Shown here: in pieces, positions 1-64,000 of the stretch
Layout of the letters: every line of letters begins with the position of its first letter
Position numbering within the stretch: the first letter of the stretch is position 1
Origin: Actinomycetospora sp. NBRC 106378
Lineage (GTDB): Bacteria; Actinomycetota; Actinomycetes; Mycobacteriales; Pseudonocardiaceae
DNA length: 64,000 bases
Assembly (NCBI RefSeq): GCF_030269685.1
Contig: NZ_BSTT01000021.1
Coordinates: forward strand, 1-64,000
Direction: 5' to 3'
Position numbers and translations under genes: made by a program
The notes under the pieces: generated by a model
Told to the model about the DNA's origin: nothing
What the model saw: the letters and a program-made list of their open reading frames with translations, nothing else
Database searches by the model: none

Positions 1-332
1 TCCCCGGCTCCACCGACCTCGGCGCCGGCATCGGGGTCTCCGCCGGGGAGGCGGTCGCGGGCAACATCGGCGACCGACGCCGCTACGAGTACACCGTCAT
101 CGGCGACCCCGTGAACGAGGCCGCCCGGCTCTGCGACCTCGCCAAGGACGTCGAAGGCGGAGTGGTGGGTTCCGGCGCCGCGATCGAACGGGCCGGGGAC
201 GAGGCGACGCGGTGGACCTCCATCGGACACCGCACCCTGCGCGGACGCACCACCGAGACCGAACTGTTCACGCCGGTCGACGCGGGCGCGCGGGTGGTCG
301 AGGACGCCGGGACGGCCGCGGCGCCCGCCTGA
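1..332 (+). CDS. Class III adenylate/guanylate cyclase, C-terminal fragment
   Basis: The reading frame is open from the left edge (first full codon at base 3) to a TGA at 330-332, so the start lies outside the window. The visible part is the end of a class III nucleotide cyclase catalytic domain: a [19 protein letters not shown] core followed by [10 protein letters not shown]. This is the family's conserved stretch around the purine-binding Asp and transition-state Asn/Arg residues. The last 40 residues ([18 protein letters not shown]) fit the usual end of such domains. It would make cAMP or cGMP from ATP or GTP. The input domain cannot be seen, so the signal is unknown. Confidence 0.85.
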
Positions 333-377
333 GCAGAGGGCCCCTTCGCTCGACCGGGCCGGGCGGGAGGACGCGCC

Positions 378-438
378 TCGAGGGGCACACCAGGCAGGTT
401 CCGGCGCCCGCGGACCTGCCCCACGTCACCCTCGCGAG
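378..438 (+). repeat. Intergenic palindromic repeat, family A copy 1
   Basis: An imperfect inverted repeat of about 60 bases. The left arm carries CACACCAGGCAGGT and the right arm ACCTGCCCCACGTCACCC, ending CTCGCGAGC. The same unit recurs at 584-646, 668-730, 27056-27118, 27139-27203 and, reversed, at 39494-39547. It lies in the 423-base gap between the cyclase and crotonase genes, which holds only repeats and no supportable gene. Confidence 0.75.
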
Positions 439-473
439 CAGCGCCTGCCGTCGGGAAGGGATGTCCGCGACGC

Positions 474-537
474 AAGATCCTGACCGGCGGAGCGAAGTGA
501 TCGCCTGGCGACCACTGTGCTCCGCGCGACGAGATCT
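474..537 (+). repeat. Intergenic palindromic repeat, family B copy 1
   Basis: An imperfect hairpin that starts AAGATC, holds GGCGGAGCGAAGTGATCGC on the left arm and TGTGCTCCGCGCGA on the right, and ends GAGATCT. The same design occurs at 39347-39411, where the pairing is nearly complete. It sits between copies 1 and 2 of repeat family A. Confidence 0.65.
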
Positions 538-583
538 ACGCCCGGAGCCAGCAGCGCCCGCCCGGTCGGGACGGGACGCCCGC

Positions 584-646
584 CGTCGAGACGCACATCA
601 GACAGGGGCCGGCACCCGCGGACCTGCCCCACGTCACCCTCGCGAG
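584..646 (+). repeat. Intergenic palindromic repeat, family A copy 2
   Basis: Second copy of the family A unit (CACATCAGACAGG, then GGACCTGCCCCACGTCACCC, then TCGCGAGC). From GGACCTGCC through the right end it is identical to copy 1 for about 26 bases, while the left arm has drifted. Confidence 0.75.
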
Positions 647-667
647 CTGCACCCCCGCACGTCCCTC

Positions 668-730
668 CACGAGGTGCGCATCAGGCAGGAACCGGGGCCC
701 GCCGACCTGCCCCGCGTGACCCTCGCGAGC
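668..730 (+). repeat. Intergenic palindromic repeat, family A copy 3
   Basis: Third family A unit, starting 84 bases after copy 2 and ending 25 bases before the crotonase start codon. It could affect the mRNA leader of that gene. Its right arm reads GACCTGCCCCGCGTGACCC and then CTCGCGAGC. Confidence 0.75.
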
Positions 731-755
731 AGGACCCGCCCCTAGGGTCGCGGCC

Positions 756-1550
756 ATGACCTACCCGTGGCCCGACCAGCCCGAGCCGAGCGCCGAGGAG
801 GTCGCCGCGCGGGTCCGGACGGAGCAGGACGGCACGGTGCTCCTCATCCGGATGACGCGGCCGGAGAAGCACAACGCGATCGACGCCGCGATGACCCGCG
901 GCCTCGACGCCGCCCTGGACCGGCTCGACGACGACCCCGGTCTGCGGTGCGGCGTGCTCCTCGGGGGCGACCGGGCGTTCTGCGCGGGCACGGACGTGGC
1001 GGTCGGCCCCGGGGCGCCCACCCCGCGCGGCGGGAACTACGGCGTGGTCGCACGGCGGCGGCGGACCCCGCTGCTCGCGGCGGTCGAGGGCATCGCCTAC
1101 GGCGGTGGGTTCGAGCTCGCGCTCGCGTGCGACCTCGTGGTGGCCTCGCGCGCCGCCCGGTTCGGGCTGCCCGAGGTGGGGCTCGGGCTGGTCGCGAACT
1201 GCGGCGCGCTGTTCCGCACCCCGCGGGCCCTCACCCCCGCCGTCGCGAAGCGCCTCCTGCTCACCGGCGACCCGATCGACGCCGCGCGCGCCCACGAGCT
1301 GGGCCTGGTCACCGACCTCGCCGAACCCGGCGGCGCCGAGGCCGTCGCCCGGCAGGTCGCGCAGCGCATCGCCGAGCGCTCTCCCGCCGCCGTGTCGGCG
1401 ACCCTCGCCGCCGTCGACTCCGCCGTCCTCGAGGCGGACGCCCGCGGCTGGGCGGACACCGACGCCGCCGTCGCCGCGATCGTGGACGGCCCGGAGCGGG
1501 CGGAGGGGCTGGCGGCGTTCGCGGAGAGGCGCCCGCCGCACTGGGCCTAG
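756..1550 (+). CDS. Enoyl-CoA hydratase/isomerase (crotonase) family protein
   Basis: A 264-residue crotonase fold protein, normal length for the family, starting at ATG 756. The two oxyanion-hole segments are visible (FCAGTDV and YGGGFELALACD). The glutamates in GGGFELAL and in LPEVGLG match the two catalytic glutamates of classic hydratases, so water addition to an enoyl-CoA is chemically possible, although the substrate cannot be read. It stands alone after a repeat-rich leader. Its TAG stop overlaps the TAG of the convergent anti-sigma gene by two bases. Confidence 0.85.
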   Translation: MTYPWPDQPEPSAEEVAARVRTEQDGTVLLIRMTRPEKHNAIDAAMTRGLDAALDRLDDDPGLRCGVLLGGDRAFCAGTDVAVGPGAPTPRGGNYGVVARRRRTPLLAAVEGIAYGGGFELALACDLVVASRAARFGLPEVGLGLVANCGALFRTPRALTPAVAKRLLLTGDPIDAARAHELGLVTDLAEPGGAEAVARQVAQRIAERSPAAVSATLAAVDSAVLEADARGWADTDAAVAAIVDGPERAEGLAAFAERRPPHWA

Positions 1551-1984
1551 TTCACCCGGTCCCGGTAACGGGAGCGCAGCAGCACCGTGGTGCCCCGGGT
1601 GTCGTGGTGGATCGCGACCTCGTCGACCTCGGAGGTCATCAACCGGATGCCGCGGCCGTGGCGGGCCGGTCGTCCGACCGCGTCGTGCTCCAGGTCCCCG
1701 GCGGGCTCCCGCCAGCGCCCGCCGTCCGCGACGGTCACCAGCACCTCGCCGTCGTCGAGCATCACCGTGAGGTCGATGCGGGCGACTCCGTCGCGGCGGT
1801 GGTCGTCGTCGTAGGCGTGAACGACGACGTTGTCGATCGCCTCGCTCGCGGCCAGCACCATCCCGTCGGCGACGACGGCGGGCACCGCGGACGAGCGCAG
1901 CCACTGCCGCAGGTCGTCGCGGATACGGGGCCCCTGGCCGACGTCGGCGCTGTACTCGACGCGCTCGAACTCGACGGCGTCCAT
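1547..1984 (-). CDS. RsbW-like anti-sigma factor / HATPase_c regulatory protein
   Basis: A 145-residue single-domain GHKL ATPase of the RsbW/SpoIIAB type, normal length for this class. The N-box region reads AASEAIDNVVVHAY, the G1-like segment is TVADGGRWREP, and the glycine-rich lid HGRGIRLM follows. Proteins like this bind and inhibit an alternative sigma factor, or act as kinase of an anti-anti-sigma protein. No sigma factor or anti-anti-sigma gene is next to it, so its partner must be elsewhere. A perfect 12-base palindrome (CGTATCGATACG, 2021-2032) lies in its upstream region. Confidence 0.8.
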   Translation of the reverse strand: MDAVEFERVEYSADVGQGPRIRDDLRQWLRSSAVPAVVADGMVLAASEAIDNVVVHAYDDDHRRDGVARIDLTVMLDDGEVLVTVADGGRWREPAGDLEHDAVGRPARHGRGIRLMTSEVDEVAIHHDTRGTTVLLRSRYRDRVN

Positions 1985-2179
1985 GCGAGGTCCTTCCGGT
2001 GACACGGCCGCCTCCCCGGGCGTATCGATACGGCGGCCGTCCGACGGAGAGAGGTATCCCTGGCAACCGTCCCTCCATGCGTCGAGCCCGTGTGGCGCGA
2101 TCGACGGCCCGGCGGGTACGACCACCGGCCTCCCCGGCACGACGACGGTGGCGGGCGTGGGACGTCTGCGGAAGGCTCC

Positions 2180-2890
2180 GTGATCGTGAGCAAGGCGCAC
2201 CCGCAGCAGTGGACGATCAGCGACGACGACCACCGGCCCGACCCCGCGGCGGTGGCGGCCCTCGCCGCCTTCCCGACGACGCAGATCGCCGACTCGGGCG
2301 GCCCCGTGTCGGTGGTCGGCCCCGGGATCGTGCGCCGGGCGGGAGGCCGGGACTTCTGCGGCCCGGCCGTCACGGTGTGGACCAGACCGGGCGACATCCT
2401 CTTCCTGCTCAAGGCCCCCGACCTGGTGCGTGCCGGCGACGTGCTCGTCGTCGACGGCGGCGGGCGCACGGACGCCGCGATCCTCGGCGACATCATGAGC
2501 GGCGCGCTCGCGCGGATCGGCGCGGTCGGCATCGCCATCGACGGGGTGATCCGCGACGCCGACGGCATCGACGGGATCGGTCTGCCGGTCTTCGCCCGTG
2601 GGGTCTACCCGACGACGGCGTCGAACGAGGGTCCCGGCGCGATCAACGTCGACGTCGTGCTCGGCGGGGTCGCCGTACGCCCGGGCGACGTGGTCCGCGG
2701 CGATGCGAGCGGGCTCGTCGTCGTCCCGCGCGAGCACGTCGAGGAGGTCGTCCGCCTGACGCAGGCGGTCGAGGACCGGGAGCGCGTCTGGCTCGACGCG
2801 ATGGAGCGCGGCGCCGGGCTCGCCGAGGCCACCGGCATCGACGAGGTGATCCGCGCCCGACGTGAGGCGGTCGGCGTACACCTGCCCTGA
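2180..2890 (+). CDS. RraA-like / HMG aldolase family protein
   Basis: About 236 residues of the RraA fold, seen in GDVLVVDGGG, LGDIMSGALARIGAVGI and IDGVIRDADGI. The G-x-x-D-G-x-x-R-D pattern is the metal- and substrate-binding core of class II 4-hydroxy-4-methyl-2-oxoglutarate/oxaloacetate aldolases, so pyruvate aldolase or oxaloacetate decarboxylase activity is the best guess. Some family members instead bind RNase E, which is less likely here. The start is uncertain: GTG 2180 has a GGAAGG only 4 bases upstream, while GTG 2186 has 10-base spacing. Confidence 0.8.
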   Translation: MIVSKAHPQQWTISDDDHRPDPAAVAALAAFPTTQIADSGGPVSVVGPGIVRRAGGRDFCGPAVTVWTRPGDILFLLKAPDLVRAGDVLVVDGGGRTDAAILGDIMSGALARIGAVGIAIDGVIRDADGIDGIGLPVFARGVYPTTASNEGPGAINVDVVLGGVAVRPGDVVRGDASGLVVVPREHVEEVVRLTQAVEDRERVWLDAMERGAGLAEATGIDEVIRARREAVGVHLP

Positions 2891-2931
2891 GAAGGGCATT
2901 CCTCCCGCGAGCCCGCGAGAGGGAGAACGAG

Positions 2932-3222
2932 ATGACCCGGCCCCAGCCCGACACCCGGTACCGCCCGCAGGGCGGCAGTCCGACCGCCGGTGACCCCGTC
3001 GGCCGGCCCGACGACGCCTGGCTGCTCGAGGACGACGAGTTCCGCTACGCCGGCCGCTTGGAGGACCCGAGACAGTCGGAGGGTGCGGAGGTCGACGCCG
3101 AGGGCCGCACCTGGACGGTCGAGGGCGACGCGTCGGTCATCGGCGAGCAGGGCACGGTGCTCGAGCCGGAGCCCGACCCGTCGTCGGCGGCGGGCGAGCG
3201 GCCGGCCGTCGTCGACCCGTAG
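2932..3222 (+). CDS. Small acidic hypothetical protein
   Basis: A 96-residue, strongly acidic, proline-rich protein beginning MTRPQPDTRYRPQ, preceded by a GAGAGGGAGAACGAG purine tract that serves as ribosome binding site. It has no membrane segment, signal peptide or recognisable domain. The middle part (DDAWLLEDDEFRYAGRL) may form the only ordered segment. I do not recognise the family. It is called a gene because of the good ribosome binding site and because it fills the space between two real genes. Confidence 0.6.
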   Translation: MTRPQPDTRYRPQGGSPTAGDPVGRPDDAWLLEDDEFRYAGRLEDPRQSEGAEVDAEGRTWTVEGDASVIGEQGTVLEPEPDPSSAAGERPAVVDP

Positions 3223-3320
3223 CGGCGCGCCGCGCGCCCGTCACCCGGCTCCGGGCGTGCCGCTTCCCCGGCACCGGGACCCGATCGGGGCCCGGGAATC
3301 CGCTGCTACGGTCCCGCGCC

Positions 3321-3800
3321 ATGTCCGGCGGCCGAATCACACCGAGGGGATTCAGCGCCGTCCTGGTGCTGGTCGTCGCGGTCGTGGTCGACGTCCTGGC
3401 CCGGGCCGACGGCGACCACGTCCTCGGCGTCGCGCTGGCCGCGACGACGGTGGGCGCGGCGCGGCTCTGCCTGCCACACCGCGCGTGGGGCACGTTCGCG
3501 CTGCTCAACGTGGCCGTCCTCGCCCAGCCCGCCGCCCTCGCCGTCGCGGCCCTCGCGCCGCCGGCCACCGGGACGCCGCCCGTCGCGCTGCAGGTGGCCG
3601 TGACGCTGCTCGTCGTGACCGTGGCCGCGAGCGAGCCGCTCCTCGAGGCGGTCACCCTCCCCTCGCTGGTCCGCCTGCTCACCACCCTGCACCCCGACGG
3701 ACCGGCGCGGTCGCTGCCCGCCGCCGCACCCGCCGTCGGGACCCTCGTCGGGGCCGACCTCGCGCGGTGTCTGCCGCGCCGCGGACCGCCGCGCGCCTGA
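3321..3800 (+). CDS. Small four-helix membrane protein, unknown function
   Basis: A 159-residue protein with about four hydrophobic helices (around residues 11-27, 33-50, 58-80 and 86-105) and an Arg-rich end. There are no catalytic motifs. It starts at ATG 3321 and ends 30 bases before the methyltransferase gene, so the two may be cotranscribed. Function unknown. Confidence 0.6.
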   Translation: MSGGRITPRGFSAVLVLVVAVVVDVLARADGDHVLGVALAATTVGAARLCLPHRAWGTFALLNVAVLAQPAALAVAALAPPATGTPPVALQVAVTLLVVTVAASEPLLEAVTLPSLVRLLTTLHPDGPARSLPAAAPAVGTLVGADLARCLPRRGPPRA

Positions 3801-3830
3801 GCACGTCCGCGCCCGCCCCGTCGACTCCCC

Positions 3831-5297
3831 GTGCGAGGTCCCGTGACGCTCTCCCCTGCCCTGGCCACCGTCCGCACCGCCGTCCCGGCGCTGCGCTGCC
3901 CCGACTGCGGCGCCCGCCCTACCCTCACCCCGACCCGGACCCAGCCCCTGGCGGGCGGGACCTTCGGGCTGCTGCGCTGCGCCTGCGCCACCTACCCGCA
4001 GATCGACGACATCCCGGTCCTGCGCCGCGGCCGCGTCGACTCGCAGGACCACCTCACCGGCCGCTGCGAGGTCGCGGGCCCCACCGCGGACGAGCTCGTC
4101 GCCCTCCTCGAGGCCGACCGCCCGCTCGACGCCCTCGTCGCGCTCCTCGCCTTCCCACCGCCGGCGCCGACGTCGCGGCCCGGCGTGCGGCTGCCGTTCA
4201 CCCGCGGGCCGTGGCCGCGGGTCGCGCTCGCCGCCCGGCGCGCCGAGGTCCGCGGGATGCTCGCCCGGCACGAGCGGCTCACCGCGCAGGACTGGATGGA
4301 ACTCGCCTACGCCCGCTCCAGCGACCGCATCGACGACGAACTGCTGCCCTACTTCCTCGCCCGCTTCGGGCAGCCACGGTTCCTCGCCACCGCGTCGCTG
4401 CTGCAGGGCCTTCCCGAGGACCGGTCGCGACCCGTTCTCGACCTCGCCTGCGGCTTCGGGCACGTGGCGCACCACCTCGCGGCGCGACCGGACCCGCGCG
4501 CCGTGGTGGGCGTGGACCGCAACTTCCTGCAGCTGTGGGTGGCGCGGCGCTACGTGGCGCAGACGCAGCGGTTCGTCTGCGCCGACCGGGTCGACGCGAT
4601 GCCCTTCGACGACGACGCCTTCGCCGCGGCGCTGTGCTCCGACGCCTTCCACTACTTCGACGCCCAGCAGGGCTCGCTCGACGAGCTGCGGCGCGTGGCG
4701 GTCGCGGACACGGTGCTGCTGGACCGGCTCGGCAACGCCCGGCTCGCCCCCACCGACGGACCGCTCGAACGGGACCCGTCCGGTTACGTCCGGCTGCTGC
4801 GCGGCGCCCCGTGGCGGATGACCTGCGAGGACGAGCTGCTCGCCGACTACCTCGCCGGGTACGGGCCGCAGCTCGCGTCCCCGCGGCACCCCGCGGAGCT
4901 GGACAGCGCCAAGTGGCTGATGCTGGTCACGTCGACCGACGACCGGGTGTTCGCCGACCACGGCGCCTTCACCGCTCCCCCGCACGCCGCGGGGAGGCCG
5001 ACGCTCAACCCGGTCTTCACGGTGACCCGGCACGACGACGGCGTCGATCTCGCGTTCCGGTTCCCCTCGACCTGGTACGCCTTCGAGAACGCGGCCATGC
5101 GCGGCTACACCTCGGCGGGCGAGCGGGTGGACGCGGACACCTACGCCGCGCTGGTGGCCGGGCGCCCGACCGACCACGACGCCGAGCTGCTCCGCCGCTA
5201 CGTGCTGCTCGGCATGCCGGACCGCTACCGGCGGGCGCCCGGGGTCCCGGGGCCGTCCGTCGTCGGGGGCCTGGTGCGGGGTCTGCGGCGGTCCTGA
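3831..5297 (+). CDS. SAM-dependent methyltransferase with N-terminal zinc-ribbon-like segment
   Basis: A 488-residue protein. Near residue 20 it has CPDCG, and about 26 residues later CAC, which looks like a Trm112-type zinc ribbon. Around residue 200 comes a Rossmann methyltransferase core: VLDLACGFGHVAHHLAA (SAM-binding motif I), VVGVDRN (motif II), and DAMPFDDDAFAAALCSDAFHYF (motifs III-IV of the type 11 family). The roughly 180-residue C-terminal half has no recognisable domain. The substrate is unknown. GTG 3843 is an alternative start. The stop is the first base of a strong terminator hairpin. Confidence 0.75.
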   Translation: MRGPVTLSPALATVRTAVPALRCPDCGARPTLTPTRTQPLAGGTFGLLRCACATYPQIDDIPVLRRGRVDSQDHLTGRCEVAGPTADELVALLEADRPLDALVALLAFPPPAPTSRPGVRLPFTRGPWPRVALAARRAEVRGMLARHERLTAQDWMELAYARSSDRIDDELLPYFLARFGQPRFLATASLLQGLPEDRSRPVLDLACGFGHVAHHLAARPDPRAVVGVDRNFLQLWVARRYVAQTQRFVCADRVDAMPFDDDAFAAALCSDAFHYFDAQQGSLDELRRVAVADTVLLDRLGNARLAPTDGPLERDPSGYVRLLRGAPWRMTCEDELLADYLAGYGPQLASPRHPAELDSAKWLMLVTSTDDRVFADHGAFTAPPHAAGRPTLNPVFTVTRHDDGVDLAFRFPSTWYAFENAAMRGYTSAGERVDADTYAALVAGRPTDHDAELLRRYVLLGMPDRYRRAPGVPGPSVVGGLVRGLRRS

Positions 5298-5346
5298 GCG
5301 AAGGGCACCTTCGGTCGAACAGGTGGGCGAGTGGTGCCCTTCGCTC
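5296..5346 (+). terminator. Perfect 14-bp inverted repeat, terminator-like
   Basis: The arm GAGCGAAGGGCACC (5296-5309) is matched exactly by GGTGCCCTTCGCTC (5333-5346) across a 23-base loop. It begins inside the methyltransferase stop codon. There is no T tract, as is usual in this group. The right-arm core (GTGCCCTTCGCTC) recurs near 39590 in a similar intergenic setting. Confidence 0.65.
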
Positions 5347-5383
5347 CGCGGCCGTGCGAGCCGCCCCCGGTAACGTCGGGCCC

Positions 5384-5746
5384 GTGATCGAGCACCGCGG
5401 CGCGCCGGCCTGGGCCCGCGCCCTGCTGGTGCTCGCGCTGCTCGCGGGGCTCGTCGGGATGCACCAGCTGGTCGCTCCCACGGCCCACCACGGCGCGGCG
5501 ACCAGCGTCGTGGCGCTGCAGGAGCACGGCCACGAGATGCCTCCCGGCCACACCTCGATGCTCGCGCACCTGTGCCTGGCCGTGCTCGTCGCACTCGCGA
5601 CGCCGGCCGGGGCGCTCGTCGTCGCGCTCCTCCTCGCCCCCGCCGGCAGCCCGCGGACGACACGGGGACCCACCCCGGTGCTCGCCGGGCCCGCCCCGGT
5701 GCCCGTACCCCGACGGCTCGCCGCCCTCCAGATCCTCCGGCTGTAG
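5384..5746 (+). CDS. Small membrane protein, DUF6153-like
   Basis: A 120-residue protein with two hydrophobic helices (residues about 8-27 and 62-88). Between them is a His- and Met-bearing stretch (HHGAATSVVALQEHGHEMPPGHTSM), and the tail is Pro-rich. The layout matches small DUF6153-type actinobacterial proteins often found beside DUF305 genes, which is the case here with a 47-base gap. The His/Met residues suggest metal, perhaps copper, but that is only inference. The GTG start at 5384 is the one before the first helix. Confidence 0.6.
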   Translation: MIEHRGAPAWARALLVLALLAGLVGMHQLVAPTAHHGAATSVVALQEHGHEMPPGHTSMLAHLCLAVLVALATPAGALVVALLLAPAGSPRTTRGPTPVLAGPAPVPVPRRLAALQILRL

Positions 5747-5793
5747 GCCGGGACGCCACGCCCGCGTCCCTTCCAGCTCCGGAGGAGTTCCCC

Positions 5794-6348
5794 GTGTCCC
5801 GTCCTCTCGGCGGCCTGCTGACGGCCGTCGTCCTCGCCCTGCTCACCGCGTGCACGAGCACCCCTCAGGCCGCACCGCCCACGATCGCGGTCGATCCCGT
5901 CCACGGTCCGGCCGACGTCGCCTTCGCGCAGGGCATGATCCCGCACCACCAGCAGGCCGTCGCCATGTCGCGACTGGCCGACACCCGCGCCGCCTCGCCG
6001 CAGGTCACGGCCCTCGCCGCCCGCATCGAGGACGAGCAGGGCCCCGAGATCGAGCAGATGACGGCCATGCTGACCGCCTGGGGCGCGCCCGCCGGTCAGC
6101 CGATGGGCATGACCGGCATGCCCGGGATGATGGGCCCACAGGAGATGGCCGACCTCGTCGCGGCGTCCGGGCCGGCGTTCGACCGGGCGTTCCTCACGAT
6201 GATGATCGCGCACCACGCCGGGGCGGTGGAGATGGCGCAGACCGAGCTGGCGCAGGGCACGAACCCGCAGGCCCGGACGCTCGCACGGTCGATCATCGTC
6301 GCGCAGCGGGCGGAGATCGACGAGATGCAGCGCCTGCTCGCGGTCTAG
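5794..6348 (+). CDS. DUF305 domain lipoprotein
   Basis: A 184-residue exported protein with a lipobox (LLTACTS) at about residue 20. Both characteristic four-helix segments of DUF305 are present: FAQGMIPHHQQAVAMSRLA and MMIAHHAGAVEMAQTEL. Between them lies a Met-rich loop (GMTGMPGMMGP). DUF305 proteins are ferritin-like bundles found near copper and redox genes, and the paired HH motifs could bind metal. It starts at GTG 5794 with GGAGGAG 6 bases upstream, and is probably cotranscribed with the small membrane protein before it. It meets the next gene tail to tail. Confidence 0.85.
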   Translation: MSRPLGGLLTAVVLALLTACTSTPQAAPPTIAVDPVHGPADVAFAQGMIPHHQQAVAMSRLADTRAASPQVTALAARIEDEQGPEIEQMTAMLTAWGAPAGQPMGMTGMPGMMGPQEMADLVAASGPAFDRAFLTMMIAHHAGAVEMAQTELAQGTNPQARTLARSIIVAQRAEIDEMQRLLAV

Positions 6349-7067
6349 CCCGGCTCCGACCCGGGAAGCACCGTCACCTCGTCCTCGCCGCGGTCGTACG
6401 CGGCGAGGGCGGCGTGCACCACGGCCGCCGGGCTCTGCCAGCGCGAGGCCGGGAGGTGTCCGGAGTCCTCGCCCGCGCGCTCGTGGAAGGCGGTCCGGGT
6501 CCGCCCGGGCCGCACCACGGTGACCCGGATCCGACGTTCCGCCGCCTCCCGGCGGGCCGCCCGGGAGAACGACTCGAGGTAGGCCTTGCCCGCCGCGTAG
6601 GTGGCGAGCGCCGGGTCGTCGCGGCCCGCCGCGGTCGAGGAGACGTTGAGGATCCCGCTGCCCGGGGCCATCACCCGCAGCGCCGCCGCCGTGAGACGGG
6701 TCGGTGCGAGGACGTTGAGCAGCACCGACGCCTCGAGCTCGGCCGGGGTCTGCCCGTGCAGGCCGCCGAACCGCGTCGCCCCGGCGTTGTTCACCAGCAG
6801 CCCCACCCCGCCGAGCACCTCCTCCACCCGCGCGAGGTCGTCGGGCACCGTCAGGTCGGCGACGAGCACCCGCACCGGCACCGGCAGCGTCGCGGCCAGC
6901 CGGTGCAGGGCCCTCCGCGAGCGCGCTACGAGCACCAGCGGCCGTCCCCGCGCGGCGAGCTCCCGCGCGAACGCCGCCCCGATCCCCGAGGAGGCGCCGG
7001 TGACGAGCGCCGCCGACCCGACGGGACGCACGGACGGCGGAGCCACGGGGAGCGGGGTGATCGTCAT
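6345..7067 (-). CDS. Short-chain dehydrogenase/reductase (SDR)
   Basis: A 240-residue classical SDR. The cofactor loop is TGASSGIG, NNAG follows, and the catalytic Ser/Tyr/Lys are in NVSSTAAG and YAAGK. It should reduce or oxidise an alcohol/carbonyl with NAD(P)H. It is closely similar to the SDR at 9098-9781, including the unusual tail pattern FHERAGEDSGHLP and DRGEDEVTV, so the two are recent paralogues. The two-component genes 7174-9113 lie between them. It is divergent from the sensor kinase, with 106 bases between start codons. Confidence 0.85.
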   Translation of the reverse strand: MTITPLPVAPPSVRPVGSAALVTGASSGIGAAFARELAARGRPLVLVARSRRALHRLAATLPVPVRVLVADLTVPDDLARVEEVLGGVGLLVNNAGATRFGGLHGQTPAELEASVLLNVLAPTRLTAAALRVMAPGSGILNVSSTAAGRDDPALATYAAGKAYLESFSRAARREAAERRIRVTVVRPGRTRTAFHERAGEDSGHLPASRWQSPAAVVHAALAAYDRGEDEVTVLPGSEPG

Positions 7068-7173
7068 GATCGTCAGCCTGTGGCCCGTCGTGGACCCGCG
7101 ACCACTGGACGATGGTCCCGGTACCCCTGGTCGGGGTGCCCGGAATGCGTAGTCTCGCCGTCGTGATCGCAGA

Positions 7174-8496
7174 GTGATCGGAGAGGTGGACTCGGCGCCC
7201 GCTCCGGCGTCCCCGGCGCCCGCGCGACGGCTCCTGAGGGCCACCGCGCCCCGGCTCGTGGCGGGCTTCACCGCGGCCGGGGTGCTCGTCACGCTCGGCC
7301 TGGCCGTCGCGATCGCCCTCATGGCCCGGGAACGGGCGACGGTGGTGGCCATCGACCAGGTCACGCAGATCGCCACCGCGACCGCCCACGGCGTCGTCGA
7401 ACCCCAGCTCTCCGACGGCCTGCTCAGCGGCGACCCGGACGCGATCCGGGCCGTCGACGACGCCGTGCGCCGCGCGGTGCTGGGCCACTCCCTGTTCCGC
7501 GTGAACGTCTGGGACGCCGACGGACGGATCGTCTACAGCGACCGGCCCGGTGAGATCGGCGAGCGCCACGACCTCGATGAGGGTGAGCGCCGGGCGCTCG
7601 CCGGGACCGAGCAGCAGGCCGGCGTCGCCGAGGACGGGTCGGGCTCGGGTCGCGTCCTCGAGGTCTACACCGGGGTCCGGACGCCGGACGGCACGCCGCT
7701 GCTCTACGAGGCCTACTTCCGCTACGACGCCGTCGTCGAGGCCGGGTGGGACGCCTGGCGGTCGTTCGCGCCGCTCTCGGTGGGCGCCCTGCTGCTGCTC
7801 GAACTGGTGCAGGTGCCGCTCGCCGTCGTCCTGGCCCGCAAGCTCCAGCGCCGCGAACGGCAGCGGGAACGGCTGCTGCGCCACGCCGTCGAGGCGTCCA
7901 CGGCGGAGCGACGCCGGATCGCCCAGGACCTGCACGACGGGGTGGTCCAGGAGCTGACCGGCATCACCTACGGCCTCGACGCGAGCCGGCTGCGCGGCGG
8001 GTCGGAGTCGACGGTGGTCACGGAGTCGGCCACGCGGCTGCGCGAGAGCATCGGGTCGCTGCGCACCCTGCTGGTCGACATCTACCCGCCCAACCTCACG
8101 CAGGAGGGGCTCGGCCCGGCGCTGCACGACCTCGCGGGCGGCCTGCGGCGCCGGGGCCTCGACGTCACCGTCGCCCTCGGGACCGTGGACGCCGTCGGGC
8201 CCGCCGAGGCCGCGTTGCTCTACCGGGCCGCGCAGGAGGCCGTGCGCAACGTCGTCAGCCACGCGGGCGCGAGGACCGTGACCGTCACGCTGGCCGCCGA
8301 CCCGTCCCGGTGGGAGCTCGCCGTCTCCGACGACGGGCGCGGGTTCGACCCGACCGGGACCGCCGCCCGGCAGGCGGACGGCCATCTCGGCCTCCGTGCC
8401 ATCGCCGACCTCGTCGACGACGCCGGCGGGACCGTCGACGTCCGCTCCGCGCCGGGGGCGGGAACCACCGTCACCGTCCGGGTGCCGCGCCCGTGA
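7174..8496 (+). CDS. NarL-type sensor histidine kinase
   Basis: A 440-residue membrane sensor. It has one helix near residues 28-50, an extracellular stretch of about 145 residues with a PAS-like end (NVWDADGRIVYSD), a second helix near 200-221, then the HisKA_3 dimerisation segment ERRRIAQDLHDGVVQE with phosphorylated His254. A short HATPase follows (AAQEAVRNVVSHA, DDGRGFDP, GHLGLR). The stop overlaps the start of its response regulator by 4 bases. The start could also be GTG 7186. An imperfect inverted repeat (CCGGTACCCC / GGGGTGCCCGG, 7118-7143) in the divergent promoter may be the regulator's site. Confidence 0.88.
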   Translation: MIGEVDSAPAPASPAPARRLLRATAPRLVAGFTAAGVLVTLGLAVAIALMARERATVVAIDQVTQIATATAHGVVEPQLSDGLLSGDPDAIRAVDDAVRRAVLGHSLFRVNVWDADGRIVYSDRPGEIGERHDLDEGERRALAGTEQQAGVAEDGSGSGRVLEVYTGVRTPDGTPLLYEAYFRYDAVVEAGWDAWRSFAPLSVGALLLLELVQVPLAVVLARKLQRRERQRERLLRHAVEASTAERRRIAQDLHDGVVQELTGITYGLDASRLRGGSESTVVTESATRLRESIGSLRTLLVDIYPPNLTQEGLGPALHDLAGGLRRRGLDVTVALGTVDAVGPAEAALLYRAAQEAVRNVVSHAGARTVTVTLAADPSRWELAVSDDGRGFDPTGTAARQADGHLGLRAIADLVDDAGGTVDVRSAPGAGTTVTVRVPRP

Positions 8497-9113
8497 CCGG
8501 CGTGCTCGTGGTGGACGACCACGCCGTCGTCCGGCAGGGCCTCGTCGCACTGATCTCCACGGTCGACGACCTGCACGTCGTCGGGCAGGCGAGCGACGGC
8601 GAGGCCGCCGTCGAGCTCGTGGCGGCGCTGCGACCCGACGTCGTCCTGATGGACCTGTCGATGCCGGGCACCGACGGGGCGACGGCCACCGGCCGCATCC
8701 GGGCAGCGGCACCCGAGGTCCGCGTCCTCGTGCTCACCTCGTTCGCCGACCAGCGCCACGTCCTCGCCGCGCTCGACGCGGGCGCCGACGGATACCTGCT
8801 CAAGCACGCCGAGCCGGAGACGATCCTCGAGGGACTGCGCCAGGTCGCCCGCGGGGAGGCCCCGCTCGACGGCCGGGCCGCCCGTGTGCTCCTGAGCTCC
8901 CGGTCCGACCCGCCCCGCACCGTCGACCTCACCGACCGCGAGTCCGAGGTGCTCCTGCTGGTCGCCGACGGCCTGGGCAACAAGCAGATCGCCCGCCGGC
9001 TCGCGATCACCGAGCGCACCGTGAAGAACCACCTGACGCACATCTACCAACGTCTGGGCGTCACCGACCGCACCCAGGCCGCGCTCTGGACGGAGCGTCA
9101 CCTGCGCTCGTGA
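8493..9113 (+). CDS. NarL/LuxR-family response regulator
   Basis: A 206-residue regulator. The receiver domain (residues 1-120) has the acidic pair in VVDDH, phosphoacceptor Asp54 in VVLMDLSMPG, and a Lys in YLLKHA. The LuxR-type helix-turn-helix follows: LTDRESEVLLLVADGLGNKQIARRL and TVKNHLTHIYQRLGV. It is the cognate partner of the kinase with which it overlaps by 4 bases. Its 3' end overlaps the convergent SDR gene by 16 bases, which is unusual and could couple their expression through antisense pairing. Confidence 0.9.
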   Translation: MTGVLVVDDHAVVRQGLVALISTVDDLHVVGQASDGEAAVELVAALRPDVVLMDLSMPGTDGATATGRIRAAAPEVRVLVLTSFADQRHVLAALDAGADGYLLKHAEPETILEGLRQVARGEAPLDGRAARVLLSSRSDPPRTVDLTDRESEVLLLVADGLGNKQIARRLAITERTVKNHLTHIYQRLGVTDRTQAALWTERHLRS

Positions 9114-9781
9114 CCGTCCCCGGGCGCCACCGTGACCTCCTCCTCGCCGCGGTCGAGCGCGTCCAGCGCCGCCTCGGCCACCGTGTCGGCGGACTGCCAC
9201 CGCCACGCCGGCAGGTGCGCGGACTCCTCGCCCGAGCGCTCGTGGAAGGCGGTGGCGGTGCGGCCCGGGCGCACCACGGTCACGCGGATCTCGTGCTGCT
9301 CACCCTCGTGCCGGGCCGCCCGGGACAGGGTCTCCAGGTAGGCCTTGCCCGCGGCGTAGGCGGCGGTCGCCGGGTCGTCCCGGCCCGCGGCGGTCGAGGA
9401 GACGTTGATGATCCCGCTGCCGGGCGCCATCTCGCGCAGTGCGGCCGCCGTCAGGCGGGTGGGGGCGAGGACGTTGAGCAGGACCGCGTCGTCGAGGTCG
9501 TCGTGGGTCTGCTCCCCCAGCTCGCCGTAGGTCGCCGCGCCGGCGTTGTTCACGAGCAGGTCGACCCCGCCGAGTTCCGCCTCCACCCGGTCGAGCCCCT
9601 CGGAGGTCGTCAGGTCGGCGACGACGACGCGCACCGGCACGTCCAGCTCGGCGGCCAGCGCGGTCAGGGCCTCCTCGGACCGGGCGACCAGGACGAGGGG
9701 GTGGCCACGCGCGGCGAGCGCCCGCGCGAACGCCTCACCGATCCCGGAGGACGCACCCGTCACGAGTGCGGAGGACATCAC
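9098..9781 (-). CDS. Short-chain dehydrogenase/reductase, paralogue of the 6.3-kb SDR
   Basis: A 227-residue SDR with TGASSGIG at the start, NNAG, the NVSSTAAG Ser and the YAAGK Tyr/Lys. It matches the SDR at 6345-7067 along its whole length, with a slightly shorter N-terminus and a different last ten residues. The start is GTG 9781 or ATG 9778. It follows the glycosyltransferase gene by 15 bases and is probably in the same transcript. Substrate unknown. Confidence 0.85.
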   Translation of the reverse strand: MMSSALVTGASSGIGEAFARALAARGHPLVLVARSEEALTALAAELDVPVRVVVADLTTSEGLDRVEAELGGVDLLVNNAGAATYGELGEQTHDDLDDAVLLNVLAPTRLTAAALREMAPGSGIINVSSTAAGRDDPATAAYAAGKAYLETLSRAARHEGEQHEIRVTVVRPGRTATAFHERSGEESAHLPAWRWQSADTVAEAALDALDRGEEEVTVAPGDGHERR

Positions 9782-9796
9782 CCAACCGGGTGACCG

Positions 9797-10858
9797 TTAT
9801 CGGTGGTCCGCAACCGCCTGGTGCACCACGGCCCGGATGTCGGACGCCATCTGCGCGCTGCTGTGGTGCTCGCGGACCCACGCGCGCCCGGCCTCCCCCA
9901 TCGCTCGCGCCCGCTCGGGGTCGTCGAGCAGCGCGCCGAGGGCGTCGGCCAGGGCGTCCGGGTCGTCCGGGTCGACGAGGACGCCGCGCGACGGGTCGAC
10001 CAGGGCCTCCATCGCCGCGGTCCGGGTCGCGACGACGGGTCGCCCGCTCGCCGCCGCCTCCAGCACCACCGTCGAACCGCTCCCCCGCGTCGTGGGGTGC
10101 AGCGCCAGCGCGACCACCGTCGACCGGCCGTACATCGCGCGGACCGCGCCCTCCATGCGGCGGCGGTGCACGACGCCGAGCTCCTCCGGGATCTCGACCC
10201 CGTCCATCGTCGTGCCGATCTCCAGCCGCACCGGCCGCCGGGTGGCGAGCCGCGAGACCGCCTCGACGAGCAGCGGGTGGTCGCGGGCCGCGTCGTCCCC
10301 GACCCCGGCGACCAGCGGTGTCGCCTCCGACCACGGTCGCGGGGCGAAGAACTCCGTGTCGATCCCGAGCCGGCACGGGTGTACGCGCGCCGGGTCGATC
10401 CCCCAGCCCTCGACCAGGTCGGTGTACATCCCCGGCCCGAGGGTGACGATGCCCGCGAACCGCCGCAGGGCCGTCCCGACGACGGGTCGCGCGGCCCGGG
10501 GGTACCGCTCCGGCCCCTCCACCCAGACCAGGCCCGAGACCACCGGCGGCCCGCCCGGGAGCAGGGCCGCCGGGAAACCGGTGCGCTCGTCCATGCAGTA
10601 CACCGCGTCGGCCCGTCGGCGGGCCCGGGCCCCGAGCAGCTCCGCCACCGGCTCGTACCCGTCGAGCCGGTTGCGGACCTTGCGGGCGACCCACGCCGCC
10701 CGTCCCGTCAGCGGCGGGCGGAACTCGAGCTCGACGTCGGGCTCGTCGGCCAGGTGGTGCAGGCCGTACGGGGTGCGGTCGGGGATCTCGCCGCGGGCGT
10801 GGGCGGCCGCGTGCGCCTCGACGTCCGACTGTTCGGGCAGCTCGATCCGGATCCGCAT
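9797..10858 (-). CDS. GT4-like glycosyltransferase
   Basis: A 353-residue GT-B fold glycosyltransferase. The C-terminal half carries the usual donor-site features: ALHPTTRGSGSTVVLEAAASGRPVVATRTAA (the E-x7-E type region, with GSTVVLEA) and GVLVDPDDPDALADAL. The N-terminal half is less conserved but has an acceptor-side GMYTDLVEGWGID loop and the RLGIDTEFF segment typical of GT4. The sugar donor and acceptor are unknown. It lies 14 bases after an aldo/keto reductase gene and leads into the SDR, so this could be a three-gene transcript. Confidence 0.8.
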   Translation of the reverse strand: MRIRIELPEQSDVEAHAAAHARGEIPDRTPYGLHHLADEPDVELEFRPPLTGRAAWVARKVRNRLDGYEPVAELLGARARRRADAVYCMDERTGFPAALLPGGPPVVSGLVWVEGPERYPRAARPVVGTALRRFAGIVTLGPGMYTDLVEGWGIDPARVHPCRLGIDTEFFAPRPWSEATPLVAGVGDDAARDHPLLVEAVSRLATRRPVRLEIGTTMDGVEIPEELGVVHRRRMEGAVRAMYGRSTVVALALHPTTRGSGSTVVLEAAASGRPVVATRTAAMEALVDPSRGVLVDPDDPDALADALGALLDDPERARAMGEAGRAWVREHHSSAQMASDIRAVVHQAVADHR

Positions 10859-10872
10859 CGCCGCCGATCAGA

Positions 10873-11754
10873 TCACGAACCGAGGGCGTCCAGCTCGGCC
10901 ACCGCGTCGGCGGGGAGTTCCAGGCCGGCGCCCGCGACGTTCTCCCGCAGGTGGTCGACCGAGGAGGTGCCCGGGATCAGCAGGATGTTCGGCGAGCGCT
11001 GCAGCAGCCAGGCGAGCGCGACGGCCAGGCGCGAGGCCCCCAGTCGCGACGCGACCGCGTCGAGCTCCGCCGACTGCAACGGGGAGAAGCCGCCGAGCGG
11101 GAAGTAGGGCACGTACGCGATGTCCTGCGCGGCCAGCGAGTCGATCAGGGCGTCGTCGTCCCGGCGCGCGAGGTTGTACGGGTTCTGCACGCACACGACC
11201 GGCGCGATGCGCTGCGCGGCGGCGATCTGGTCGGCGTTCACCGTCGAGAGCCCGAGGTGCCGGATCTTGCCCTGCTGCTGGAGGTCGGCGAGCGTGCCGA
11301 AGCGCTCCTCGATCGGCTCCTGCGGCTGCGGGGTCATCGTGTCGGCGCCGCCGGGCATCCGGAGGTTGACGACGTCGAGGGTCTCCAGCCCGAGCCGCCG
11401 GAGGTTGTCGTCGACCGCCTGACGCAGCTGGTGCGGCTCGAGCGCCTGCGGCCAGCCACCCTGCTCGTCACGGAACGCACCGACCTTCGTGACGATGCGG
11501 AGGTCGTCCGGGTAGGGCGCGAGCGCCTCGCGGAGGATCTCGTTGGTGACGTGCGGGCCGTAGAAGTCCGACGTGTCGATGTGGTTGACGCCGAGCGCGA
11601 CCACCTCACGCAGGACCGCGATCGCGGCGTCGCGGTCGGCCGGCGGACCGAAGACGTGCGGGCCTGCGAGCTGCATCGCCCCGTAGCCGACGCGGGTGAC
11701 CTCGAGGTCGCCGAGGTGGTACGTGCCGCCGGGCAGTTCCGTCGTGATGGACAT
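10873..11754 (-). CDS. Aldo/keto reductase
   Basis: A 293-residue TIM-barrel oxidoreductase. The catalytic Asp and Tyr are in HIDTSDFYGPH and the Lys in VTKVGAF. The usual catalytic His is absent: the strand reads LDVVNLRMPG where others have LxxLH. This is typical of a subgroup of actinobacterial family members. NADPH-site features near the end (IPGTSSVDHLREN) are intact. It probably reduces a carbonyl, with unknown substrate. Confidence 0.85.
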   Translation of the reverse strand: MSITTELPGGTYHLGDLEVTRVGYGAMQLAGPHVFGPPADRDAAIAVLREVVALGVNHIDTSDFYGPHVTNEILREALAPYPDDLRIVTKVGAFRDEQGGWPQALEPHQLRQAVDDNLRRLGLETLDVVNLRMPGGADTMTPQPQEPIEERFGTLADLQQQGKIRHLGLSTVNADQIAAAQRIAPVVCVQNPYNLARRDDDALIDSLAAQDIAYVPYFPLGGFSPLQSAELDAVASRLGASRLAVALAWLLQRSPNILLIPGTSSVDHLRENVAGAGLELPADAVAELDALGS

Positions 11755-11825
11755 GGCCCCAGGCTGCCGCGTGGGACCCGACCCTGCGAGGGGAACGGAT
11801 GTCCTGGGACCGCGCGACCCACCGT

Positions 11826-11855
11826 CCCGCCGTCGGGAGGGGTCCCGACGGCGGG
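11826..11855. terminator. Perfect 12-bp hairpin terminator
   Basis: CCCGCCGTCGGG (11826-11837), a 6-base loop and CCCGACGGCGGG (11844-11855) pair perfectly. It lies 9 bases past the stop of the small secreted protein gene on the minus strand, and it could insulate the aldo/keto reductase gene that follows. Confidence 0.75.
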
Positions 11856-11863
11856 TGGTCGGA

Positions 11864-12211
11864 CTAGTTGACGGCGTCGATCGGCGAGGAGCAGGACTTG
11901 CTGCTCGACGCGGCGTTGCCGTGCTTGGCGCCGGAGAGGATCGGCAGCGACAGGATGTTGTCCTGGAGCGGGACCTGGATGCCCGCGACGTTCACCGGCA
12001 CGTTGTTGTTGCAGAGGTTCAGCGCGGTGTTCGGCGCGAAGTCGCTGGAGTTGATCAGGCCCTTCTGCACGGTCACGTCGCCGTGGTGGTGACCGTGGTG
12101 GGACCCGTGGTCGCCCGAGGGGTTGTCGCCGGCGAAGGCCATGCCGGCGCTGGAGACGAGGCCGGTGGAGATGACGGCGGTCGCGAGAACGGTCCTGCGC
12201 AGCGTCGACAT
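11864..12211 (-). CDS. Small secreted rodlin/chaplin-like surface protein
   Basis: A 115-residue exported protein. The signal peptide runs to about residue 27 (VISTGLVSSAGMAFA). A His-rich stretch follows (DHGSHHGHHHGD), then a region rich in Asn, Val and Leu (TALNLCNNNVPVNVAGIQVPLQ) with two Cys about 60 residues apart. Small size and composition resemble rodlin- and chaplin-like surface proteins of sporulating actinomycetes, but no exact family motif was found. The ATG at 12211 fits the AAAGGA ribosome site better than GTG 12220. Confidence 0.6.
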   Translation of the reverse strand: MSTLRRTVLATAVISTGLVSSAGMAFAGDNPSGDHGSHHGHHHGDVTVQKGLINSSDFAPNTALNLCNNNVPVNVAGIQVPLQDNILSLPILSGAKHGNAASSSKSCSSPIDAVN

Positions 12212-12428
12212 GACGTGCACGTCCTTTCGGGATCGGGGTCCGGACGGGGAACGGACCCGTCCACAAGACGTGTCGTCAACTGCACCGACCGCGGCAGGAC
12301 ACGGTTTCCGGACGCACTCCGCCGGATCGGGTGATCATGGTCGACCGAGCGTCGAGCACGGCCGGGTCGCGTCACCCGACGGCGCCGGACGGGGTCGACG
12401 CGGTGGTCACGCGTGGTGGGATGGATCG

Positions 12429-12827
12429 GTGCCGCACGTCTCCACGGTCGTCGCCCGCCCCTGGCGGCAGGTCTACGACTACGCCGCCGATCCCGCGAAC
12501 CTCCCGCTCTGGGCGGCCGGGCTGGCCTCCGCGGCGCTCGTGCCCGGCGACGACGGCTGGTGGACCGCCGACTCCCCCATGGGCACCGTCGGCGTGCGCT
12601 TCTGCTCCCGGAACACCTTCGGTGTGCTCGACCACGTCGTGCGCCTGCCCGACGGGACCGAGGTGCTCAACCCGATGCGGGTCGTCCCGTGGGGCGACGA
12701 CGCGGAGGTGGTCTTCAGCGTCCGGCCACGGACGGGGATGAGCGACGCCGACGTAGCGGCCGACGCCGAGCTGGTCGCGGCGGACCTGGCGACGCTCAAG
12801 GGGATCCTGGAGTCGGCAACCGGCTGA
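12429..12827 (+). CDS. SRPBCC (polyketide cyclase-like) family protein
   Basis: A 132-residue START/SRPBCC fold protein. The opening VPHVSTVVARPWRQVYDYAADPANLPLWA is the standard helix-grip beginning. The strands TADSPMGTVGVRFCSRNTFGVLDHVV and the final helix (VAADLATLKGILES) complete the fold. Such proteins bind small hydrophobic ligands, and no catalytic residues are evident. The start is GTG 12429. The stop lies in the first, partial unit of a tandem repeat. Confidence 0.75.
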   Translation: MPHVSTVVARPWRQVYDYAADPANLPLWAAGLASAALVPGDDGWWTADSPMGTVGVRFCSRNTFGVLDHVVRLPDGTEVLNPMRVVPWGDDAEVVFSVRPRTGMSDADVAADAELVAADLATLKGILESATG

Positions 12828-12894
12828 CGTCAGCGGTGGCACACGGCTGACGTCCGGTGTCAGCGGTGGCACACGGCTGACGTCCGGTGTCAGC
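12825..12894 (+). repeat. Tandem 30-bp direct repeat
   Basis: Two exact 30-base units (12831-12860 and 12861-12890), each starting CAGCGGTGGCACACGGCTGA and ending CGTCCGGTGT, with partial units on either side. The SRPBCC gene's stop codon is in the leading partial unit. Only two full copies without spacers are present, so it is not a CRISPR array. Confidence 0.85.
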
Positions 12895-12940
12895 AGCGCG
12901 CCACGCTCGATGCGCGCGCCGACGCACGGGGCCCGGACGC

Positions 12941-12987
12941 GACGACGGCGACCTGCTCGCACCGGGTGGGAGCAGGTCGCCATCGTC
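12941..12987. terminator. 18-bp hairpin, terminator-like
   Basis: GACGACGGCGACCTGCTC (12941-12958) pairs with GAGCAGGTCGCCATCGTC (12970-12987) with one mismatch and an 11-base loop. It lies about 60 bases beyond the stop of the minus-strand Gly/Pro-rich gene and beyond the plus-strand SRPBCC gene, so it can serve both. Confidence 0.65.
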
Positions 12988-13046
12988 GAAGCGGAGCACC
13001 GCCCCGGCCGCAGGGAGCACGGCCGGGGCGGTGGGGTGGGGTCGGC

Positions 13047-13694
13047 TCAGCCGGCCGGCGCGGGGGCCGGGGCGGCCGGGGCCTGCCCGTTCGGCGCCGC
13101 GGGTGCGGCCGGGGCCTGCCCGTTCGGCGCCGCCGGAGCGGCCGGGGCCTGCCCGTTCGGCGCCGCCGGAGCGGCCGGGGCCTGCCCGTTCGGCGCCGCC
13201 GGAGCGGCCGGGGCCTGCCCGTTGGGCGCGGCCGGGGCGGCCGGCGCCTGGCCGTTCGGCGCCGCCGGGGCCCGGCCGGCCGGCGGCGGCGGCGGGGTCG
13301 GGGCGCAGCGCCCGGGACCGCCGGCCGGACCACCCGGAGCACCCGGGCCACCCGGAGCCGCGGGGCCACCGGCCGGACCGCCGGGCCCACCCGGGCCGGG
13401 TGCACCCGGGCCGCCCGGTCCACCCGGCCCGCCGTCGGGACCCTGCTGCGAGGCCATCGCCACCGGCCCGGCGTCACCGACCCCGCCGGGGCCCGACAGC
13501 GAGGTCCCCAGCGGCGTCGCCAGCAGCACGACGCCCGCCACCACCAGGCCGAGCACGAAGGCCCCGACCGTGCCGAGGATCCCGATCGCCCGACCACGCG
13601 GCCGGCGTTCCCGCGTCGAGTCCCGGAAGCGGGCCCAGCGCGACCGCTGCGGCACCGGCTCCACGGGGGAGGTCTCTGGGTCGTAGTCGCTCAT
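13047..13694 (-). CDS. Single-pass membrane protein with collagen-like and NGQAPAAPAAP repeats
   Basis: A 215-residue protein: a basic N-terminal cytoplasmic part (RSRWARFRDSTRERRPRGR), one membrane helix near residues 37-60, a Gly/Pro-rich collagen-like stretch (PGGPGGPGAPGPGGPGGP), then six NGQ-led repeats of an 11-residue unit to the end. It is probably a surface stalk or wall-spanning linker. The DNA repeats have a 33-base period. It is divergent from the OmpR-type regulator across a promoter full of TTCAG boxes, so that system may control it. No catalytic domain. Confidence 0.7.
   Translation of the reverse strand: MSDYDPETSPVEPVPQRSRWARFRDSTRERRPRGRAIGILGTVGAFVLGLVVAGVVLLATPLGTSLSGPGGVGDAGPVAMASQQGPDGGPGGPGGPGAPGPGGPGGPAGGPAAPGGPGAPGGPAGGPGRCAPTPPPPPAGRAPAAPNGQAPAAPAAPNGQAPAAPAAPNGQAPAAPAAPNGQAPAAPAAPNGQAPAAPAAPNGQAPAAPAPAPAG
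13060..13272 (-). repeat. 33-bp coding tandem repeats
   Basis: About six near-identical 33-base units encoding NGQAPAAPAAP at the C-terminus of the Gly/Pro-rich protein. Units differ by a few third-position changes. Copy number probably varies between strains through slippage. Confidence 0.85.
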
Positions 13695-13760
13695 CGAACG
13701 TCCTCATCCGTCTCGTTCGTCCCGCGATTCCGCGGCTGAGGACGACCATCGGCGGCGGAC

Positions 13761-13834
13761 CTGAAGCCACCCTGAGGTCGGAGGCGGCCCCGCCGTTCCT
13801 CAGCTGGGCTTCAGCGACTTCAGGCGCAGTTCAG
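13761..13834. promoter_or_regulatory. Array of TTCAG/CTGAA boxes, candidate response-regulator sites
   Basis: The divergent promoter between the Gly/Pro-rich gene and the OmpR-type regulator holds TTCAG at 13810, 13819 and 13830 (9 and 11 bases apart), a related CCTCAGC at 13797-13803, and on the other strand CTGAAG (13761) and CTGAGG (13772). Direct repeats at about one helical turn are how OmpR/PhoB-type regulators bind, so autoregulation and control of both genes is likely. Confidence 0.5.
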
Positions 13835-13858
13835 TCGCGCCTGGTGGGATGGCACGTC

Positions 13859-14572
13859 ATGGGTGGTCAGACGGATCCGAACGCGCCGCGCGTGCTGGTC
13901 GTGGAGGACGAGGCGACCGTGCGGGAGTCGATCGTGCGGGCGCTCAACCGCTCCGGGCACGTCGCCCGCGGCCTTCCCGACGGCGGGTCGCTCGAGGAGA
14001 CCCTCGAGGGGTTCCGGCCCGACCTCGTGATCCTCGACGTCATGCTCCCGGGCCGCGACGGGTTCGACCTGCTCACCGTCGTCCGCGACCGCACCGACGC
14101 AGGCATCGTCATGGTGACCGCGCGCGACGCGCTCGACGACCGACTGCGCGGCCTCGACACGGGCGCGGACGACTACGTCGTGAAGCCGTTCCTGCTCGAG
14201 GAGCTCGCGAGCCGGGTGCGCGCGGTCCTGCGGCGGCGCGGCCGGACGCCGACCGCCCTCGTCGTCGGGGACCTCGTGATCGACGAGGACGCGGGCGTCG
14301 CCACACGGGCGGGCGCGCCGCTGAAGCTGACGGCGACCGAGCTGCGGCTGCTGCGCTACCTCGCCGAGCAGCGGGGACGCACCGTGAGCAAGAACCAGAT
14401 CCTCACGCAGGTGTGGGGCTACGACGCGTACGACCCGAACCTCGTCGAGGTCCACCTCTCCGCGCTGCGCCGCAAGCTCGAGGCCCACGGACCGCGCATC
14501 GTGCACACCAGTCGGGGCCTGGGCTACACGCTGCGCGCGACCGACGCCGACCCGGCCGGGGCACCGTCGTGA
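13859..14572 (+). CDS. OmpR/PhoB-family response regulator
   Basis: A 237-residue regulator. The receiver domain has VVEDE, phosphoacceptor Asp60 in LVILDVMLPGRDG, a Thr in MVTARD and Lys109 in YVVKPF. It is followed by a winged-helix DNA-binding domain (LTATELRLLRYLAEQRGRTVSKNQIL, then VEVHLSALRRKLE and IVHTSRGLGYTL). Its stop overlaps the sensor kinase start by 4 bases. It starts at ATG 13859. Confidence 0.92.
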   Translation: MGGQTDPNAPRVLVVEDEATVRESIVRALNRSGHVARGLPDGGSLEETLEGFRPDLVILDVMLPGRDGFDLLTVVRDRTDAGIVMVTARDALDDRLRGLDTGADDYVVKPFLLEELASRVRAVLRRRGRTPTALVVGDLVIDEDAGVATRAGAPLKLTATELRLLRYLAEQRGRTVSKNQILTQVWGYDAYDPNLVEVHLSALRRKLEAHGPRIVHTSRGLGYTLRATDADPAGAPS

Positions 14573-16122
14573 GCGGCCTGCGCGACCGCCTCCGTCGTCG
14601 GGACCCCTCGGCCGTCCCGGCCCGGTCGCTGCGCTTCCGCGTCACCGCGACGGTCGTCGCCGTCATGGTGGTGACGCTGCTGGTGGCCGGGGTCGTGCTC
14701 GACCTCGTGCTCTCCGCGGCGCTCGAACGCGACCAGCAGGACCGGCTGAGCGAGCGGGCGGCCCGGGTCGACCAGCTGGTCGCCCAGCAGGTGCCCGCCG
14801 ACGAGATGGTGGCCCTGCTCAACGGGCAGGGCGTGCAGGCGGTCCGGATCGCCGCGGGCGGCGCGGTGCTGCAGGGGGTGCCGACGCCCCCGGCGCCGCC
14901 CGACGGCGGGCCGGCGGGACGGGCCGACGGTCCCCGCCCCGGACCGCCGCCCGTGCGCTCCGGACAGACCCTGAGCATCACGCGACCCCTCGCGGACGGC
15001 ACCGCCATCGTGCTCTCGTCCGACCGCGGCGAGGTCGAGGCCGTGGTGTACCGGCTGCGCGGCGTCATGATCGGGGTGGGTCTGGTCGGGGTGATCGGCT
15101 CGGCGCTGCTGCTGTTCAGCGGGGTCACCGCGGCCCTGCGCCCCCTCGACGCCATGACGCGGGTGGCGCGCGCGATCACCACCGGCGACCGCGGGCGTCG
15201 CCTCCGACCGTCGAGCGCCGACACCGAGATCGGCCGGACCGCCGCCGCGTTCGACGAGATGCTCGACGCCCTCGACGCCGCCCAGGCCCGGTCCGACGGC
15301 GCCGCCCGGCGCGAGCGGGCGGCCGCCGAGGAGGCCCGCCGCTCGGAGACGACGACCCGCCGCTTCCTCTCCGACGCGGCCCACGAGCTGCGGACCCCGC
15401 TCGCCGGGATGCAGACCCTCGCCGAGACGCTGGTGCGCGACTCCGACGAGGACCGCGAGGTGCGCGAGGAGCTCGCGATCGCCCTCGTCCGGGAGACCTC
15501 GCGGGCCTCGTCGCTGGTCACCGACATGCTCGACCTCGCGCGCATCGAGGGCGGGCAGGAGCTCGCGCGGGAGGACGTCGACCTCGTCGTCCTCGCCCGG
15601 GAGCAGGCCGACCACCTCCGGCTCGTGAGCCCGGACCTCGACGTCGAGGTGGACGCCGACGGACCCGTCGTCGCGCCGGTCGACGCCGAGAAGATGCGCC
15701 GGGTGCTGGTCAACCTGCTCGGCAACGCCCGACGTCACGTCCGCGACGGCGGGTCGGTACGGATCTCGCTGTCGGCCGACGGGGACTCCGCCCGGGCCGT
15801 CGTGCACAACGACGGCGAGCCCATCGCCGGCGAGGACCGGGACCGGATCTTCGACCGGCTGGTCCGCCTCGACGAGGCCCGGGCGCGCGACGGCGGCGGG
15901 GCCGGGCTGGGGCTCTCGATCGCCCGCGCCCTCGTGCGCGCGCACGACGGGGACCTCGTCTACCGCGCCGCCCCGGACGGTTCGGACTTCGTCCTGACGG
16001 TGCCGCTCGCAGCCGGGACCCCGGTGCCGGGACCGGAGCCGACCCCGGTCCCGGCTCCGGTCCCGGCTCCGGTCCCGGCGCAGGCGAGCACGCTGGGCCA
16101 CGTGCGTCCGCCGATTGGTTGA
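14569..16122 (+). CDS. Sensor histidine kinase (HisKA/HATPase_c) with HAMP
   Basis: A 517-residue kinase with two membrane helices (about 25-48 and 164-188) around a periplasm-facing domain that holds a Pro-rich segment (PTPPAPPDGGPAGR). A HAMP domain follows (TAALRPLDAMTRVARAI), then HisKA with His272 in FLSDAAHELRTPLAG, and HATPase motifs LVNLLGNARRHV, NDGEPI and GGGAGLGLSIA. The tail ends in PVPAPVPAPVPA repeats. It is the cognate of the regulator it overlaps. The signal is unknown; the neighbouring surface protein hints at an envelope cue. Confidence 0.92.
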   Translation: MSGLRDRLRRRDPSAVPARSLRFRVTATVVAVMVVTLLVAGVVLDLVLSAALERDQQDRLSERAARVDQLVAQQVPADEMVALLNGQGVQAVRIAAGGAVLQGVPTPPAPPDGGPAGRADGPRPGPPPVRSGQTLSITRPLADGTAIVLSSDRGEVEAVVYRLRGVMIGVGLVGVIGSALLLFSGVTAALRPLDAMTRVARAITTGDRGRRLRPSSADTEIGRTAAAFDEMLDALDAAQARSDGAARRERAAAEEARRSETTTRRFLSDAAHELRTPLAGMQTLAETLVRDSDEDREVREELAIALVRETSRASSLVTDMLDLARIEGGQELAREDVDLVVLAREQADHLRLVSPDLDVEVDADGPVVAPVDAEKMRRVLVNLLGNARRHVRDGGSVRISLSADGDSARAVVHNDGEPIAGEDRDRIFDRLVRLDEARARDGGGAGLGLSIARALVRAHDGDLVYRAAPDGSDFVLTVPLAAGTPVPGPEPTPVPAPVPAPVPAQASTLGHVRPPIG

Positions 16123-16196
16123 AATGGGTCCTTCCCCCGATCGTGCTCGGCTCGTTACGCTCCGGTGACACGCGCCAGAGTGCTTCCGGGGGTGGG

Positions 16197-16886
16197 ATGG
16201 ACCGGGTCGGGGAGTACACCTGGAGTCCCGGCATCGACCGCTGGGAGTGGAACGACACCATGTTCCACCTGCTCGGGTACGTCCCCGGGCAGGTCCGGCC
16301 GAGCCGCGCCCTCGTCGTCGCACACAAGCACCCGGCCGACCGGGCGCACGTCGAGCACGTGATGGCCGACGCGTGCAGCAACCGATTGGCGTACACCCAC
16401 CGGCATCGGATCGTGTCCGTCACCGGGGAGATCCACGAGATGACGGCGATCGGCTACCCGATCGGCCGCCGGTCCGAGGCCCTGCGGCTGCACGGCTACC
16501 TGGTCCACCTGGCCACCCACCAGCCGTCGGCCGCCGCCGCGCGAGCGACCGGGTCGGCCCCGCGCCCGCCCCACCCGCCCGCACTGCCCGGGGTCGTGGG
16601 TCCGCCGACCGTGCCGTTCACGCTCCCCGACCCGGCCACGACGCCCTGGGCCCTCGACCCGACCCGCGAGCACGACCGGCTGCTGGTCCGCGCGATCGAC
16701 GTGCTCGCGGAGGCCACCGAGCTCCCGCACGGGGCGTCGGCCGCCCTGGTCGCCCACCTCGCGAACACCGCGGCCCTGCCGTTGATCGTGGTCGCCGAGC
16801 GGATCCTCGCCATGCGCCTCGACCCCGACCTCGACGGCCTCGGCGGCCTGCTCGGCGGCATCGCCCTCCCGGACCTGCCGGACTGA
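16197..16886 (+). CDS. PAS domain protein with C-terminal ANTAR-like region
   Basis: A 229-residue protein. The N-terminal 110 residues form a PAS_3-type fold (YTWSPGIDRWEWNDTMFHLLGY, HKHPADRAHVEHVM, THRHRIVSVTGEIHEM). After a Pro-rich linker, the last 70 residues (LLVRAIDVLAEATELPHGAS, then LIVVAERILAMRL) resemble the three-helix ANTAR domain that binds RNA hairpins for antitermination, though weakly. It starts at ATG 16197 after GGGGGTGGG. It may sense a small ligand or light and act on transcription. It follows the kinase by 74 bases. Confidence 0.65.
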   Translation: MDRVGEYTWSPGIDRWEWNDTMFHLLGYVPGQVRPSRALVVAHKHPADRAHVEHVMADACSNRLAYTHRHRIVSVTGEIHEMTAIGYPIGRRSEALRLHGYLVHLATHQPSAAAARATGSAPRPPHPPALPGVVGPPTVPFTLPDPATTPWALDPTREHDRLLVRAIDVLAEATELPHGASAALVAHLANTAALPLIVVAERILAMRLDPDLDGLGGLLGGIALPDLPD

Positions 16887-16967
16887 TCCGCGACGTGGGT
16901 CGTGTTCGATCTCCACGACGTTTAGCGTGACGGGGAGCACAGTCGCTCTCCGTCCCGGAGGTCCGAG

Positions 16968-18890
16968 ATGCGCGCACCGCGCCACGTCCGCCTGACCACC
17001 CCGCTCGTCCGTGACGGCGGTGAGCTGCGGGAGGCGAGCTGGGAGGAGGCCCTCGACCGGGCCGCCGCCGGCTTCCGGGGCGTCCCGGGCGACGCGTACG
17101 GCATGTTCTCGTGCTCGAAGGCCACCAACGAGCTGAACTTCATGGCGCAGAAGTTCGCGCGGGTGGTGATGGGGTCCAACAACGTGGACTCCTGCAACCG
17201 CACTTGACACGCTCCCAGCGTCGTCGGTCTGACGGCGGTGTTCGGCGCCGGTGGTGGCACCAGCGCCTACTCCGAGGTCGAGGACACCGACCTCGTCCTG
17301 CTCTGGGGCTCGAACGCCCGCGAGACCCACCCGATCTACTTCCACCACGTGCTGACGGGCCTGCGCCGCGGGGCCGGGATGTACGTCGTCGATCCCCGAC
17401 GCACCGCCACCGCGCGGTGGGCGCGGGGCCACCTAGCGCTCGACGTCGGGACGGACATCGCGCTGGCGCACGGGATGGGCCGCGCCATCCTCGACGCCGG
17501 GCTGGAGAACCGGGCGTTCATCGAGCGGGCCACCACCGGGTTCGACGAGTACGTGCGCGCGGTGGAGCCGTGGACGCTCGAGAAGACCGCCGAGGTCACC
17601 GGCGTCGACGCCGACCTGATCCGGGAGACCGCGCTGGCCTACGCCCGGGCCGACCGGGCGCAGCTGTGCTGGACGCTCGGGATCACCGAGCACCACAACG
17701 CCGTCGACAACGTCCGTGCGCTGATCGACCTCGCCCTGCTCACCGGCCACGTCGGGCGCTGGGGCTCCGGGCTCGTCCCCCTGCGCGGGCAGAACAACGT
17801 GCAGGGCGGCGGCGACATGGGGGCCATCCCCAACCGGCTGCCCGGCGGCTACGACGTCACCGACGACGGCCACCGCGCCCGCTTCGACGCGGCGTGGGGC
17901 AGCGCCATCCCTCCGGAGAAGGGCCTGCACCTCTCGCAGATGTTCGAGGCGATGGAGCGTCGCGAGATCCGCGCGGTCTACGTCGTCGGCGAGAACCCCG
18001 CCGAGTCCGAGGCCGACGTCGCCCACGCCCGGGCACTGCTCGGCGGCCTCGACCACCTCGTCGTGCAGGACATCTTCCGCACCGCGACCGCCGAGTTCGC
18101 CGACGTCGTGCTGCCCAGCTGCGCGGACTGGTGCGAGTACGAGGGCACGGTCACCTCGTCCGAGCGCCGGGTGCAACGGGTGCGCAAGGCGATCGAGCCG
18201 CCCGGCCTCGCCCGGCCCGACACCGAGATCCTGTGCGACCTGGCCCGCCGGCTCGGGCACGACTGGGGCACGCCGTCCCCGGAGGAGGTCTGGGACGAGC
18301 TGCGGTCGCTCTCGCTCGACTGGCACGCGGGGATGTCCTACGCGCGGCTCGAGGCCGAGGGCGGGTTGCAGTGGCCGTGCCCCTCGCTGGACCACCCCGG
18401 CACCCCGACGATGCACACCCGGCTCTGGGAGCGCGACCCCGCGCTCCGGGGAACGCCCGCACCGTTCGCCCCCGTCGTGCACGCCGGACCGCTCGACGAG
18501 CTGTCGCCGGAGTTCCCGCTGCGGCTCACCACGGTGCGGCGGCTGGACTCCTACAACTCCGGTGTGCAGACCGGCGGTTACACCTCGCCGCTGCGCCGCG
18601 AGGAGGCGCTCTGCGTGGACGCCGCCGACGCGCGTGCCCTGGGGGTGCACGACGGCGAGCGGGTACGGGTGGTCTCGCGCCGCGGGGCGGTCGAGGCGCC
18701 CGTCCGCGTCGACGCCGCCGCCCGCCCTGGCCTCGCCTTCATCACGCCGCACTTCTCCGAGCAGGTCGACGTCAACCTCATCACCAACGAGGCCTGGGAC
18801 CCGCAGTCGGGGACCTCGGAGTTCAAGGCGACCGCGATCCGCATCGAGAAGCTCGCTGTGGGGGCCCGCGTCCCCGTGGCCGGCGCCTAG
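16968..18890 (+). CDS. fdhA: Selenocysteine-containing formate dehydrogenase, catalytic (Mo/W) subunit lacking its N-terminal [4Fe-4S] domain
   Basis: The frame runs from ATG 16968 (GGAGG at 16958) to TAG 18890 with a single in-frame TGA at 17205-17207, giving 640 residues if TGA is read as selenocysteine (residue 80). The surroundings, VDSCNRT-Sec-HAPSVVGL, match the active site of E. coli formate dehydrogenase H (VDCCARV-Sec-HGPSVAGL), where Sec is the molybdenum ligand and the next His is catalytic. A SECIS-like hairpin follows. The downstream frame continues without a break through bis-MGD motifs (LLWGSNARETHP, VVDPRRT, RGQNNVQGGGDMGAIPN, GENPAESE) and a C-terminal MoCo-dinucleotide-binding domain. 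The protein starts at RHVRLTTPLVRDGG, exactly where the usual N-terminal [4Fe-4S] domain should end. That domain is encoded in the third gene. It oxidises formate to CO2 and passes electrons to the flavin subunit. Confidence 0.9.
17205..17243 (+). promoter_or_regulatory. Selenocysteine UGA codon and SECIS-like hairpin
   Basis: After the UGA and a 12-base gap, GTCGTC (17220-17225) pairs with GACGGC (17231-17236) around the loop GGTCT. C17219-G17237 extends it to 7 pairs, and two more pairs follow a mismatch. E. coli fdhF has the same GGUCU apical loop at nearly the same distance from its UGA, which is the part SelB recognises. This hairpin is strong evidence for recoding rather than a premature stop. 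Confidence 0.85.
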
Positions 18891-18899
18891 GAGGCCCGC

Positions 18900-20738
18900 G
18901 TGGACCTGGTCCTGCTGCCCGACGCGGCGACCGAGGCCGAACGGGCGGCGGTCGACGCCGCCGTCGGCTCCCCCGGCCACGAGCGGCGCGACCTGCTGCT
19001 GCCCGCCTTCCACGCCGTGATGGACGCCGTGGGCTGGATCAGCCGCGGCGCGCTGTCCTACGTCTGCGACCGGCTGCATGTCCCGCCGGCCGAGGCCTAC
19101 GGCGTCGCGACGTTCTACGCGTTGTTCTCGGTGACCCCGCGAGCGCCGCGGACCGCGCACGTCTGCGACGACGTCGGGTGTGCCGCGTTCGGCGGTGAGG
19201 ACCTGTGCGCGGCGTTGGAGGAACGGCTCGGCCCACCGGGGTCCGGCGAGGAGGTCACCTGGACGCGCAGCCCCTGCCTCGGCCTGTGCGAGCGGGCGCC
19301 CGCGGTGTTCCTGCAGCGCGCCTCCCCCTCCGCCGAGGACGAGGGGAACCCTGAGGCCACACGAGCGCTCGCGTCCTCCCCTCACGACGACGCTCCCGGC
19401 GGCGACCACGCCCAGATCGCGCCCGCGACCGCCGACACCGTCCTGCGCGCCCTCGACGGGGAGGACGTCGATGGCCCCGACCCCGTCGTCAGCACCCCGC
19501 AGGCGGGCGGGCCGGACCTGGAGCTGCTGTCCCGGGTCGGGGTGGTCGACCCCGGCGACCTCGACTCCTACCGCGCCGCCGGCGGGTACGCGGGCCTGCG
19601 GCGCGCGCTCGCCGTCGGCTCCGCCCGCGTCGTCGACGAGATCACCGTCGCCTCGCTGACCGGCCGGGGCGGCGCCGCGTTCCCCACCGGCACGAAGTGG
19701 GCCGCCGTCGCCGGCTCCCCCGAGCCGGAGAAGTACCTCGTCTGCAACGCCGACGAGTCCGAGCCGGGCACGTTCAAGGACCGCGTGCTCATGGAGGCCG
19801 ACCCGTTCGCGCTGGTCGAGGCGATGACGGTTGCGGGGATCGCGGTCGGCGCCCGGACCGGCTACCTCTACGTGCGCGGCGAGTACCCCGCGGCGGAGCG
19901 GGCGATCCTGCGCGCCGTCGCGGAGGCCCGGCGCCACGGCTACCTCGGCGACGACGTCATGGGCTCGGGACGGGCGTTCGACCTCGAGGTCCGTCGGGGC
20001 GCCGGCGCCTACATCTGCGGCGAGGAGACCGCGCTGATGAACTCGCTCGAGGGCCGTCGCGGCGAGCCCCGGGCGAAACCGCCGTTCCCGACGGTGGCCG
20101 GCCTGTTCGGGAAGCCGACGGTGATCAACAACGTCGAGACGCTGGTCAACGTGCTGCGGATCGTCGCCGAGGGCGGCCCGGCGTTCGCGTCGATCGGCTC
20201 CGGACGGTCGACCGGGACGAAGCTGTTCTGCCTGTCCGGCGTCGTGGCCCGGCCCGGCGTCTACGAGGTGCCGATGGGGACGACGCTGCGCGAGCTGCTC
20301 GAGCTCGCCGGTGGAGTTCCGCCGGACCTGCGGGCGATCCTCCTCGGTGGGGCCGCGGGCTCGTTCGTCACGCCCGACCAGCTCGACGTCCCGCTGACCC
20401 TCGAAGGCACCCGCGAGATCGGTGCGACCCTCGGCTCGGGCGTGGTGCTGTGCTTCGACTCGACGACCGACTTCGCCGCCGTCCTGCGCCGGATCGCGGG
20501 GTTCTTCCGCGACGAGTCGTGCGGGCAGTGCGTGCCGTGCCGCGTCGGCACCGTGCGCCAGGAGGAGGCGCTCGCGCGCATCGTGCGCGGCCGCGAGATC
20601 GGCGGCCGCACCATCGAGCTCCAGCTGCTCCGCGACGTCGACCGCGTCATGACCGACGCGTCCATCTGCGGCCTCGGCCAGACCGCGGCGTCCGCGGTCC
20701 GCTCGGCCCTGGCCCTCGGCCTGATCGGAGGGTCATGA
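18900..20738 (+). CDS. fdhB: Formate dehydrogenase NADH-side subunit, NuoE-NuoF fusion
   Basis: A 612-residue fusion. Residues 1-140 are a NuoE-like thioredoxin-fold [2Fe-2S] domain (cysteines in CDDVGC and CLGLC). After a roughly 60-residue acidic linker comes a NuoF-like domain: GRGGAAFPTGTKW for the FMN/NAD site, CNADESEPGTFKDR, GAGAYICGEETALMNSLEG, and the [4Fe-4S] cysteines in ESCGQCVPCRVGT plus a later Cys in SICGLG. It takes electrons from the formate site and reduces NAD+ through FMN. It starts at GTG 18900 with GGAGG right after the fdhA stop, and overlaps the next gene by 4 bases. Fused E-F subunits are known among soluble NAD-linked dehydrogenases. Confidence 0.9.
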   Translation: MDLVLLPDAATEAERAAVDAAVGSPGHERRDLLLPAFHAVMDAVGWISRGALSYVCDRLHVPPAEAYGVATFYALFSVTPRAPRTAHVCDDVGCAAFGGEDLCAALEERLGPPGSGEEVTWTRSPCLGLCERAPAVFLQRASPSAEDEGNPEATRALASSPHDDAPGGDHAQIAPATADTVLRALDGEDVDGPDPVVSTPQAGGPDLELLSRVGVVDPGDLDSYRAAGGYAGLRRALAVGSARVVDEITVASLTGRGGAAFPTGTKWAAVAGSPEPEKYLVCNADESEPGTFKDRVLMEADPFALVEAMTVAGIAVGARTGYLYVRGEYPAAERAILRAVAEARRHGYLGDDVMGSGRAFDLEVRRGAGAYICGEETALMNSLEGRRGEPRAKPPFPTVAGLFGKPTVINNVETLVNVLRIVAEGGPAFASIGSGRSTGTKLFCLSGVVARPGVYEVPMGTTLRELLELAGGVPPDLRAILLGGAAGSFVTPDQLDVPLTLEGTREIGATLGSGVVLCFDSTTDFAAVLRRIAGFFRDESCGQCVPCRVGTVRQEEALARIVRGREIGGRTIELQLLRDVDRVMTDASICGLGQTAASAVRSALALGLIGGS

Positions 20739-21685
20739 CGACCGTCGACCTCGGCACGATCCGCCGGCTCGTCAGCGTCACCGTCGACGACGTCGAGCAC
20801 CGCGCGCCCGAGGGCGCCACGATCATGGACGTCCTCGACGACGCCGGGGCCGACACGCCGCGGCTGTGCCAGGCGCCCAACCTCACGCCGGTGAACGCGT
20901 GCCGCGTGTGCGTGGTGGAGGTCGAGGGGTCGCGTCCCCTCGTGCCGTCGTGCGCCCGGAAGGTCGAGGACGGCATGGTCGTCCGCACCGACACCGAACG
21001 CGTCGCGCACAGCCGGAAGATGGTGCTGGAGCTGCTCGCGAGCGCCAACGACCTGTCGGAGGCCGGCGACGACGTCGCCCGCTGGCAGATCGAGTACGGC
21101 GCCGACCCGGAGCGCTACGGCCCACCCGGGCCGCCCGCCGCCGCCGGCGAGCGCGGCAACCGGCACGCCGGTCACCACGGGATTCCCGACGGCGAGACGC
21201 GGGCGACGGTCGCGCAGCCGGTCACCGTGGACAACGACCTCTACGTGCGCGACTACGCCCGCTGCATCCTCTGCTACAAGTGCGTCGAGGCGTGCGGCAC
21301 CGACGCGCAGAACACCTTCGCGATCGCCGTCGCCGGCCGCGGGTTCGACGCCACGATCTCCACCGAGTTCGCCGTCCCGCTGCCCGACTCGGCGTGCGTG
21401 TACTGCGGGAACTGCATCGGCGTCTGCCCCACGGGGGCGCTGAAGTCGGTGGCCGAGCACGAGCGTCGCGAGGCCGGCACGTGGGACCCCGAGGGCGAGA
21501 CGGTCACGACGACGGTCTGCTCGTTCTGCGGCGTCGGCTGCTCGCTGGAGCTGCACGTGCAGGACAACACGATCGTCAACGTGACCTCGCCGTCCGACCA
21601 CTCCGTGACGCACGGACACCTGTGCATCAAGGGTCGGTTCGGGTTCCAGCACGTGCAGAATGTGGCTTCGCCAGGTGAGCACTAA
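20735..21685 (+). CDS. Iron-sulfur subunit: NuoG/HoxU-like domain fused to the [4Fe-4S] N-terminal domain of formate dehydrogenase
   Basis: A 316-residue protein. Residues about 14-85 form a plant-type [2Fe-2S] domain (CQAPNLTPVNACRVC and a later SC). Where related proteins have a His-Cys3 cluster segment, this one reads LELLASANDLSEAGDDVARW with no cysteine, so that cluster is lost. Two classic [4Fe-4S] motifs follow (CILCYKCVEAC and CVYCGNCIGVCP). The last 50 residues, TTVCSFCGVGC through LCIKGRFGFQHVQN, are the N-terminal [4Fe-4S] domain that normally belongs to the catalytic subunit. It wires the catalytic subunit to the NuoEF-like subunit. The last codons and stop lie in a palindromic terminator. 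Confidence 0.88.
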   Translation: MTTVDLGTIRRLVSVTVDDVEHRAPEGATIMDVLDDAGADTPRLCQAPNLTPVNACRVCVVEVEGSRPLVPSCARKVEDGMVVRTDTERVAHSRKMVLELLASANDLSEAGDDVARWQIEYGADPERYGPPGPPAAAGERGNRHAGHHGIPDGETRATVAQPVTVDNDLYVRDYARCILCYKCVEACGTDAQNTFAIAVAGRGFDATISTEFAVPLPDSACVYCGNCIGVCPTGALKSVAEHERREAGTWDPEGETVTTTVCSFCGVGCSLELHVQDNTIVNVTSPSDHSVTHGHLCIKGRFGFQHVQNVASPGEH

Positions 21686-21714
21686 TCCGTGCTCCAGCAC
21701 GGATTAGTGCTCAC
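21675..21714. terminator. Perfect 19-bp palindromic bidirectional terminator containing both stop codons
   Basis: GTGAGCACTAATCCGTGCT is followed by CC and then its exact reverse complement. The formate dehydrogenase operon (plus strand) and the acyl-CoA ligase operon (minus strand) converge here. Because of the symmetry both genes end in GAG CAC TAA, that is Glu-His-stop. It is AT-richer than its surroundings and almost certainly a two-way terminator. Confidence 0.9.
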
Positions 21715-23287
21715 GTGCGAGCGCAGCGAGCACACTCGTGCGGATCTTCGTCCCGTTCGTGCCCGAGGTCGTCGGCATCGCCTCGAGCACGTGCACGGCC
21801 GCCGGCACCTTGAACGCGGCCAGCGTCGCGGCGCACCAGGCGCGCAGGTCCTCGGGTGAGGCCGGGGCGTCGAGCGTGACGAACCCGACCGCCACCGACC
21901 CGCCGTCGGGGCCTTCCGTCCCGACGACCTTCGCCGTGTGCACCGCCGGGTGCGCCGCGAGCCGCAGCTCGATCTCGGCCGGGTCGACGAGGAACCCGCG
22001 CAGCCGCAGCGCGTCGCCGGCGCGGCAGACGTAGACGAACGCGCCGTCGTCGACGACCACCCCGAGGTCACCGGAGCGGAACCAGCCGTCGTCGGTGAAC
22101 ACGTCCGGCGACGACCCCAGGTACCCGTCCACGACGTTCGGCCCGCGGAACTCCAGCTCGCCCTCGACGCCGGGTCCGCCCTGCACGCGCACCTCGATCC
22201 CGGGGTGCACCACACGCCCGCCACCGGCCCAGCGCTGCGGCGTCGGCTCGGACAGCGGCCACGTCGCGGCGAGCGCGAACAGCTCGGACGAGCCGTAGAC
22301 GCCCGCCGTCGCCACGCCGTGGTCGTCGAGCCACGCCGCCAGCTCGTGCGAGCGCCCCTGGAAGTCGGCGACGCCCCACCACCGCCACGTCGGCAGCGCC
22401 CGCGGGCGCTCCCGCAACGCCGTGACCAGCCGGAGCACGAGGTCGTCGCCGCTCGCGAGGTGCGTGACCCCGGCGGCGGCCATGTCGGCGAGCGTGTCGT
22501 CGGCGTCGAAGACCGGCTCCAGCAGCGCCGCCCCGCCCGCCGCCAGCCCGGCCATGACCGCGTTGTAGCCGAACACGCCCGACAAGGGCAGGGCGCCGAG
22601 CACCACGTCGCCCTCGGCCAGCCCCAGCGCCGCGGCGCCCGCGACGGCATGGGTCAGCACCGCGGCGCCGGTGTGCGCCGCGAGCTTCGGCAGCCCGGTG
22701 GAGCCCGACGTCGTGAAGGCGACGGCGAGCCGATCCGGGTCGGAGCGTTCCGGCTCCGGGCCGTCGGTCCGCGCCGGGGTCCAGGCGTCGAGCTTCCCGA
22801 CGTCAGGGTTGGTCCCGTCGCCGCGGACGAGCGCCGCCTGCGGCCGGACGCCCGACCCCTCGACGGCGGCGCGCAGCTTCCCGGCCAGGTCGAGCCCGTG
22901 GAACCCGCACGCGAGCGCCACGAGCACGGGGCGCGCGCGGGTGAGGACGTGGGTGACCTCCTCGACGCCGTAGCGGGTGTTGATCCCGACGACGAGCCCG
23001 CCGCGCGCGGCGACGGCACACTGCCAGACGAGCGCGTCCGTCCAGTTCGGCATCCACACCGCGACCGTGTCGCCGGCGCCGACCCCGTGCTCGCGCAGCT
23101 CCTCGGCGAGCGCCCGGACCCGCTGCCACAGCTCGCCGCGGGTCACCGCGACCAGCCCGTCGGGGGTGCGCTCGTGAACCGCGACGACGTCGGGCTCGCG
23201 CCGCGCGAGGCGCCCGACGAGGTCGGGCAGGTCGGTGGGCCGCTCCCCCGCCGCCGGGAAGGGCGCCACGCTGCGCAGCTCGGTCAT
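21704..23287 (-). CDS. AMP-forming acyl-CoA synthetase/ligase
   Basis: A 527-residue ANL-superfamily enzyme. The adenylate loop reads TTSGSTGLPKLA, then GVYGSSELFA, the GWFRSGDLGVVVDDGAFVYVCRAGDALRLRGF hinge, and the end of the mobile domain TTSGTNGTKIRT with the catalytic Lys. It activates a carboxylic acid to its CoA thioester. It is the last gene of a three-gene operon (MaoC-like, hydrolase, ligase) whose start codons overlap the preceding stops by 4 bases. The operon is next to a TetR gene and an organic-acid transporter, so the acid is probably imported. The chain length or ring type is unknown. Confidence 0.88.
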   Translation of the reverse strand: MTELRSVAPFPAAGERPTDLPDLVGRLARREPDVVAVHERTPDGLVAVTRGELWQRVRALAEELREHGVGAGDTVAVWMPNWTDALVWQCAVAARGGLVVGINTRYGVEEVTHVLTRARPVLVALACGFHGLDLAGKLRAAVEGSGVRPQAALVRGDGTNPDVGKLDAWTPARTDGPEPERSDPDRLAVAFTTSGSTGLPKLAAHTGAAVLTHAVAGAAALGLAEGDVVLGALPLSGVFGYNAVMAGLAAGGAALLEPVFDADDTLADMAAAGVTHLASGDDLVLRLVTALRERPRALPTWRWWGVADFQGRSHELAAWLDDHGVATAGVYGSSELFALAATWPLSEPTPQRWAGGGRVVHPGIEVRVQGGPGVEGELEFRGPNVVDGYLGSSPDVFTDDGWFRSGDLGVVVDDGAFVYVCRAGDALRLRGFLVDPAEIELRLAAHPAVHTAKVVGTEGPDGGSVAVGFVTLDAPASPEDLRAWCAATLAAFKVPAAVHVLEAMPTTSGTNGTKIRTSVLAALAREH

Positions 23288-24099
23288 GCCGCCTCCGTCC
23301 CCGCCGTGAGCTCCCGCAGCCAGCCGTCGAGCACGGCGGGGAAGCCGGGCATCTCCTCCATCGGGTAGTGCCCCACCCCGTCCAGCACCGTGCACCGTGC
23401 GCCGGGGATCCGGGAGGCCGCCCACCGCACGCGGTCGGCGTCGAGCCACAGGTCGTCCGCTCCCACCACGAGGTGCAGCGGGCAGGTGATCGCGGCCAGC
23501 TGCTCGCGCAGGTCGTGCGACGCCCAGCCGATCAGGTCGGAGTTCGAGACGACGGGGTCCTCCCGACGGTGCATCGCGGCGATCAGCCGCGCCCGCTCCG
23601 GCTCCGTGGCGCGGCCGAGGACGGCGAGGGTGCCCAGCTCGGTGCGGTCCGAGCGGCTCGGCGCGGCCACGTCGACGAGCTCCCGACGGAGGCCGCGGGG
23701 GCTCGGGCGGCCCCCGGTCCACGCGTCGGCGGCCATCGCGACGACGGCGGTGAGCCGGTCGGAGGCGCGGACGGCCAGGTCGAGTGCGATCTTGCCGCCG
23801 ATCGAGCAGCCGGCGACGGCGAACCGGTCGAGGCCCGTCGCGTCGGCGAGCGCGAGCAGCCAGGCGGCGTAGGCGCCGAGGTCGTCCACGGGGCCGTCGG
23901 GCGCGGGTTCGGAGCGCCCGTGGCCCGGGAGGTCCGGCACGATCACGCGGTACCCGGCGGCCACGAGACCCGGGGTGACGTGACGCCACTGCACGCCGGA
24001 CTGGCCGGCGGTGTGCAGGCAGAGGACAGGGGGCGCAGCCGGATCGCCGTGGTCCTCCACGAAGGCGAGCGTGCCGTCGACGGTGACGTAGCCGGTCAC
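23284..24099 (-). CDS. Alpha/beta hydrolase
   Basis: A 271-residue alpha/beta hydrolase. The oxyanion region is LHTAGQSGVQWRHV, the nucleophile elbow VAGCSIGGKIAL (Ser in GCSIGG), the acid Asp in VVGADDLWLD, and the catalytic His in DGVGHYPMEEMP. The fold resembles enol-lactone and ring-fission-product hydrolases of aromatic degradation, such as 3-oxoadipate enol-lactonase. With a CoA ligase and a hot-dog protein on either side it may act on an intermediate of the same pathway. It starts at GTG 24099, overlapping the upstream stop. Confidence 0.85.
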   Translation of the reverse strand: MTGYVTVDGTLAFVEDHGDPAAPPVLCLHTAGQSGVQWRHVTPGLVAAGYRVIVPDLPGHGRSEPAPDGPVDDLGAYAAWLLALADATGLDRFAVAGCSIGGKIALDLAVRASDRLTAVVAMAADAWTGGRPSPRGLRRELVDVAAPSRSDRTELGTLAVLGRATEPERARLIAAMHRREDPVVSNSDLIGWASHDLREQLAAITCPLHLVVGADDLWLDADRVRWAASRIPGARCTVLDGVGHYPMEEMPGFPAVLDGWLRELTAGTEAA

Positions 24100-24911
24100 G
24101 CGATCGCCCGGGCCGCGTCGACGACCAGGTGCAGCGCCCGCGTCAGCCGCAGGTACTCGTAGCCGTCGCCGGTGGCGGAGAGGCGGCCCGTCATCGCCAG
24201 GCGCAGGAACGGGTTCTCCGGTGCCTCGACGAGCTCGAGCCAGGTGAGCGCGTCGGCGACCAGTGTGAAGGTCGCCCCGTGCGGGGCCCGGCGGCTGACG
24301 TCGATGACGGCGCCCCGGTAGACCCGCAGGTGCACCTCCTCGTCGTCGCACCGCAACCCGACGGTGCCGTCCCAGGTCTCCAGCAGCGTGGTCACCTCCG
24401 GGTCGAGCGCCGCCGCCACCGCCCGGCCCCAGCCGACGGTGCCGAACGCGCGCCCGTCGTCGTCGGGACCGCTCGCGCGCGCCGCGACCAGCGCCGTCGT
24501 CGTGCCCTCCTGCCGGGTCACCCCGTCGTCCCCGACGAGCCGCATGTGCCGGGTGACGGCGCCCCGGGTGCCGGAGCGGGTACGACGCACGCGCGCGACG
24601 GTGAGCTCGAGGTGGACGACGTCGCCGACGCGGATGGGTGCGCGGTAGGTCCAGTGCGTGTCGAGCAGGCCCTGCACCGCCTCGCCGTGGAGCCCGAGCG
24701 ACTGCAGGAGTCCCATGGCCACGGCGATCCCGAACGGGCCCTGCAGCATCGCGTCCGGCCCGACGTGCAGCGGGTGGTCGTCGCCGGAGAGCCGGGTGAA
24801 GGCGGCGAGGTCGTCGGCGGTGACCGGGCGGGCCGCGCTGGTGAACCGCTCCCCGACGGCGAAGTCCTCGAACCACCGCCCGGTGTCCACGGGAGCCGGT
24901 GCTGCGGTCAC
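24096..24911 (-). CDS. MaoC-like hot-dog protein (acyl-CoA dehydratase-like)
   Basis: A 271-residue protein. The first 160 residues form a MaoC-type hot-dog fold: DFAVGERFTSAARPVTADDLAAFTRLSGDDHPLHV, where Asp and His are the usual hydratase pair, then GPFGIAVAMGLLQSLG. The remaining 110 residues are not clearly assignable. It probably hydrates or dehydrates a CoA intermediate. It is the first gene of the operon, starts at GTG 24909-24911 after a GGAGGAG site, and has a TetR-type operator just upstream. Confidence 0.8.
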   Translation of the reverse strand: MTAAPAPVDTGRWFEDFAVGERFTSAARPVTADDLAAFTRLSGDDHPLHVGPDAMLQGPFGIAVAMGLLQSLGLHGEAVQGLLDTHWTYRAPIRVGDVVHLELTVARVRRTRSGTRGAVTRHMRLVGDDGVTRQEGTTTALVAARASGPDDDGRAFGTVGWGRAVAAALDPEVTTLLETWDGTVGLRCDDEEVHLRVYRGAVIDVSRRAPHGATFTLVADALTWLELVEAPENPFLRLAMTGRLSATGDGYEYLRLTRALHLVVDAARAIA

Positions 24912-24935
24912 GCTCTCCTCCTCGCGCTCGCATAC

Positions 24936-24947
24936 GAACGATCGTTC
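24936..24947. promoter_or_regulatory. TetR-type operator, divergent promoter
   Basis: The perfect 12-base palindrome GAACGATCGTTC lies 24 bases upstream of the MaoC-like start and 51 bases upstream of the TetR start. It repeats the core of the site at 25653-25670, which suggests one regulator controls the ligase operon, itself and the transporter. Confidence 0.75.
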
Positions 24948-24998
24948 ACCACCGAATCACCAGCCTCCCGGCCCGTCAAGACCGCTAGCCTCGTCGTC

Positions 24999-25619
24999 AT
25001 GAACGCCCGTTCCCCGGCCACCCTCGTGGCCGACACCGGCCGCGGGAACGAGGCCGCGATCCTCAACGCCGCGCTCGACGCGTTCGGCGCGCAGGGCTTC
25101 CACGGCGCGTCGATGCGCGACGTCGCGAAGCGGGCCGGCACGAGCCTGTCGAACCTCTACAACTACGTCCCGAGCAAGTCGCGGCTGCTGGCCGAGGTGC
25201 TGCGCCGGGCCAACGACGAGCTCGCGGCCCGCCTGCGCGCGGCGCTCGCCGACGCCGGGGACGACGCCGCCTCCCGCCTGCGGGAAGCGGTGCGGGCGTA
25301 CGTGCGGTTCATCGTCGACCACCAGGTCGCGATGGTCGTGTCGACGAACGAGGTGCGGTACCTGACCGGCGCGGACCGGGCCGCCCTCGTGGCCGAGCGC
25401 GACGCCACGCAGGCGGTCTTCGAGGACATCGTGGCGCAGGGCGTGGCCGACGGGACCTTCGCGACGCCCTATCCCGACGACGCCGCCCGCGCCGTGCTCA
25501 CGGCGCTCTCCGCGGTCGCCGGGTGGTACCGCGCCGACGGCCGGCTCTCCCGCGGCCAGCTCGCCGAGCAGCAGGCGCGCTACGCCCTGGCACTGCTGGA
25601 GGCCCCGCTCGCGCGCTGA
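24999..25619 (+). CDS. TetR-family transcriptional regulator
   Basis: A 206-residue regulator. The N-terminal helix-turn-helix reads NEAAILNAALDAFGAQGFHGASMRDVAKRAGTSLSNLYNYVPSKSRLLAEVL, with an atypical NLYNYV in place of LYYHF. The C-terminal domain has ligand-pocket helices ending in YALALLEAPLAR. It lies between two copies of the same palindrome, which makes it the likely repressor of the MaoC-hydrolase-ligase operon and of the MHS transporter. The inducer is probably the CoA ester or free acid handled by these genes. Confidence 0.88.
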   Translation: MNARSPATLVADTGRGNEAAILNAALDAFGAQGFHGASMRDVAKRAGTSLSNLYNYVPSKSRLLAEVLRRANDELAARLRAALADAGDDAASRLREAVRAYVRFIVDHQVAMVVSTNEVRYLTGADRAALVAERDATQAVFEDIVAQGVADGTFATPYPDDAARAVLTALSAVAGWYRADGRLSRGQLAEQQARYALALLEAPLAR

Positions 25620-25652
25620 GGCCTTGCCATGAGGTGGACCACACTCGTACGT

Positions 25653-25670
25653 TACGAACGATCGTTCGTA
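25653..25670. promoter_or_regulatory. TetR-type operator upstream of the MHS transporter
   Basis: TACGAACGATCGTTCGTA is a perfect 18-base palindrome lying 23 bases before the transporter start. It shares the GAACGATCGTTC core with the site at 24936-24947, on the other side of the TetR gene. Confidence 0.8.
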
Positions 25671-25692
25671 CCGAGACAGGTGGAGGCACGCC

Positions 25693-27042
25693 GTGACGGC
25701 TGGGACCGAGGTCGCTCCCGCGAAGATGCGGCGGCTCGCCGCCGCCGCGGTCTTCGCGACGACGCTGGAGTGGTTCGACTTCCTCATCTACGCGACCGCG
25801 GCCGCCCTGGTGCTCGGCCACCAGTTCTTCCCCTCGGCCGACCCGGTCGCGGGGACCCTCGCCTCGTTCGCCACCTTCGCCGTCGGGTTCGTCGCACGGC
25901 CGGTGGGCGGGATCATCGCGGGCCACATCGGGGACCGCTTCGGCCGCAAGCCCCCGCTCGTGGGCGCGATGCTGGTGATGGGCCTGGCGACCTTCGCGGT
26001 GGGCGTCCTGCCGCCCTACTCCAGCATCGGGGTGTGGGCGCCGGTCCTGCTCGTCGTCGCCCGGCTGGTGCAGGGCCTCGGCGTCGGGGCGCAGTGGGGC
26101 GGGGCGGCGCTGCTGCTCGTCGAGCACGCGCCCGAGAAGCACCGGGGTTACTACGGCAGCCTCGTCCAGACGGGCGCCGTGGCCGGCGCGGTGCTGGGCA
26201 ACCTGTTCTTCCTGATCCTCACCGCCACCATGTCCCCCGCCGCCTTCGACGCGTACGGCTGGCGCATCCCGTTCCTGTCCGGGTTGCTGCTCATCGGGAT
26301 CGGCGTCTACGTGCAGCTCAAGATCGAGGACACCCCGGTGTTCCACGAGCTGCGCGAGCGCTCGGCCGCCGCGGCGCGCGAGGCGGGCGTCCGCAAGGCG
26401 CCGCTCGTGCAGGCGGTCCGCCACCACGGGCTCGCGATCGTGCAGGCCGCCGGCGCGTTCTTCGTGGTCAACGCCGTCTTCTACATCCTGATCTCCGGCA
26501 TCCTCGGCTACGCGACGACGGAGGTCGGGATGTCCCGCACCTCGATCCTGGTCTGCGTGATGGTCGCCGGGCTCTCGCAGCTCGTCACGATGCCGTTCTT
26601 CGGCGCCCTGACCGACCGCATGGGCTCGCGCAAGAAGCTCTACCTCATCGGCTGCGTGTCGATGGCGGTGTTCGCGTTCCCGCTGTTCTGGCTGATCGAC
26701 ACCGGGTCCGTCCCGCTGGTGCTGCTCGCCCTGCTCATCGCCTTCACCATCCACGCGACGATGTACGGGCCGCAGGCCACGCTCTACGCCGAGATGTTCC
26801 CCGCCGACGTCCGCTTCTCCGGCGCGTCGCTCGGCTATCAGGTCGCGTCGGTCCTCGCGGGCGGGCTCGCGCCGTTCATCATGACGGCGTTGCTGGCGGC
26901 CACCGGAGCGTCCTGGTCGGTGGCGGTGTACATCATCGCCTGCGCTGCGATCACGTTCGTCGCCGTCGCCTCGATCCGCGAGCGCTTCCGGCGGAACCTG
27001 TACGACGTCTCCGCCCCGGAGCCGGCCGCGGCGACCCGGTAG
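25693..27042 (+). CDS. MHS-family (metabolite:H+ symporter) MFS transporter
   Basis: A 449-residue, 12-helix transporter. The MHS features are clear: TTLEWFDFLIYATAA in helix 1, GHIGDRFGRKPPLVG in the 2-3 loop, RLVQGLGVGAQWGGAALLLVEHAP in helix 4 to the 4-5 loop, and GYYGSLVQTGAVAG. Relatives import organic or aromatic acids such as shikimate, 2-oxoglutarate or protocatechuate with protons. It is expressed from its own TetR-operator promoter and probably feeds the CoA ligase encoded in the neighbouring operon. It starts at GTG 25693. Confidence 0.9.
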   Translation: MTAGTEVAPAKMRRLAAAAVFATTLEWFDFLIYATAAALVLGHQFFPSADPVAGTLASFATFAVGFVARPVGGIIAGHIGDRFGRKPPLVGAMLVMGLATFAVGVLPPYSSIGVWAPVLLVVARLVQGLGVGAQWGGAALLLVEHAPEKHRGYYGSLVQTGAVAGAVLGNLFFLILTATMSPAAFDAYGWRIPFLSGLLLIGIGVYVQLKIEDTPVFHELRERSAAAAREAGVRKAPLVQAVRHHGLAIVQAAGAFFVVNAVFYILISGILGYATTEVGMSRTSILVCVMVAGLSQLVTMPFFGALTDRMGSRKKLYLIGCVSMAVFAFPLFWLIDTGSVPLVLLALLIAFTIHATMYGPQATLYAEMFPADVRFSGASLGYQVASVLAGGLAPFIMTALLAATGASWSVAVYIIACAAITFVAVASIRERFRRNLYDVSAPEPAAATR

Positions 27043-27055
27043 GCCCGGCCCACGC

Positions 27056-27118
27056 GTTCGCGAGGTGCACGTCGGGCAGGTTCTCCGGCCGCAGAACCTG
27101 CCTCACGCAACTCTCGTG
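27056..27118 (+). repeat. Intergenic palindromic repeat, family A copy 4
   Basis: Family A unit reading GTTCGCGAGGTGCACGTCGG at the left and GAACCTGCCTCACGCA on the right arm, directly downstream of the transporter stop. It is paired with copy 5, starting 83 bases later, a spacing close to the 84 bases between copies 2 and 3. Confidence 0.7.
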
Positions 27119-27138
27119 CTCGGAGCACCGTCCGACGC

Positions 27139-27203
27139 GTTCGCGACGGTCACACCAGGCAGGTCCGCGGCCGCCGCGACCTGCCCGGTGTGAGTCTCGC
27201 GGA
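27139..27203 (+). repeat. Intergenic palindromic repeat, family A copy 5
   Basis: The most symmetric family A copy: TCGCGA, TCACACC, GGCAGGTC and GCGG on the left are mirrored by CCGC, GACCTGCC, GGTGTGA and TCTCGCGG on the right. It would fold as a hairpin of about 60 bases in front of the molybdoenzyme operon. Copies 4 and 5 fill the 217-base gap. Confidence 0.75.
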
Positions 27204-27259
27204 CGGCGGGGCGGCCCGTCGCCCGGGTTGAGATCCCGCCCCGCGAGGCATCCCCTCCG

Positions 27260-29413
27260 GTGCGCGGAGACGACAGGCTGACGCGAGGACGTGGGCGCTA
27301 CACCGCCGACCTGCGCGTGGACGGGTGCCTCGAGGCCGCCTTCGTCCGCAGCCCGGTCCCCCACGCGGACCTGCTCGGGGTCGACACGACGACGGCCCGC
27401 ACCCTGCCCGGCGTCGCCGCGATCCTCACCGCCGACGACCTCACCGACGTCGGCGACGTCCCCACCATGTTCGGCACCGACGACTCCCCGCCGTGGCGTC
27501 CGCTGGCCACCGACCGGGTGCGGCACGAGGGCGAGGCGGTCGCGGTCGTGATCGCCGACGACCGGTACCGGGCCGAGGACGCCGCCGCCGCGGTCCGCCT
27601 CGACCTCCACCGCCGCCCCGGGCACGCCGCTCCCGGCCGCGCCGATCGCCTGTACCCGGACCACGACGACCTCGCCCTCGAGAAGGAGTTCGGCCCGCCC
27701 GTCGCCGACACGACCTGGCAGGAGGCCCACGTCGTCATCGACTCCCGCTACCGCCAGCAGCTCCTCGCGCCGACGTCGCTGGAGGCTCGGGCGATCCTCG
27801 TGGAGCCCGGCTCCCCGCTCACCGTCCACTGCTCCCACCAGTTCCCCCACGGCCTGCGCACCGGGATCGCCGGCGCCCTCGGTCTGGCCGAGGACGACGT
27901 GCGGGTCATCGTCCCCGACGCCGGCGGCGCCTTCGGCTCGAAGAGCCCGACCTACCCCGAGTACCTCGCCGTCGTCGCGGCGGCCCGCGACCTCGGCCGG
28001 CCGGTCCGCTGGGTCGAGGACCGCACGGAGGCGCTCACCGCGTCGAGCCGTGGTCGCGGCCAGGACCAGCACGTGCGGATCGCCGCCGACGTCGACGGGC
28101 GCATCCTCGCCATCGACCTGCAGGTCGACGCCGACATCGGCGCCCACCCGCTCGGCGCCGCCCTGCCCGGGCAGACCGCCCTCGCCGCCTCGGAGGCGTA
28201 CGCCGTCCCCGAGGTGCACGCGACGGTCCGCTCCTGGTTCACGACGACGGCGCCCACCTACGCCTACCGCGGTGCCGGTCGGCCGGAGGCGGCGTACGCG
28301 GTCGAGCGCGCGGTCGACGAGCTGGCCGCCGAGCTCGGTCTCGACCCCGCCGAGCTCCGGCGCCGGAACCTCGTGCGCGACTTCCCCTACGACACGCCCA
28401 CCGGCCGCCGCTACGACAGCGGGGACTACGCCGCCTGCCTCGACCGGTGCCTCGAGCTGCTCGAACCCGACCGGTGGCGCGGCGAGCGGGAGCGGCCGAC
28501 CGGCGTCGGGATCGCCTGCTACGTCGAGCGCAGCGGCGGCGAGCCCGGGATCCTCGAGGAGTACGGGTCGGTCACCGTGGAGCCGGCGGGCTTCACCGGG
28601 CGCGTCGGCACCTCCTCGACGGGCCAGCCCCACCGGACGGTATTCGCGCAGCTCGTCGCCGACCGGCTCGGCGTCCCGGCCGACGTGGTGGACCTCGTCG
28701 AGGGCGACACCGGCGAGGTCCCCGAGGGCCACGGCACGTTCGCCAGCCGGAGCACGCAGATGGGCGGCGCCGCCCTCGCGGGCGCGGCCGACGCCCTGAT
28801 CGACGAGGCCCGCCTGCAGGCCGCGGCCCGCTGGGGCCTCTCTTCCGGCGACGTCGCCTGGGACAAGGGCGTGCTCCGCGCCGGGACCCGGGAGCTCCCC
28901 GTGGCCGAACTCGCACCGCTGCACGCCGAGCACCGCTTCACCTCCCCGCCCGCGTTCCCGTACGGCAGCTACGGCGTCGTGGTCGAGGTCGACCCGGACC
29001 TCGGCGCGGTGACCCTGCTCCGGCTGGTCGCCGTCGACGACTACGGCACCGTCCTCGACCACACCGCCACCCACGGCCAGACCCTCGGCTCGATCGCGCA
29101 GGGCCTCGGGCAGGTGCTGACCGAGGGAGTCGTGCTCGACGACGAGGGCGCCACGGTGATGCCGGACGGCCTGCTCGACTACCTGCTGCCCACGGCCGCG
29201 GAGATGCCCCGCGACCTGCGGGTCGACGAGACCGCGGTGCCCGCGCCCGACAACCCGCTCGGCGTCAAGGGAGCCGGCGAGGCGGGATGCATCGGCGTGC
29301 CACCCGCCGTCGTGAACGCCGTGGCGGACGCGATCCGACCCCTCGGCGGCGATCCGTCCCGGCTGCGGATGCCGCTGACGCCGTCCGTCGTGTGGGAGGC
29401 GATGCAGCCGTGA
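27260..29413 (+). CDS. Xanthine dehydrogenase-family molybdopterin-binding subunit
   Basis: A 717-residue large subunit of the xanthine oxidase family. It has the N-terminal Ald_Xan_dh_C-type domain (GRGRYTADLRVDGCLEAAFVRSP), DAGGAFGSK and YAYRGAGRPEA around the molybdenum site, and the catalytic Glu in GVKGAGEAGCIG. It has the AYRGAGRPEA form rather than the AYRCSFR loop of true (form I) CO dehydrogenase, so it is a general hydroxylase of purines, aldehydes or N-heterocycles. It is the first of three overlapping genes in large-medium-small order. No XdhC-type maturation gene is adjacent. It starts at GTG 27260. Confidence 0.88.
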   Translation: MRGDDRLTRGRGRYTADLRVDGCLEAAFVRSPVPHADLLGVDTTTARTLPGVAAILTADDLTDVGDVPTMFGTDDSPPWRPLATDRVRHEGEAVAVVIADDRYRAEDAAAAVRLDLHRRPGHAAPGRADRLYPDHDDLALEKEFGPPVADTTWQEAHVVIDSRYRQQLLAPTSLEARAILVEPGSPLTVHCSHQFPHGLRTGIAGALGLAEDDVRVIVPDAGGAFGSKSPTYPEYLAVVAAARDLGRPVRWVEDRTEALTASSRGRGQDQHVRIAADVDGRILAIDLQVDADIGAHPLGAALPGQTALAASEAYAVPEVHATVRSWFTTTAPTYAYRGAGRPEAAYAVERAVDELAAELGLDPAELRRRNLVRDFPYDTPTGRRYDSGDYAACLDRCLELLEPDRWRGERERPTGVGIACYVERSGGEPGILEEYGSVTVEPAGFTGRVGTSSTGQPHRTVFAQLVADRLGVPADVVDLVEGDTGEVPEGHGTFASRSTQMGGAALAGAADALIDEARLQAAARWGLSSGDVAWDKGVLRAGTRELPVAELAPLHAEHRFTSPPAFPYGSYGVVVEVDPDLGAVTLLRLVAVDDYGTVLDHTATHGQTLGSIAQGLGQVLTEGVVLDDEGATVMPDGLLDYLLPTAAEMPRDLRVDETAVPAPDNPLGVKGAGEAGCIGVPPAVVNAVADAIRPLGGDPSRLRMPLTPSVVWEAMQP

Positions 29414-30225
29414 AGCCGGCACCGTTCGAGTACGCGACCCCGACGACGCTCGACGAGGCGGTCGCGCTGCTCGGCACCCCGGGCGCACGCGTGATCGCGG
29501 GCGGCCAGAGCCTGCTGCAGGACCTGCGGTGGCGCCGGACCTCGGCGTCGCTGCTGGTGGACATCGCCCGGATCGAGGAGCTGCGGGGAGTGCACGACGA
29601 CGGCGACCGGGTCCGGATCGGCGCCCGGGTCCGCCACGTCGACCTGGAGCGCGGCGCGGTCGGCGGGCCGCTCGGGCGGCTCCTGGCCGCGACCGCCCGC
29701 TGGATCGCGCACCCGCCGGTGCGCAGTCGCGGGACGATGGTCGGCAGCCTCTGCGTCGCCCACCCGTCGTCGGAGTGGTGCGGCCTGGCCGCCGGGCTCG
29801 ACGCGACGGTGGAGCTCGTCTCGGTCCGCAGACGCCGGGAGGTGACGGTCGCGGACTTCCTGCGCGACTCCTTCACGCCGGCGGCCGGACCGGACGAGCT
29901 GGCGACGGCCCTCCTCGTCCCCGTCCTCCCCGAGGGCACCCGCGTCGGCGTCGTCGAGTCGCGGCGCACCCACGCCAGCTACGCGCACGTCGCCGCCGTC
30001 GCGGCGCTCCTTCCCGACGGTGGATCGCGGCTCGGCCTGGCGGGCGCGGCACCCACCGGCGTGCGCGCCCACGCCGCCGAGGCCGCCCTCGCCCGGGGCG
30101 ACGACCCGGGCGCCGCCGCGGCGCAGCTCGACGCCGACCCGCGCGAGCACCCGCACGCCCCGATCCCCTACACCCGGCACGTCGCGGGCGTGCTCGTCCG
30201 CCGCGCGCTGCAGGAGGCCTCCTGA
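29410..30225 (+). CDS. FAD-binding medium subunit of the xanthine dehydrogenase-family enzyme
   Basis: A 271-residue CoxM/XdhB-like subunit. The FAD site shows as VIAGGQSLLQDLRWRR near residue 31 and IAHPPVRSRGTMVGSLCVAHPSSEW around residue 97-120, followed by a C-terminal CO_deh_flav_C domain. It passes electrons from the iron-sulfur subunit to the final acceptor. GTG 29410 overlaps the stop of the large subunit, and its own stop shares one base with the start of the small subunit, so translation is coupled. Confidence 0.88.
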   Translation: MKPAPFEYATPTTLDEAVALLGTPGARVIAGGQSLLQDLRWRRTSASLLVDIARIEELRGVHDDGDRVRIGARVRHVDLERGAVGGPLGRLLAATARWIAHPPVRSRGTMVGSLCVAHPSSEWCGLAAGLDATVELVSVRRRREVTVADFLRDSFTPAAGPDELATALLVPVLPEGTRVGVVESRRTHASYAHVAAVAALLPDGGSRLGLAGAAPTGVRAHAAEAALARGDDPGAAAAQLDADPREHPHAPIPYTRHVAGVLVRRALQEAS

Positions 30226-30677
30226 TGGAGCTCGACGTCAACGGCACGCGCCACGAGGTCACGGTCGAACCGCGCCGGGCCCTCGCCGACGTGCTGCGCG
30301 AGGACCTGGGTCTCACCGGGACCCATCTCGGGTGCGAGCACGGGGTCTGCGGCACGTGCACGGTGCTGCTCGACGGCGAGCCGGTGCGCTCGTGCCTGGT
30401 GCTCGCCGTGCAGGCGACCGGTCACGAGGTCCGCACGGTCGAGGGCCTCGCCGACGACGACCCGCTGCCCGGCGTCTTCGCCGAGCACCACGCGCTCCAG
30501 TGCGGGTTCTGCACGCCGGGCTTCCTGATGCTGCTGCGCGGTGCGCTGGACGAGGACCCGACCGTCGTCGACGACGACGACCGCCTCGACGCCCTGCTCG
30601 CCTCGAACCTCTGCCGGTGCACGGGCTACGAGGGCATCCGGAACGCCGCCCGGGCCGCGGGGACTCGACCCGACTGA
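30225..30677 (+). CDS. [2Fe-2S] small subunit of the xanthine dehydrogenase-family enzyme
   Basis: A 150-residue subunit with both expected clusters: the plant-type site CEHGVCGTC with a later C in VRSCLV, and the helical-domain site CGFCTPGFLM with NLCRCTGYEG. Length and motifs are standard for CoxS/XdhC-type small subunits. It relays electrons between the molybdenum centre and FAD. Last gene of the operon; it converges on a TetR gene 4 bases away. Confidence 0.92.
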   Translation: MELDVNGTRHEVTVEPRRALADVLREDLGLTGTHLGCEHGVCGTCTVLLDGEPVRSCLVLAVQATGHEVRTVEGLADDDPLPGVFAEHHALQCGFCTPGFLMLLRGALDEDPTVVDDDDRLDALLASNLCRCTGYEGIRNAARAAGTRPD

Positions 30678-30681
30678 CGGG

Positions 30682-31239
30682 TCAGAGGCGCAGCCCGTCC
30701 ACCAGCAGGCCCGTCATGCGCCGGGCGTGGTCCGGCAGCACCCCCTCGGCGGGCAGGCACAGGTGGGCCACCGCGTGCAGCAGGTCGACCGCGGGGACGT
30801 CGTCGCGCACCTCGCCCGCCGCGACCGCGGCCTCGAGCAGCGACGTGAGCGCCGGCCGGAAGCGGGCGTCGAAGTAGGCGGGCAGGGCGTCGAAGGCCGG
30901 GTCGCCCGAGTGCAGCGCCGCGGCGAGCCCGCGCTTCGTCGCGAGGAACTCGACGAAGCGCGCCAGCCACCGGTCGAGGGCCTCGGCCGGGGGATGCGAC
31001 GCCGCGAGCACGGGCGCGGCGTCGGCGCAGGCGTCGACCTGGTGGCGGAACACGGCCGCGACCAGGTCGGAGCGCTTCGGGTAGTGCCGGTAGACGGTCC
31101 CGACCCCCACCCCGGCCCGGGCCGCGACGTCGCGCACCGGGGCGTCCACGCCCGCCGTCGCGAAGACCTCGGTGGCCGCCTCGAGCAGCGCGTCGGAGTT
31201 GCGCCGCGCGTCGGCGCGGACCCGTCGCGGAGTCGACAC
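30682..31239 (-). CDS. TetR-family transcriptional regulator
   Basis: A 185-residue regulator. The HTH reads NSDALLEAATEVFATAGVDAPVRDVAARAGVGVGTVYRHYPKRSDLVAAVF, and the remainder is a TetR_C_33-like ligand domain. It is divergent from the aldo/keto reductase-luciferase-like pair. The 88-base gap holds two copies of a GGAAC/GTTCC palindrome, so it probably represses those genes and itself. Confidence 0.88.
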   Translation of the reverse strand: MSTPRRVRADARRNSDALLEAATEVFATAGVDAPVRDVAARAGVGVGTVYRHYPKRSDLVAAVFRHQVDACADAAPVLAASHPPAEALDRWLARFVEFLATKRGLAAALHSGDPAFDALPAYFDARFRPALTSLLEAAVAAGEVRDDVPAVDLLHAVAHLCLPAEGVLPDHARRMTGLLVDGLRL

Positions 31240-31257
31240 GACACCTCCCCTTGCAAC

Positions 31258-31297
31258 CGGAACCAGGTTCCGTCTACGGTTCCGGAAGCACGTTCCG
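31258..31297. promoter_or_regulatory. Two TetR-type operator copies
   Basis: CGGAACCAGGTTCCG (31258-31272) is a perfect 15-base palindrome. Exactly 25 bases on, CGGAAGCACGTTCCG (31283-31297) repeats the outer five bases on each side with a changed centre. Both lie between the divergent TetR and aldo/keto reductase genes. A 25-base period could put two repressor dimers on the same promoter. Confidence 0.75.
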
Positions 31298-31327
31298 CTT
31301 CCGCGGAGCCTAGCTCAGGAGGAACCC

Positions 31328-32356
31328 GTGCAGTACCGCACACTCGGCCGGACCGGCATCAAGGTCAGCCCCTACTGCCTCGGCGCCATGATGTTCGGCG
31401 CGATGGGCAACCCCGACCACGACGAGTCCGTCCGGATCGTCCATCGCGCCCTCGACGCCGGCGTGAACTTCGTCGACACCGCGGACATGTACTCGCAGGG
31501 CGAGTCGGAGGAGATCGTCGGCAAGGCGTTGAAGGGCCGCCGCGACGACGTCGTGCTCGCGACCAAGGCGTTCAACCCGATGGGCGAGGACCCCAACCGA
31601 CGCGGGAGCTCCCGACGCTGGCTGGTCCGGGCCGTGGAGGACTCGCTGCGCCGCCTGCAGACCGACCACATCGACCTCTTCCAGGTGCACCGCCCCGACC
31701 CGGACACCGACGTGGAGGAGACCCTCTCGGCCCTGTCCGACCTCGTGCACAGCGGCAAGGTGCGCGCCATCGGGTCGTCGACCTTCCCGGCCTCGCAGAT
31801 CGTCGAGGCGCAGTGGGTCGCCGAGCGCCGAAACCTGGAGCGCTTTCGCACCGAGCAGCCGCCATACTCGATCCTCGACCGCGGGATCGAGCGCGAGGTC
31901 CTGCCGACGGTCGAGCGCTACGGCATGGGCGCCCTCGTGTGGAGCCCGCTCTCGGGCGGGATGCTGACCGGCCGCTACCGCAAGGGCCAGGAGCCGGACA
32001 CCCGCCGGGCGCAGTACGGGTTCGCGCACATGCGCGACGAGCGCCGCCTCGACGCCGTCGAGGAGCTGATCACCCTCGCGGACAAGACGGGCCTGTCCCT
32101 GACCCACCTCGCGATGGCGTTCGTGGTCGCGCACCCCGCCGTCACCAGCGCGATCATCGGCCCCCGCACCATGGCCCACCTCGAGGACGTCCTGGCGGGC
32201 GCCGAGGTCGCGCTCGACGACGAGGTCCTCGACCGGATCGACGAGATCGTGGCGCCCGGCACCGACGTCAGCCCGCTGCCGCACGCGTACGGGACCCCGC
32301 CGCTCGCGCAGCCCCGCCTGCGCCGTCGTCCGGCGACCGAACGGTCGGCCGCGTGA
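31328..32356 (+). CDS. Aldo/keto reductase
   Basis: A 342-residue NADPH-dependent oxidoreductase with the full catalytic tetrad: Asp and Tyr in FVDTADMYSQGESE, Lys in LATKAFNP and His in DLFQVHRPDP. The cofactor end reads SAIIGPRTMAHLEDVLAGA. It starts at GTG 31328 with AGGAGG about 8 bases upstream, which rules out the longer frame beginning at 31172. Its stop overlaps the luciferase-like gene's ATG, so the pair is an operon under the divergent TetR. Confidence 0.9.
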   Translation: MQYRTLGRTGIKVSPYCLGAMMFGAMGNPDHDESVRIVHRALDAGVNFVDTADMYSQGESEEIVGKALKGRRDDVVLATKAFNPMGEDPNRRGSSRRWLVRAVEDSLRRLQTDHIDLFQVHRPDPDTDVEETLSALSDLVHSGKVRAIGSSTFPASQIVEAQWVAERRNLERFRTEQPPYSILDRGIEREVLPTVERYGMGALVWSPLSGGMLTGRYRKGQEPDTRRAQYGFAHMRDERRLDAVEELITLADKTGLSLTHLAMAFVVAHPAVTSAIIGPRTMAHLEDVLAGAEVALDDEVLDRIDEIVAPGTDVSPLPHAYGTPPLAQPRLRRRPATERSAA

Positions 32357-33213
32357 TGCCCAGCTTCGGGATCATCACGGCGCCGTCGCAGGTCGACTAC
32401 CGCGACCTGCTCCGGGTCTGGCAGGAGGCCGACACCGTCGACGGGATCGAGCACGCCTGGCTCTACGACCACCTGCTGCCGATCTTCGGCGACCCGCTCG
32501 GTCCGACCTTCGAGGGCTGGACGCTGCTCGCGGCGCTCGCCGCGGCCACGCAGCGCCTGCGTCTCGGGGTGCTCGTCACCAGCAACCGGTTCCGCCCGCC
32601 GGCGGTCCTCGCGAAGATCGCCGCGACGGTGGACGTGGTCAGCGACGGGCGGCTCGACCTCGGGCTCGGCGCCGGCTCGCGCCCCGACGTCCCGTTCGCC
32701 CGCCGCGAGTACGAGGCCCACGGCCTGCCGTACTGGGACTCCGCCGAGGCCGTCGCGCGGCTCGCCGAGACGTGCACCCTGCTCCGCCGGCTCTGGGCCG
32801 CCGAGGAGCCGTTCGACGTCGACGGCGAGTACCTGCAGCTCACCGGGGCGTGGTGCAGCCCGAAGCCGGTGCAGCGTCCGGGCCCGCCCCTGGTGATCGG
32901 CGGGCGCGCCGGGCGCACCCTGCGCGTCGTCGCCGAGCACGCCGACGTCTGGAACTACCCCGGCGGCGACGTCGCCGACGCGAGCGCCCGCGGCGCCCTG
33001 CTCGACCGGTACTGCGCGGAGATCGGTCGGGACCCCGCGAGCATCACCCGGTCGCTCGTCGTCCCGGTCTCCTACGACGACCCGGGACAGACCCGAGCCC
33101 ACGTGGCCGAGGCCCTCGACGCGGGCTTCTCCCACCTCGTCCTCTCGCTGCCCGCTCCCTATCCGGAGAAGGTGGTGCACTGGCTGGCCGACCAGATCGT
33201 CACGCGGAGCTGA
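32356..33213 (+). CDS. Luciferase-like (probably F420-dependent) oxidoreductase
   Basis: A 285-residue bacterial luciferase-like monooxygenase fold. It begins MPSFGIITAPSQVDYRDLLRVWQEAD, has HAWLYDHLLPIFG, TQRLRLGVLVTSNRFRPPAVLAKIAATVDVVSDGRLDLGLGAG, and the PLVIGGRAGRTLRVVAEHADVWN signature of the TIGR03560-type F420 group. The sequence does not decide between F420 and FMN. It is translationally coupled to the aldo/keto reductase. Substrate unknown. Confidence 0.85.
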   Translation: MPSFGIITAPSQVDYRDLLRVWQEADTVDGIEHAWLYDHLLPIFGDPLGPTFEGWTLLAALAAATQRLRLGVLVTSNRFRPPAVLAKIAATVDVVSDGRLDLGLGAGSRPDVPFARREYEAHGLPYWDSAEAVARLAETCTLLRRLWAAEEPFDVDGEYLQLTGAWCSPKPVQRPGPPLVIGGRAGRTLRVVAEHADVWNYPGGDVADASARGALLDRYCAEIGRDPASITRSLVVPVSYDDPGQTRAHVAEALDAGFSHLVLSLPAPYPEKVVHWLADQIVTRS

Positions 33214-33228
33214 CCGACGGGTCCGACC

Positions 33229-34095
33229 TCAGCCCGTCGGCTGCAGCACCACGTCGAACTCCGCCCGGCGGAACGGGTTCGGCAGCCCGAGGCGATCGGC
33301 GGTGTCCGCGTCGTCGACGGGGGCGAAGTCGCGGACCAGCGCCTGCTTCACGGCGAACACGGCGTCCGAGTCGAGGTACGGGCTGCCGGCGACGAAGACG
33401 TGCGTGGTCACCGGCACGTAGCCCTCGGCCTCGACGATGAAGTGCACGTGCGCGGGCCGGTACGGGTGCCGCTTCGTCGCCGTCAGCAGCTGCCCGACCG
33501 GCCCGTCGGTCGGGATCGGGTAGTGCGCCGGGACGATGCTGCGGAAGTGGTAGCGGCCGTCGTCGTCGGCAGCGAAGAGCCCCCGCCCGTTGCCGAGGGG
33601 CTGGGCGTCGGGCACCTGGACGTCGTAGAAGCCCTTCTCGTCGGCCTGCCAGACGTCGATCCGCGCCCCGGGGACCGGCGTGCCGTCGGGCGCCGTGACC
33701 CGGCCCGTGATCAGACACGGCTCGCCGCCGTCGACCAGCGAGATCGAGTCGCCGAGCGCGCGCTCGGGGCTCGCCACCACGTGGAACGGCCCGAGCACCG
33801 TGGAGGAGGTGGCGTCGCCGGCCTGCCGCTCGGCCTCCATCGTCTCCACCAGCATCGACGCCCCGAGCACGTCGGAGAACAGGATGAACTCCTGGCGGTG
33901 CTCGTCGCACTTCTGCCCGATCGCCGTGAGGAAGCCGATCGCCGTCTCCCACTCGGCCAGCGACGGCCGGCTGTCGCGCAGGAACCCGTGCAGGTGGGTC
34001 ACGAGGCTCGTCATGACCTCGCGGAGCCGGGGGTCCGGGGTGTCGGCGAAGCTCGCGACGACGGCGTCGACCGAGTCCGCCTCGCTGAAGTCCAC
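33229..34095 (-). CDS. Intradiol ring-cleavage dioxygenase (hydroxyquinol/catechol 1,2-dioxygenase type)
   Basis: A 288-residue enzyme. It has the N-terminal helical dimerisation domain of catechol dioxygenases, then the beta-sandwich with the non-haem Fe(III) ligands: a Tyr in GARIDVWQADEKGFYDVQ, a Tyr in FRSIVPAHYPIPTDGPVG, and the two His in RPAHVHF. The length matches hydroxyquinol and chlorocatechol dioxygenases. It opens an ortho-diol ring to a muconate or maleylacetate precursor. It starts at GTG 34095, one base after the stop of the hydroxylase gene, and should take that enzyme's product. Confidence 0.88.
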   Translation of the reverse strand: MDFSEADSVDAVVASFADTPDPRLREVMTSLVTHLHGFLRDSRPSLAEWETAIGFLTAIGQKCDEHRQEFILFSDVLGASMLVETMEAERQAGDATSSTVLGPFHVVASPERALGDSISLVDGGEPCLITGRVTAPDGTPVPGARIDVWQADEKGFYDVQVPDAQPLGNGRGLFAADDDGRYHFRSIVPAHYPIPTDGPVGQLLTATKRHPYRPAHVHFIVEAEGYVPVTTHVFVAGSPYLDSDAVFAVKQALVRDFAPVDDADTADRLGLPNPFRRAEFDVVLQPTG

Positions 34096-34096
34096 G

Positions 34097-35815
34097 TCAG
34101 GCCCCCAGGATCCGGCGCACCGTCGCGTCGAGCGTCGCGGCCGGGTCGTCGGGCAGGGCGGCGAACCGCGCGGCGACGTGGTGGTCGGGCCGCACGAGGA
34201 CCCCGCCGGAGTCCCCGATCCCCTCGGCCTCGAGCAGCCGCGCCCAGTCGCCGTACGGGTCCTCGATCTCCTCCCCCGGGCCGACGACGACCACCCGCAC
34301 CTGCTCGGAGGCCGGCCACGACCCGCCCGGCCCGGTGAACAGCGTGAAGCGCCCGTGCCCGGCGAGGTCGATCGTGGAGACGTCGCCGTGGCGCCCGGCC
34401 AGCCACACGTGCGGCACGCGGGCACCCGGTGTCGTCGACGCGGCGTAGGTGAGCTCGGGGTCCTCGATCGCGGCCAGCGGGTCGGGCGCCAGCGCGTCCG
34501 GGACGACCGCCGAGGACACGTACCGCTGGTTCAGCTCGACCCCGTGCGCGTCGAACTCGTAGGCCTTGAACGCGATCGCCTCGCGCAGTGCCCGGCGCTG
34601 CTTCTCGGCGGCGGGTTCCCGACGGCGGGCCATGTTCTCCCGCATGACGGCGGGGTCGTCGGTGCCGCTCACGCCGAGCGCGTCGAAGATGCGGCCGGTC
34701 TCGCCGATCGACTGGTTCGCCCGGTCGACGACCTGCCGGCCGATCGGCGCGCGCTCGTCGCTGTAGGTGTCGAGCAGCGACGGGTCCGCCCAGCCGCGCA
34801 GCACGTAGGCGAGCTTCCAGGCGAGGTTGAACGAGTCCTGGATCGAGGTGTTCGACCCGAGCCCGTTCGACGGCGGGTGCCGGTGCACGGCGTCGCCGCC
34901 GCAGAACACTCGCCCCGAGCCGTAGTGGTCGGCGGCCATGTGGTTCACCGTCCACGCCGAGCTGCCGACGATCTCGACGTCGAGGTCGTCCACCCCGACC
35001 AGCTGCCGGACGAGCCCCGTCGTGAACTCCTCGGAGAGGTCGGGCGGTCCGTCGGCGACGTCGTAGCCCCAGATCGTCAGCCACTCGTTCCAGGGTCGGA
35101 CCATGCGGACCACGCCCATCCCGATCCCGCCGATGTCCGACCCGGGCTGCAGCACCCAGTAGAGGACGCTCGGGCGGTGCGCGACCCACGGCGAGAGGTC
35201 GGCGCGGAACACGATGTTGAGCGACCCGGCCACGCCCATGTCGCCGCGCATGGGAAGCCCGGCGTGCTCCGCGACCCGCGACCGCCCACCGTCCGCGCCG
35301 TAGAGGTACTTCGCGCGGATCTCGTACTCGTCGCCCCGCAGGCGGTCCCGGACGGTGACCGTGACCCCGTCGTCGTCGACCGCGTGCGACAGGTACTCCG
35401 TGGAGAACCGGATGCGGGACCCGGCGGCCTGCGCGCCCTGCACCAGGATCGGCTCCATGAGGCTCTGCGGCATGTCGCAGATGCCCGCCGGGCTCGCGAG
35501 CGCGTGCGCGGCACGGCTGCGCGGGTGGGTGCCCCAGGAGCGCACCCGACCGAGCTCCTCCCCCGCCAGCGAGGTGCAGAACGTCGTCGTGCCGATGAGG
35601 TCCTGGGGAGTGGCCAGCGCCTCCACCTTCTCCGCGACGCCGAGGTCGCGCAGCACCTCCATGGTGCGCTGGTTCGTGATGTGCGCCCGGGGCTCCGCGG
35701 CCAGGGTCTCGTACCGGGTGACCACGATGTGGTCCACGCCCAGCCGGGCCAGTGCCAGCGCCATCGACGCCCCGGCCGGACCGCTCCCTACGACGACGAC
35801 GTCGGTGGTCACCAT
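34097..35815 (-). CDS. FAD-dependent phenol hydroxylase, TfdB-like
   Basis: A 572-residue class A flavoprotein monooxygenase. The FAD site reads VVVVGSGPAGASMALALARLG, the second motif LYGADGGRSRVAEHAG, the third GRVFCGGDAVHRHPPSNGLGSNTSIQDSFNLAWKLAYVL, with a thioredoxin-like C-terminal domain. The LGSNTSIQDS segment and RAHITNQRTMEVL are typical of 2,4-dichlorophenol 6-monooxygenase relatives. It hydroxylates a phenol next to the OH to give a catechol for the coupled dioxygenase. Chlorophenol as substrate is possible but unproved. It starts at GTG 35815 or nearby. Confidence 0.87.
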   Translation of the reverse strand: MVTTDVVVVGSGPAGASMALALARLGVDHIVVTRYETLAAEPRAHITNQRTMEVLRDLGVAEKVEALATPQDLIGTTTFCTSLAGEELGRVRSWGTHPRSRAAHALASPAGICDMPQSLMEPILVQGAQAAGSRIRFSTEYLSHAVDDDGVTVTVRDRLRGDEYEIRAKYLYGADGGRSRVAEHAGLPMRGDMGVAGSLNIVFRADLSPWVAHRPSVLYWVLQPGSDIGGIGMGVVRMVRPWNEWLTIWGYDVADGPPDLSEEFTTGLVRQLVGVDDLDVEIVGSSAWTVNHMAADHYGSGRVFCGGDAVHRHPPSNGLGSNTSIQDSFNLAWKLAYVLRGWADPSLLDTYSDERAPIGRQVVDRANQSIGETGRIFDALGVSGTDDPAVMRENMARRREPAAEKQRRALREAIAFKAYEFDAHGVELNQRYVSSAVVPDALAPDPLAAIEDPELTYAASTTPGARVPHVWLAGRHGDVSTIDLAGHGRFTLFTGPGGSWPASEQVRVVVVGPGEEIEDPYGDWARLLEAEGIGDSGGVLVRPDHHVAARFAALPDDPAATLDATVRRILGA

Positions 35816-35870
35816 GGATCGGAATCCTGCGACGTCCTGACGTCGGGCCGCAAGAGTCTCGTTGAAGATT

Positions 35871-36752
35871 CTACGAGTGCCGCGGCGAGCGCTGCTGGAA
35901 GTCCTGCGCGATCTCGTCGAAGGTCAGCCAGCGCACGCCCTCGTGGGAGTTGATGTACTCGATCAGCCGCTCGTGCGCGAGCAGGACCTGGGGCCGGCCG
36001 GAGACGTCCGGGTGGATCGTCATGGTGAAGACCGCGTAGTCCATCTCGCGGTAGACCCAGTCGAACTGGTCGCGCCAGAGCTGCTCGATGTCGCGCGGGT
36101 TGACGAAGCCGTGCGAGTTCGGGCTGCCCTTGATGAACATCATCGGCGGCAGGTCGTCGAGGTACCAGTTCGCCGGAAGCTCGACGAGGTCGGTCTCCTC
36201 GCCGCGGACCAGCGGCTTCATCCAGTCCGCCGCCTCGCGCTCCAGGTCGATCTTCGTCCACGAGTCGCCGACGCGGACGTAGTAGGGCGTGAAGTCGTCG
36301 TGCATCAGCGAGTGGTCGTAGCGCAGCCCGCGGTCGAGCACGAGCTCGTTGGTGATCTCGGAGAACTCCCACCACGGCGCGACGTACCCGGTGGGCCGGG
36401 TGCCGGAGCGGCTCTCGATCAGCGAGATGCAGTGGTCGAGGACGTCCGACTCCTGCTGCCGCGACATCGCGATCGGGTTCTCGTGGCTGTAGCCGTGCAC
36501 GCCGATCTCGTGGCCCGCGGCGACGCAGGCCTCGAACTGCTCCGGGAACGTCTCGATGGAGTGCCCGGGCCAGAAGAACGTCTGCCGCAGCCCGTAGCGG
36601 CGGAACAGCTCGAGCACCCGCGGCACCCCGACCTCACCGGCGAACAGGCCGCGGGAGATGTCGCCGGGCGAGTTCTCCCCGCCGTAGGAGCCGAGCCACC
36701 CCCCGACCGCATCGATGTCGACTCCGTAGCTGACCAGGATCTCCTTCGCCAT
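35871..36752 (-). CDS. Polysaccharide deacetylase-family (NodB fold) protein
   Basis: A 293-residue NodB-homology protein. The metal-site Asp lies in [15 protein letters not shown], the two His in [14 protein letters not shown], and later motifs are YVAPWWEFS and [14 protein letters not shown]. It resembles PuuE/allantoinase-like cytoplasmic deacetylases more than chitin deacetylases, because there is no signal peptide. Such enzymes hydrolyse C-N bonds of ureides or amides. Its place in an aromatic-degradation operon, 55 bases before the hydroxylase, suggests an amide-bearing substrate upstream. Confidence 0.82.
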
Positions 36753-36770
36753 GCGAGCAGGAGTGCCCGG

Positions 36771-37448
36771 TCAGCGCACCCAGGTATCCGTGCGCGCGAG
36801 GTTCGCGGACAGCCGCGTCACCGGGAACGACCGCGCCGAGCGCCTGAGCTCGGCGAACCCGGGCCAGCGCCCCAGCTTGTCGACCGCGTCGTAGAGGTCC
36901 TCGGCGTCCTCCTCCGCCGGCGGCTCGTCGATCACCGGACCGACCAGCGCGGTCTTGCCGTCGAACGACAGGATCGGCGTGCCGACGCCCCCGCCGCACC
37001 GGTCGACGGCCTCGAACGTCTCGTCGCGCAGCGCCGCGTCGCGCGTGGTGTCCGACGCCGCCTCGGCGAGCGAGACCGGCAGGCCGCACTCGCGCAGCGC
37101 GGGGGTGAGGTCCCGCTCGCGCGCCATCTCGTGCACGACGGCCTCGACGGTGCCCTCCACCGGCTCGGCGTCCCACACCAGCTCACCGAGCGCGGTGTAG
37201 AGGTCCCCGACGACCTCCGAGCCGTGCGCCTCCCGGGCCGCGTGGACCACGCGGAGCATCTCCAGCCCGCGGAGCCGCGCGTCGGAGCGCTCCGGCTGCT
37301 CGTCGGGGAGCTTCTCGTCGAGCAGCGCCAGCGACAGCGGCCGCCACTCGACCCGCAGCGCACGCTGCGACTGCACCTCCACCACCCAGCGGGAGGTCAC
37401 CCAGCAGAACGGGCAGAGGGGGTCGAAGAAGAATTCGAGGTCGGGCAC
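36771..37448 (-). CDS. DsbA/FrnE-family thioredoxin-fold protein
   Basis: A 225-residue cytoplasmic protein with the DsbA-type active site CPFC in FFFDPLCPFCWVTSRWVVEV, an inserted helical domain, and the cis-Pro loop in GVGTPILSFDG. Relatives include FrnE-like disulfide isomerases and mycothiol- or CoA-linked 2-hydroxychromene isomerases, which act on ring-fission intermediates. First gene of the four-gene minus-strand operon ending with the dioxygenase, so an isomerase role in the pathway is possible. Confidence 0.8.
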   Translation of the reverse strand: MPDLEFFFDPLCPFCWVTSRWVVEVQSQRALRVEWRPLSLALLDEKLPDEQPERSDARLRGLEMLRVVHAAREAHGSEVVGDLYTALGELVWDAEPVEGTVEAVVHEMARERDLTPALRECGLPVSLAEAASDTTRDAALRDETFEAVDRCGGGVGTPILSFDGKTALVGPVIDEPPAEEDAEDLYDAVDKLGRWPGFAELRRSARSFPVTRLSANLARTDTWVR

Positions 37449-37570
37449 GCAGGCCTGTCTACCCGGACGGCCGATCGGCCATCCGTGCGGCGACCGGCGC
37501 GCACCGTCCCGCGCGACTTTTTGGCGCTCCGTGCCATCATTGTCGGGTCGCCCCCTGCTCGAGGAGTGCC

Positions 37571-39340
37571 GTGACCACCGCCGCCCCCCACGAGGCGCGG
37601 GCCAAGTCGCCCGCCTTCGTCGCCGTCCTCGCCCTCGCCGGCATCACGGTCTCGCTCCAGCAGACCCTCGTCGTCCCGCTGGTGCCGCAGTTCCCGCGCC
37701 TGCTCGGCGCCGCCCCCGCGGACACCGCGTGGATCGTCACCTCGACCCTGCTGACCGCCGCCGTCGCCGTCCCGATCGTCGGCCGCCTCGCGGACATGAC
37801 CGGCAAGCGGCGCATGCTGCTGTTCTGCCTGGTCATGCTCATCGCCGGGTCCGTGGTCGCGGCCCTGTCGACGTCGCTGGTGCCGCTGATCGTCGGGCGC
37901 GCCCTGCAGGGGCTCTCGACCGGCCTCATCCCGCTCGGCATCAGCCTCATGCGCGACGAGCTGCCGGCGGAACGTCTCGGCTCGGCCGTCGCGCTGATGA
38001 GCGCCTCGCTCGGCGTGGGTGGCTCGCTCGGACTGCCACTGGCCGCCCTGATCGCCCAGACCGCGGACTGGCACGTCCTGTTCTGGGCGGCCGCCGGGCT
38101 CGGCGTCCTCGTCCTCGTGCTGGTCCTCGCCCTCGTGCCCGAGTCCGCGCAACGGGCGGGCGGCCGGTTCGACGTCGTCGGCGCGGTCGGGCTGGCGGTC
38201 GCGCTGGTCAGCCTCCTGCTCGCGGTGTCGAAGGGCTCCGGCTGGGGCTGGGGCAGCGCGACGACCGTGACGCTGTTCGCGGTGGCGGTCGTGGTGCTGG
38301 CGGCGTGGACGTTCTGGGAGCTGCGGACCCCCCAGCCGCTGGTCGACCTGCGGGTCAGCGCCCGACGTCAGGTGCTGCTCACCAACGCCGCGTCGATCGT
38401 CTTCGGCTTCTCGATGTTCGCGATGTCGCTGGTCTACCCCCAGCTCCTGCAGCTGCCGGCCTCGACCGGCTACGGCCTCGGGCAGTCGATCCTCGTCGCC
38501 GGCCTGGTCCTCGCCCCCGGTGGGCTCTGCATGATGGCGATGTCGCCGGTGTCGGCGCGGATCAGCGCCGCCTCCGGGCCGCGGACGACCCTGATGGTCG
38601 GCGCCGTCGTCGTCGCCGTCGGGTACGGGATCGGCGCACTGTTCCACGGCGCGGTGTGGCAGCTGATGATCAGCTCGGTCACCATCGCCTGCGGGATCGG
38701 GCTGGCGTACGGCGCGATGCCGGCGCTGATCATGGCGGCGGTGCCGGTGACCCAGACGGCGGCCGCCAACAGCCTCAACAACCTCATGCGCGCGCTCGGG
38801 ACCTCGTTCGCCAGCGCCATCGCGGGCGTGCTCCTCGCCTCGCTGGTCTCGGCGTCGGGCGCTCCGACCGAGGGCGCGTTCGTGCTGGTCATGCTGCTCG
38901 GCGCCGGGGGCGCCGTCATCGCGCTGGTCATCATGGCGTTCGTGCCGCGCCGCCCCGAGCCGGACGCGGCGGCGCCCGCACCCGTCGTCGGGAACCGGCC
39001 CGCCATCGGGGAGCCGGAGCCCGTCGTCGGGAGAGAGCCCGTCGTCGGGGTGCCGGAGCCCGCCACGGCGCCCGTCGCGCGCCCGCTCGTCTCGGGCGTC
39101 GTGCGTCGCGGTGGCGAGCCGGTGGTCGGGGCGACCGTGACCGTCGTGAGCAACGCGGGCCGCCAGCTCGGTCGGGCGGTGTCGGCCGTGGACGGGACCT
39201 ACGTCGTCGCCGCGGCCGAGCCGGGCGCGCCGCACCTGCTCGTCGTCCGGGCGGACGGCGCGTCCCACGCCGAGCACCTCGGCGGTGGCCCCGTCTCCCG
39301 CGACGTCGACCTGCGCGAGCCCGCCGCGCTCCCGGCCTGA
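37571..39340 (+). CDS. DHA2-type MFS transporter with C-terminal carboxypeptidase-regulatory-like domain
   Basis: A 589-residue protein. Residues 1-455 form a 14-helix drug exporter (TAAVAVPIVGRLADMTGKRRM in the 2-3 loop, GRALQGLSTGLIPLG as motif C region). A Pro-rich linker with repeated PVVG units (VVGNRPAIGEPEPVVGREPVVGVPEP) leads to a C-terminal beta-sandwich-like domain: SGVVRRGGEPVVGATVTVVSNAGRQLG, DGTYVVAAAEPG. This is the CarboxypepD_reg/CnaB pattern, which is rare on transporters. The tail would lie in the cytoplasm if the helix count is 14. Start is GTG 37571. Substrate unknown. Confidence 0.85.
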   Translation: MTTAAPHEARAKSPAFVAVLALAGITVSLQQTLVVPLVPQFPRLLGAAPADTAWIVTSTLLTAAVAVPIVGRLADMTGKRRMLLFCLVMLIAGSVVAALSTSLVPLIVGRALQGLSTGLIPLGISLMRDELPAERLGSAVALMSASLGVGGSLGLPLAALIAQTADWHVLFWAAAGLGVLVLVLVLALVPESAQRAGGRFDVVGAVGLAVALVSLLLAVSKGSGWGWGSATTVTLFAVAVVVLAAWTFWELRTPQPLVDLRVSARRQVLLTNAASIVFGFSMFAMSLVYPQLLQLPASTGYGLGQSILVAGLVLAPGGLCMMAMSPVSARISAASGPRTTLMVGAVVVAVGYGIGALFHGAVWQLMISSVTIACGIGLAYGAMPALIMAAVPVTQTAAANSLNNLMRALGTSFASAIAGVLLASLVSASGAPTEGAFVLVMLLGAGGAVIALVIMAFVPRRPEPDAAAPAPVVGNRPAIGEPEPVVGREPVVGVPEPATAPVARPLVSGVVRRGGEPVVGATVTVVSNAGRQLGRAVSAVDGTYVVAAAEPGAPHLLVVRADGASHAEHLGGGPVSRDVDLREPAALPA

Positions 39341-39346
39341 GCCAGC

Positions 39347-39411
39347 AAGATCCAGGCGCGCGGAGCGAAGTGGTCGCTCAGCGATCACTTCGCTCCGCGC
39401 GATCAGATCTT
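39347..39411 (+). repeat. Intergenic palindromic repeat, family B copy 2
   Basis: AAGATC and CGCGCGGAGCGAAGTGGTCG on the left arm are mirrored by CGATCACTTCGCTCCGCGCG and AGATCTT on the right, with an almost complete stem around CTCAG. It starts 7 bases past the transporter stop and may act as terminator. It matches the unit at 474-537. Confidence 0.75.
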
Positions 39412-39493
39412 CGCGCGCGTGGCTGCCGCAGCCCCCGACGTCGTCGTAGCCGCAGGTGCAGGAGCTGATCGACACGGCCTCACGCCGGGATCA

Positions 39494-39547
39494 CCGCGAG
39501 GGGCACGTGAGGCATGCCGCGAAGCACCGGAAACTGTCTGATGTGCC
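39494..39547 (-). repeat. Intergenic palindromic repeat, family A copy 6 (reversed)
   Basis: On the minus strand it reads CACATCAGACAGTTTCCGG and ends TGCCTCACGTGCCCCTCGCG, a diverged family A unit. With family B copy 2 and a GGTGCCCTTCGCTCGACCGG segment at 39591-39610 it forms a cluster that mirrors the one at 330-730. Confidence 0.6.
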
Positions 39548-39577
39548 ATTCGCGGCCAGGCGGTAGGGCCGAGCCCG

Positions 39578-40243
39578 CTACCTGAGCGACGGTGCCCTTC
39601 GCTCGACCGGGACCGAGCGTGCAGCCCGGAACCCCAGCGTCACGACCACCAGCACCTCCGCCAGGGAGAGCACCCGCTCGATCAGTCCCAGCGGCACGGC
39701 CCGGTACCAGGGCGTGGTGAGCAGCGGGTCCAGGGCGATGGCGCCGATGATCGGCAGGAACGACGCCAGCGCGAGCAGAGAGAACGCCGTCGTCCACCGG
39801 GCCCACGCCTCGCCGCGGTGTCCGCGCACCGTCAGGAGCCCGGCCGCGGGGAGGGCGAAGAACGCCGCGAGGCTCGCGTAGCGGTGGATCGACCCGGAGA
39901 GGCTGGGGCCGACCGACCAGTTCGTCTTCTCGAACACCACGACCAGCACGAGCCCGACGCACCAGACGCCGAACAGGACCACCGCCGCCGTCGGGACCGG
40001 TTGCCGCACCGAGAGGGCGACGACCACCGCCACGGTGGCCACGACCAGACCGAGCACGGCCACGTCGAAGAGCCAGCCACCCGGGCCGACCGCGTACTCG
40101 CTGATCGTCCGGCGCACCGGGTCGTGTCGCGACCACGGCTCCAGCAGGTGCATAAGACCGACCACGACGACGACGGCGAGCGCCCCGAGCGCGCCCGCCC
40201 GGCCGAGCAGGGAGGGCCGCACCCGGGTCGCGGAGATCGTCAC
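39578..40243 (-). CDS. DUF998-like membrane protein
   Basis: A 221-residue protein with about six membrane helices and a short WSRHDPVRRTISEYAVGPGGWLFDVAVLGL segment after the first helix, which is the hallmark of DUF998 proteins (the S-x-Y-A/SVGP motif). Function unknown. It starts at GTG 40243. Its last codons run into a dispersed repeat (GGTGCCCTTCGCTCGACCGG), so the C-terminus RSVPVERRAPSLR is partly repeat-encoded. Confidence 0.75.
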   Translation of the reverse strand: MTISATRVRPSLLGRAGALGALAVVVVVGLMHLLEPWSRHDPVRRTISEYAVGPGGWLFDVAVLGLVVATVAVVVALSVRQPVPTAAVVLFGVWCVGLVLVVVFEKTNWSVGPSLSGSIHRYASLAAFFALPAAGLLTVRGHRGEAWARWTTAFSLLALASFLPIIGAIALDPLLTTPWYRAVPLGLIERVLSLAEVLVVVTLGFRAARSVPVERRAPSLR

Positions 40244-40268
40244 GGGACCAGGATGACCGGGCGGGGCG

Positions 40269-40676
40269 TCAGTCCACCGTCAGGCGGAGCACCACGCGCT
40301 CCCGCGGCGGGCCGCCCCGCCGGAAGGTGCGCTCGGCCGCCTGGATCAACCGGATGCCGCCGAACTCCCAGCCGTACTTGGCCCTCAGGAGGTCCTCGGC
40401 ATCGTCGACCGCGCCCGCGGCGTCGTCGACGACGGCCGTCGCCTGCACGGTGGGCGTCCCCGGTGCGACGCGGCCGCGCCGGTCGCACGCGCGCAGTTCC
40501 ACGTGGGGGTCGTGGCGCAGCCGCTTGACCTTGCCGCTCTCGGCGGTGGTGTAGACGACGAGGCCGTCGCCGTCGCGGGCCACCCACACCGGGGTCGCCA
40601 CGGGGTCACCGGAGCGGCGGAAGGTCGTGAGCGAGACGAAGCGCTGGTCGCCGAGGGTCACGAGCGAGGCAGTCAC
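40269..40676 (-). CDS. PPOX-class (F420-type) split-barrel oxidoreductase
   Basis: A 135-residue split-barrel protein. The opening LGDQRFVSLTTFRRSGDPVATPVWVARDGDGLVVYTTAESGKVKRLRHDPHVELRACD is the pattern of actinobacterial PPOX-class F420-dependent proteins. The flavin or deazaflavin site is the strand after KVKRLRHDP. It probably carries out an F420H2-dependent reduction. It starts at GTG 40676, 25 bases upstream of the DUF998 gene on the other side of its stop. Confidence 0.82.
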   Translation of the reverse strand: MTASLVTLGDQRFVSLTTFRRSGDPVATPVWVARDGDGLVVYTTAESGKVKRLRHDPHVELRACDRRGRVAPGTPTVQATAVVDDAAGAVDDAEDLLRAKYGWEFGGIRLIQAAERTFRRGGPPRERVVLRLTVD

Positions 40677-40745
40677 GAGCCCAGACTTACCCGCGTGATC
40701 GACCGGATCGATCCAGCGTGGGGTCAGGTCACAGCGCGACGCCGC

Positions 40746-41294
40746 TCACACCGTCCAGCCGTGGCGCAGGAGGTCGAACACCGCGTCGACCTGTGCCGGG
40801 TCGAGGGTGAGCGCGCCGATCACCACGTGGGCGAGGGCCCGGGCGCGCGGATCGGCCGTGTCGAGTCCGGCGTCGAGCGCCACCGCCGCGGCGAGGGAGG
40901 CCTCGTAGGACTCCCACATCCGCCGCGAGTAGGCCTGGAGCGAGGGAGCTGCCTCGATCATCGCGATGAACCCGTCGTATCCCGGCTCGACCCGCCGGTC
41001 GGCGGCCGTCCGGGCGAAGCGCTGCAGCGCGGTGAGCACGTCCACGTCCCCGGGCCGGTCGCGCACCGCCCCCAGCAGCCGGGCCTCGCGCTCGGCCTCC
41101 TCGTCGAAGACCAGCGCCTCCTTGCTCGGGAAGTGGTTGAACAGCGTCGTCAGGGAGACGTCGGCCGCCTCGGCGACGTCCTTCACCGTCACCGCGTCGA
41201 ACCCGCGCTCGAGGAAGAGCCCGAGAGCGGCCTCGGCGACGGCCGCCCTCGTCGCGGCCTTCTTCCGCTCCCGACGGCCCGGTGGCGAGGTCAT
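40746..41294 (-). CDS. TetR-family transcriptional regulator
   Basis: A 182-residue regulator with a strong HTH (RAAVAEAALGLFLERGFDAVTVKDVAEAADVSLTTLFNHFPSKEALVFDE). It is divergent from a TetX-like monooxygenase, with 70 bases between them. This arrangement is common for resistance or detoxification monooxygenases controlled by their substrates. It starts at ATG 41294. Confidence 0.88.
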   Translation of the reverse strand: MTSPPGRRERKKAATRAAVAEAALGLFLERGFDAVTVKDVAEAADVSLTTLFNHFPSKEALVFDEEAEREARLLGAVRDRPGDVDVLTALQRFARTAADRRVEPGYDGFIAMIEAAPSLQAYSRRMWESYEASLAAAVALDAGLDTADPRARALAHVVIGALTLDPAQVDAVFDLLRHGWTV

Positions 41295-41310
41295 GCCGAT
41301 ACCGTAGCCG

Positions 41311-41337
41311 ATCCGAAACTGTAGTCGCTTCACTTTC
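41311..41337. promoter_or_regulatory. Candidate operator for the divergent TetR
   Basis: Between the divergent genes lies AAACTGTAG, then TCG, then CTTCACTTT, an imperfect dyad (AAAsTGwAG arms) of 21 bases flanked by CG. It has the size expected for a TetR dimer site and overlaps the only plausible promoter region. Confidence 0.5.
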
Positions 41338-41364
41338 GTACTCGCTGCATCTACGGTCGGGGTC

Positions 41365-42459
41365 GTGACCACGCTCGCCGTCATCGGCGCCGGCCCCGCC
41401 GGCCTCACGCTCGCCCGCGTCCTGCAGCGCCTGGACGCCCCCTACGACGTCGTGGTCCTCGACCGCGACCACGGCCCCGACGACCGCCCGCAGGGCGGGA
41501 CGCTCGACATGCACGCCGGCTCCGGGCAGACCGCCCTCGAGCGCGCCGGCCTCCTCGACGCCTTCCACGCGGTCGCCCGCCCCGAGGGCCAGGACGTGCG
41601 CCTGCTCGCCCACACCGGGGAGACCCTGATCAGCCACGTCGCCGGCCCGGAGGAGGTGGCGCCGGAGATCGACCGGGGCGACCTGCGGGCACTCCTGCTC
41701 GACGCGCTGCGCCCCGGAACCGTGCGCTGGGGCACGAAGTTCGACCGGATCGACGGCACGGACCTCGTGCTCGACGACGGGTCCCGGCTCGCGGCCGACG
41801 TGGTCGTCGGGGCCGACGGGGCCTGGTCCCGGGTCCGGCCGCTGCTCTCCCCGGCCCGCCCCGAGTACTCCGGCGTCGTGTTCGTCGAGTTCCGCCTGAC
41901 CGACGTCGACACCCGCCGTCCGGACCTCGCCGCCCTCGTCGGCCGCGGGTCGATGTCGGCCCCCTACGCGAACCGCTCGCTCATCGCCCAGCGCAACGCC
42001 CGCGGCGTCGTCCGGGGCTACGCGGCACTGCGTCGCCCCGCCGACACGCCGGACCTCGACGACCGCGACGTCCTGCTCGGGTACTTCGCCGACTACGCGG
42101 ACGAGCTCACCGACCTCGTCCGGGCCGCCGACGAGGGCTTCGTGGTGCGGCCGATCACGGCACTCCCGGTCGGGCACCGTTGGGAGCCCGTGCCCGGGAT
42201 GACCCTCGTCGGGGACGCCGCCCACCTCATGAGCCCGTTCTCCGGGATGGGCGCGAACCTCGCGATGCTCGACGGCTCGGACCTGGCCCTCGCCCTCGCC
42301 GAGCACGGCCCCGCGGGGATCACCGCGTACGAGGAGCTGATGTTCCCGCGCAGCGAGGCCGCCGCCCGGGGGGCGGCCGCCGGCATCGCGGACGCGATCG
42401 CGCCGGACGCGCCGGCCCACAGCCTGCGTCACCTGTCGCAGATGCTCCAGGAGGCGTGA
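41365..42459 (+). CDS. TetX-like FAD-dependent monooxygenase
   Basis: A 364-residue class A flavoprotein monooxygenase. The FAD motifs are VIGAGPAGLTLARVLQRL, VVGADGAWSRVRPLL and LVGDAAHLMSPFSGMGANLAMLDGSDLA. The GGTLDMHAGSGQTALERAGL segment is typical of the TetX group. Relatives hydroxylate tetracyclines or other polycyclic aromatics, but antibiotic resistance cannot be claimed from sequence. It starts at GTG 41365 and is divergent from a TetR gene. Confidence 0.87.
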   Translation: MTTLAVIGAGPAGLTLARVLQRLDAPYDVVVLDRDHGPDDRPQGGTLDMHAGSGQTALERAGLLDAFHAVARPEGQDVRLLAHTGETLISHVAGPEEVAPEIDRGDLRALLLDALRPGTVRWGTKFDRIDGTDLVLDDGSRLAADVVVGADGAWSRVRPLLSPARPEYSGVVFVEFRLTDVDTRRPDLAALVGRGSMSAPYANRSLIAQRNARGVVRGYAALRRPADTPDLDDRDVLLGYFADYADELTDLVRAADEGFVVRPITALPVGHRWEPVPGMTLVGDAAHLMSPFSGMGANLAMLDGSDLALALAEHGPAGITAYEELMFPRSEAAARGAAAGIADAIAPDAPAHSLRHLSQMLQEA

Positions 42460-42535
42460 GCCGTCACAGGAACGACATCTCGTGGTGACGTGGGCGGTTC
42501 CGCGCCCCGTGTTCGATGAGGCACCCTCGGCCACC

Positions 42536-43903
42536 ATGACACCCCGGGCCGACGGCACCGTCCGCACACGACCCCGGGTGGTGATCGTCGGCAGCGGCTT
42601 CGCCGGATACCACACGGCGAAATCCCTGGCCCGGCGCACCCGTGGCGAGATCGACATCGTCGTGGTCAGCCCCACGAACTACTTCCTCTACCTGCCGCTG
42701 CTCCCCGAGGTCGCGGGCGGGATCCTCGAGCCGCGCCGGATCGCGGTCGCCCTCTCCGACACGCTGCCCCCGTGCGTGCGGCACGCGCCGGGCGAGGTGG
42801 ACGCCATCGACCTCGAGGCCCGGGAGATCGGCTGGCTCGACCCGGAGGGTGTCGCCCACCGGACGGGGTACGACCGCCTGGTCCTCGCCGCCGGCAGCGT
42901 CCACAAGGTGATGCCGGTGCCGGGCGTGAGCGAGTACGCCGTGGGCTTCCGCGGGGTCCCCGAGGCCCACTACCTGCGCGACCACCTGGTCCGCCAGGTC
43001 GACCTCGCGGCGATGAGCGAGGATCCGGACGAGGTCGCCGCGCGGTGCACCTTCGTCGTGGTCGGCGCGGGTTACACGGGGACCGAGGTCGCCGCGCAGG
43101 GCCAGCTGTTCACGCGGGCCCTGGCGCGCAGCCGGGGCCTCGACCCGGACTCCATGCGCTGGGTGCTGGTCAGCCGGGGCCGGGTCCTCGCCGGGCTCGA
43201 CGAGCACCTCTCCCGCACCGCCGACGCCGTCCTGCGTCGTCGCGGGGTGGAGGTGCACACGGACACGACCATGGACGAGGCCGCGCGGGACGACGTGCTC
43301 CTGTCCTCCGGCGAGCGGATCGCGACCCGGACGCTGCTGTGGTGCGTCGGGGTGCGCGTGGACCCGCTGATCGAGGACCTGCCCATCGAGATCGACGGCG
43401 GGCGGGTGGTGGTCGAGGCGACGCTGCAGGTGCCGGGCCGTCCCGACCTCTACGCGTGCGGTGACGCGGCGGCGGTGCCCGACCCGAGTCGCCCCGGGGA
43501 GGCCACCCCGATGACCGCCCAGCACGCCGTGCGCCAGGGCGCGCTGGCCGGGCGCAACGTCGCCGCCTCCCTCGGCTACGGCACCGTGCGCCCGTACCGC
43601 CACCGCGACCTCGGTTTCGTCGTCGACCTCGGCGGCCTGGAGGCGGCCGCCGCCCCGCTGCGCGTCCCGCTGACCGGACTCCCGGCGAAGGTGGTGACCC
43701 GCGGCTACCACCTCGCCGCCATGCCGGGGAACCGCCTGCGGATCGCCGTGGACTGGATGCTCGAGGCCCTGCAGCCGCGCCAGAGCGCCCAGCTCGGGCT
43801 CGTCCGCTCCCCCGCCGTCCCGCTCGACACCGCCTCGCCCGAGGTGCCGCAGCACCACCTCGGCTTCCCGCACGCCACGGCGCGCTCCGGCGCCGACGCG
43901 TGA
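42536..43903 (+). CDS. ndh: Type II NADH dehydrogenase (NDH-2)-like oxidoreductase
   Basis: A 455-residue flavoprotein with two dinucleotide folds: VVIVGSGFAGYHTAKSLARR for FAD and FVVVGAGYTGTEVAAQ for NADH. It also has NYFLYLPLLPEVAGGILEPRRI and DLYACGDAAAVPDP, and a C-terminal region (PAKVVTRGYHLAAMPGNRLRIAVDWMLEAL) that usually provides membrane attachment. It oxidises NADH and reduces quinone without pumping protons. It could recycle the NADH from formate oxidation. ATG 42536 is preferred to GTG 42482 because the FAD motif begins soon after it. Confidence 0.85.
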   Translation: MTPRADGTVRTRPRVVIVGSGFAGYHTAKSLARRTRGEIDIVVVSPTNYFLYLPLLPEVAGGILEPRRIAVALSDTLPPCVRHAPGEVDAIDLEAREIGWLDPEGVAHRTGYDRLVLAAGSVHKVMPVPGVSEYAVGFRGVPEAHYLRDHLVRQVDLAAMSEDPDEVAARCTFVVVGAGYTGTEVAAQGQLFTRALARSRGLDPDSMRWVLVSRGRVLAGLDEHLSRTADAVLRRRGVEVHTDTTMDEAARDDVLLSSGERIATRTLLWCVGVRVDPLIEDLPIEIDGGRVVVEATLQVPGRPDLYACGDAAAVPDPSRPGEATPMTAQHAVRQGALAGRNVAASLGYGTVRPYRHRDLGFVVDLGGLEAAAAPLRVPLTGLPAKVVTRGYHLAAMPGNRLRIAVDWMLEALQPRQSAQLGLVRSPAVPLDTASPEVPQHHLGFPHATARSGADA

Positions 43904-44174
43904 GGAAATGGTGACGGCCGCGACCGGATCGATACATGCATACGGAACCATGGGTTCTGCATTTCCGTCGCGCCGAACAATTGAATCGTGCACTGTGAAT
44001 TCGACCGGACGATCAATTCGCCCCCCAGGTGGAGTCGACGTCTCCCCCATCCGCCACCCCGCGTGTGAGCTGGGCGTTCGCAGAACCGGCGTCCGGTGGC
44101 ACGCTCCCCTGCTCCGCACCGTGATCCGACCTACCGCCCGGTTTCCCGCGCGATCGCGATTTCCGCGCCGACGC
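43904..44174. other. AT-richer gene-free stretch
   Basis: A 532-base gap follows the NDH-2 gene. Its first half has lower GC than anything nearby (GATCGATACATGCATACGG, GAACAATTGAATCG) and several short dyads, such as GAACC-ATG-GGTTC near 43946 and GAATT/AATTC arms near 44000. No reading frame there is convincing. It may be a regulatory region or a scar of past insertion. The second half holds the 6C-type RNA. Confidence 0.6.
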
Positions 44175-44204
44175 TTGTCGTCGGGTCCTCGCAAGGTTTA
44201 CCGT
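44175..44204 (+). promoter_or_regulatory. Promoter of the 6C-type RNA
   Basis: A -35 box TTGTCG (44175-44180) and a -10 box TACCGT (44199-44204) are 18 bases apart, the standard vegetative spacing. The predicted transcription start, about 7 bases on, falls exactly at the outer stem of the RNA (44211-44212). Confidence 0.65.
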
Positions 44205-44210
44205 GGCATC

Positions 44211-44288
44211 CGTAGCCGGGCAGCAACGTCTCCCCCCGACGAAATCCGGGTCACCCCCCCAGACCCGGAGGTGTGCTGCCCGGCTACT
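44211..44288 (+). ncRNA. 6C small RNA
   Basis: A 14-base outer stem (GTAGCCGGGCAGCA, 44212-44225, with its exact complement at 44274-44287) encloses two hairpins. The first, CGTC-TCCCCCC-GACG (44227-44241), has six C in its loop. The second, CCGGGTC-ACCCCCCCA-GACCCGG (44246-44268), has seven. Two stem-loops each with six or more C are the defining feature of the actinobacterial 6C RNA family, of which M. tuberculosis B11 is a member. Family members act in trans on mRNAs through their C-rich loops. It has its own promoter, so it is probably independent of the downstream gene. Confidence 0.88.
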
Positions 44289-44435
44289 CGAACTCGGGCC
44301 CGTCCCGTCGGCCCGCAGGAACGGGGTCGGGCAGCCGTCGGTCGTGGTATCCACGATGATGGGCGTCCCGGGCGTCGGTGCCTCCACCGGTCCGGGCCCC
44401 TGCCCGCCAGTCCCCGAACCGACGAGGTGCAGCAC

Positions 44436-44753
44436 ATGGCTCTGATGCGTCGAGTGGCCACTCTCGGGGCCGCGGTGGCCGCGGCCCGGCAGTACGCCCG
44501 CCAGAACCCGGAGAAGGTCAACCGGTACGCCGACCAGGCCGCCTCCTTCATCGACCAGCGCACGAACGGCCGTTTCCGCCGCCAGATCGACGGGGCGCTG
44601 CGTCAGGTCCGCAAGGAGACCAGCGTCCCCGGACGCACGGTGCCCGGGCCGAGCCAGGCCGGGCAGTACGGGCCGCAGCAGTCCCGGTACGACCCCTACC
44701 GCGCCGACGGCTCCACCACCCGCCGCTACCCCAGCGAGCGCACCGACCGCTGA
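44436..44753 (+). CDS. MT0933-like small protein (putative antitoxin family)
   Basis: A 105-residue basic protein. The segment ARQYARQNPEKVNRYADQAASFIDQRTNGRFRRQIDGALRQVRKET is the helical repeat pattern of the MT0933/Rv0909 family of small proteins that are annotated as antitoxins. No toxin gene is adjacent: the next gene is a peptidase. Thus a toxin-antitoxin role is not supported here. The C-terminal 45 residues are disordered (PSQAGQYGPQQSRYDPYRADG). Its leader contains or follows the 6C RNA. Confidence 0.72.
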   Translation: MALMRRVATLGAAVAAARQYARQNPEKVNRYADQAASFIDQRTNGRFRRQIDGALRQVRKETSVPGRTVPGPSQAGQYGPQQSRYDPYRADGSTTRRYPSERTDR

Positions 44754-44821
44754 ACCCGCGCGCCGGACCCGACCGCGAATCCGGGCGCGCACCGCGTCGG
44801 AACCGGTTAGCGTCGGCGCCC

Positions 44822-46813
44822 GTGCAGCCGGCCGACATCGCCCGACTCGTCAGCCCCGGTGACCCGCGGGTCTCCCCCGACGGCAGCCGGGTCGCGCTCG
44901 TCGTCAGCCGCGTCGACCTCGAGGCCGACCGCTACCGCACCGCGATCTGGATCGCGCCGGTGGACGGTCGGCCGCGGCCGTTGACCAGCGGCGACGGGGA
45001 CGCGAACCCCCGCTGGTCCCCGGACGGGACGCGGCTCGCGTTCACCCGCTCCGGACCCGGGCCGGACGGCCCGCACCAGCTGCTGGTCCTCCCGGTCGAC
45101 GGACCCGGCGAGCCGGTGACGCTCGTCGAGCGCGCGTCCGCGATCGGGGAGCCCGCGTGGTCCCCGGACGGGTCCGCGATCGCCTTCACCTCGCGGGAGC
45201 CGCGGCCCGACGCGCCCCCGTTCACCGTCGTGGGTACGCCCGACCGCACGACGCTCCCCCGCCGCATCGACCGGCTGCTCCCCAAGCTCGACGGCGAGGG
45301 CTGGATCGTCGACCGCCCGCGGGCGGTCTTCGTGGTCGCGGCCGACACGCCCGCGTCCGCCCGGCTCATCGCCCACCACCGCTACGACATCAGCGGACCG
45401 GCCTGGTCGCCCGACGGGCGGGAGCTCGCGGTCACGACCGTGCGCGACGAGCCGGACGCCGACCTGACCATGGTGGAGGCCCTGCACCGGCTCGACGTCG
45501 GGACCGGGGAGATCCGGCCGCTCACCACCTCCTCGAGCCTCTCGGTGACCCGCCCGTCGTGGTCCCCCGACGGCGCGTCGATCGCGGTGCTCACCGAGGA
45601 CGTCACGCTCATCCCGTCCTTCGGGCGGGTCGCGGTCGTCCCGACGACGGGTGGGGAACCGGCGGTGCTCACGGCGGGACTCGACCGTCAGGCGGCGCCG
45701 TTCGTCGGCGGCCGCGCGCCGCTGTGGCGGGGCTCCGAGCTCCTCTTCACCGTCGAGGACCACGGCACGCAGCCGCTGTACGCCGTCCCCGCGGACGGCT
45801 CCGGCGAGCCCGTCGAGGTCCTCGGCGGCACCCGCGCGATCGTCGGGTACGACGCGGCCGGGGACACCCTCGCGGTCCTGACGACGGGTCCGACCTCCCG
45901 GCCCGAGCTCGCCGTGGTGCGCGACGGTCGGGAGACGACCCTGTCGTCGTTCTCCGCCGCCTTCCACCGGGACCTGCCCGTCGACGCGCCCGAGCACCTG
46001 CGGGTGCCCTCGTCCGGCGGCGGGGAGATCGACGCGTGGCTGCTGCGGCCGCGCAGCGCCGCGCTGGCCGGCGCCGACGGCCGGACGCCGCTGCTGCTCT
46101 CGGTGCACGGCGGGCCGATGACCCAGTACCCGACGGCGTGGTTCGACGAGTTCGCGATGTGGTCCGGCGCCGGCTACGCCGTGCTCTGGTGCAACCCGCA
46201 CGGGTCCAGCGGCGACACCGAGGCCGCGCTGCGCGCGATCCGGTCGCCGGAATCCGCCGAGACGCCGGGCACCGGGTGGGGCGGCGTCGACGCCGACGAC
46301 GTCCTCGCCGCCCTCGACGCCGCCCTCGCGCGCGACGCCGCGCTCGACCCGGCGCGGGTGGGCGTGCTCGGCGGCTCCTACGGCGGGTTCATGACGACGT
46401 GGCTGATCGCCCACTCCGACCGGTTCGCGGCGGCCTGCTCGGAGCGGGCGGCGAACAACCTGCTGTCGCTGGAGTGGGGCGGGTCGGACCTGGCGGGCTT
46501 CTTCCGGTTCGAGATGGGTGTCGACCACCTCGCGCACCCGGACGTCTATCGCCGGATGTCCCCGACCTCGTCCGTCGAGCACATCCACACCCCGCTGCTG
46601 ATCCTGCACGCCGACGACGACCTGCGGTGCCCGCCGGAGCAGGCCGACCAGCTGTACCTGGCGCTGCGCCTGCTCGGCCGCGAGGTGGAGTACTGGCGGT
46701 TCCCCGACGAGGGCCACGAGCTGTCGCGCACCGGCTCCCCCCGCCGTCGCGTGCAGCGCGCCGAGATCATCCTCGACTTCTTCGCCCGGCACCTGGCGCC
46801 GGGGATGCCGTAG
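44822..46813 (+). CDS. S9 family (prolyl oligopeptidase-like, S9C) peptidase
   Basis: A 663-residue serine peptidase without a signal peptide. An N-terminal beta-propeller carries repeated WSPDG blades (RWSPDGTRLAF, AWSPDGSAIAF, SWSPDGASIAV), followed by the alpha/beta hydrolase domain: VHGGPMTQYPTAW oxyanion segment, GVLGGSYGGFMTTW nucleophile Ser, Asp in LHADDDLRCP and His in DEGHELS. It cleaves small peptides, or removes acyl-amino acids. It starts at GTG 44822. Confidence 0.9.
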   Translation: MQPADIARLVSPGDPRVSPDGSRVALVVSRVDLEADRYRTAIWIAPVDGRPRPLTSGDGDANPRWSPDGTRLAFTRSGPGPDGPHQLLVLPVDGPGEPVTLVERASAIGEPAWSPDGSAIAFTSREPRPDAPPFTVVGTPDRTTLPRRIDRLLPKLDGEGWIVDRPRAVFVVAADTPASARLIAHHRYDISGPAWSPDGRELAVTTVRDEPDADLTMVEALHRLDVGTGEIRPLTTSSSLSVTRPSWSPDGASIAVLTEDVTLIPSFGRVAVVPTTGGEPAVLTAGLDRQAAPFVGGRAPLWRGSELLFTVEDHGTQPLYAVPADGSGEPVEVLGGTRAIVGYDAAGDTLAVLTTGPTSRPELAVVRDGRETTLSSFSAAFHRDLPVDAPEHLRVPSSGGGEIDAWLLRPRSAALAGADGRTPLLLSVHGGPMTQYPTAWFDEFAMWSGAGYAVLWCNPHGSSGDTEAALRAIRSPESAETPGTGWGGVDADDVLAALDAALARDAALDPARVGVLGGSYGGFMTTWLIAHSDRFAAACSERAANNLLSLEWGGSDLAGFFRFEMGVDHLAHPDVYRRMSPTSSVEHIHTPLLILHADDDLRCPPEQADQLYLALRLLGREVEYWRFPDEGHELSRTGSPRRRVQRAEIILDFFARHLAPGMP

Positions 46814-46831
46814 CCGGGCGCGGCGCAGCGC

Positions 46832-47605
46832 CTAGGCGATCGCGCGGTCAGCCGTCGTCGGGACCGAGGCCAGTTCGGCCGCGACGACGCGCTGGACGGC
46901 CGCCGAGGTCAGCTGGGCGATGTGGCCGCCCTCGACGACGACGTTGCGGGCGTAGGGGTCGTGGCTCGACCGCCACGGCACCGCGCCGTCGGTGCGGCTG
47001 TAGATGCTGGTGAAGGGCACGTCCTCGGGCCAGGGCGCGCGCAGCGTCCCGCGGAAGTCGGCGCAGCAGCGCCCGATCATGCAGCCGAGCCCGAAGAGCC
47101 CGGGCATCCCGGCGGAACCGATGGCGGCCATGCTCCAGGCGACGGCCGCCATGGACGGGGTGAGGCCGCCCCAGCGGTCGAAGGGCGTGCCGATGGTGAT
47201 CAACTGGGCCACCGACTCCGGCGCGGCGGCGCCCACCGCGCGGCCGAACTGGCCGCCGCGACTGTGCCCGATCACGCGGACCGGCTCGCCGGCGTCCGCG
47301 GCGATCGTGCGGACCCGCCGGGTCAGCGAGTCGACGGTGCGCTGCGCGCAGCCCATCCCCGAGCCGAGGGTGAACGGGTGGACGTCGTAGCCGAGGCGGG
47401 TCAGCCACCGGGCCATCGGCTCGAGGCAGGGTCCGGTCTCGCACATCCCGCCGAGCAGCACGACGGGGCCGCCGCCGGGGTGCGTGACCTGCTCGGTCGG
47501 CCCGACGGACCGGTGCCGCAGGCCCGTGACGCCGATGGTCGCGTGGCCCATGGTCGTGAGACCGAAGCCGACCACCGCGTCCCATCCGGGGGGACTCCAC
47601 CGCAT
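46832..47605 (-). CDS. Lipase-like alpha/beta hydrolase
   Basis: A 257-residue alpha/beta hydrolase with the nucleophile elbow GHSRGG (IGHSRGGQFGRAVG), an oxyanion segment VVLLGGMCETGPCLEPMARWL, the acid Asp in SRTDGAVPW and the His in EGGHIAQL. The layout resembles small triacylglycerol lipases/esterases of mycobacteria and relatives. No signal peptide is seen. A Cys-rich stretch (GLGCMIGRCCADF) is unusual. Confidence 0.8.
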   Translation of the reverse strand: MRWSPPGWDAVVGFGLTTMGHATIGVTGLRHRSVGPTEQVTHPGGGPVVLLGGMCETGPCLEPMARWLTRLGYDVHPFTLGSGMGCAQRTVDSLTRRVRTIAADAGEPVRVIGHSRGGQFGRAVGAAAPESVAQLITIGTPFDRWGGLTPSMAAVAWSMAAIGSAGMPGLFGLGCMIGRCCADFRGTLRAPWPEDVPFTSIYSRTDGAVPWRSSHDPYARNVVVEGGHIAQLTSAAVQRVVAAELASVPTTADRAIA

Positions 47606-47652
47606 GGCACTCCTCCGATCCCCGACGACCAGTAAGCTGACTTACCCACGCG

Positions 47653-48365
47653 TCAGAGCGCCGGAAACCAGGTGAGGGCCTCGGCGACGAGGGACGGGTC
47701 GCCCACGTCGTCCCCGTGGGTCACCGCGTAGCAGGGGCCGACGTCGAGCCAGGCCCGCGCTCGGGCGGCGAGCTCGTCGGTGACGCCGTAGGCCGAGGCC
47801 AGCTCGCGTGCCGTGTCCGGGCCCGCCCGCAGCAGGGGCCACACCAGGTCCTTGGCCGGGTCGCCGGCCCGGGCGTCGCCCCAGTCGATCACGCCCGAGA
47901 CCCGTCCCCGGTGGACGAGCACGTGATCCGCCGAGAGATCCCCGTGCACGACGACGGCGGCGGGCGCGTCACGGAGGAGGTCCAGCCGGCCGCGCAACCA
48001 CCGACCCGTCGCACCCGGCAGGCGGGGGACGACCTCGGCGGTGAACCGGTCGACGTGCGCGTCCCGCATCGCAGACGTCCGCTCCGGTGGCGGGAGGCCC
48101 CGGCGGACGGCCTCGGCGAGGTCGACGGCGTGCAGGGCTGCGAGGAACTCGCCGATCGCGGTCCCGACGCCGGGCCCGTCGTCGGGAAGGGCCGGACGCC
48201 CGGGGACGATCCGGTGGCGCACCGTCAGCGGAGACTCAGCAGGGTGGTCTCGGTGTGCAGCCACGGTTCGACGTCGGGGCGCTTCGCGGTGCGCTCCACC
48301 CAGACGCCGTCCACGAGCCACGCGTCGCAGTCCCAGCCGGAGCCGAGGTACTTGCGGGTAGTCAC
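47653..48365 (-). pseudogene. Aminoglycoside phosphotransferase-family (APH) gene, frameshifted and internally shortened
   Basis: Two frames together make one APH-fold kinase. The 5' part (48365 down to a TGA at 48225) encodes VTTRKYLGSGWDCDAWLVDGVWVERTAKRPDVEPWLHTETTLLSLR. The 3' part, in another frame, encodes VRHRIVPGRPALP and then the kinase motifs VVHGDLSADHVLV and GVIDWGDARAGDP. The change of frame falls around 48225-48240. About 20-25 residues usually found between these parts of the family (the inter-lobe strand) are also missing, so it looks like a genuine loss of function rather than only a base-call error. Confidence 0.7.
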
Positions 48366-48380
48366 GTCCGCTAGCGTGCC

Positions 48381-49040
48381 GTGCGTGCTGTGGCGCCCCT
48401 CACGACGGTCCTCCTCGTGAGCACCTCTTTCGACGGGAGCGCTCGCCACGACGAGGCCGACACGGAGAACTCCCCGGAGTCCGTCCCGAGTGACTCCGCG
48501 ACGATGGGTCGGAAGGAACCGTGGAGCGTCCGGCTGGAGCGAACCCGTCGTGGGCGCATCGCGATCTCGGTCTTCCTCGTCGTCCTCGTCGGTTCGCTGC
48601 TCGTCATCAACGCTCCGGCAAGCGCCACCAAACGAGGGCTGATGACCGTCGTGGCCCCGGTACTCAGCGCCCTCGGCATGGAGCAGGGGTGGGGCGTCTT
48701 CGCCCCGAACCCGCGCGGCTTCAGTCTCGAGGTCGAGGCCCACATCCAGCAGGTGGACGGCTCCCAGCGGATCGTGCCGATCGAGTCCGGACGCGGGTTG
48801 GACGAGTACTGGACCTACCGCTGGCAGCGATGGGCCGACCGGCTCGCCAACGGCCCCGACAACGTGGCGATGTGGGACCCGTTCTGCCGCTACCTCGCCG
48901 ATCAGGACCGCGCAGCCGGCGGGAAGCCGGTACGGGTCGCCCTGGTCAATCGGCGGTCCGACACGCTGCCGCCCGGCGACGGTCCGGCTCGGGGCCCGGC
49001 GGTCTACCGCGAGTTCTTCGCGATCGGTGTCGCGCCGTGA
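48381..49040 (+). CDS. Membrane-anchored protein paired with an HTTM protein
   Basis: A protein of up to 219 residues with one N-terminal helix (IAISVFLVVLVGSLLVINAP) and an extracellular domain (GMEQGWGVFAPNPRGFSLEVEAHIQQVDGS). The W-x-V/M-F-A-P-N-P segment is typical of the short partners of HTTM (vitamin K-dependent carboxylase-like) proteins. Starts at GTG 48381, GTG 48417 and ATG 48504 are all possible and none has a clear ribosome site. Its stop overlaps the HTTM gene's GTG by 4 bases, so the two are coupled. Confidence 0.72.
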   Translation: MRAVAPLTTVLLVSTSFDGSARHDEADTENSPESVPSDSATMGRKEPWSVRLERTRRGRIAISVFLVVLVGSLLVINAPASATKRGLMTVVAPVLSALGMEQGWGVFAPNPRGFSLEVEAHIQQVDGSQRIVPIESGRGLDEYWTYRWQRWADRLANGPDNVAMWDPFCRYLADQDRAAGGKPVRVALVNRRSDTLPPGDGPARGPAVYREFFAIGVAP

Positions 49041-50008
49041 CCGGGACCCGCGGACGCGTACGTGCCGCACTGGTCGCGTGGAACCGCTTCTGGTTCGAGC
49101 CCACGGACACGACGCCGCTGGCGCTCTTCCGCATCGCGTTCGGCGTCGTCGCCACGCTGTGGACGCTCAGTCACCTGCCCGACCTCTTCACGTTCCTCGG
49201 TCCGAACGGCGTCCTGCCGTCGCCCCGTCCGCTCGAGTCGTGGCAATGGGGCCTGCTGAACCTCAACAGCAGCGTGCTCGCCGTGTCCGTGGTCTGGCTC
49301 GCCACCCTCCTGGCAGCGGTGGCACTGACGGTCGGCCGCCGTCCGCGTCTCGCCGCCGCGATCGTCTTCGTCGGCATCCTGTCGATCGAGCGGCGCAACT
49401 CCTACGTCCTCAACAACGGCGACGATCTCCTGCGCTATCTCGCCTTCTACCTGATGCTCGCGCCGTCCGGAGCGGCTCTGTCGCTGGACCGTTGGCGCCG
49501 GGACCGGGCGAGCTTCTGGACCGCAGAACTCCGTGCACCCTGGGCCCTCCGGCTGCTCCAGATCCAGCTGAGCCTCATCTACGTCTCGACCGTCTGGGCG
49601 AAGCTCCAGGGCGATACCTGGCGGAACGGCACCGCGGTCACCTACGCGTTGCGTGTCCAGGACATCACGCGATTCCCGCCGCCCGATGCCCTGCTCGGCT
49701 CCGTGGTCGTGTCGGAGTGGCTCACTTTCGGCACGTTGCTGCTCGAGCTCAGCCTGGGTGTCCTCGTCTGGAACCGACGCGCTCGTCCCTACGTGATCGC
49801 GCTCGGAGTGCTCATGCACCTCCTGATCGCGGTGGGCGTCATCGTCGGTTTCTTCAGCGCAGGGATGCTCTGCCTCTACCTGGTGTTCCTGTCGCCGGAG
49901 GCCGCCCGGCGGGTGATCATGTGGTTCCGGGGCAGGCTGTCCAGGGCGCGAGGCCGACCGTTACCGATTCGAGACGAAACTGGCGAGACGGTCGCTCGTT
50001 CGACGTAA
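49037..50008 (+). CDS. HTTM domain (vitamin K-dependent carboxylase-like) membrane protein
   Basis: A 323-residue protein with about eight membrane helices. It has the HTTM features LALFRIAFGVVATLWTLSHLPDLFTFLGPNGVLP near the start and SIERRNSYVLNNGDDLLRYLAFYLMLAPSG (the R-N-x-x-x-x-N-G/GD-x-L motif), then QIQLSLIYVSTVWAKLQGDTWRNGTAVTYAL. Bacterial relatives have no proven activity and occur with secreted partner proteins, as here. It is followed by a secreted protein and a sortase, so an envelope role is likely. Confidence 0.82.
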   Translation: MTGTRGRVRAALVAWNRFWFEPTDTTPLALFRIAFGVVATLWTLSHLPDLFTFLGPNGVLPSPRPLESWQWGLLNLNSSVLAVSVVWLATLLAAVALTVGRRPRLAAAIVFVGILSIERRNSYVLNNGDDLLRYLAFYLMLAPSGAALSLDRWRRDRASFWTAELRAPWALRLLQIQLSLIYVSTVWAKLQGDTWRNGTAVTYALRVQDITRFPPPDALLGSVVVSEWLTFGTLLLELSLGVLVWNRRARPYVIALGVLMHLLIAVGVIVGFFSAGMLCLYLVFLSPEAARRVIMWFRGRLSRARGRPLPIRDETGETVARST

Positions 50009-50076
50009 CGAAGGTCTCTGTCCGCACGACAAGCGGACACGTAGATGTGGGTCGGATCGAACAGGACGGGGCTGGA

Positions 50077-50628
50077 ATGAAGTCGAGAGGGCGGGACATC
50101 TTCCGCCGCACCGGTGTGGTGCTCGCCGGGATGCTGCTCGTAGGAACGACGATGTCCGGGGCTGCTTTCGCGCAGACCACCGGCGGCGGCACCACCGGCA
50201 CCGGCACCACCGGCGGGACCGATGCCCTGTCGTCGGTGACGGACACGCTCACGAGCATCGTCTCCACCGACGCCGGCACGACCACCGGGTCCAACCCGGT
50301 CACCGACGTCGTCAGCTCCGTGACCGACGCTCTCACCCAGGGCGCCACGGCCGTCACCGACACGCTGACCAGCATCGTGTCCACCAACGCCACGACGTCG
50401 ACGACGCCCACCGGGCCCAGCGGGAACAACACGGTCATCCAGTACAGCCCGTACCCGGTGCCGGTCTTCGGCGACTACGGCCACCGCTACTACGGCAAGT
50501 ACTACGACCACGGCTGCGGCTGCGACCGCTACGCGGCGCCGACCTACGTGCCCACGACCGTGGTGGCGACGCAGGTGTCCAGCGTGCCCAAGGGCGGCGT
50601 GGACACGGGCGACGGCTCGTTCCAGTAG
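50077..50628 (+). CDS. Secreted low-complexity protein
   Basis: A 183-residue exported protein with a signal peptide to about residue 31 (RTGVVLAGMLLVGTTMSGAAFA). A Gly/Thr-rich stretch follows, then two copies of the segment VTDTLTSIVST. The C-terminal part has aromatic and His/Cys residues (FGDYGHRYYGKYYDHGCGCDRY). There is no LPxTG motif, so it is not an obvious sortase substrate, though a class F sortase gene follows after 10 bases. Function unknown. Confidence 0.7.
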   Translation: MKSRGRDIFRRTGVVLAGMLLVGTTMSGAAFAQTTGGGTTGTGTTGGTDALSSVTDTLTSIVSTDAGTTTGSNPVTDVVSSVTDALTQGATAVTDTLTSIVSTNATTSTTPTGPSGNNTVIQYSPYPVPVFGDYGHRYYGKYYDHGCGCDRYAAPTYVPTTVVATQVSSVPKGGVDTGDGSFQ

Positions 50629-50638
50629 GAGATCACTC

Positions 50639-51274
50639 GTGAGCGATGCATCGACGGAGACCCCGCCGACCAAGGAGCGGTCACGGACCGACTCCGTCAC
50701 CACCAAGGTCGGTATCGGGATCGTCGTGCTCCTCGCACTCGTGGCCCTCGTCGCCGTCGGGACCTCCGGTGGGTCCCGCGGCGGCGGAGGGTCGGGAGTC
50801 GAGACCCTCGCCGCGTCCACACCCACGTCGGTGTCGGTGCCCTCGATCGGCGCCCAGTCCTCGCTCCTGGCCCTCGGCCAGAAGCCGGACGGCGAACTCG
50901 AGGTTCCCTCCCTCCAGACCCCGATGCAGGCGGCCTGGTACGACAAGAGCCCGACCCCCGGGTCGCTGGGCCCCGCCGTGATCCTCGGACACGTCAACGG
51001 CAGCGGGAAGCCCGGGATCTTCTACAAGCTCAAGGATGTCAAGGCCGGCGACCAGATCATGGTCAACCGGCAGGACGGTCAGACGGCGGTCTTCACCGTC
51101 AGCAACGTCGACACCGTGCCCAAGGCGGCCTTCCCCGCCAACATGGTCTACGGCGACACCCCGGACGCCCAGCTCCGGCTGATCACCTGCGGTGGCGTCT
51201 TCGATCCCGCCGCGCGCAGCTACGAGGCCAACATCATCGTCTACGCGAACCTCACCGAGGTCCGGAAGACCTGA
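50639..51274 (+). CDS. Class F sortase
   Basis: A 211-residue membrane-anchored transpeptidase. One helix (about 24-44, GIGIVVLLALVALVAVG) precedes a sortase barrel with catalytic His in AVILGHVNGSGKPGIFYKL, Cys in LRLITCGGVFDPAARSYEANIIVY and Arg in the same segment. The TCGG-x-FD and RSY pattern is specific for class F enzymes of actinobacteria. It starts at GTG 50639. A two-way terminator hairpin follows. Confidence 0.9.
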   Translation: MSDASTETPPTKERSRTDSVTTKVGIGIVVLLALVALVAVGTSGGSRGGGGSGVETLAASTPTSVSVPSIGAQSSLLALGQKPDGELEVPSLQTPMQAAWYDKSPTPGSLGPAVILGHVNGSGKPGIFYKLKDVKAGDQIMVNRQDGQTAVFTVSNVDTVPKAAFPANMVYGDTPDAQLRLITCGGVFDPAARSYEANIIVYANLTEVRKT

Positions 51275-51289
51275 TCGAAGTCCACTCCT

Positions 51290-51324
51290 GAACGGCCGTC
51301 GTCCGCCCCGGACGGCGGCCGTTC
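51290..51324 (+). terminator. Terminator hairpin after the sortase gene
   Basis: GAACGGCCGTCGTCC (51290-51304) pairs with GGACGGCGGCCGTTC (51310-51324) with one wobble pair and a 5-base loop, starting 16 bases after the stop. TCGTCGTCT follows rather than a T tract. Confidence 0.75.
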
Positions 51325-51417
51325 GTCGTCTCCTGCCCCAGCTGGCAGCCCGAGCGCACCCGCCGTCGGGAAGGGAAGATGGTCTTCGTCGAGCAGACCG
51401 GCCCGAGGAGCGCACCG

Positions 51418-52611
51418 ATGCCCAGCACCCCCACCCCCGTCGGTGTCACCACCGAGGCGCAGGAGGAGCTGCGGGGACGGGTGCGGGAGCTGTGCGCCCG
51501 GTTCCCCGACGAGTACTGGCGCGAGCGGGACCGCAACCGCGAGTACCCCGACGCCTTCGTCGACGCGCTGACCGAGGCCGGGTACCTGGCCGTCCTGATC
51601 CCGAGCGAGTACGGCGGGAGCGGGCTGGGGATCACCGAGGGCTCGATCGTGCTCGAGGAGATCAACCGCTCCGGTGGGCACTCCGCGGGCTGCCACGCGC
51701 AGATGTACACGATGGGCGCGCTGCTCAAGCACGGGTCGGAGCAGCAGAAGAAGACCTACCTGCCGGGGATCGCCGACGGGTCGATCCGCCTGCAGGCCTT
51801 CTCGATCACCGAGCCCGAGGCCGGGTCGAACACCACCGACATCCGCACCACCGCGATCCGCGACGGCGACGACTACGTCATCTCGGGACACAAGAACTGG
51901 ACCAGCCGGATCGAGCAGTCCGACCTCGCGCTCGTGCTCGCCCGCACCAGCCCCCGCGGCGGGGACCCGAAGGAGCGGACGCAGGGCATCAGCCTGTTCC
52001 TGGTCGACCTGCGCGAGGTCCGCCGCGACGAGCCCGACACGCTCAAGGTCGAGCCGGTGCGCACCATGTTCAACTACGCCACCAACGAGGTCCGCTACAA
52101 CGACATGCGGGTGCCCGCGAGCGCCCTGATCGGCGAGGAGGGCCAGGGGTTCCGCTACGTCCTCGACGGCTGGAACGCCGAGCGGATCCTGCTCGCGGCC
52201 GAGGCGGTCGGCGACGGGTACTGGTTCATCGACCGCGCGACCGCGTACGCGAACGACCGCCAGGTGTTCGGGCGCCCGATCGGCGCCAACCAGGGCGTGC
52301 AGTTCCCGCTCGCCCGCGCCTACGCCCAGGTCGGTGCCGCCGACCTCATGCGCTACCGCGCGGCGGCGCTGTTCGACGCCGGCGAGAAGTGCGGCGAGCA
52401 GGCCAACCTCGCGAAGTTCCTGGCCAGCGAGGCCAGCTGGCAGGCCGGCAACGCGTGCCTCGACACCCACGGCGGCTACGGCTTCGTCGACACCTGGGAC
52501 GTCGAGCGGAAGTTCCGCGAGACCCGGCTCTACCAGGTGGCGCCGGTCAACAACAACCTCGTGCTCGCCTACGTCGGCCAGCACGTGCTGGGAATGCCGC
52601 GCAGCTACTGA
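51418..52611 (+). CDS. Acyl-CoA dehydrogenase
   Basis: A 397-residue flavoenzyme. It has the standard blocks: LIPSEYGGSGLGITEGSIVLEEINRSGG, AFSITEPEAGSNTTDIRTTA (FAD/substrate loop), FNYATNEVRYNDMRVPASALIGEEGQGFRYVLDGWNAERI, and TYANDRQVFGRPIGANQGVQFPLA. The C-terminal segment HGGYGFVDTWDVERKFRETR replaces the usual catalytic Glu region, and the base is not certain. ATG 51418 is chosen over 51379 because GAGGAG lies 7 bases upstream. It converges on the transporter gene with a 7-base overlap. Confidence 0.87.
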   Translation: MPSTPTPVGVTTEAQEELRGRVRELCARFPDEYWRERDRNREYPDAFVDALTEAGYLAVLIPSEYGGSGLGITEGSIVLEEINRSGGHSAGCHAQMYTMGALLKHGSEQQKKTYLPGIADGSIRLQAFSITEPEAGSNTTDIRTTAIRDGDDYVISGHKNWTSRIEQSDLALVLARTSPRGGDPKERTQGISLFLVDLREVRRDEPDTLKVEPVRTMFNYATNEVRYNDMRVPASALIGEEGQGFRYVLDGWNAERILLAAEAVGDGYWFIDRATAYANDRQVFGRPIGANQGVQFPLARAYAQVGAADLMRYRAAALFDAGEKCGEQANLAKFLASEASWQAGNACLDTHGGYGFVDTWDVERKFRETRLYQVAPVNNNLVLAYVGQHVLGMPRSY

Positions 52612-53825
52612 GTCCGCACGCGGGTCACGGCCGCGGCTCCCGCCACCGCGAGGACGACCAGCGCGCCGAGCACGACGGCGAGCGGGACGTCCCAGGCCGG
52701 AGGGGCGACGGCCTCGTGCACGGCGCCGAGCAGGAACGGTCCGAGCGCGCCGAGCAGGTAGCCGCCGCCCTGGATGAACGCGGCCATCCGGCGGTTCTCG
52801 GTGGTGTCGCGGCTCGCGGCCAGGCATGCGGAGAAGATCACGGTGAAACCGCCGCCCTGCGCGGCGCCGGCGAGCGAGCACCACAGCGGCCAGAGCGACG
52901 GCGCGAGCAGCAACCCGCCCGGCAGGGCGAGGAACCCTGCCGCGACCGGGACGAAGGCCAGCCGCAGGCTGGTTCGCCGCGCCACGAGCGGCGTCACCAG
53001 CGCCCCGGCGACCGCGAGGATCTGGAACAGCGACGAGGCCACCCCGGCACCTGTGGCGTCGAGTCCCCGGAGGTCACGCAGGATCTCGGGCAGCCAGGCG
53101 GTCAGGCCGTAGTACGAGAACGACTGCCCGGCGAACGCGAACAGCAGCAGCCACCCGACGGGCCGGGCCCAGGGAGCACGGGCCGCCACCGAGCTGTCGT
53201 CGGGACGGGACTCGTCGGGGGCTTCGCGGCAGAGCAGCTGAGCACGCCGATAGGGGGTCGCGAGGGTCCAGACAACGGCGGCGGCCACCGCCAGGACGAG
53301 CCAGGCGCAGAGCGCCAGCCGCCACCCGGTACCGGCGGCGATCGGCACGGTGGCCGAGAGCGTGATCATCGAGCCGACGTTCATCGTGGCGGTGTAGACG
53401 CCGAGCAGCAGCCCCGAACGGTGGGGGAAGTCGCGGCCGATGACCACCGGGATCACGATGTTGCCGACCGTGATGCCGGCGCCGATCACGGCCGTCCCCA
53501 CGAGCGCGCCGGCGATCCCGTCCGCGGACCGCAGCACGGTGCCCGCGGTGAGGACCGCGAGCCCGACGAGCATCGCCCGCTCCGCCCCGATCCGTCCGAT
53601 CAGCCAGGACGCGGGTGGCGAGGCGAGGGCGAACGCGAGCACCGGCAGGCTCGTCAGCAACCCGGCGACGGCGGCCGAGACGCCCAGGTCGACCCGGATC
53701 GCGTCGACGACCGGGCTGACCGCGACGATCGGGCCGCGGAGGTTGAGCGCCACGAGCACGATCGCGGCGACGAGGAGCGGGGTCCCGAGGGACGCGGCGG
53801 GGCGTCGCGGCGCGGCGGTGGTCAC
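52605..53825 (-). CDS. CynX/NimT-type MFS transporter
   Basis: A 406-residue, 12-helix transporter. Features of the CynX (cyanate/nitroimidazole) family are LLVAAIVLVALNLRGPIVAVSPVVDAIR in helix 1 and RSGLLLGVYTATMNVGSMITL in helices 4-5. The substrate is unknown; relatives export 2-nitroimidazole or handle cyanate. It starts at GTG 53825, divergent from the PPOX-fold gene across a 160-base gap that holds a dispersed 37-base repeat. Confidence 0.82.
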   Translation of the reverse strand: MTTAAPRRPAASLGTPLLVAAIVLVALNLRGPIVAVSPVVDAIRVDLGVSAAVAGLLTSLPVLAFALASPPASWLIGRIGAERAMLVGLAVLTAGTVLRSADGIAGALVGTAVIGAGITVGNIVIPVVIGRDFPHRSGLLLGVYTATMNVGSMITLSATVPIAAGTGWRLALCAWLVLAVAAAVVWTLATPYRRAQLLCREAPDESRPDDSSVAARAPWARPVGWLLLFAFAGQSFSYYGLTAWLPEILRDLRGLDATGAGVASSLFQILAVAGALVTPLVARRTSLRLAFVPVAAGFLALPGGLLLAPSLWPLWCSLAGAAQGGGFTVIFSACLAASRDTTENRRMAAFIQGGGYLLGALGPFLLGAVHEAVAPPAWDVPLAVVLGALVVLAVAGAAAVTRVRTQ

Positions 53826-53897
53826 GTGTGCCCAGTCTGGATGGTTCGCCCACGGAAGGACATCGGGTGTGAAGAACGACGCCGGATCGCCTCGCCG

Positions 53898-53934
53898 TGG
53901 CAGGAAAGCGTCGTTGCTGTCATCCAGTGGCAGG
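53898..53934 (+). repeat. 37-bp dispersed repeat, copy 1
   Basis: Starts TGGCAGGAAAGCGTCGTTGC and ends ATCCAGTGGCAGG. The exact reverse complement occurs at 60918-60954. Both ends carry GGCAGG, and weaker similarity continues about 16 bases beyond. It lies in the divergent promoter region of the MFS and PPOX-fold genes. Confidence 0.9.
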
Positions 53935-53985
53935 GACCCCGCATCGTCGGTGACGGTGTCGGGGGCCGCTGCTAGACCTCCATCC

Positions 53986-54429
53986 GTGACGACGTGGAGC
54001 GAGGTCGAGGGAGCGGCACCCGAGCTGGCCGCCGCGGTGCGGGCGTGCTTCGAGCGGGGGAAGCACAAGACGATGGCCACGCTGCGGGCGGACGGTTCGC
54101 CGCGCATCAGCGGGATCGAGACGGAGTTCGTCGACGGTGAGCTGACCTTCGGGATGATGCCGGGTTCGGTGAAGCTCGCCGACGTAGGGCGCGATCCGCG
54201 CGTCGCGCTGCACTCGCCGTCGGTCGACCCGCCGGAGGACCCGTCGCAGTGGCCCGGTGAGGCCAAGGTGGCCGGGCGCGCCCGGAGCGGGCCGCCGGCC
54301 GAGGAGGGGGCGTCGTTCGCCCTCGACGTCACCGAGGTGGTGCTGACCCGGATCGCCGAGTTGGGCGACCGGCTCGTGATCGAGTCGTGGCGCCCGGATG
54401 GTCGGGTCCGTCGGGTGGAGCGGACCTGA
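53986..54429 (+). CDS. Pyridoxamine 5'-phosphate oxidase-fold protein
   Basis: A 147-residue split-barrel protein. It has HKTMATLRADGSPRISGIETEFVDGELTFGMMPGSVKLADVGRDPRVALHSPSV, the family's flavin-binding pattern. Relatives bind FMN or F420 and reduce unknown substrates or scavenge biliverdin and haem. It starts at GTG 53986. Its last codons (VRRVERT) lie in the hairpin repeated at 55848. Confidence 0.8.
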   Translation: MTTWSEVEGAAPELAAAVRACFERGKHKTMATLRADGSPRISGIETEFVDGELTFGMMPGSVKLADVGRDPRVALHSPSVDPPEDPSQWPGEAKVAGRARSGPPAEEGASFALDVTEVVLTRIAELGDRLVIESWRPDGRVRRVERT

Positions 54430-54432
54430 CCG
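54401..54432. terminator. Hairpin repeat, copy 1 (3' end of the PPOX-fold gene)
   Basis: GGTCGGGTCCGT / GCGGACCTGACC arms pair with two wobble positions around an 8-base loop. From 54405 to 54432 the sequence repeats at 55855-55882 with one change. It lies between the convergent PPOX-fold and glycosyltransferase genes, so it can act as two-way terminator. Confidence 0.65.
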
Positions 54433-54439
54433 GCCGGAT

Positions 54440-55774
54440 TCAGCGGTCCTCGAGTGCTTCCTCGTCGGGCAGACGGTCGAGGTGGAGACGGTCGGCGAGC
54501 AGCGCCCCGAGGAGGGCGAAACCGAATACGTCGTAGACCGTCCGCACACGAGGGTCCCCGATGGCCAGAACCGCCACCACCACGACGCACACGAGATTCA
54601 CCAGGAAGAACGCCTCGCCGCTGTTCCACCCCTCTCGCCTCCGCCGCACGAGGAGGAGCAGGGAGCCGACGAGGATGAAAGGCAGGAGCACGGCGTAGGC
54701 GAGGTTGGCCGCCTGTACGACAGTTCTCGGCCAACCGTCGGCCGCCGACTGGGGCCACGGCGTGGTCGTCGCTGTCATGTCGAGAATGTTCTGACCCAGG
54801 CGCGCGATGTGACCGACCCCGTCTTCCTCGATGCATCGCAGGCCCAGCCCGACGAACAGTCCCTCGTCCCAGACATCGTGGTTCTTCACCACGATGACGC
54901 CTGTTCGCCCGAGCTGTGACGCTACGGGATGGGTGATCGAGTAGGTCAGGACATTGTCGGCATTGACGGTGTTGACGGTCTTCACGTCGCAGTGCCCGAG
55001 CCAGAAGTTCACGCCGCCGTTCCGCGCCAGTCCGACCAAGTGTCCGGAGGCAGCGCTGTTGAGGGCCACGACCAGTGCGAGGACCAGCAGGAGTCCGGAC
55101 GCCAGCCCCGCCGCGGAGGCGGCGCTCGCCTTCCTGCTGAACAGGGCGACGGTGAGAAGTATCAGTGCATTGATCAACAGTTGTGGTCGTGTCGCCGCCG
55201 CGGCCCCGCCGAGAATCCCGCCGGCGAGAGCGAGGACCAGAGCCGCTCGGCCGTCACGTCGAGTGGCCTCGACCCCTGCCCAGAGCGCGGTCACGAGAAA
55301 AGCCAACGCCGGGGTCTCTGACGTGAAGTAGCCGCCATAGGTGATGAAGAGCGGCCACACTGCGCAGAACGCCGCCGTGAGGGCGGCAGCGGCGGGTGTG
55401 AGCAGAATCCGCGCCAGGCGCCACGACACGTAGACGGTGGCGATGGAGAGCAGGCACCAGAGCAGCGTGGCCACCCACAACCCGGTCACGAGCCCGCACA
55501 GGGCGATGGGGATCGACAGCAGGAGGTGGGTGCCGGGCGGGAAGAATGCGTCGATGGGAGCGAGGGGCGCACCCGACGCGAGCCGGGCCGCCCGCTCGAC
55601 GTAGCCCAGCATGTCCGAGTACACGAAACGCACCGGCGGATGGACGGCGAGGATCCAGACTGCCCGAAGGCACGCTCCGAGGACGATCGCCCACCAAACG
55701 ATGCGATCCCACTCCCGTGGGGTGCGCTGAGATCGCCTCCGCCGTTCGACGGCGGGCGACGAGACGTCAGCCAT
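54440..55774 (-). CDS. GT-C fold membrane glycosyltransferase-like protein
   Basis: A 444-residue protein with about 10 membrane helices. After the first helix it has the acidic motif RFVYSDMLGYVERAARLASG typical of GT39/ArnT-like enzymes that use polyprenyl-phosphate sugars, then DAFFPPGTHLLLSIPIAL and YGGYFTSETPALAFLVTALW. The donor and acceptor are unknown. GC looks slightly lower than in its neighbours, and the gene lies between two copies of a hairpin repeat 1450 bases apart, so it may have been inserted. It starts at ATG 55774. Confidence 0.78.
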   Translation of the reverse strand: MADVSSPAVERRRRSQRTPREWDRIVWWAIVLGACLRAVWILAVHPPVRFVYSDMLGYVERAARLASGAPLAPIDAFFPPGTHLLLSIPIALCGLVTGLWVATLLWCLLSIATVYVSWRLARILLTPAAAALTAAFCAVWPLFITYGGYFTSETPALAFLVTALWAGVEATRRDGRAALVLALAGGILGGAAAATRPQLLINALILLTVALFSRKASAASAAGLASGLLLVLALVVALNSAASGHLVGLARNGGVNFWLGHCDVKTVNTVNADNVLTYSITHPVASQLGRTGVIVVKNHDVWDEGLFVGLGLRCIEEDGVGHIARLGQNILDMTATTTPWPQSAADGWPRTVVQAANLAYAVLLPFILVGSLLLLVRRRREGWNSGEAFFLVNLVCVVVVAVLAIGDPRVRTVYDVFGFALLGALLADRLHLDRLPDEEALEDR

Positions 55775-55848
55775 CGGTTCCTCGCGAGCGTGAGCGCCGT
55801 CCCTGCGACGACAGGACCGGGAGCATTGCACAGAGCCAGATGCGAGCG

Positions 55849-55882
55849 CGGTCAGGTCCGCCGGGTGGAGCGGACCTGACCG
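55849..55882. terminator. Hairpin repeat, copy 2
   Basis: GGTCAGGTCCGC and GCGGACCTGACC form a perfect 12-base stem with an 8-base loop. It lies downstream of the ThDP enzyme gene (stop at 55890) and upstream of the glycosyltransferase gene. The plus-strand sequence would still encode VRRVERT in the same context as the end of the PPOX-fold gene. Confidence 0.7.
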
Positions 55883-55889
55883 TCGGGAC

Positions 55890-57551
55890 TCACCGCGCGA
55901 TGAGCTGCCCGAGCCGCTTCGTCAGCTTCACGTTCTCCCGGTAGTCGACGGGCACGACGATCACCGACGGGCGATCGCGCTGCGCGAACGCCTCCTTGAG
56001 CGCGGGCCGCAGCTCGTCGGCGCTCTCGAGCCGGCGGGCATGGCAGCCGAGCCCCTCGGAGATCTTGACCAGGTCCGGCGACGGGAAGTCGGTGCCGAAG
56101 TGCCGCCCGAACTCGACCTCCTGCTTCCAGGAGATCAGGCCGTAGCCGTTGTCCTCCCAGACGAGGTTCACCGGGGCGACGCCGAGCCGCACCGCCGTGG
56201 CGAGCTCCGGGCCGTTCATGAGGAACCCACCGTCGCCGGAGAGGGCGACGACCCGCAGGTCGGGGTGTACGAGCGACGCGGAGACCCCGCCCGGCACGGC
56301 GATCCCCATCGAGCAGAAGCCGTTGGAGATGATGCAGCTGTTCGGTGTGTAGGTCGGGTAGTGCCGCGCGACCCACATCTTGTGGGCCCCGACGTCCGAG
56401 ATCAGGATGTCGTCGTCGTCCATCTCGGCGCGCAGGTCCGCGAGGATGCGCTGCGGCTTCATCGGGAAGTCACCGGTCTCGGCCTCCGAGGACGCCCCGC
56501 CCTCGGTGATCTCCTCGCTGAGGTGCGTGCGGGCCCGCGCGTGGGCCTCGATGTCGGGGAACCGGTGCCGCTCGGTGAGCCCCTCGTTGATCGCCCAGAG
56601 CGTCGCCGCGATGTCCCCGACGATCTCGACGGTCGGGCGGTAGGCGCCGTCGACCTCGGCGGGGTCGAAGTCGATGTGCAGCAGGCGCTTGGTGCGGCCG
56701 ATGTTCCAGCGCGACGGCGGCCACTCCACCATGTCGTAGCCGACCGCGATGACCAGGTCGGCGGCCTCGAAGACCTCGGTGACGTAGTCCCGGGACCCGA
56801 GGCCGACGGCGTAGAGGCTGCGCTCGTGGCGGTCGGAGAGCGCTCCCTTGCCCATGAACGTCATCCCGGCGTAGATGCCGGTCTCGTCGACGAACCGCTG
56901 CAGCTGACGGCTCACGCGGGTACGCACGCAGCCCTGTCCGACCAGGAGCACCGGACGCTCGGCGCGCGCGATGAGGTCGAGCGCGGCCTGCACAGACTTC
57001 CCGTCGGGCACCGGGCGCCGCACCTTCTCGGGCGGCACGATCGGGGCGCTCTCGACCTCGTGCTTGGCGATGTCCTCCGGCAGCTCCACGTGCGTGGCGC
57101 CGGGCTTCTCCGCGACCGCGAGCTTGAAGGCCTTGCGGATCACCTCGGGGATCGTCGTCTCGTCCCGCAGCGAGGTGGTCCACTTCGTGATCGGCGTGAA
57201 CATCTCCACGACGTTCATCGCCTGGTGCGACTCCTTGTGCAGGCGCGTCGTGGCGCCCTGCCCGGTGATGGCGACGACCGGGGAGTTGTCCATGTTCGCG
57301 TTGGCGACGCCCGTGACCAGGTTCGACGCGCCTGGGCCGAGGGTCGACAGGCACACCCCGGGCTGCCCGGAGAGCCGGCCGTAGACGTCGGCCATGAAGG
57401 CGGCGCCCGACTCGTGGTGGGTGGGGACGAAGCGGATCGCGGAGTCGCGCATCGACATGAGGAGGTCGGCGTTCTCCTCGCCGGGCACCCCGAAGATGTA
57501 CTCGACACCCTCGGCCTCCAGACACCGCACGAACAGATCGCTCGCCCTCAC
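55890..57551 (-). CDS. Acetolactate synthase-like ThDP enzyme
   Basis: A 553-residue three-domain ThDP enzyme. The N-terminal PYR domain has GVPGEENADLL and catalytic Glu in THHESGAAFMADVYGRLSG. The middle domain follows (RPVLLVGQGCVRTRVSRQL). The PP domain has the GDGGFLMNGPELATAVRLGVAPVNLVWEDNGYG cofactor motif (GDG through N). It is the catabolic, FAD-poor AlsS/acetolactate synthase-like type, which decarboxylates pyruvate and condenses it with a second 2-oxo acid. GTG 57551 has GGAGGAG 6 bases upstream and is preferred over the 60-base longer frame. Confidence 0.85.
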   Translation of the reverse strand: MRASDLFVRCLEAEGVEYIFGVPGEENADLLMSMRDSAIRFVPTHHESGAAFMADVYGRLSGQPGVCLSTLGPGASNLVTGVANANMDNSPVVAITGQGATTRLHKESHQAMNVVEMFTPITKWTTSLRDETTIPEVIRKAFKLAVAEKPGATHVELPEDIAKHEVESAPIVPPEKVRRPVPDGKSVQAALDLIARAERPVLLVGQGCVRTRVSRQLQRFVDETGIYAGMTFMGKGALSDRHERSLYAVGLGSRDYVTEVFEAADLVIAVGYDMVEWPPSRWNIGRTKRLLHIDFDPAEVDGAYRPTVEIVGDIAATLWAINEGLTERHRFPDIEAHARARTHLSEEITEGGASSEAETGDFPMKPQRILADLRAEMDDDDILISDVGAHKMWVARHYPTYTPNSCIISNGFCSMGIAVPGGVSASLVHPDLRVVALSGDGGFLMNGPELATAVRLGVAPVNLVWEDNGYGLISWKQEVEFGRHFGTDFPSPDLVKISEGLGCHARRLESADELRPALKEAFAQRDRPSVIVVPVDYRENVKLTKRLGQLIAR

Positions 57552-57607
57552 GTCACGCTCCTCCTCGGTCGTCGACGCCCGGAGCTGTACCCGGTCTCGG
57601 GGTCCGC

Positions 57608-60600
57608 TCACCCACTCCCGTCATACCGGACGTCGAAGCGGGTGAGGGCCATGCCCGGGCCGCCGGTCCACGGCTCGAACCCCGCCTGGATGTTGGTGAG
57701 GAAGTCGGAGGCCTGCACCGACCCCTGCGCCACGGCGTCGTGGACGAAGTCGGTGAGCGGTAGGTCGTCGGCACGGTCGACGTAGCCCTGCCGGACGTAG
57801 GAGATGACGTTGACCCCGCCGTTCTCCCCCTTCCACACGTCCCACGTCGCCCCGCCGATCGTGGCGGTGCCCGTCTGCTGCCCGATCGGCTTGATCCCGC
57901 CGGTCTCCTTCAGCCAGATCATCAGCTCGACGGCGTCGTTGTGGCCGTTCTCCTTCGGGGTGCTGTCCGCCCAGATGTCATAGGCCAGATTGGACTTCGT
58001 CCCGGCGGGAATCTCGCCGGCGATGCTCGAGCTGATGGGACCGAGATTGCTGATGCGCTGCGGCAGCGTGGTGCCCTCGGTGCAGGTGCCCATCCAGCAG
58101 CCGGACATGATCGACGGGTAGGACGCCGGGGCGTCGTTCTTGCTGTGGTCCCCCGAGTCGACGCTGAAGCCCTGCGTCGTGGCCGTGATGCACTGCCCGT
58201 CGTTCGCGCCCCACTCGTTGTTCTGGACCATGAACGCCCCGCCGGCGATCTCGGTCGACCCGAACTTGTCGCAGACCTGCCGACCGCGGACGTTCGCGGT
58301 CTCGGCCTGACGGGCGGCGTTCGGCTCCGGAGCCCGGGTGGTGCTCGCCGTCCGACTCGAGCTCGACGTGGTCGCAGCGGCACGGTCGTCCTCGTCCGCC
58401 GCGCGGCTCCGGGTGGTGGCGGCCGGAGCGGTATCCCCCGACCCGCCCGGGGCGCCGGCCAAGCCGGACACCGACGCCAGGTCGTCCCCGATCTTGAGGT
58501 CGTTGAGGAACAGCGTGCTGTCCTGACCGATCGACTCGTCCCGGTAGATGCCCGTCTTGAGGTAGGCGCTGCCCTCCACGTTCGACTCGGGCGTGCGGTA
58601 GCCCGACAGCGTCTGCTTCCCGTTGCAGTAGGCGTCGATGGCACCGCCGAAGGTGATGCCCAGCTGGAAGGAGAACGCCCCGGGCCCGACGGGGCAGAAG
58701 TCCTTCTGGTTGCCGCCGTTGTTGGCCAACCGCAGCTGCCCGTTCCCGACCTCCACCGCCAGCGGCGGGCTCCCCGTCCCCGGCTGCTTGAACTGCATGA
58801 TCAGCTGCCACGTCCCCGTGTCGGTCGGGAACCCCTGGTCGAAGAAGCCGGAGTAGCCGACGAACCTCGTCTCGCCGTCCTGGAACTCCGGGACGTCGGG
58901 CTCGGCCTCGGTGCGCTTGCCTCCGCCGGGCATCTCGAACTTCACCGCCTCGCGGCCGGGCACGTTCGGCGACTCGGCGTCCGACGGGTCCGTCGCGTTT
59001 TGGTTGTTCCACGGCGTGTCCTTGAAGCCCGCGAGCCCGTTGGTCAGGGAGAACGCCGCCTTCGTCTCCCGGCCCTGCCCGTCGTCACCGCTCTCGGCGC
59101 TCGTGCTCGGGGTGCCCGAGCGCCGCGTCGTGGTGGCGTCGCCGTCCGAGGTGGAGCCGGGCGCACGCGTCGCGGTGATCTCGCCCGAGCCGTCAGCCTC
59201 ATCCGCGCCCGGTGCGCGTGTGGTGCTGCCGGCGCTCGACTCACGAGTGGACGTCGATCTACCGTCTGGAGGCCGGGTGGTGGTCACGTCGGTATCGGCC
59301 GACCCGGGCGCCCGGGTCGCCGTCACGTCACCCGACTCGCCGGCCGCGCCCGGCGCACGGGTGACTGTCACCTCGCCCGACCCGCTCGCCGAGCCCGGCG
59401 CGCGAGTGGCGGTGATGTCTCCGGAGCCACCGCCCGGGGCCCGCGTCGCGGTCGGTCCGGCTCCGGCCGAGGCGGGTGGGCGGGTCGCCGTCACGCCACC
59501 CGCCCCCGGAGCCTGCGTGAGCGTGACGCCGCCCGGCTCCTCCTCGTACTCCGAGCCGTCCTCAGCCGGGGCCACCGGCGTCGTCGACCCGACCGCGCCG
59601 CCGCCCCCGGCACCCGTCGTCGTCGTGGTGGTGCTCGGGGCGGGCCCGGCGTCGGTGGGCACCGCGGCGACCACCTTGCCGAGCGAGGCGACCGCCCACT
59701 GGGGCGCCGACGTGCCCTGGGCGATGGGGAGTTCGACGTACGTGGCGTGCACCGGGGAGGCCAGGGCCTGCTCGAGGGAGACGTTGCCCGCGGTCGGGGG
59801 GCTGTCGCAGACCGGGTCGCCGGGGGCACAGATCTGGATGGTGCGGGCGTCGAGGGTGCCGAACCCGACGGCGCGGGGTGGGAGGACGCCCTGCCCGGGG
59901 GTGCCGTCGGGGACGGCGCGGGTGGCGGGGCTGCGGGCCGGGTCGCCGAACAGCCCGACCGCGCGCACGAGCTCGGCCGGGATCCGCGGCTCGAGCCCGG
60001 TGCCGATCCGGGACGCCAGGTCCCCTGCGACCTGCGCGCCCGCGGAGTAGCCGAAGAGCATGATCGAGCCGCTGGGGCAGCCCTCCACGTGGTCCCCGAC
60101 CGCGTCCGACAGGGCCCCGACCGCCGCGGACTCCGCCGACGAGTACGACCCGCCGGTGGCCGGCGGCGGCACCGTCACCACGGAGACCTTCTCGCCGAAC
60201 TGCTGCGCCAGCGGGTCGGTCACCGCCGTGAGCACGTCCGACCCGCCTCCCGCACCACCGACGGCGTAGAGGGTCACCGGGCGGCAGGAGTCGGGCAGCG
60301 CCTGGGAGGACGCAAGGGTGGCGACACCGGTGCCGACCGCCCCGACGAGCACCGCGACCGCCACGAGGGCCGCGGCGACCAGCGAGCCGACCGGTCGCCG
60401 CTCGTGCAGGGCCGCGACGGGCGTGAGGCGCCGCCACCGGGACGAGTGGGCGGACGTCTCCGCACGGGCCGGCTGGGCCGCGGCAGGACCCGCCGTCGGG
60501 AATGGCGCGACCGGCTCTGCCGTCGCACGACCCGCCGTGGGGAAGGGCTCGGCCGCGGCAGGACCCGGCGTCGGGAAGGGGTCGACGGGACCGGCCGGGC

Positions 60601-60802
60601 CGACGGCGAGACGCGTGACCCCGCCGTCGACGAGGTCGACCTGCAGGACGCGCCCGTGGCGCGCCGCGTGCCGTCGCGCGGCCGCCAGCGCCACCTCCCG
60701 CGCGTCGCCGCCCGGTGGCACGGGCAGGGGCCGCCCGTCGGCGAGCACCACCGCCCCGCCGAGGGCGCGCACCACCTCCAGCCGCACGTCCGCCGCGCCC
60801 AC
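57608..60802 (-). CDS. Giant membrane-anchored enzyme: cutinase + polysaccharide lyase-like + GH12 cellulase
   Basis: A 1064-residue protein. Residues 1-75 form an unassigned cytoplasmic domain; a Pro/Ala linker and one membrane helix (about 139-164) follow. Residues 173-375 are a cutinase domain: GYSAG with Ser253, CAPGDPVC with Asp329, and His352. Residues 385-580 are a Thr/Pro linker with about ten TATRAPG-type units. Residues 583-778 (FSLTNGLAGFKDTPWNNQ, GYSGFFDQGFPTDTGTWQLIMQFK, AYLKTGIYRDESI) look like a PL20/heparin-lyase jelly roll. Residues 844-1055 are a GH12 endoglucanase (NNEWGANDGQCI, AVELMIWLKETGG with Glu959, IQAGFEPWTGG with Glu1043). It would expose cutin-, uronide- and cellulose-degrading activities on the cell surface. 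It starts at GTG 60802. Confidence 0.85.
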   Translation of the reverse strand: MGAADVRLEVVRALGGAVVLADGRPLPVPPGGDAREVALAAARRHAARHGRVLQVDLVDGGVTRLAVGPAGPVDPFPTPGPAAAEPFPTAGRATAEPVAPFPTAGPAAAQPARAETSAHSSRWRRLTPVAALHERRPVGSLVAAALVAVAVLVGAVGTGVATLASSQALPDSCRPVTLYAVGGAGGGSDVLTAVTDPLAQQFGEKVSVVTVPPPATGGSYSSAESAAVGALSDAVGDHVEGCPSGSIMLFGYSAGAQVAGDLASRIGTGLEPRIPAELVRAVGLFGDPARSPATRAVPDGTPGQGVLPPRAVGFGTLDARTIQICAPGDPVCDSPPTAGNVSLEQALASPVHATYVELPIAQGTSAPQWAVASLGKVVAAVPTDAGPAPSTTTTTTGAGGGGAVGSTTPVAPAEDGSEYEEEPGGVTLTQAPGAGGVTATRPPASAGAGPTATRAPGGGSGDITATRAPGSASGSGEVTVTRAPGAAGESGDVTATRAPGSADTDVTTTRPPDGRSTSTRESSAGSTTRAPGADEADGSGEITATRAPGSTSDGDATTTRRSGTPSTSAESGDDGQGRETKAAFSLTNGLAGFKDTPWNNQNATDPSDAESPNVPGREAVKFEMPGGGKRTEAEPDVPEFQDGETRFVGYSGFFDQGFPTDTGTWQLIMQFKQPGTGSPPLAVEVGNGQLRLANNGGNQKDFCPVGPGAFSFQLGITFGGAIDAYCNGKQTLSGYRTPESNVEGSAYLKTGIYRDESIGQDSTLFLNDLKIGDDLASVSGLAGAPGGSGDTAPAATTRSRAADEDDRAAATTSSSSRTASTTRAPEPNAARQAETANVRGRQVCDKFGSTEIAGGAFMVQNNEWGANDGQCITATTQGFSVDSGDHSKNDAPASYPSIMSGCWMGTCTEGTTLPQRISNLGPISSSIAGEIPAGTKSNLAYDIWADSTPKENGHNDAVELMIWLKETGGIKPIGQQTGTATIGGATWDVWKGENGGVNVISYVRQGYVDRADDLPLTDFVHDAVAQGSVQASDFLTNIQAGFEPWTGGPGMALTRFDVRYDGSG

Positions 60803-60917
60803 CCGAGTCCTCCACCGTCCGCCGTGACCCCGAACCGGATCTCAGGGTCGACGGTCGGCGCGGCGCGTGGGTGCGGTTTGGAGAAACTCGTGGGCCCGGA
60901 TTCGACGACGCGGCGTT

Positions 60918-60954
60918 CCTGCCACTGGATGACAGCAACGACGCTTTCCTGCCA
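60918..60954 (-). repeat. 37-bp dispersed repeat, copy 2 (inverted)
   Basis: The exact reverse complement of 53898-53934. It ends one base before the stop codon of the S9 peptidase gene and lies upstream of the giant enzyme gene. A second, partial unit (GCGGCGTTCCTGCCA) sits directly before it. Confidence 0.9.
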
Positions 60955-63051
60955 TCAGGAGCGCAGCGACTCCTTCAGGAACGCCACCTGGAGACGCAGC
61001 AGGTTCTCGGCCACGACCTCCTGCGGCGTCATGTGCGTGACCCCGGAGAGCGGGAGCACCTCGTGCGGCCGTCCGGCCGCGAGCAGGGCCGAGGAGAGCC
61101 GCAGGGTGTGGGCGGCGACGACGTTGTCGTCGGCCAGCCCGTGGATGAGCATGAGCGGCCGGTTCGGGGCCTCCGCCGTCGCGGGGCGGGCCGCGTCGGC
61201 GAGGATCGACGAGCGCTCGTAGGCGTCGGGCCGGTCCTGGGGCGTGCCGAGGTAGCGCTCGGTGTAGTGGGTGTCGTAGAGCGCCCAGTCGGTGACGGGC
61301 GCTCCGGCGATCGCCGCGTGCACGGCGTCCGGTCGACGCAGCACCGCGAGCGCCGCGAGGTACCCGCCGAACGACCAGCCCCGGATGGCCACGCGGGCGA
61401 GGTCGAGGTCCTCCACCTCGCGGGCGGCCGCCTCGAGCGCCGCGAGCTGGTCGTCCAGGACGGGGGCGGCGAGGTCACCGTCGACGGCGCGCTCGAACGC
61501 CGGACCGCGCCCGGGCGTCCCACGGCCATCGGCGATCACCACGGCGAACCCCTGGTCGGCGAACCACTGGCTCGTCAGGAAGGCGCCGCGGGCGTCGAGG
61601 ACGCGCTGGGCGTGCGGCCCGCCGTACGGGTCGAGCAGCACCGGGAGCTTCTCGGAGCCGGGGATGTGGTGGCGGGGCAGCAGCACCGCCGTCGCGAGGC
61701 CCCGCTCCCCCGCCGCGAACAGGTGCACCCGCGGTTCGAGGTTCGGCGACTCCGCGAACGAGCGCAGCACCGTCGACGACCCGGGGCCGCGGACCGTCGT
61801 CACCGACCCGTCGTGCTCCAGCGAGGCCTGCGCGACGACGAGCGTCCCGCCCGCCAGCCGGCCGGACGCGACGCCGCGCTCGGCGCTCACCACCGACAGC
61901 CCGGCCTCGCGCGACCAGACGGCCAGCACCGTCGACGTCGGGACGCCGGAGCGCGAGGCGGTGACCAGCACCGTTGCGCCGTCGACCGCCGCGACCCCGC
62001 GGACCTGCCACTCGGGTCCGGTCACCGCCACCCCGTCGACGACCAGCCGGCGGGCGTCGTCGAGATCGGCACACCAGACCAACGACCCGTCGTCGAGGTG
62101 GGCAGGGACGCCGGGCACCAGGTCCACCCAGGCCGGGTCGGTCTCGTCGCGCACCACCGCCGAGGTTCCCGACGACGGGTCCACCCGGCGGAGCGTGATG
62201 GTCCTCTGGTCGCGGGTGGAGGTGGTGAGCAGCAGGTCGTGGGCGTCCCATGTGACGTCGGCGAGGTACTCGTCGGGCTGTTCCACGTCCACGCGCGACC
62301 CGTCGAGGCCGAGCACGTGCAGCGTGACCGTCGCGTTCGTCGTGCCGGCGGCGGGATAGCCGACGGCGGTCGGTTCGCGGTCGGGGTTCGCGGGGTCGGC
62401 GATGTGCCAGCGCGTGACCGCGGCGTCGTCGGCCCGCGCGACCGCCAGGGCGGCACCGTCCGGCGCCCACCAGTGGCCCCGGTAGCGGTTCATCTCCTCG
62501 GCCGCGACGAACTCGGCGAGTCCGTAGGTGACGTGGTCGGCCTCGGGGGTGGCCAGGGTGCGCTCCGCGCCGTCGACGAGCACGTGCAGCGCTCCGTCGC
62601 GCACGAAGGCGACCGCGTCGCCGGCCGGGGAGGGGCGCGGGTCGACGACGGGTCCCTCGACGGGCAGCGGTTCCGGGGTGGCGCCCGGGTGCAGCGCCAC
62701 GGTGAAGGCCCGTCCGGAGAGCACGAACGCGGCGAGGTCGACGGAACGGTCGGTGGCGTAGTCGACGACGCCCCCGGACTGCTCGCGCACCCGCTCCCGC
62801 CGCGCCTTCTCCTCCGGCGGCAGGTCCTCCTCGCCCGGCACGTCGAGGGCGAGCGGGTCGACGAGCAGGTGTTCCTCGCCGCTCGCGACGTCGAGCACCC
62901 ACAGGCAGGTCACCGGATCGTCGCCACCGCGGCTGCGCAGGAAGACGACGCGCGAGCCGTCCGGGGCGACGGTCGCGCCGCGCGGGGCGCCGAGGGTGAA
63001 GCGCCGGGTCGCGGCCTGGCGGCGGGGGAAGGAATCAGCAGGTGCTGCCAC
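60955..63051 (-). CDS. S9 family (dipeptidyl peptidase IV-like) peptidase
   Basis: A 698-residue serine peptidase. The DPP IV-type propeller carries a double-Glu motif for the substrate N-terminus in GLAEFVAAEEMNRYRGHWWAPDG. The hydrolase domain has DPYGGPHAQRVLD, nucleophile Ser in IRGWSFGGYLAAL, Asp in IHGLADDNV and His in LSGVTHMTP. It removes dipeptides from N-termini, usually after Pro or Ala. No signal peptide is visible. It follows the small hydrolase gene by 6 bases. Confidence 0.9.
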   Translation of the reverse strand: MAAPADSFPRRQAATRRFTLGAPRGATVAPDGSRVVFLRSRGGDDPVTCLWVLDVASGEEHLLVDPLALDVPGEEDLPPEEKARRERVREQSGGVVDYATDRSVDLAAFVLSGRAFTVALHPGATPEPLPVEGPVVDPRPSPAGDAVAFVRDGALHVLVDGAERTLATPEADHVTYGLAEFVAAEEMNRYRGHWWAPDGAALAVARADDAAVTRWHIADPANPDREPTAVGYPAAGTTNATVTLHVLGLDGSRVDVEQPDEYLADVTWDAHDLLLTTSTRDQRTITLRRVDPSSGTSAVVRDETDPAWVDLVPGVPAHLDDGSLVWCADLDDARRLVVDGVAVTGPEWQVRGVAAVDGATVLVTASRSGVPTSTVLAVWSREAGLSVVSAERGVASGRLAGGTLVVAQASLEHDGSVTTVRGPGSSTVLRSFAESPNLEPRVHLFAAGERGLATAVLLPRHHIPGSEKLPVLLDPYGGPHAQRVLDARGAFLTSQWFADQGFAVVIADGRGTPGRGPAFERAVDGDLAAPVLDDQLAALEAAAREVEDLDLARVAIRGWSFGGYLAALAVLRRPDAVHAAIAGAPVTDWALYDTHYTERYLGTPQDRPDAYERSSILADAARPATAEAPNRPLMLIHGLADDNVVAAHTLRLSSALLAAGRPHEVLPLSGVTHMTPQEVVAENLLRLQVAFLKESLRS

Positions 63052-63057
63052 GGCCGG

Positions 63058-63735
63058 TCATCCTGCCTGGTCGACCTCCGCGACGAGCGCCTCGATCGCG
63101 CCGACGAGCACGTCGGGTCCCTCGCGCAGCACGTCGTGGGTGGTGGGCAGGTCGGTCACGGTCCACGTCGGGTCGGCCCGGAGCCGGTCGGCGATCGCGG
63201 GGAACGGCGAGCCCGCGGCCCACGCCGGGTCGGCGGCGAGCGCGTAGTGCCGCACCCCGCGGAAGGCACCGGTGAGCCGGATGCGCTGGAGCAGCGACGC
63301 CACCGGGTGCGGGGTGGCGCGTGGGTCGAACTGCGGCATCGGGTCCAGGCCGGTGCCGCTGCGCCCGGACGCGTCGACGTACCAGGCCCGCATGGCGTCG
63401 TCGACGGAGGTCCAGCACGAGTCCCCGTCCTCGGGCGCGAACCCGTCCACCGAGAGCAGCCCGACGACCTTCCCGGGGAGCGCGTCCGCCACCCCCGCGA
63501 CCACCATGCCGCCGTAGCTGTGGCCGACGAGGACGACGGGGCCGTCGAGCGCGGCGGCGGTCGCGGTCACGTCCGCGACGTGCGACGCGAGGGTCGCGCC
63601 CGGCTCCTCGGCCCGCTCGCAGAGGCCGGGGAGGGTCAGCGCGAGGGCCGCGTGGCCCCGTGCGGTCAGGCTCTCGACGACGGGGGCGTACCACCAGGCG
63701 CCGTGGCAGGCCCCGGGGATCAGGACGATGTTCAT
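63058..63735 (-). CDS. Alpha/beta hydrolase
   Basis: A 225-residue hydrolase of the salicylate esterase/hydroxynitrile lyase-like type. It begins MNIVLIPGACHGAWWYAPVVESL, with Ser in VLVGHSYGGMVVAGVAD and His in DLPTTHDVLREGP. It acts on small esters. It is divergent from a LysR-type gene 71 bases away, which is the usual arrangement for a LysR regulator and its target, and is the likely first gene of an operon with the S9 peptidase. Confidence 0.85.
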   Translation of the reverse strand: MNIVLIPGACHGAWWYAPVVESLTARGHAALALTLPGLCERAEEPGATLASHVADVTATAAALDGPVVLVGHSYGGMVVAGVADALPGKVVGLLSVDGFAPEDGDSCWTSVDDAMRAWYVDASGRSGTGLDPMPQFDPRATPHPVASLLQRIRLTGAFRGVRHYALAADPAWAAGSPFPAIADRLRADPTWTVTDLPTTHDVLREGPDVLVGAIEALVAEVDQAG

Positions 63736-63806
63736 GACGACGAGCCTCGGCGGGTTCCGACCAGAAGTCCAAGACTTGCTCGTGACCCCGGCCAGAAGCA
63801 ACGGTG

Positions 63807-64000
63807 ATGGCCGTGCAGCTCCACCAGCTCGAGTACCTGGTCGCCGTCGTGGACGACGGCGGCTTCACCCGTGCCGCCGACCGGCTGCGGATCGCCCAGC
63901 CCGGCGTGAGCGCCCAGGTCCGCAAGCTCGAGCGCGAACTCGGCCACGAGCTGCTCGACCGGTCCGGGCACCGGGTCCGCCCGACCGCCGTCGGCGCCGA
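63807..64000 (+). CDS. LysR-type transcriptional regulator, N-terminal fragment
   Basis: Only 64 residues are in the window and the gene runs off the right edge. They form the complete LysR winged-helix start: QLHQLEYLVAVVDDGGFTRAADRLRIAQPGVSAQVRKLERELGHELLDR. It is divergent from the alpha/beta hydrolase, which it probably controls. ATG 63807 is the start, GTG 63813 region being less likely. Confidence 0.88.
   Translation, partial: MAVQLHQLEYLVAVVDDGGFTRAADRLRIAQPGVSAQVRKLERELGHELLDRSGHRVRPTAVGA

Follow-up and report, generated by a model that had tools for sequence, protein, structure and literature searches.

Three selenocysteine (Sec) formate dehydrogenases were described in 2020 from Actinomycetospora chiangmaiensis DSM 45062 (PMC7176365). 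One of these, FDH3 (FdhA3-FdhB3-FdhC3; 640, 614 and 316 aa), is cytoplasmic and was proposed to be NAD+-dependent. All three FDH3 subunits were detected by proteomics, and the same paper already includes the Sec codon of FDH3 and a SECIS search. Formate accumulated in this species without selenite and was almost negligible when 0.11 uM selenite was present (PMC7176365). The NAD+-linked enzymes of C. necator and R. capsulatus are Cys-Mo enzymes in which FdsA is one subunit (PMC13397495). E. coli FdhF is likewise a single chain, with Sec in the motif VDCCARV-U-HGPSV.

Here we analyse a locus in Actinomycetospora sp. NBRC 106378, taken from a window of 64,000 nucleotides (the whole stretch of DNA that was analysed; positions 1 to 64,000 of contig NZ_BSTT01000021.1, forward strand). 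The locus is orthologous to the FDH3 operon, encoding proteins of 640, 612 and 316 aa, and gene 1 is 96% identical to its A. chiangmaiensis counterpart (L115). This sister species very probably shares both the operon and the set of three enzymes. The selenocysteine part is already published for the genus Actinomycetospora and hence is not new. The main text of that publication gives the three FDH3 subunits without remark on a split, and no description of a split alpha subunit was found in the literature searched (open-licence full texts, without supplements). In the FdsA-type and FdhF-type enzymes compared here, the Fe4S4 domain shares a chain with the molybdenum domain, and the split provides a natural experiment on whether the two must be covalently joined.

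Gene content of the operon and the split alpha subunit

The operon comprises three co-directional genes, listed here with their features.

16968..18890, + strand: gene 1, predicted Sec-containing catalytic part of a formate dehydrogenase alpha subunit, without Fe4S4 domain (640 aa; Pfam, TIGR01591, 6tg9_A)
17205..17207, + strand: TGA predicted as selenocysteine codon, residue 80 (same codon in 53 family genomes)
17219..17237, + strand: bSECIS-type hairpin, loop GGTCT at 17226-17230 (kept in TGA relatives; at the distance seen in E. coli fdhF)
18900..20738, + strand: gene 2, NuoE-NuoF fusion, HoxF-like, FMN/NAD-binding diaphorase subunit (612 aa; Pfam)
20735..21685, + strand: gene 3, NuoG/HoxU-like iron-sulfur subunit (316 aa; Pfam, 6tg9_A)
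21500..21661, + strand: Fe4S4 domain of formate dehydrogenase alpha, C-terminus of gene 3 (C262, C265, C269, C297, K299)
21672..21717, no strand: near-perfect inverted repeat (22-nt arms, 95% complementary, 2 nt apart)

A ribosome-binding-like GGAGG precedes the ATG of gene 1, gene 2 starts 9 nt past gene 1, and the start of gene 3 shares 4 nt (ATGA) with the stop of gene 2. Profile searches placed the Pfam domains Molybdopterin and Molydop_binding in gene 1; 2Fe-2S_thioredx, Complex1_51K, SLBB and NADH_4Fe-4S in gene 2; and Fer2_4, Fer4_7 and Molybdop_Fe4S4 (residues 256-309) in gene 3. No Fe4S4 domain was found in gene 1 by the Pfam profile search. The single-chain model TIGR01591 is divided between two genes, its positions 1-50 corresponding to gene 3 residues 260-309 and its positions 52-672 to gene 1 (601.1 bits; curated cut-off 666.25). 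The FdsA chain 6tg9_A is covered in the same manner, from 12 to 303 by gene 3 and from 307 to 931 by gene 1. On these alignments, the alpha subunit is split, with its catalytic part on gene 1, its metal-proximal [4Fe-4S] domain on gene 3, and gene 2 between them. The preliminary description had taken 16968-18890 as the whole alpha subunit; this needs correction, as the Fe4S4 domain that gene 1 lacks ends gene 3. Annotation by TIGR01591 would miss gene 1, which scores below the cut-off of that model. The expectation that automatic annotation would break the gene at its TGA holds in part: the 640-aa FdhA3 of A. chiangmaiensis has an intact NCBI entry (WP_084681743.1), whereas for the two remaining Sec alpha subunits the paper enters n.a. 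(PMC7176365).

Compared with FdsABG(D) of R. capsulatus (6tg9/6tga) and C. necator, genes 1 and 3 together tile FdsA, and gene 2 has the FdsG and FdsB domains, NuoE/NuoF-type parts that are fused here. The alpha subunit is divided here and its halves stand in reversed gene order, whereas FdsA is one polypeptide, and Sec here takes the place of Cys there. FdsA carries four [4Fe-4S] and one [2Fe-2S] clusters (PMC13397495), whereas the cysteines of gene 3 allow three and one. An alignment of 67 gene 3 sequences (our own plus the 66 from the best 80 loci that aligned over >290 positions) contains 16 Cys and K299 that are invariant in 67/67, the tail residues C262, C265, C269 and C297 included, leaving room for one [2Fe-2S], two ferredoxin-type [4Fe-4S] and one Mo-proximal [4Fe-4S]. 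K299 would be the lysine that accompanies the Mo-proximal [4Fe-4S], with the role that this residue has in E. coli FdhF. The HxxxCxxCxxxxxC motif of the FdsA-type chain 9wxb_B is missing from gene 3 in all 67 aligned sequences (0/67), and a check of ten fused family relatives did not find it either. The AlphaFold model of gene 3 was poor (pLDDT 63.5). Gene 1 and E. coli FdhF have homologous catalytic domains (1aa6); FdhF is one chain, and its match to gene 1 begins at FdhF residue 61, after the Fe4S4 domain.

We propose that the operon specifies a Mo formate dehydrogenase that is cytoplasmic and very probably reduces NAD+, with Sec at the UGA and an alpha subunit completed in trans, a reading to which we give a probability of roughly 0.86. 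SelB and Sec-tRNA would read UGA 17205 as selenocysteine, aided by the GGUCU hairpin, and the Sec would serve as a metal ligand beside an invariant His. The gene 3 tail would dock on gene 1 and complete the active-site half. The exit for formate electrons from the metal centre would be a lysine and a [4Fe-4S] cluster that sit on another polypeptide, in the C-terminal domain of gene 3. The two ferredoxin-type [4Fe-4S] and the [2Fe-2S] of this subunit would relay them to FMN on gene 2, and from there they would reach NAD+. The UGA with its conserved SECIS, the Sec machinery, the divided alpha subunit and the operon can be read from the sequence; how the halves assemble in trans, which path the electrons take and what accepts them are inferred. 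A Sec formate dehydrogenase whose catalytic chain can be separated, and which is probably linked to NAD+, would be of interest for CO2/formate biocatalysis.

The inverted repeat at 21672-21717 lies between gene 3 and a convergent gene for an AMP-binding enzyme and is a possible two-way terminator. Directly upstream of the operon and on its strand, 12887-16886 encodes a response regulator, a sensor kinase and a PAS-domain protein, which are possible regulators of the operon.

Distribution and ancestry of the split

The split arrangement is widespread among relatives. In 68 of the best 80 of at least 571 loci, gene 3 follows gene 2 and carries the tail (in one of the 68, L174, the tail is seen in part, at a contig end). 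Contig ends cut before or within gene 3 in 11 of the other 12 loci. A Myxococcales bin (L180) encodes gene 1 with TGA at 6501-8387, and no gene 2 or gene 3 match was found in the 6.5 kb upstream or the 3.6 kb downstream to the contig end. A phylum sample of 396 genomes gave 40 with matches of about 990 bits or more, our own genome included, and the same gene order was present in 8/8 of those fetched, two of which (G581, G610) are the same places as L155 and L142. Records with the full order are labelled Actinomycetota, Dormibacterota, Acidobacteriota, Chloroflexota, Planctomycetota, Gemmatimonadota and Spirochaetota. The record with a lone gene 1 is labelled Myxococcota. Labels outside Actinomycetota may be wrong because these records are metagenome bins.

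Trees were built from rows hand-picked from the loci, with 13 one-chain relatives for comparison. A branch with 100/100 support separates the split catalytic parts from the rest in a tree of 67 rows, and does so again in one of 43 rows. Forms with Cys at the Sec position cluster together (93/80), nested in a larger clade (100/99) to which two Sec forms also belong. When the root is placed outside the split enzymes, this nesting among Sec forms can be read as a single change from Sec to Cys. Five short FdhF-type TGA enzymes from relatives in the phylum (L226, L227, L230, L231 and L237) are the sister group of the split catalytic part (100/100) and likewise have one in-frame TGA. These enzymes differ in that the Fe4S4 domain is fused at their own N-terminus, and the fetched loci gave no match to gene 2 or gene 3. 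L226-L228 (G498, G476 and G508) scored highest among the one-chain relatives in the phylum sample. These short FdhF-type proteins are about 712 aa long and have both a TGA and a fused Fe4S4 domain; no match to gene 2 or gene 3 was found near them.

These data incline us, with some reserve, towards a single origin, in which one old event moved the metal-proximal [4Fe-4S]-lysine domain to the HoxU-like subunit, leaving an electron exit completed in trans in the descendants sampled, mostly with Sec and in records labelled as seven phyla, and one lineage later changed Sec to Cys. If this single-event account is true, the diaphorase half is an exchangeable module. Fused relatives show both orders, GB-A and A-GB, and tandem duplication with complementary loss (A-GB-A) is therefore a possible origin of the reversed order.

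A rather unlikely alternative is that the enzyme is a chimera, with the diaphorase and Fe4S4 tail taken from an FdsA-type enzyme and the catalytic part from an FdhF-type enzyme. A mixed parentage of this kind would fit the position of the catalytic part, which is nearest (100/100) to short FdhF-type TGA enzymes with an Fe4S4 domain of their own. It would also fit the gene 3 tail, which is FdsA-like by eye (KGRFG), and the mean alignment scores of the split tails, which are higher to 11 FdsA-type tails (132.6) than to 7 FdhF-type tails (123.0). However, a tree of the tails (65 columns, omitting the FdsA-type rows L207, L208 and L212) groups the split tails with the five FdhF enzymes named above (96/96), that is, with the lineage of the catalytic part, although this tree is weak, being short, with a long branch and with the FdhF tails nested inside the split tails. 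The chimera is thus not supported by the tail tree.

Completion of the alpha subunit in trans has a further competitor at the level of function: gene 1 could function by itself or with a different partner protein, its proximal [4Fe-4S] being absent or replaced by another cluster, and the tail of gene 3 would then have some other purpose. We regard this as improbable. It would account for L180, where gene 1 occurs without genes 2 and 3 nearby, and for G202 and G203, where gene 1 (with TGA) lies ~12-14 kb from the gene 2-gene 3 pair, on the opposite strand (L081/L201 and L082/L202). Yet both of these genomes still keep gene 3, and retention of gene 1 and the gene 2-gene 3 pair despite their separation is expected if both halves are needed. 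Further evidence against an independent gene 1 is that the end of the tail and the start of gene 1 adjoin in both TIGR01591 and FdsA, that the four Cys and the Lys of the tail are invariant in 67/67 sequences, and that no tail match was found upstream of gene 1 in the sequence covered for the best 80 of at least 571 loci. We note that the neighbours of gene 1 in L081 resemble, by eye, an MFS transporter and a permease.

Selenocysteine codon, hairpin and machinery

The frame at 16968-18890 (+) spans 640 residues and contains one internal stop only, the TGA at 17205-17207. Rereading it bore out the preliminary description, which had reported a single TGA in a 640-codon frame open on both sides, with VDSCNRT before residue 80 and HAPSVVGL after it. 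Substitutions were counted by codon position before and after the TGA against five relatives. Compared with A. chiangmaiensis, counts at positions 1/2/3 are 0/1/10 before the TGA and 17/11/110 after it, and compared with the two most distant of the five relatives, the counts after the TGA are 106/80/192 and 110/74/187. Third-position changes are commonest on both sides, and the downstream part therefore evolves as coding sequence in frame. Residues on both sides of the TGA are conserved across 14 aligned proteins.

The TGA is also conserved as a codon. A protein search of 390 family genomes found 115 with a match of >=798 bits, of which 53 have TGA at the residue-80 codon, all 53 codons having been read. 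The other 62/115 are not TGA: 23 codons were read as TGC or TGT, and the remaining 39 genomes were classed by the absence of TGA inside the match rather than by codon reading. Four of the 23 Cys genomes (G344, G353, G355 and G161) had been flagged with TGA, which in the first three is near the C-terminal end of the match. Among the best 80 of at least 571 relatives in named genomes, chosen by similarity rather than as a survey and overlapping the family set, there are 74 TGA, 5 TGC and 1 TGT. The 170 fetched loci, which are partly redundant, divide into 141 TGA and 29 TGC/TGT, and 35/40 matching genomes of the phylum sample carry one TGA. A second Sec was considered for homologues flagged with two TGA and rejected for those fetched: besides the Sec codon, L061, L067 and L070 have stops where the match ends at its C-terminus, and L046/L047 have the Sec codon alone.

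The hairpin CGTCGTC-GGTCT-GACGGCG has its arms at 17219-17225 and 17231-17237 and its first stem base 12 nt after the TGA, arms and loop being located as first described. The likeness to E. coli FdhF drawn at that time, in Sec motif and loop distance, also stands, as GGTCT lies at an identical distance from the TGA in the fetched fdhF sequence. Folding the RNA and comparing relatives, as had been suggested, gave divergent outcomes: the folding energy was no better than chance, and loop and stem follow TGA rather than Cys. The energy is -13.7 kcal/mol (z -0.36), 67/200 shuffles of this GC-rich sequence being equally good, and was dropped as evidence for a SECIS. Under a synonymous-codon null, with the protein fixed and codons drawn by the usage of gene 1 itself (5000 draws), 9.6% of draws yield the loop alone, 10.1% the 7-bp stem alone and 1.0% the two together. 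Because the energy is unremarkable and the codon null yields loop plus stem in 1.0%, the hairpin of this single sequence is no more than suggestive. A search of Rfam gave no SECIS match, with five hits, all under the curators' thresholds.

Support for the SECIS, and with it for Sec, is comparative: relatives with TGA retain both loop and stem, and those with Cys do not. The 170 partly redundant loci reduce to 60 distinct TGA and 24 distinct Cys 39-mers. GGTCT occurs at the same offset in 60/60 of the TGA sequences compared with 3/24 of the Cys sequences, and a complete 6-bp stem in 59/60 compared with 0/24. When 3' arms were dealt randomly among the TGA sequences (2000 shuffles), the full stem formed in a mean of 49.0 and a maximum of 55/60. 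Stem pair 2 is C-G in 18, U-A in 27, U-G in 15 and C-A in 0 (Fisher 1.4e-6, rows counted as unrelated), and stem pair 4 is once G-C in place of C-G. Residues 86 and 89 vary with pair 2, as VVGLT, VVGLA or VAGLA and never VAGLT, and RNA pairing may thus constrain protein residues at this point. A protein-level cause could also explain these residues, as all Cys forms have VAGL followed by A or S.

The genome encodes selenocysteine machinery and two further TGA-containing alpha subunits, on contigs other than that of the operon.

C20:56004-57017: selA (genome search)
C20:54799-55851: selB (genome search)
C20:63919-64010: tRNA-Sec, anticodon TCA (genome search)
C3:486403-487314: selD (genome search)
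C14:59121-59861: fdhD (genome search)
C20, about 62944-63390, - strand: second, membrane-type formate dehydrogenase alpha with in-frame TGA (also L052, L252)
C17, 108753-109145, - strand: third formate dehydrogenase alpha with in-frame TGA and a similar hairpin (L251)

The search of the genome for selA, selB, selC and selD, as suggested in the preliminary description, found all four, among them selA, selB and selC, whose absence would have refuted the reading. Together with the conserved TGA and SECIS and the data from the sister species (PMC7176365), their presence indicates that the reading as a functional selenoprotein was right. Across the family, a selA match (E <= 1e-40) is present in 50/53 Sec genomes; at this threshold none was found in G035, G315 and G320, drafts that are 83, 95 and 72% complete. 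selA is also present in 35/62 family genomes whose copy is without TGA, and by itself is therefore no predictor of Sec in gene 1.

That the TGA is a true stop, through sequencing error or nonsense mutation, leaving an inactive pseudogene or a shorter protein from the GTG at 17238, would agree with the usual meaning of in-frame stops and with the 550-aa frame that this GTG opens 3' of the TGA, but can be set aside: pseudogene and sequencing error were rejected on the conservation of the codon (53/390 family genomes and 74 of the best 80 of at least 571 loci, in overlapping sets) and on the third-position bias on either side of it, and the conserved flanks in 14 aligned proteins, the SECIS that accompanies TGA and not Cys, and the 640-aa orthologue detected in A. 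chiangmaiensis (PMC7176365) likewise oppose a stop.

Both additional alpha genes have GGTCT after the TGA at the distance found in gene 1. The gene on C20 encodes NQARI-U-HSATVPGLG, has the hairpin GTCCCC-GGTCT-GGGGAC and adjoins selA, selB and the tRNA-Sec gene, and the gene on C17 is probably the counterpart of A. chiangmaiensis FDH2.
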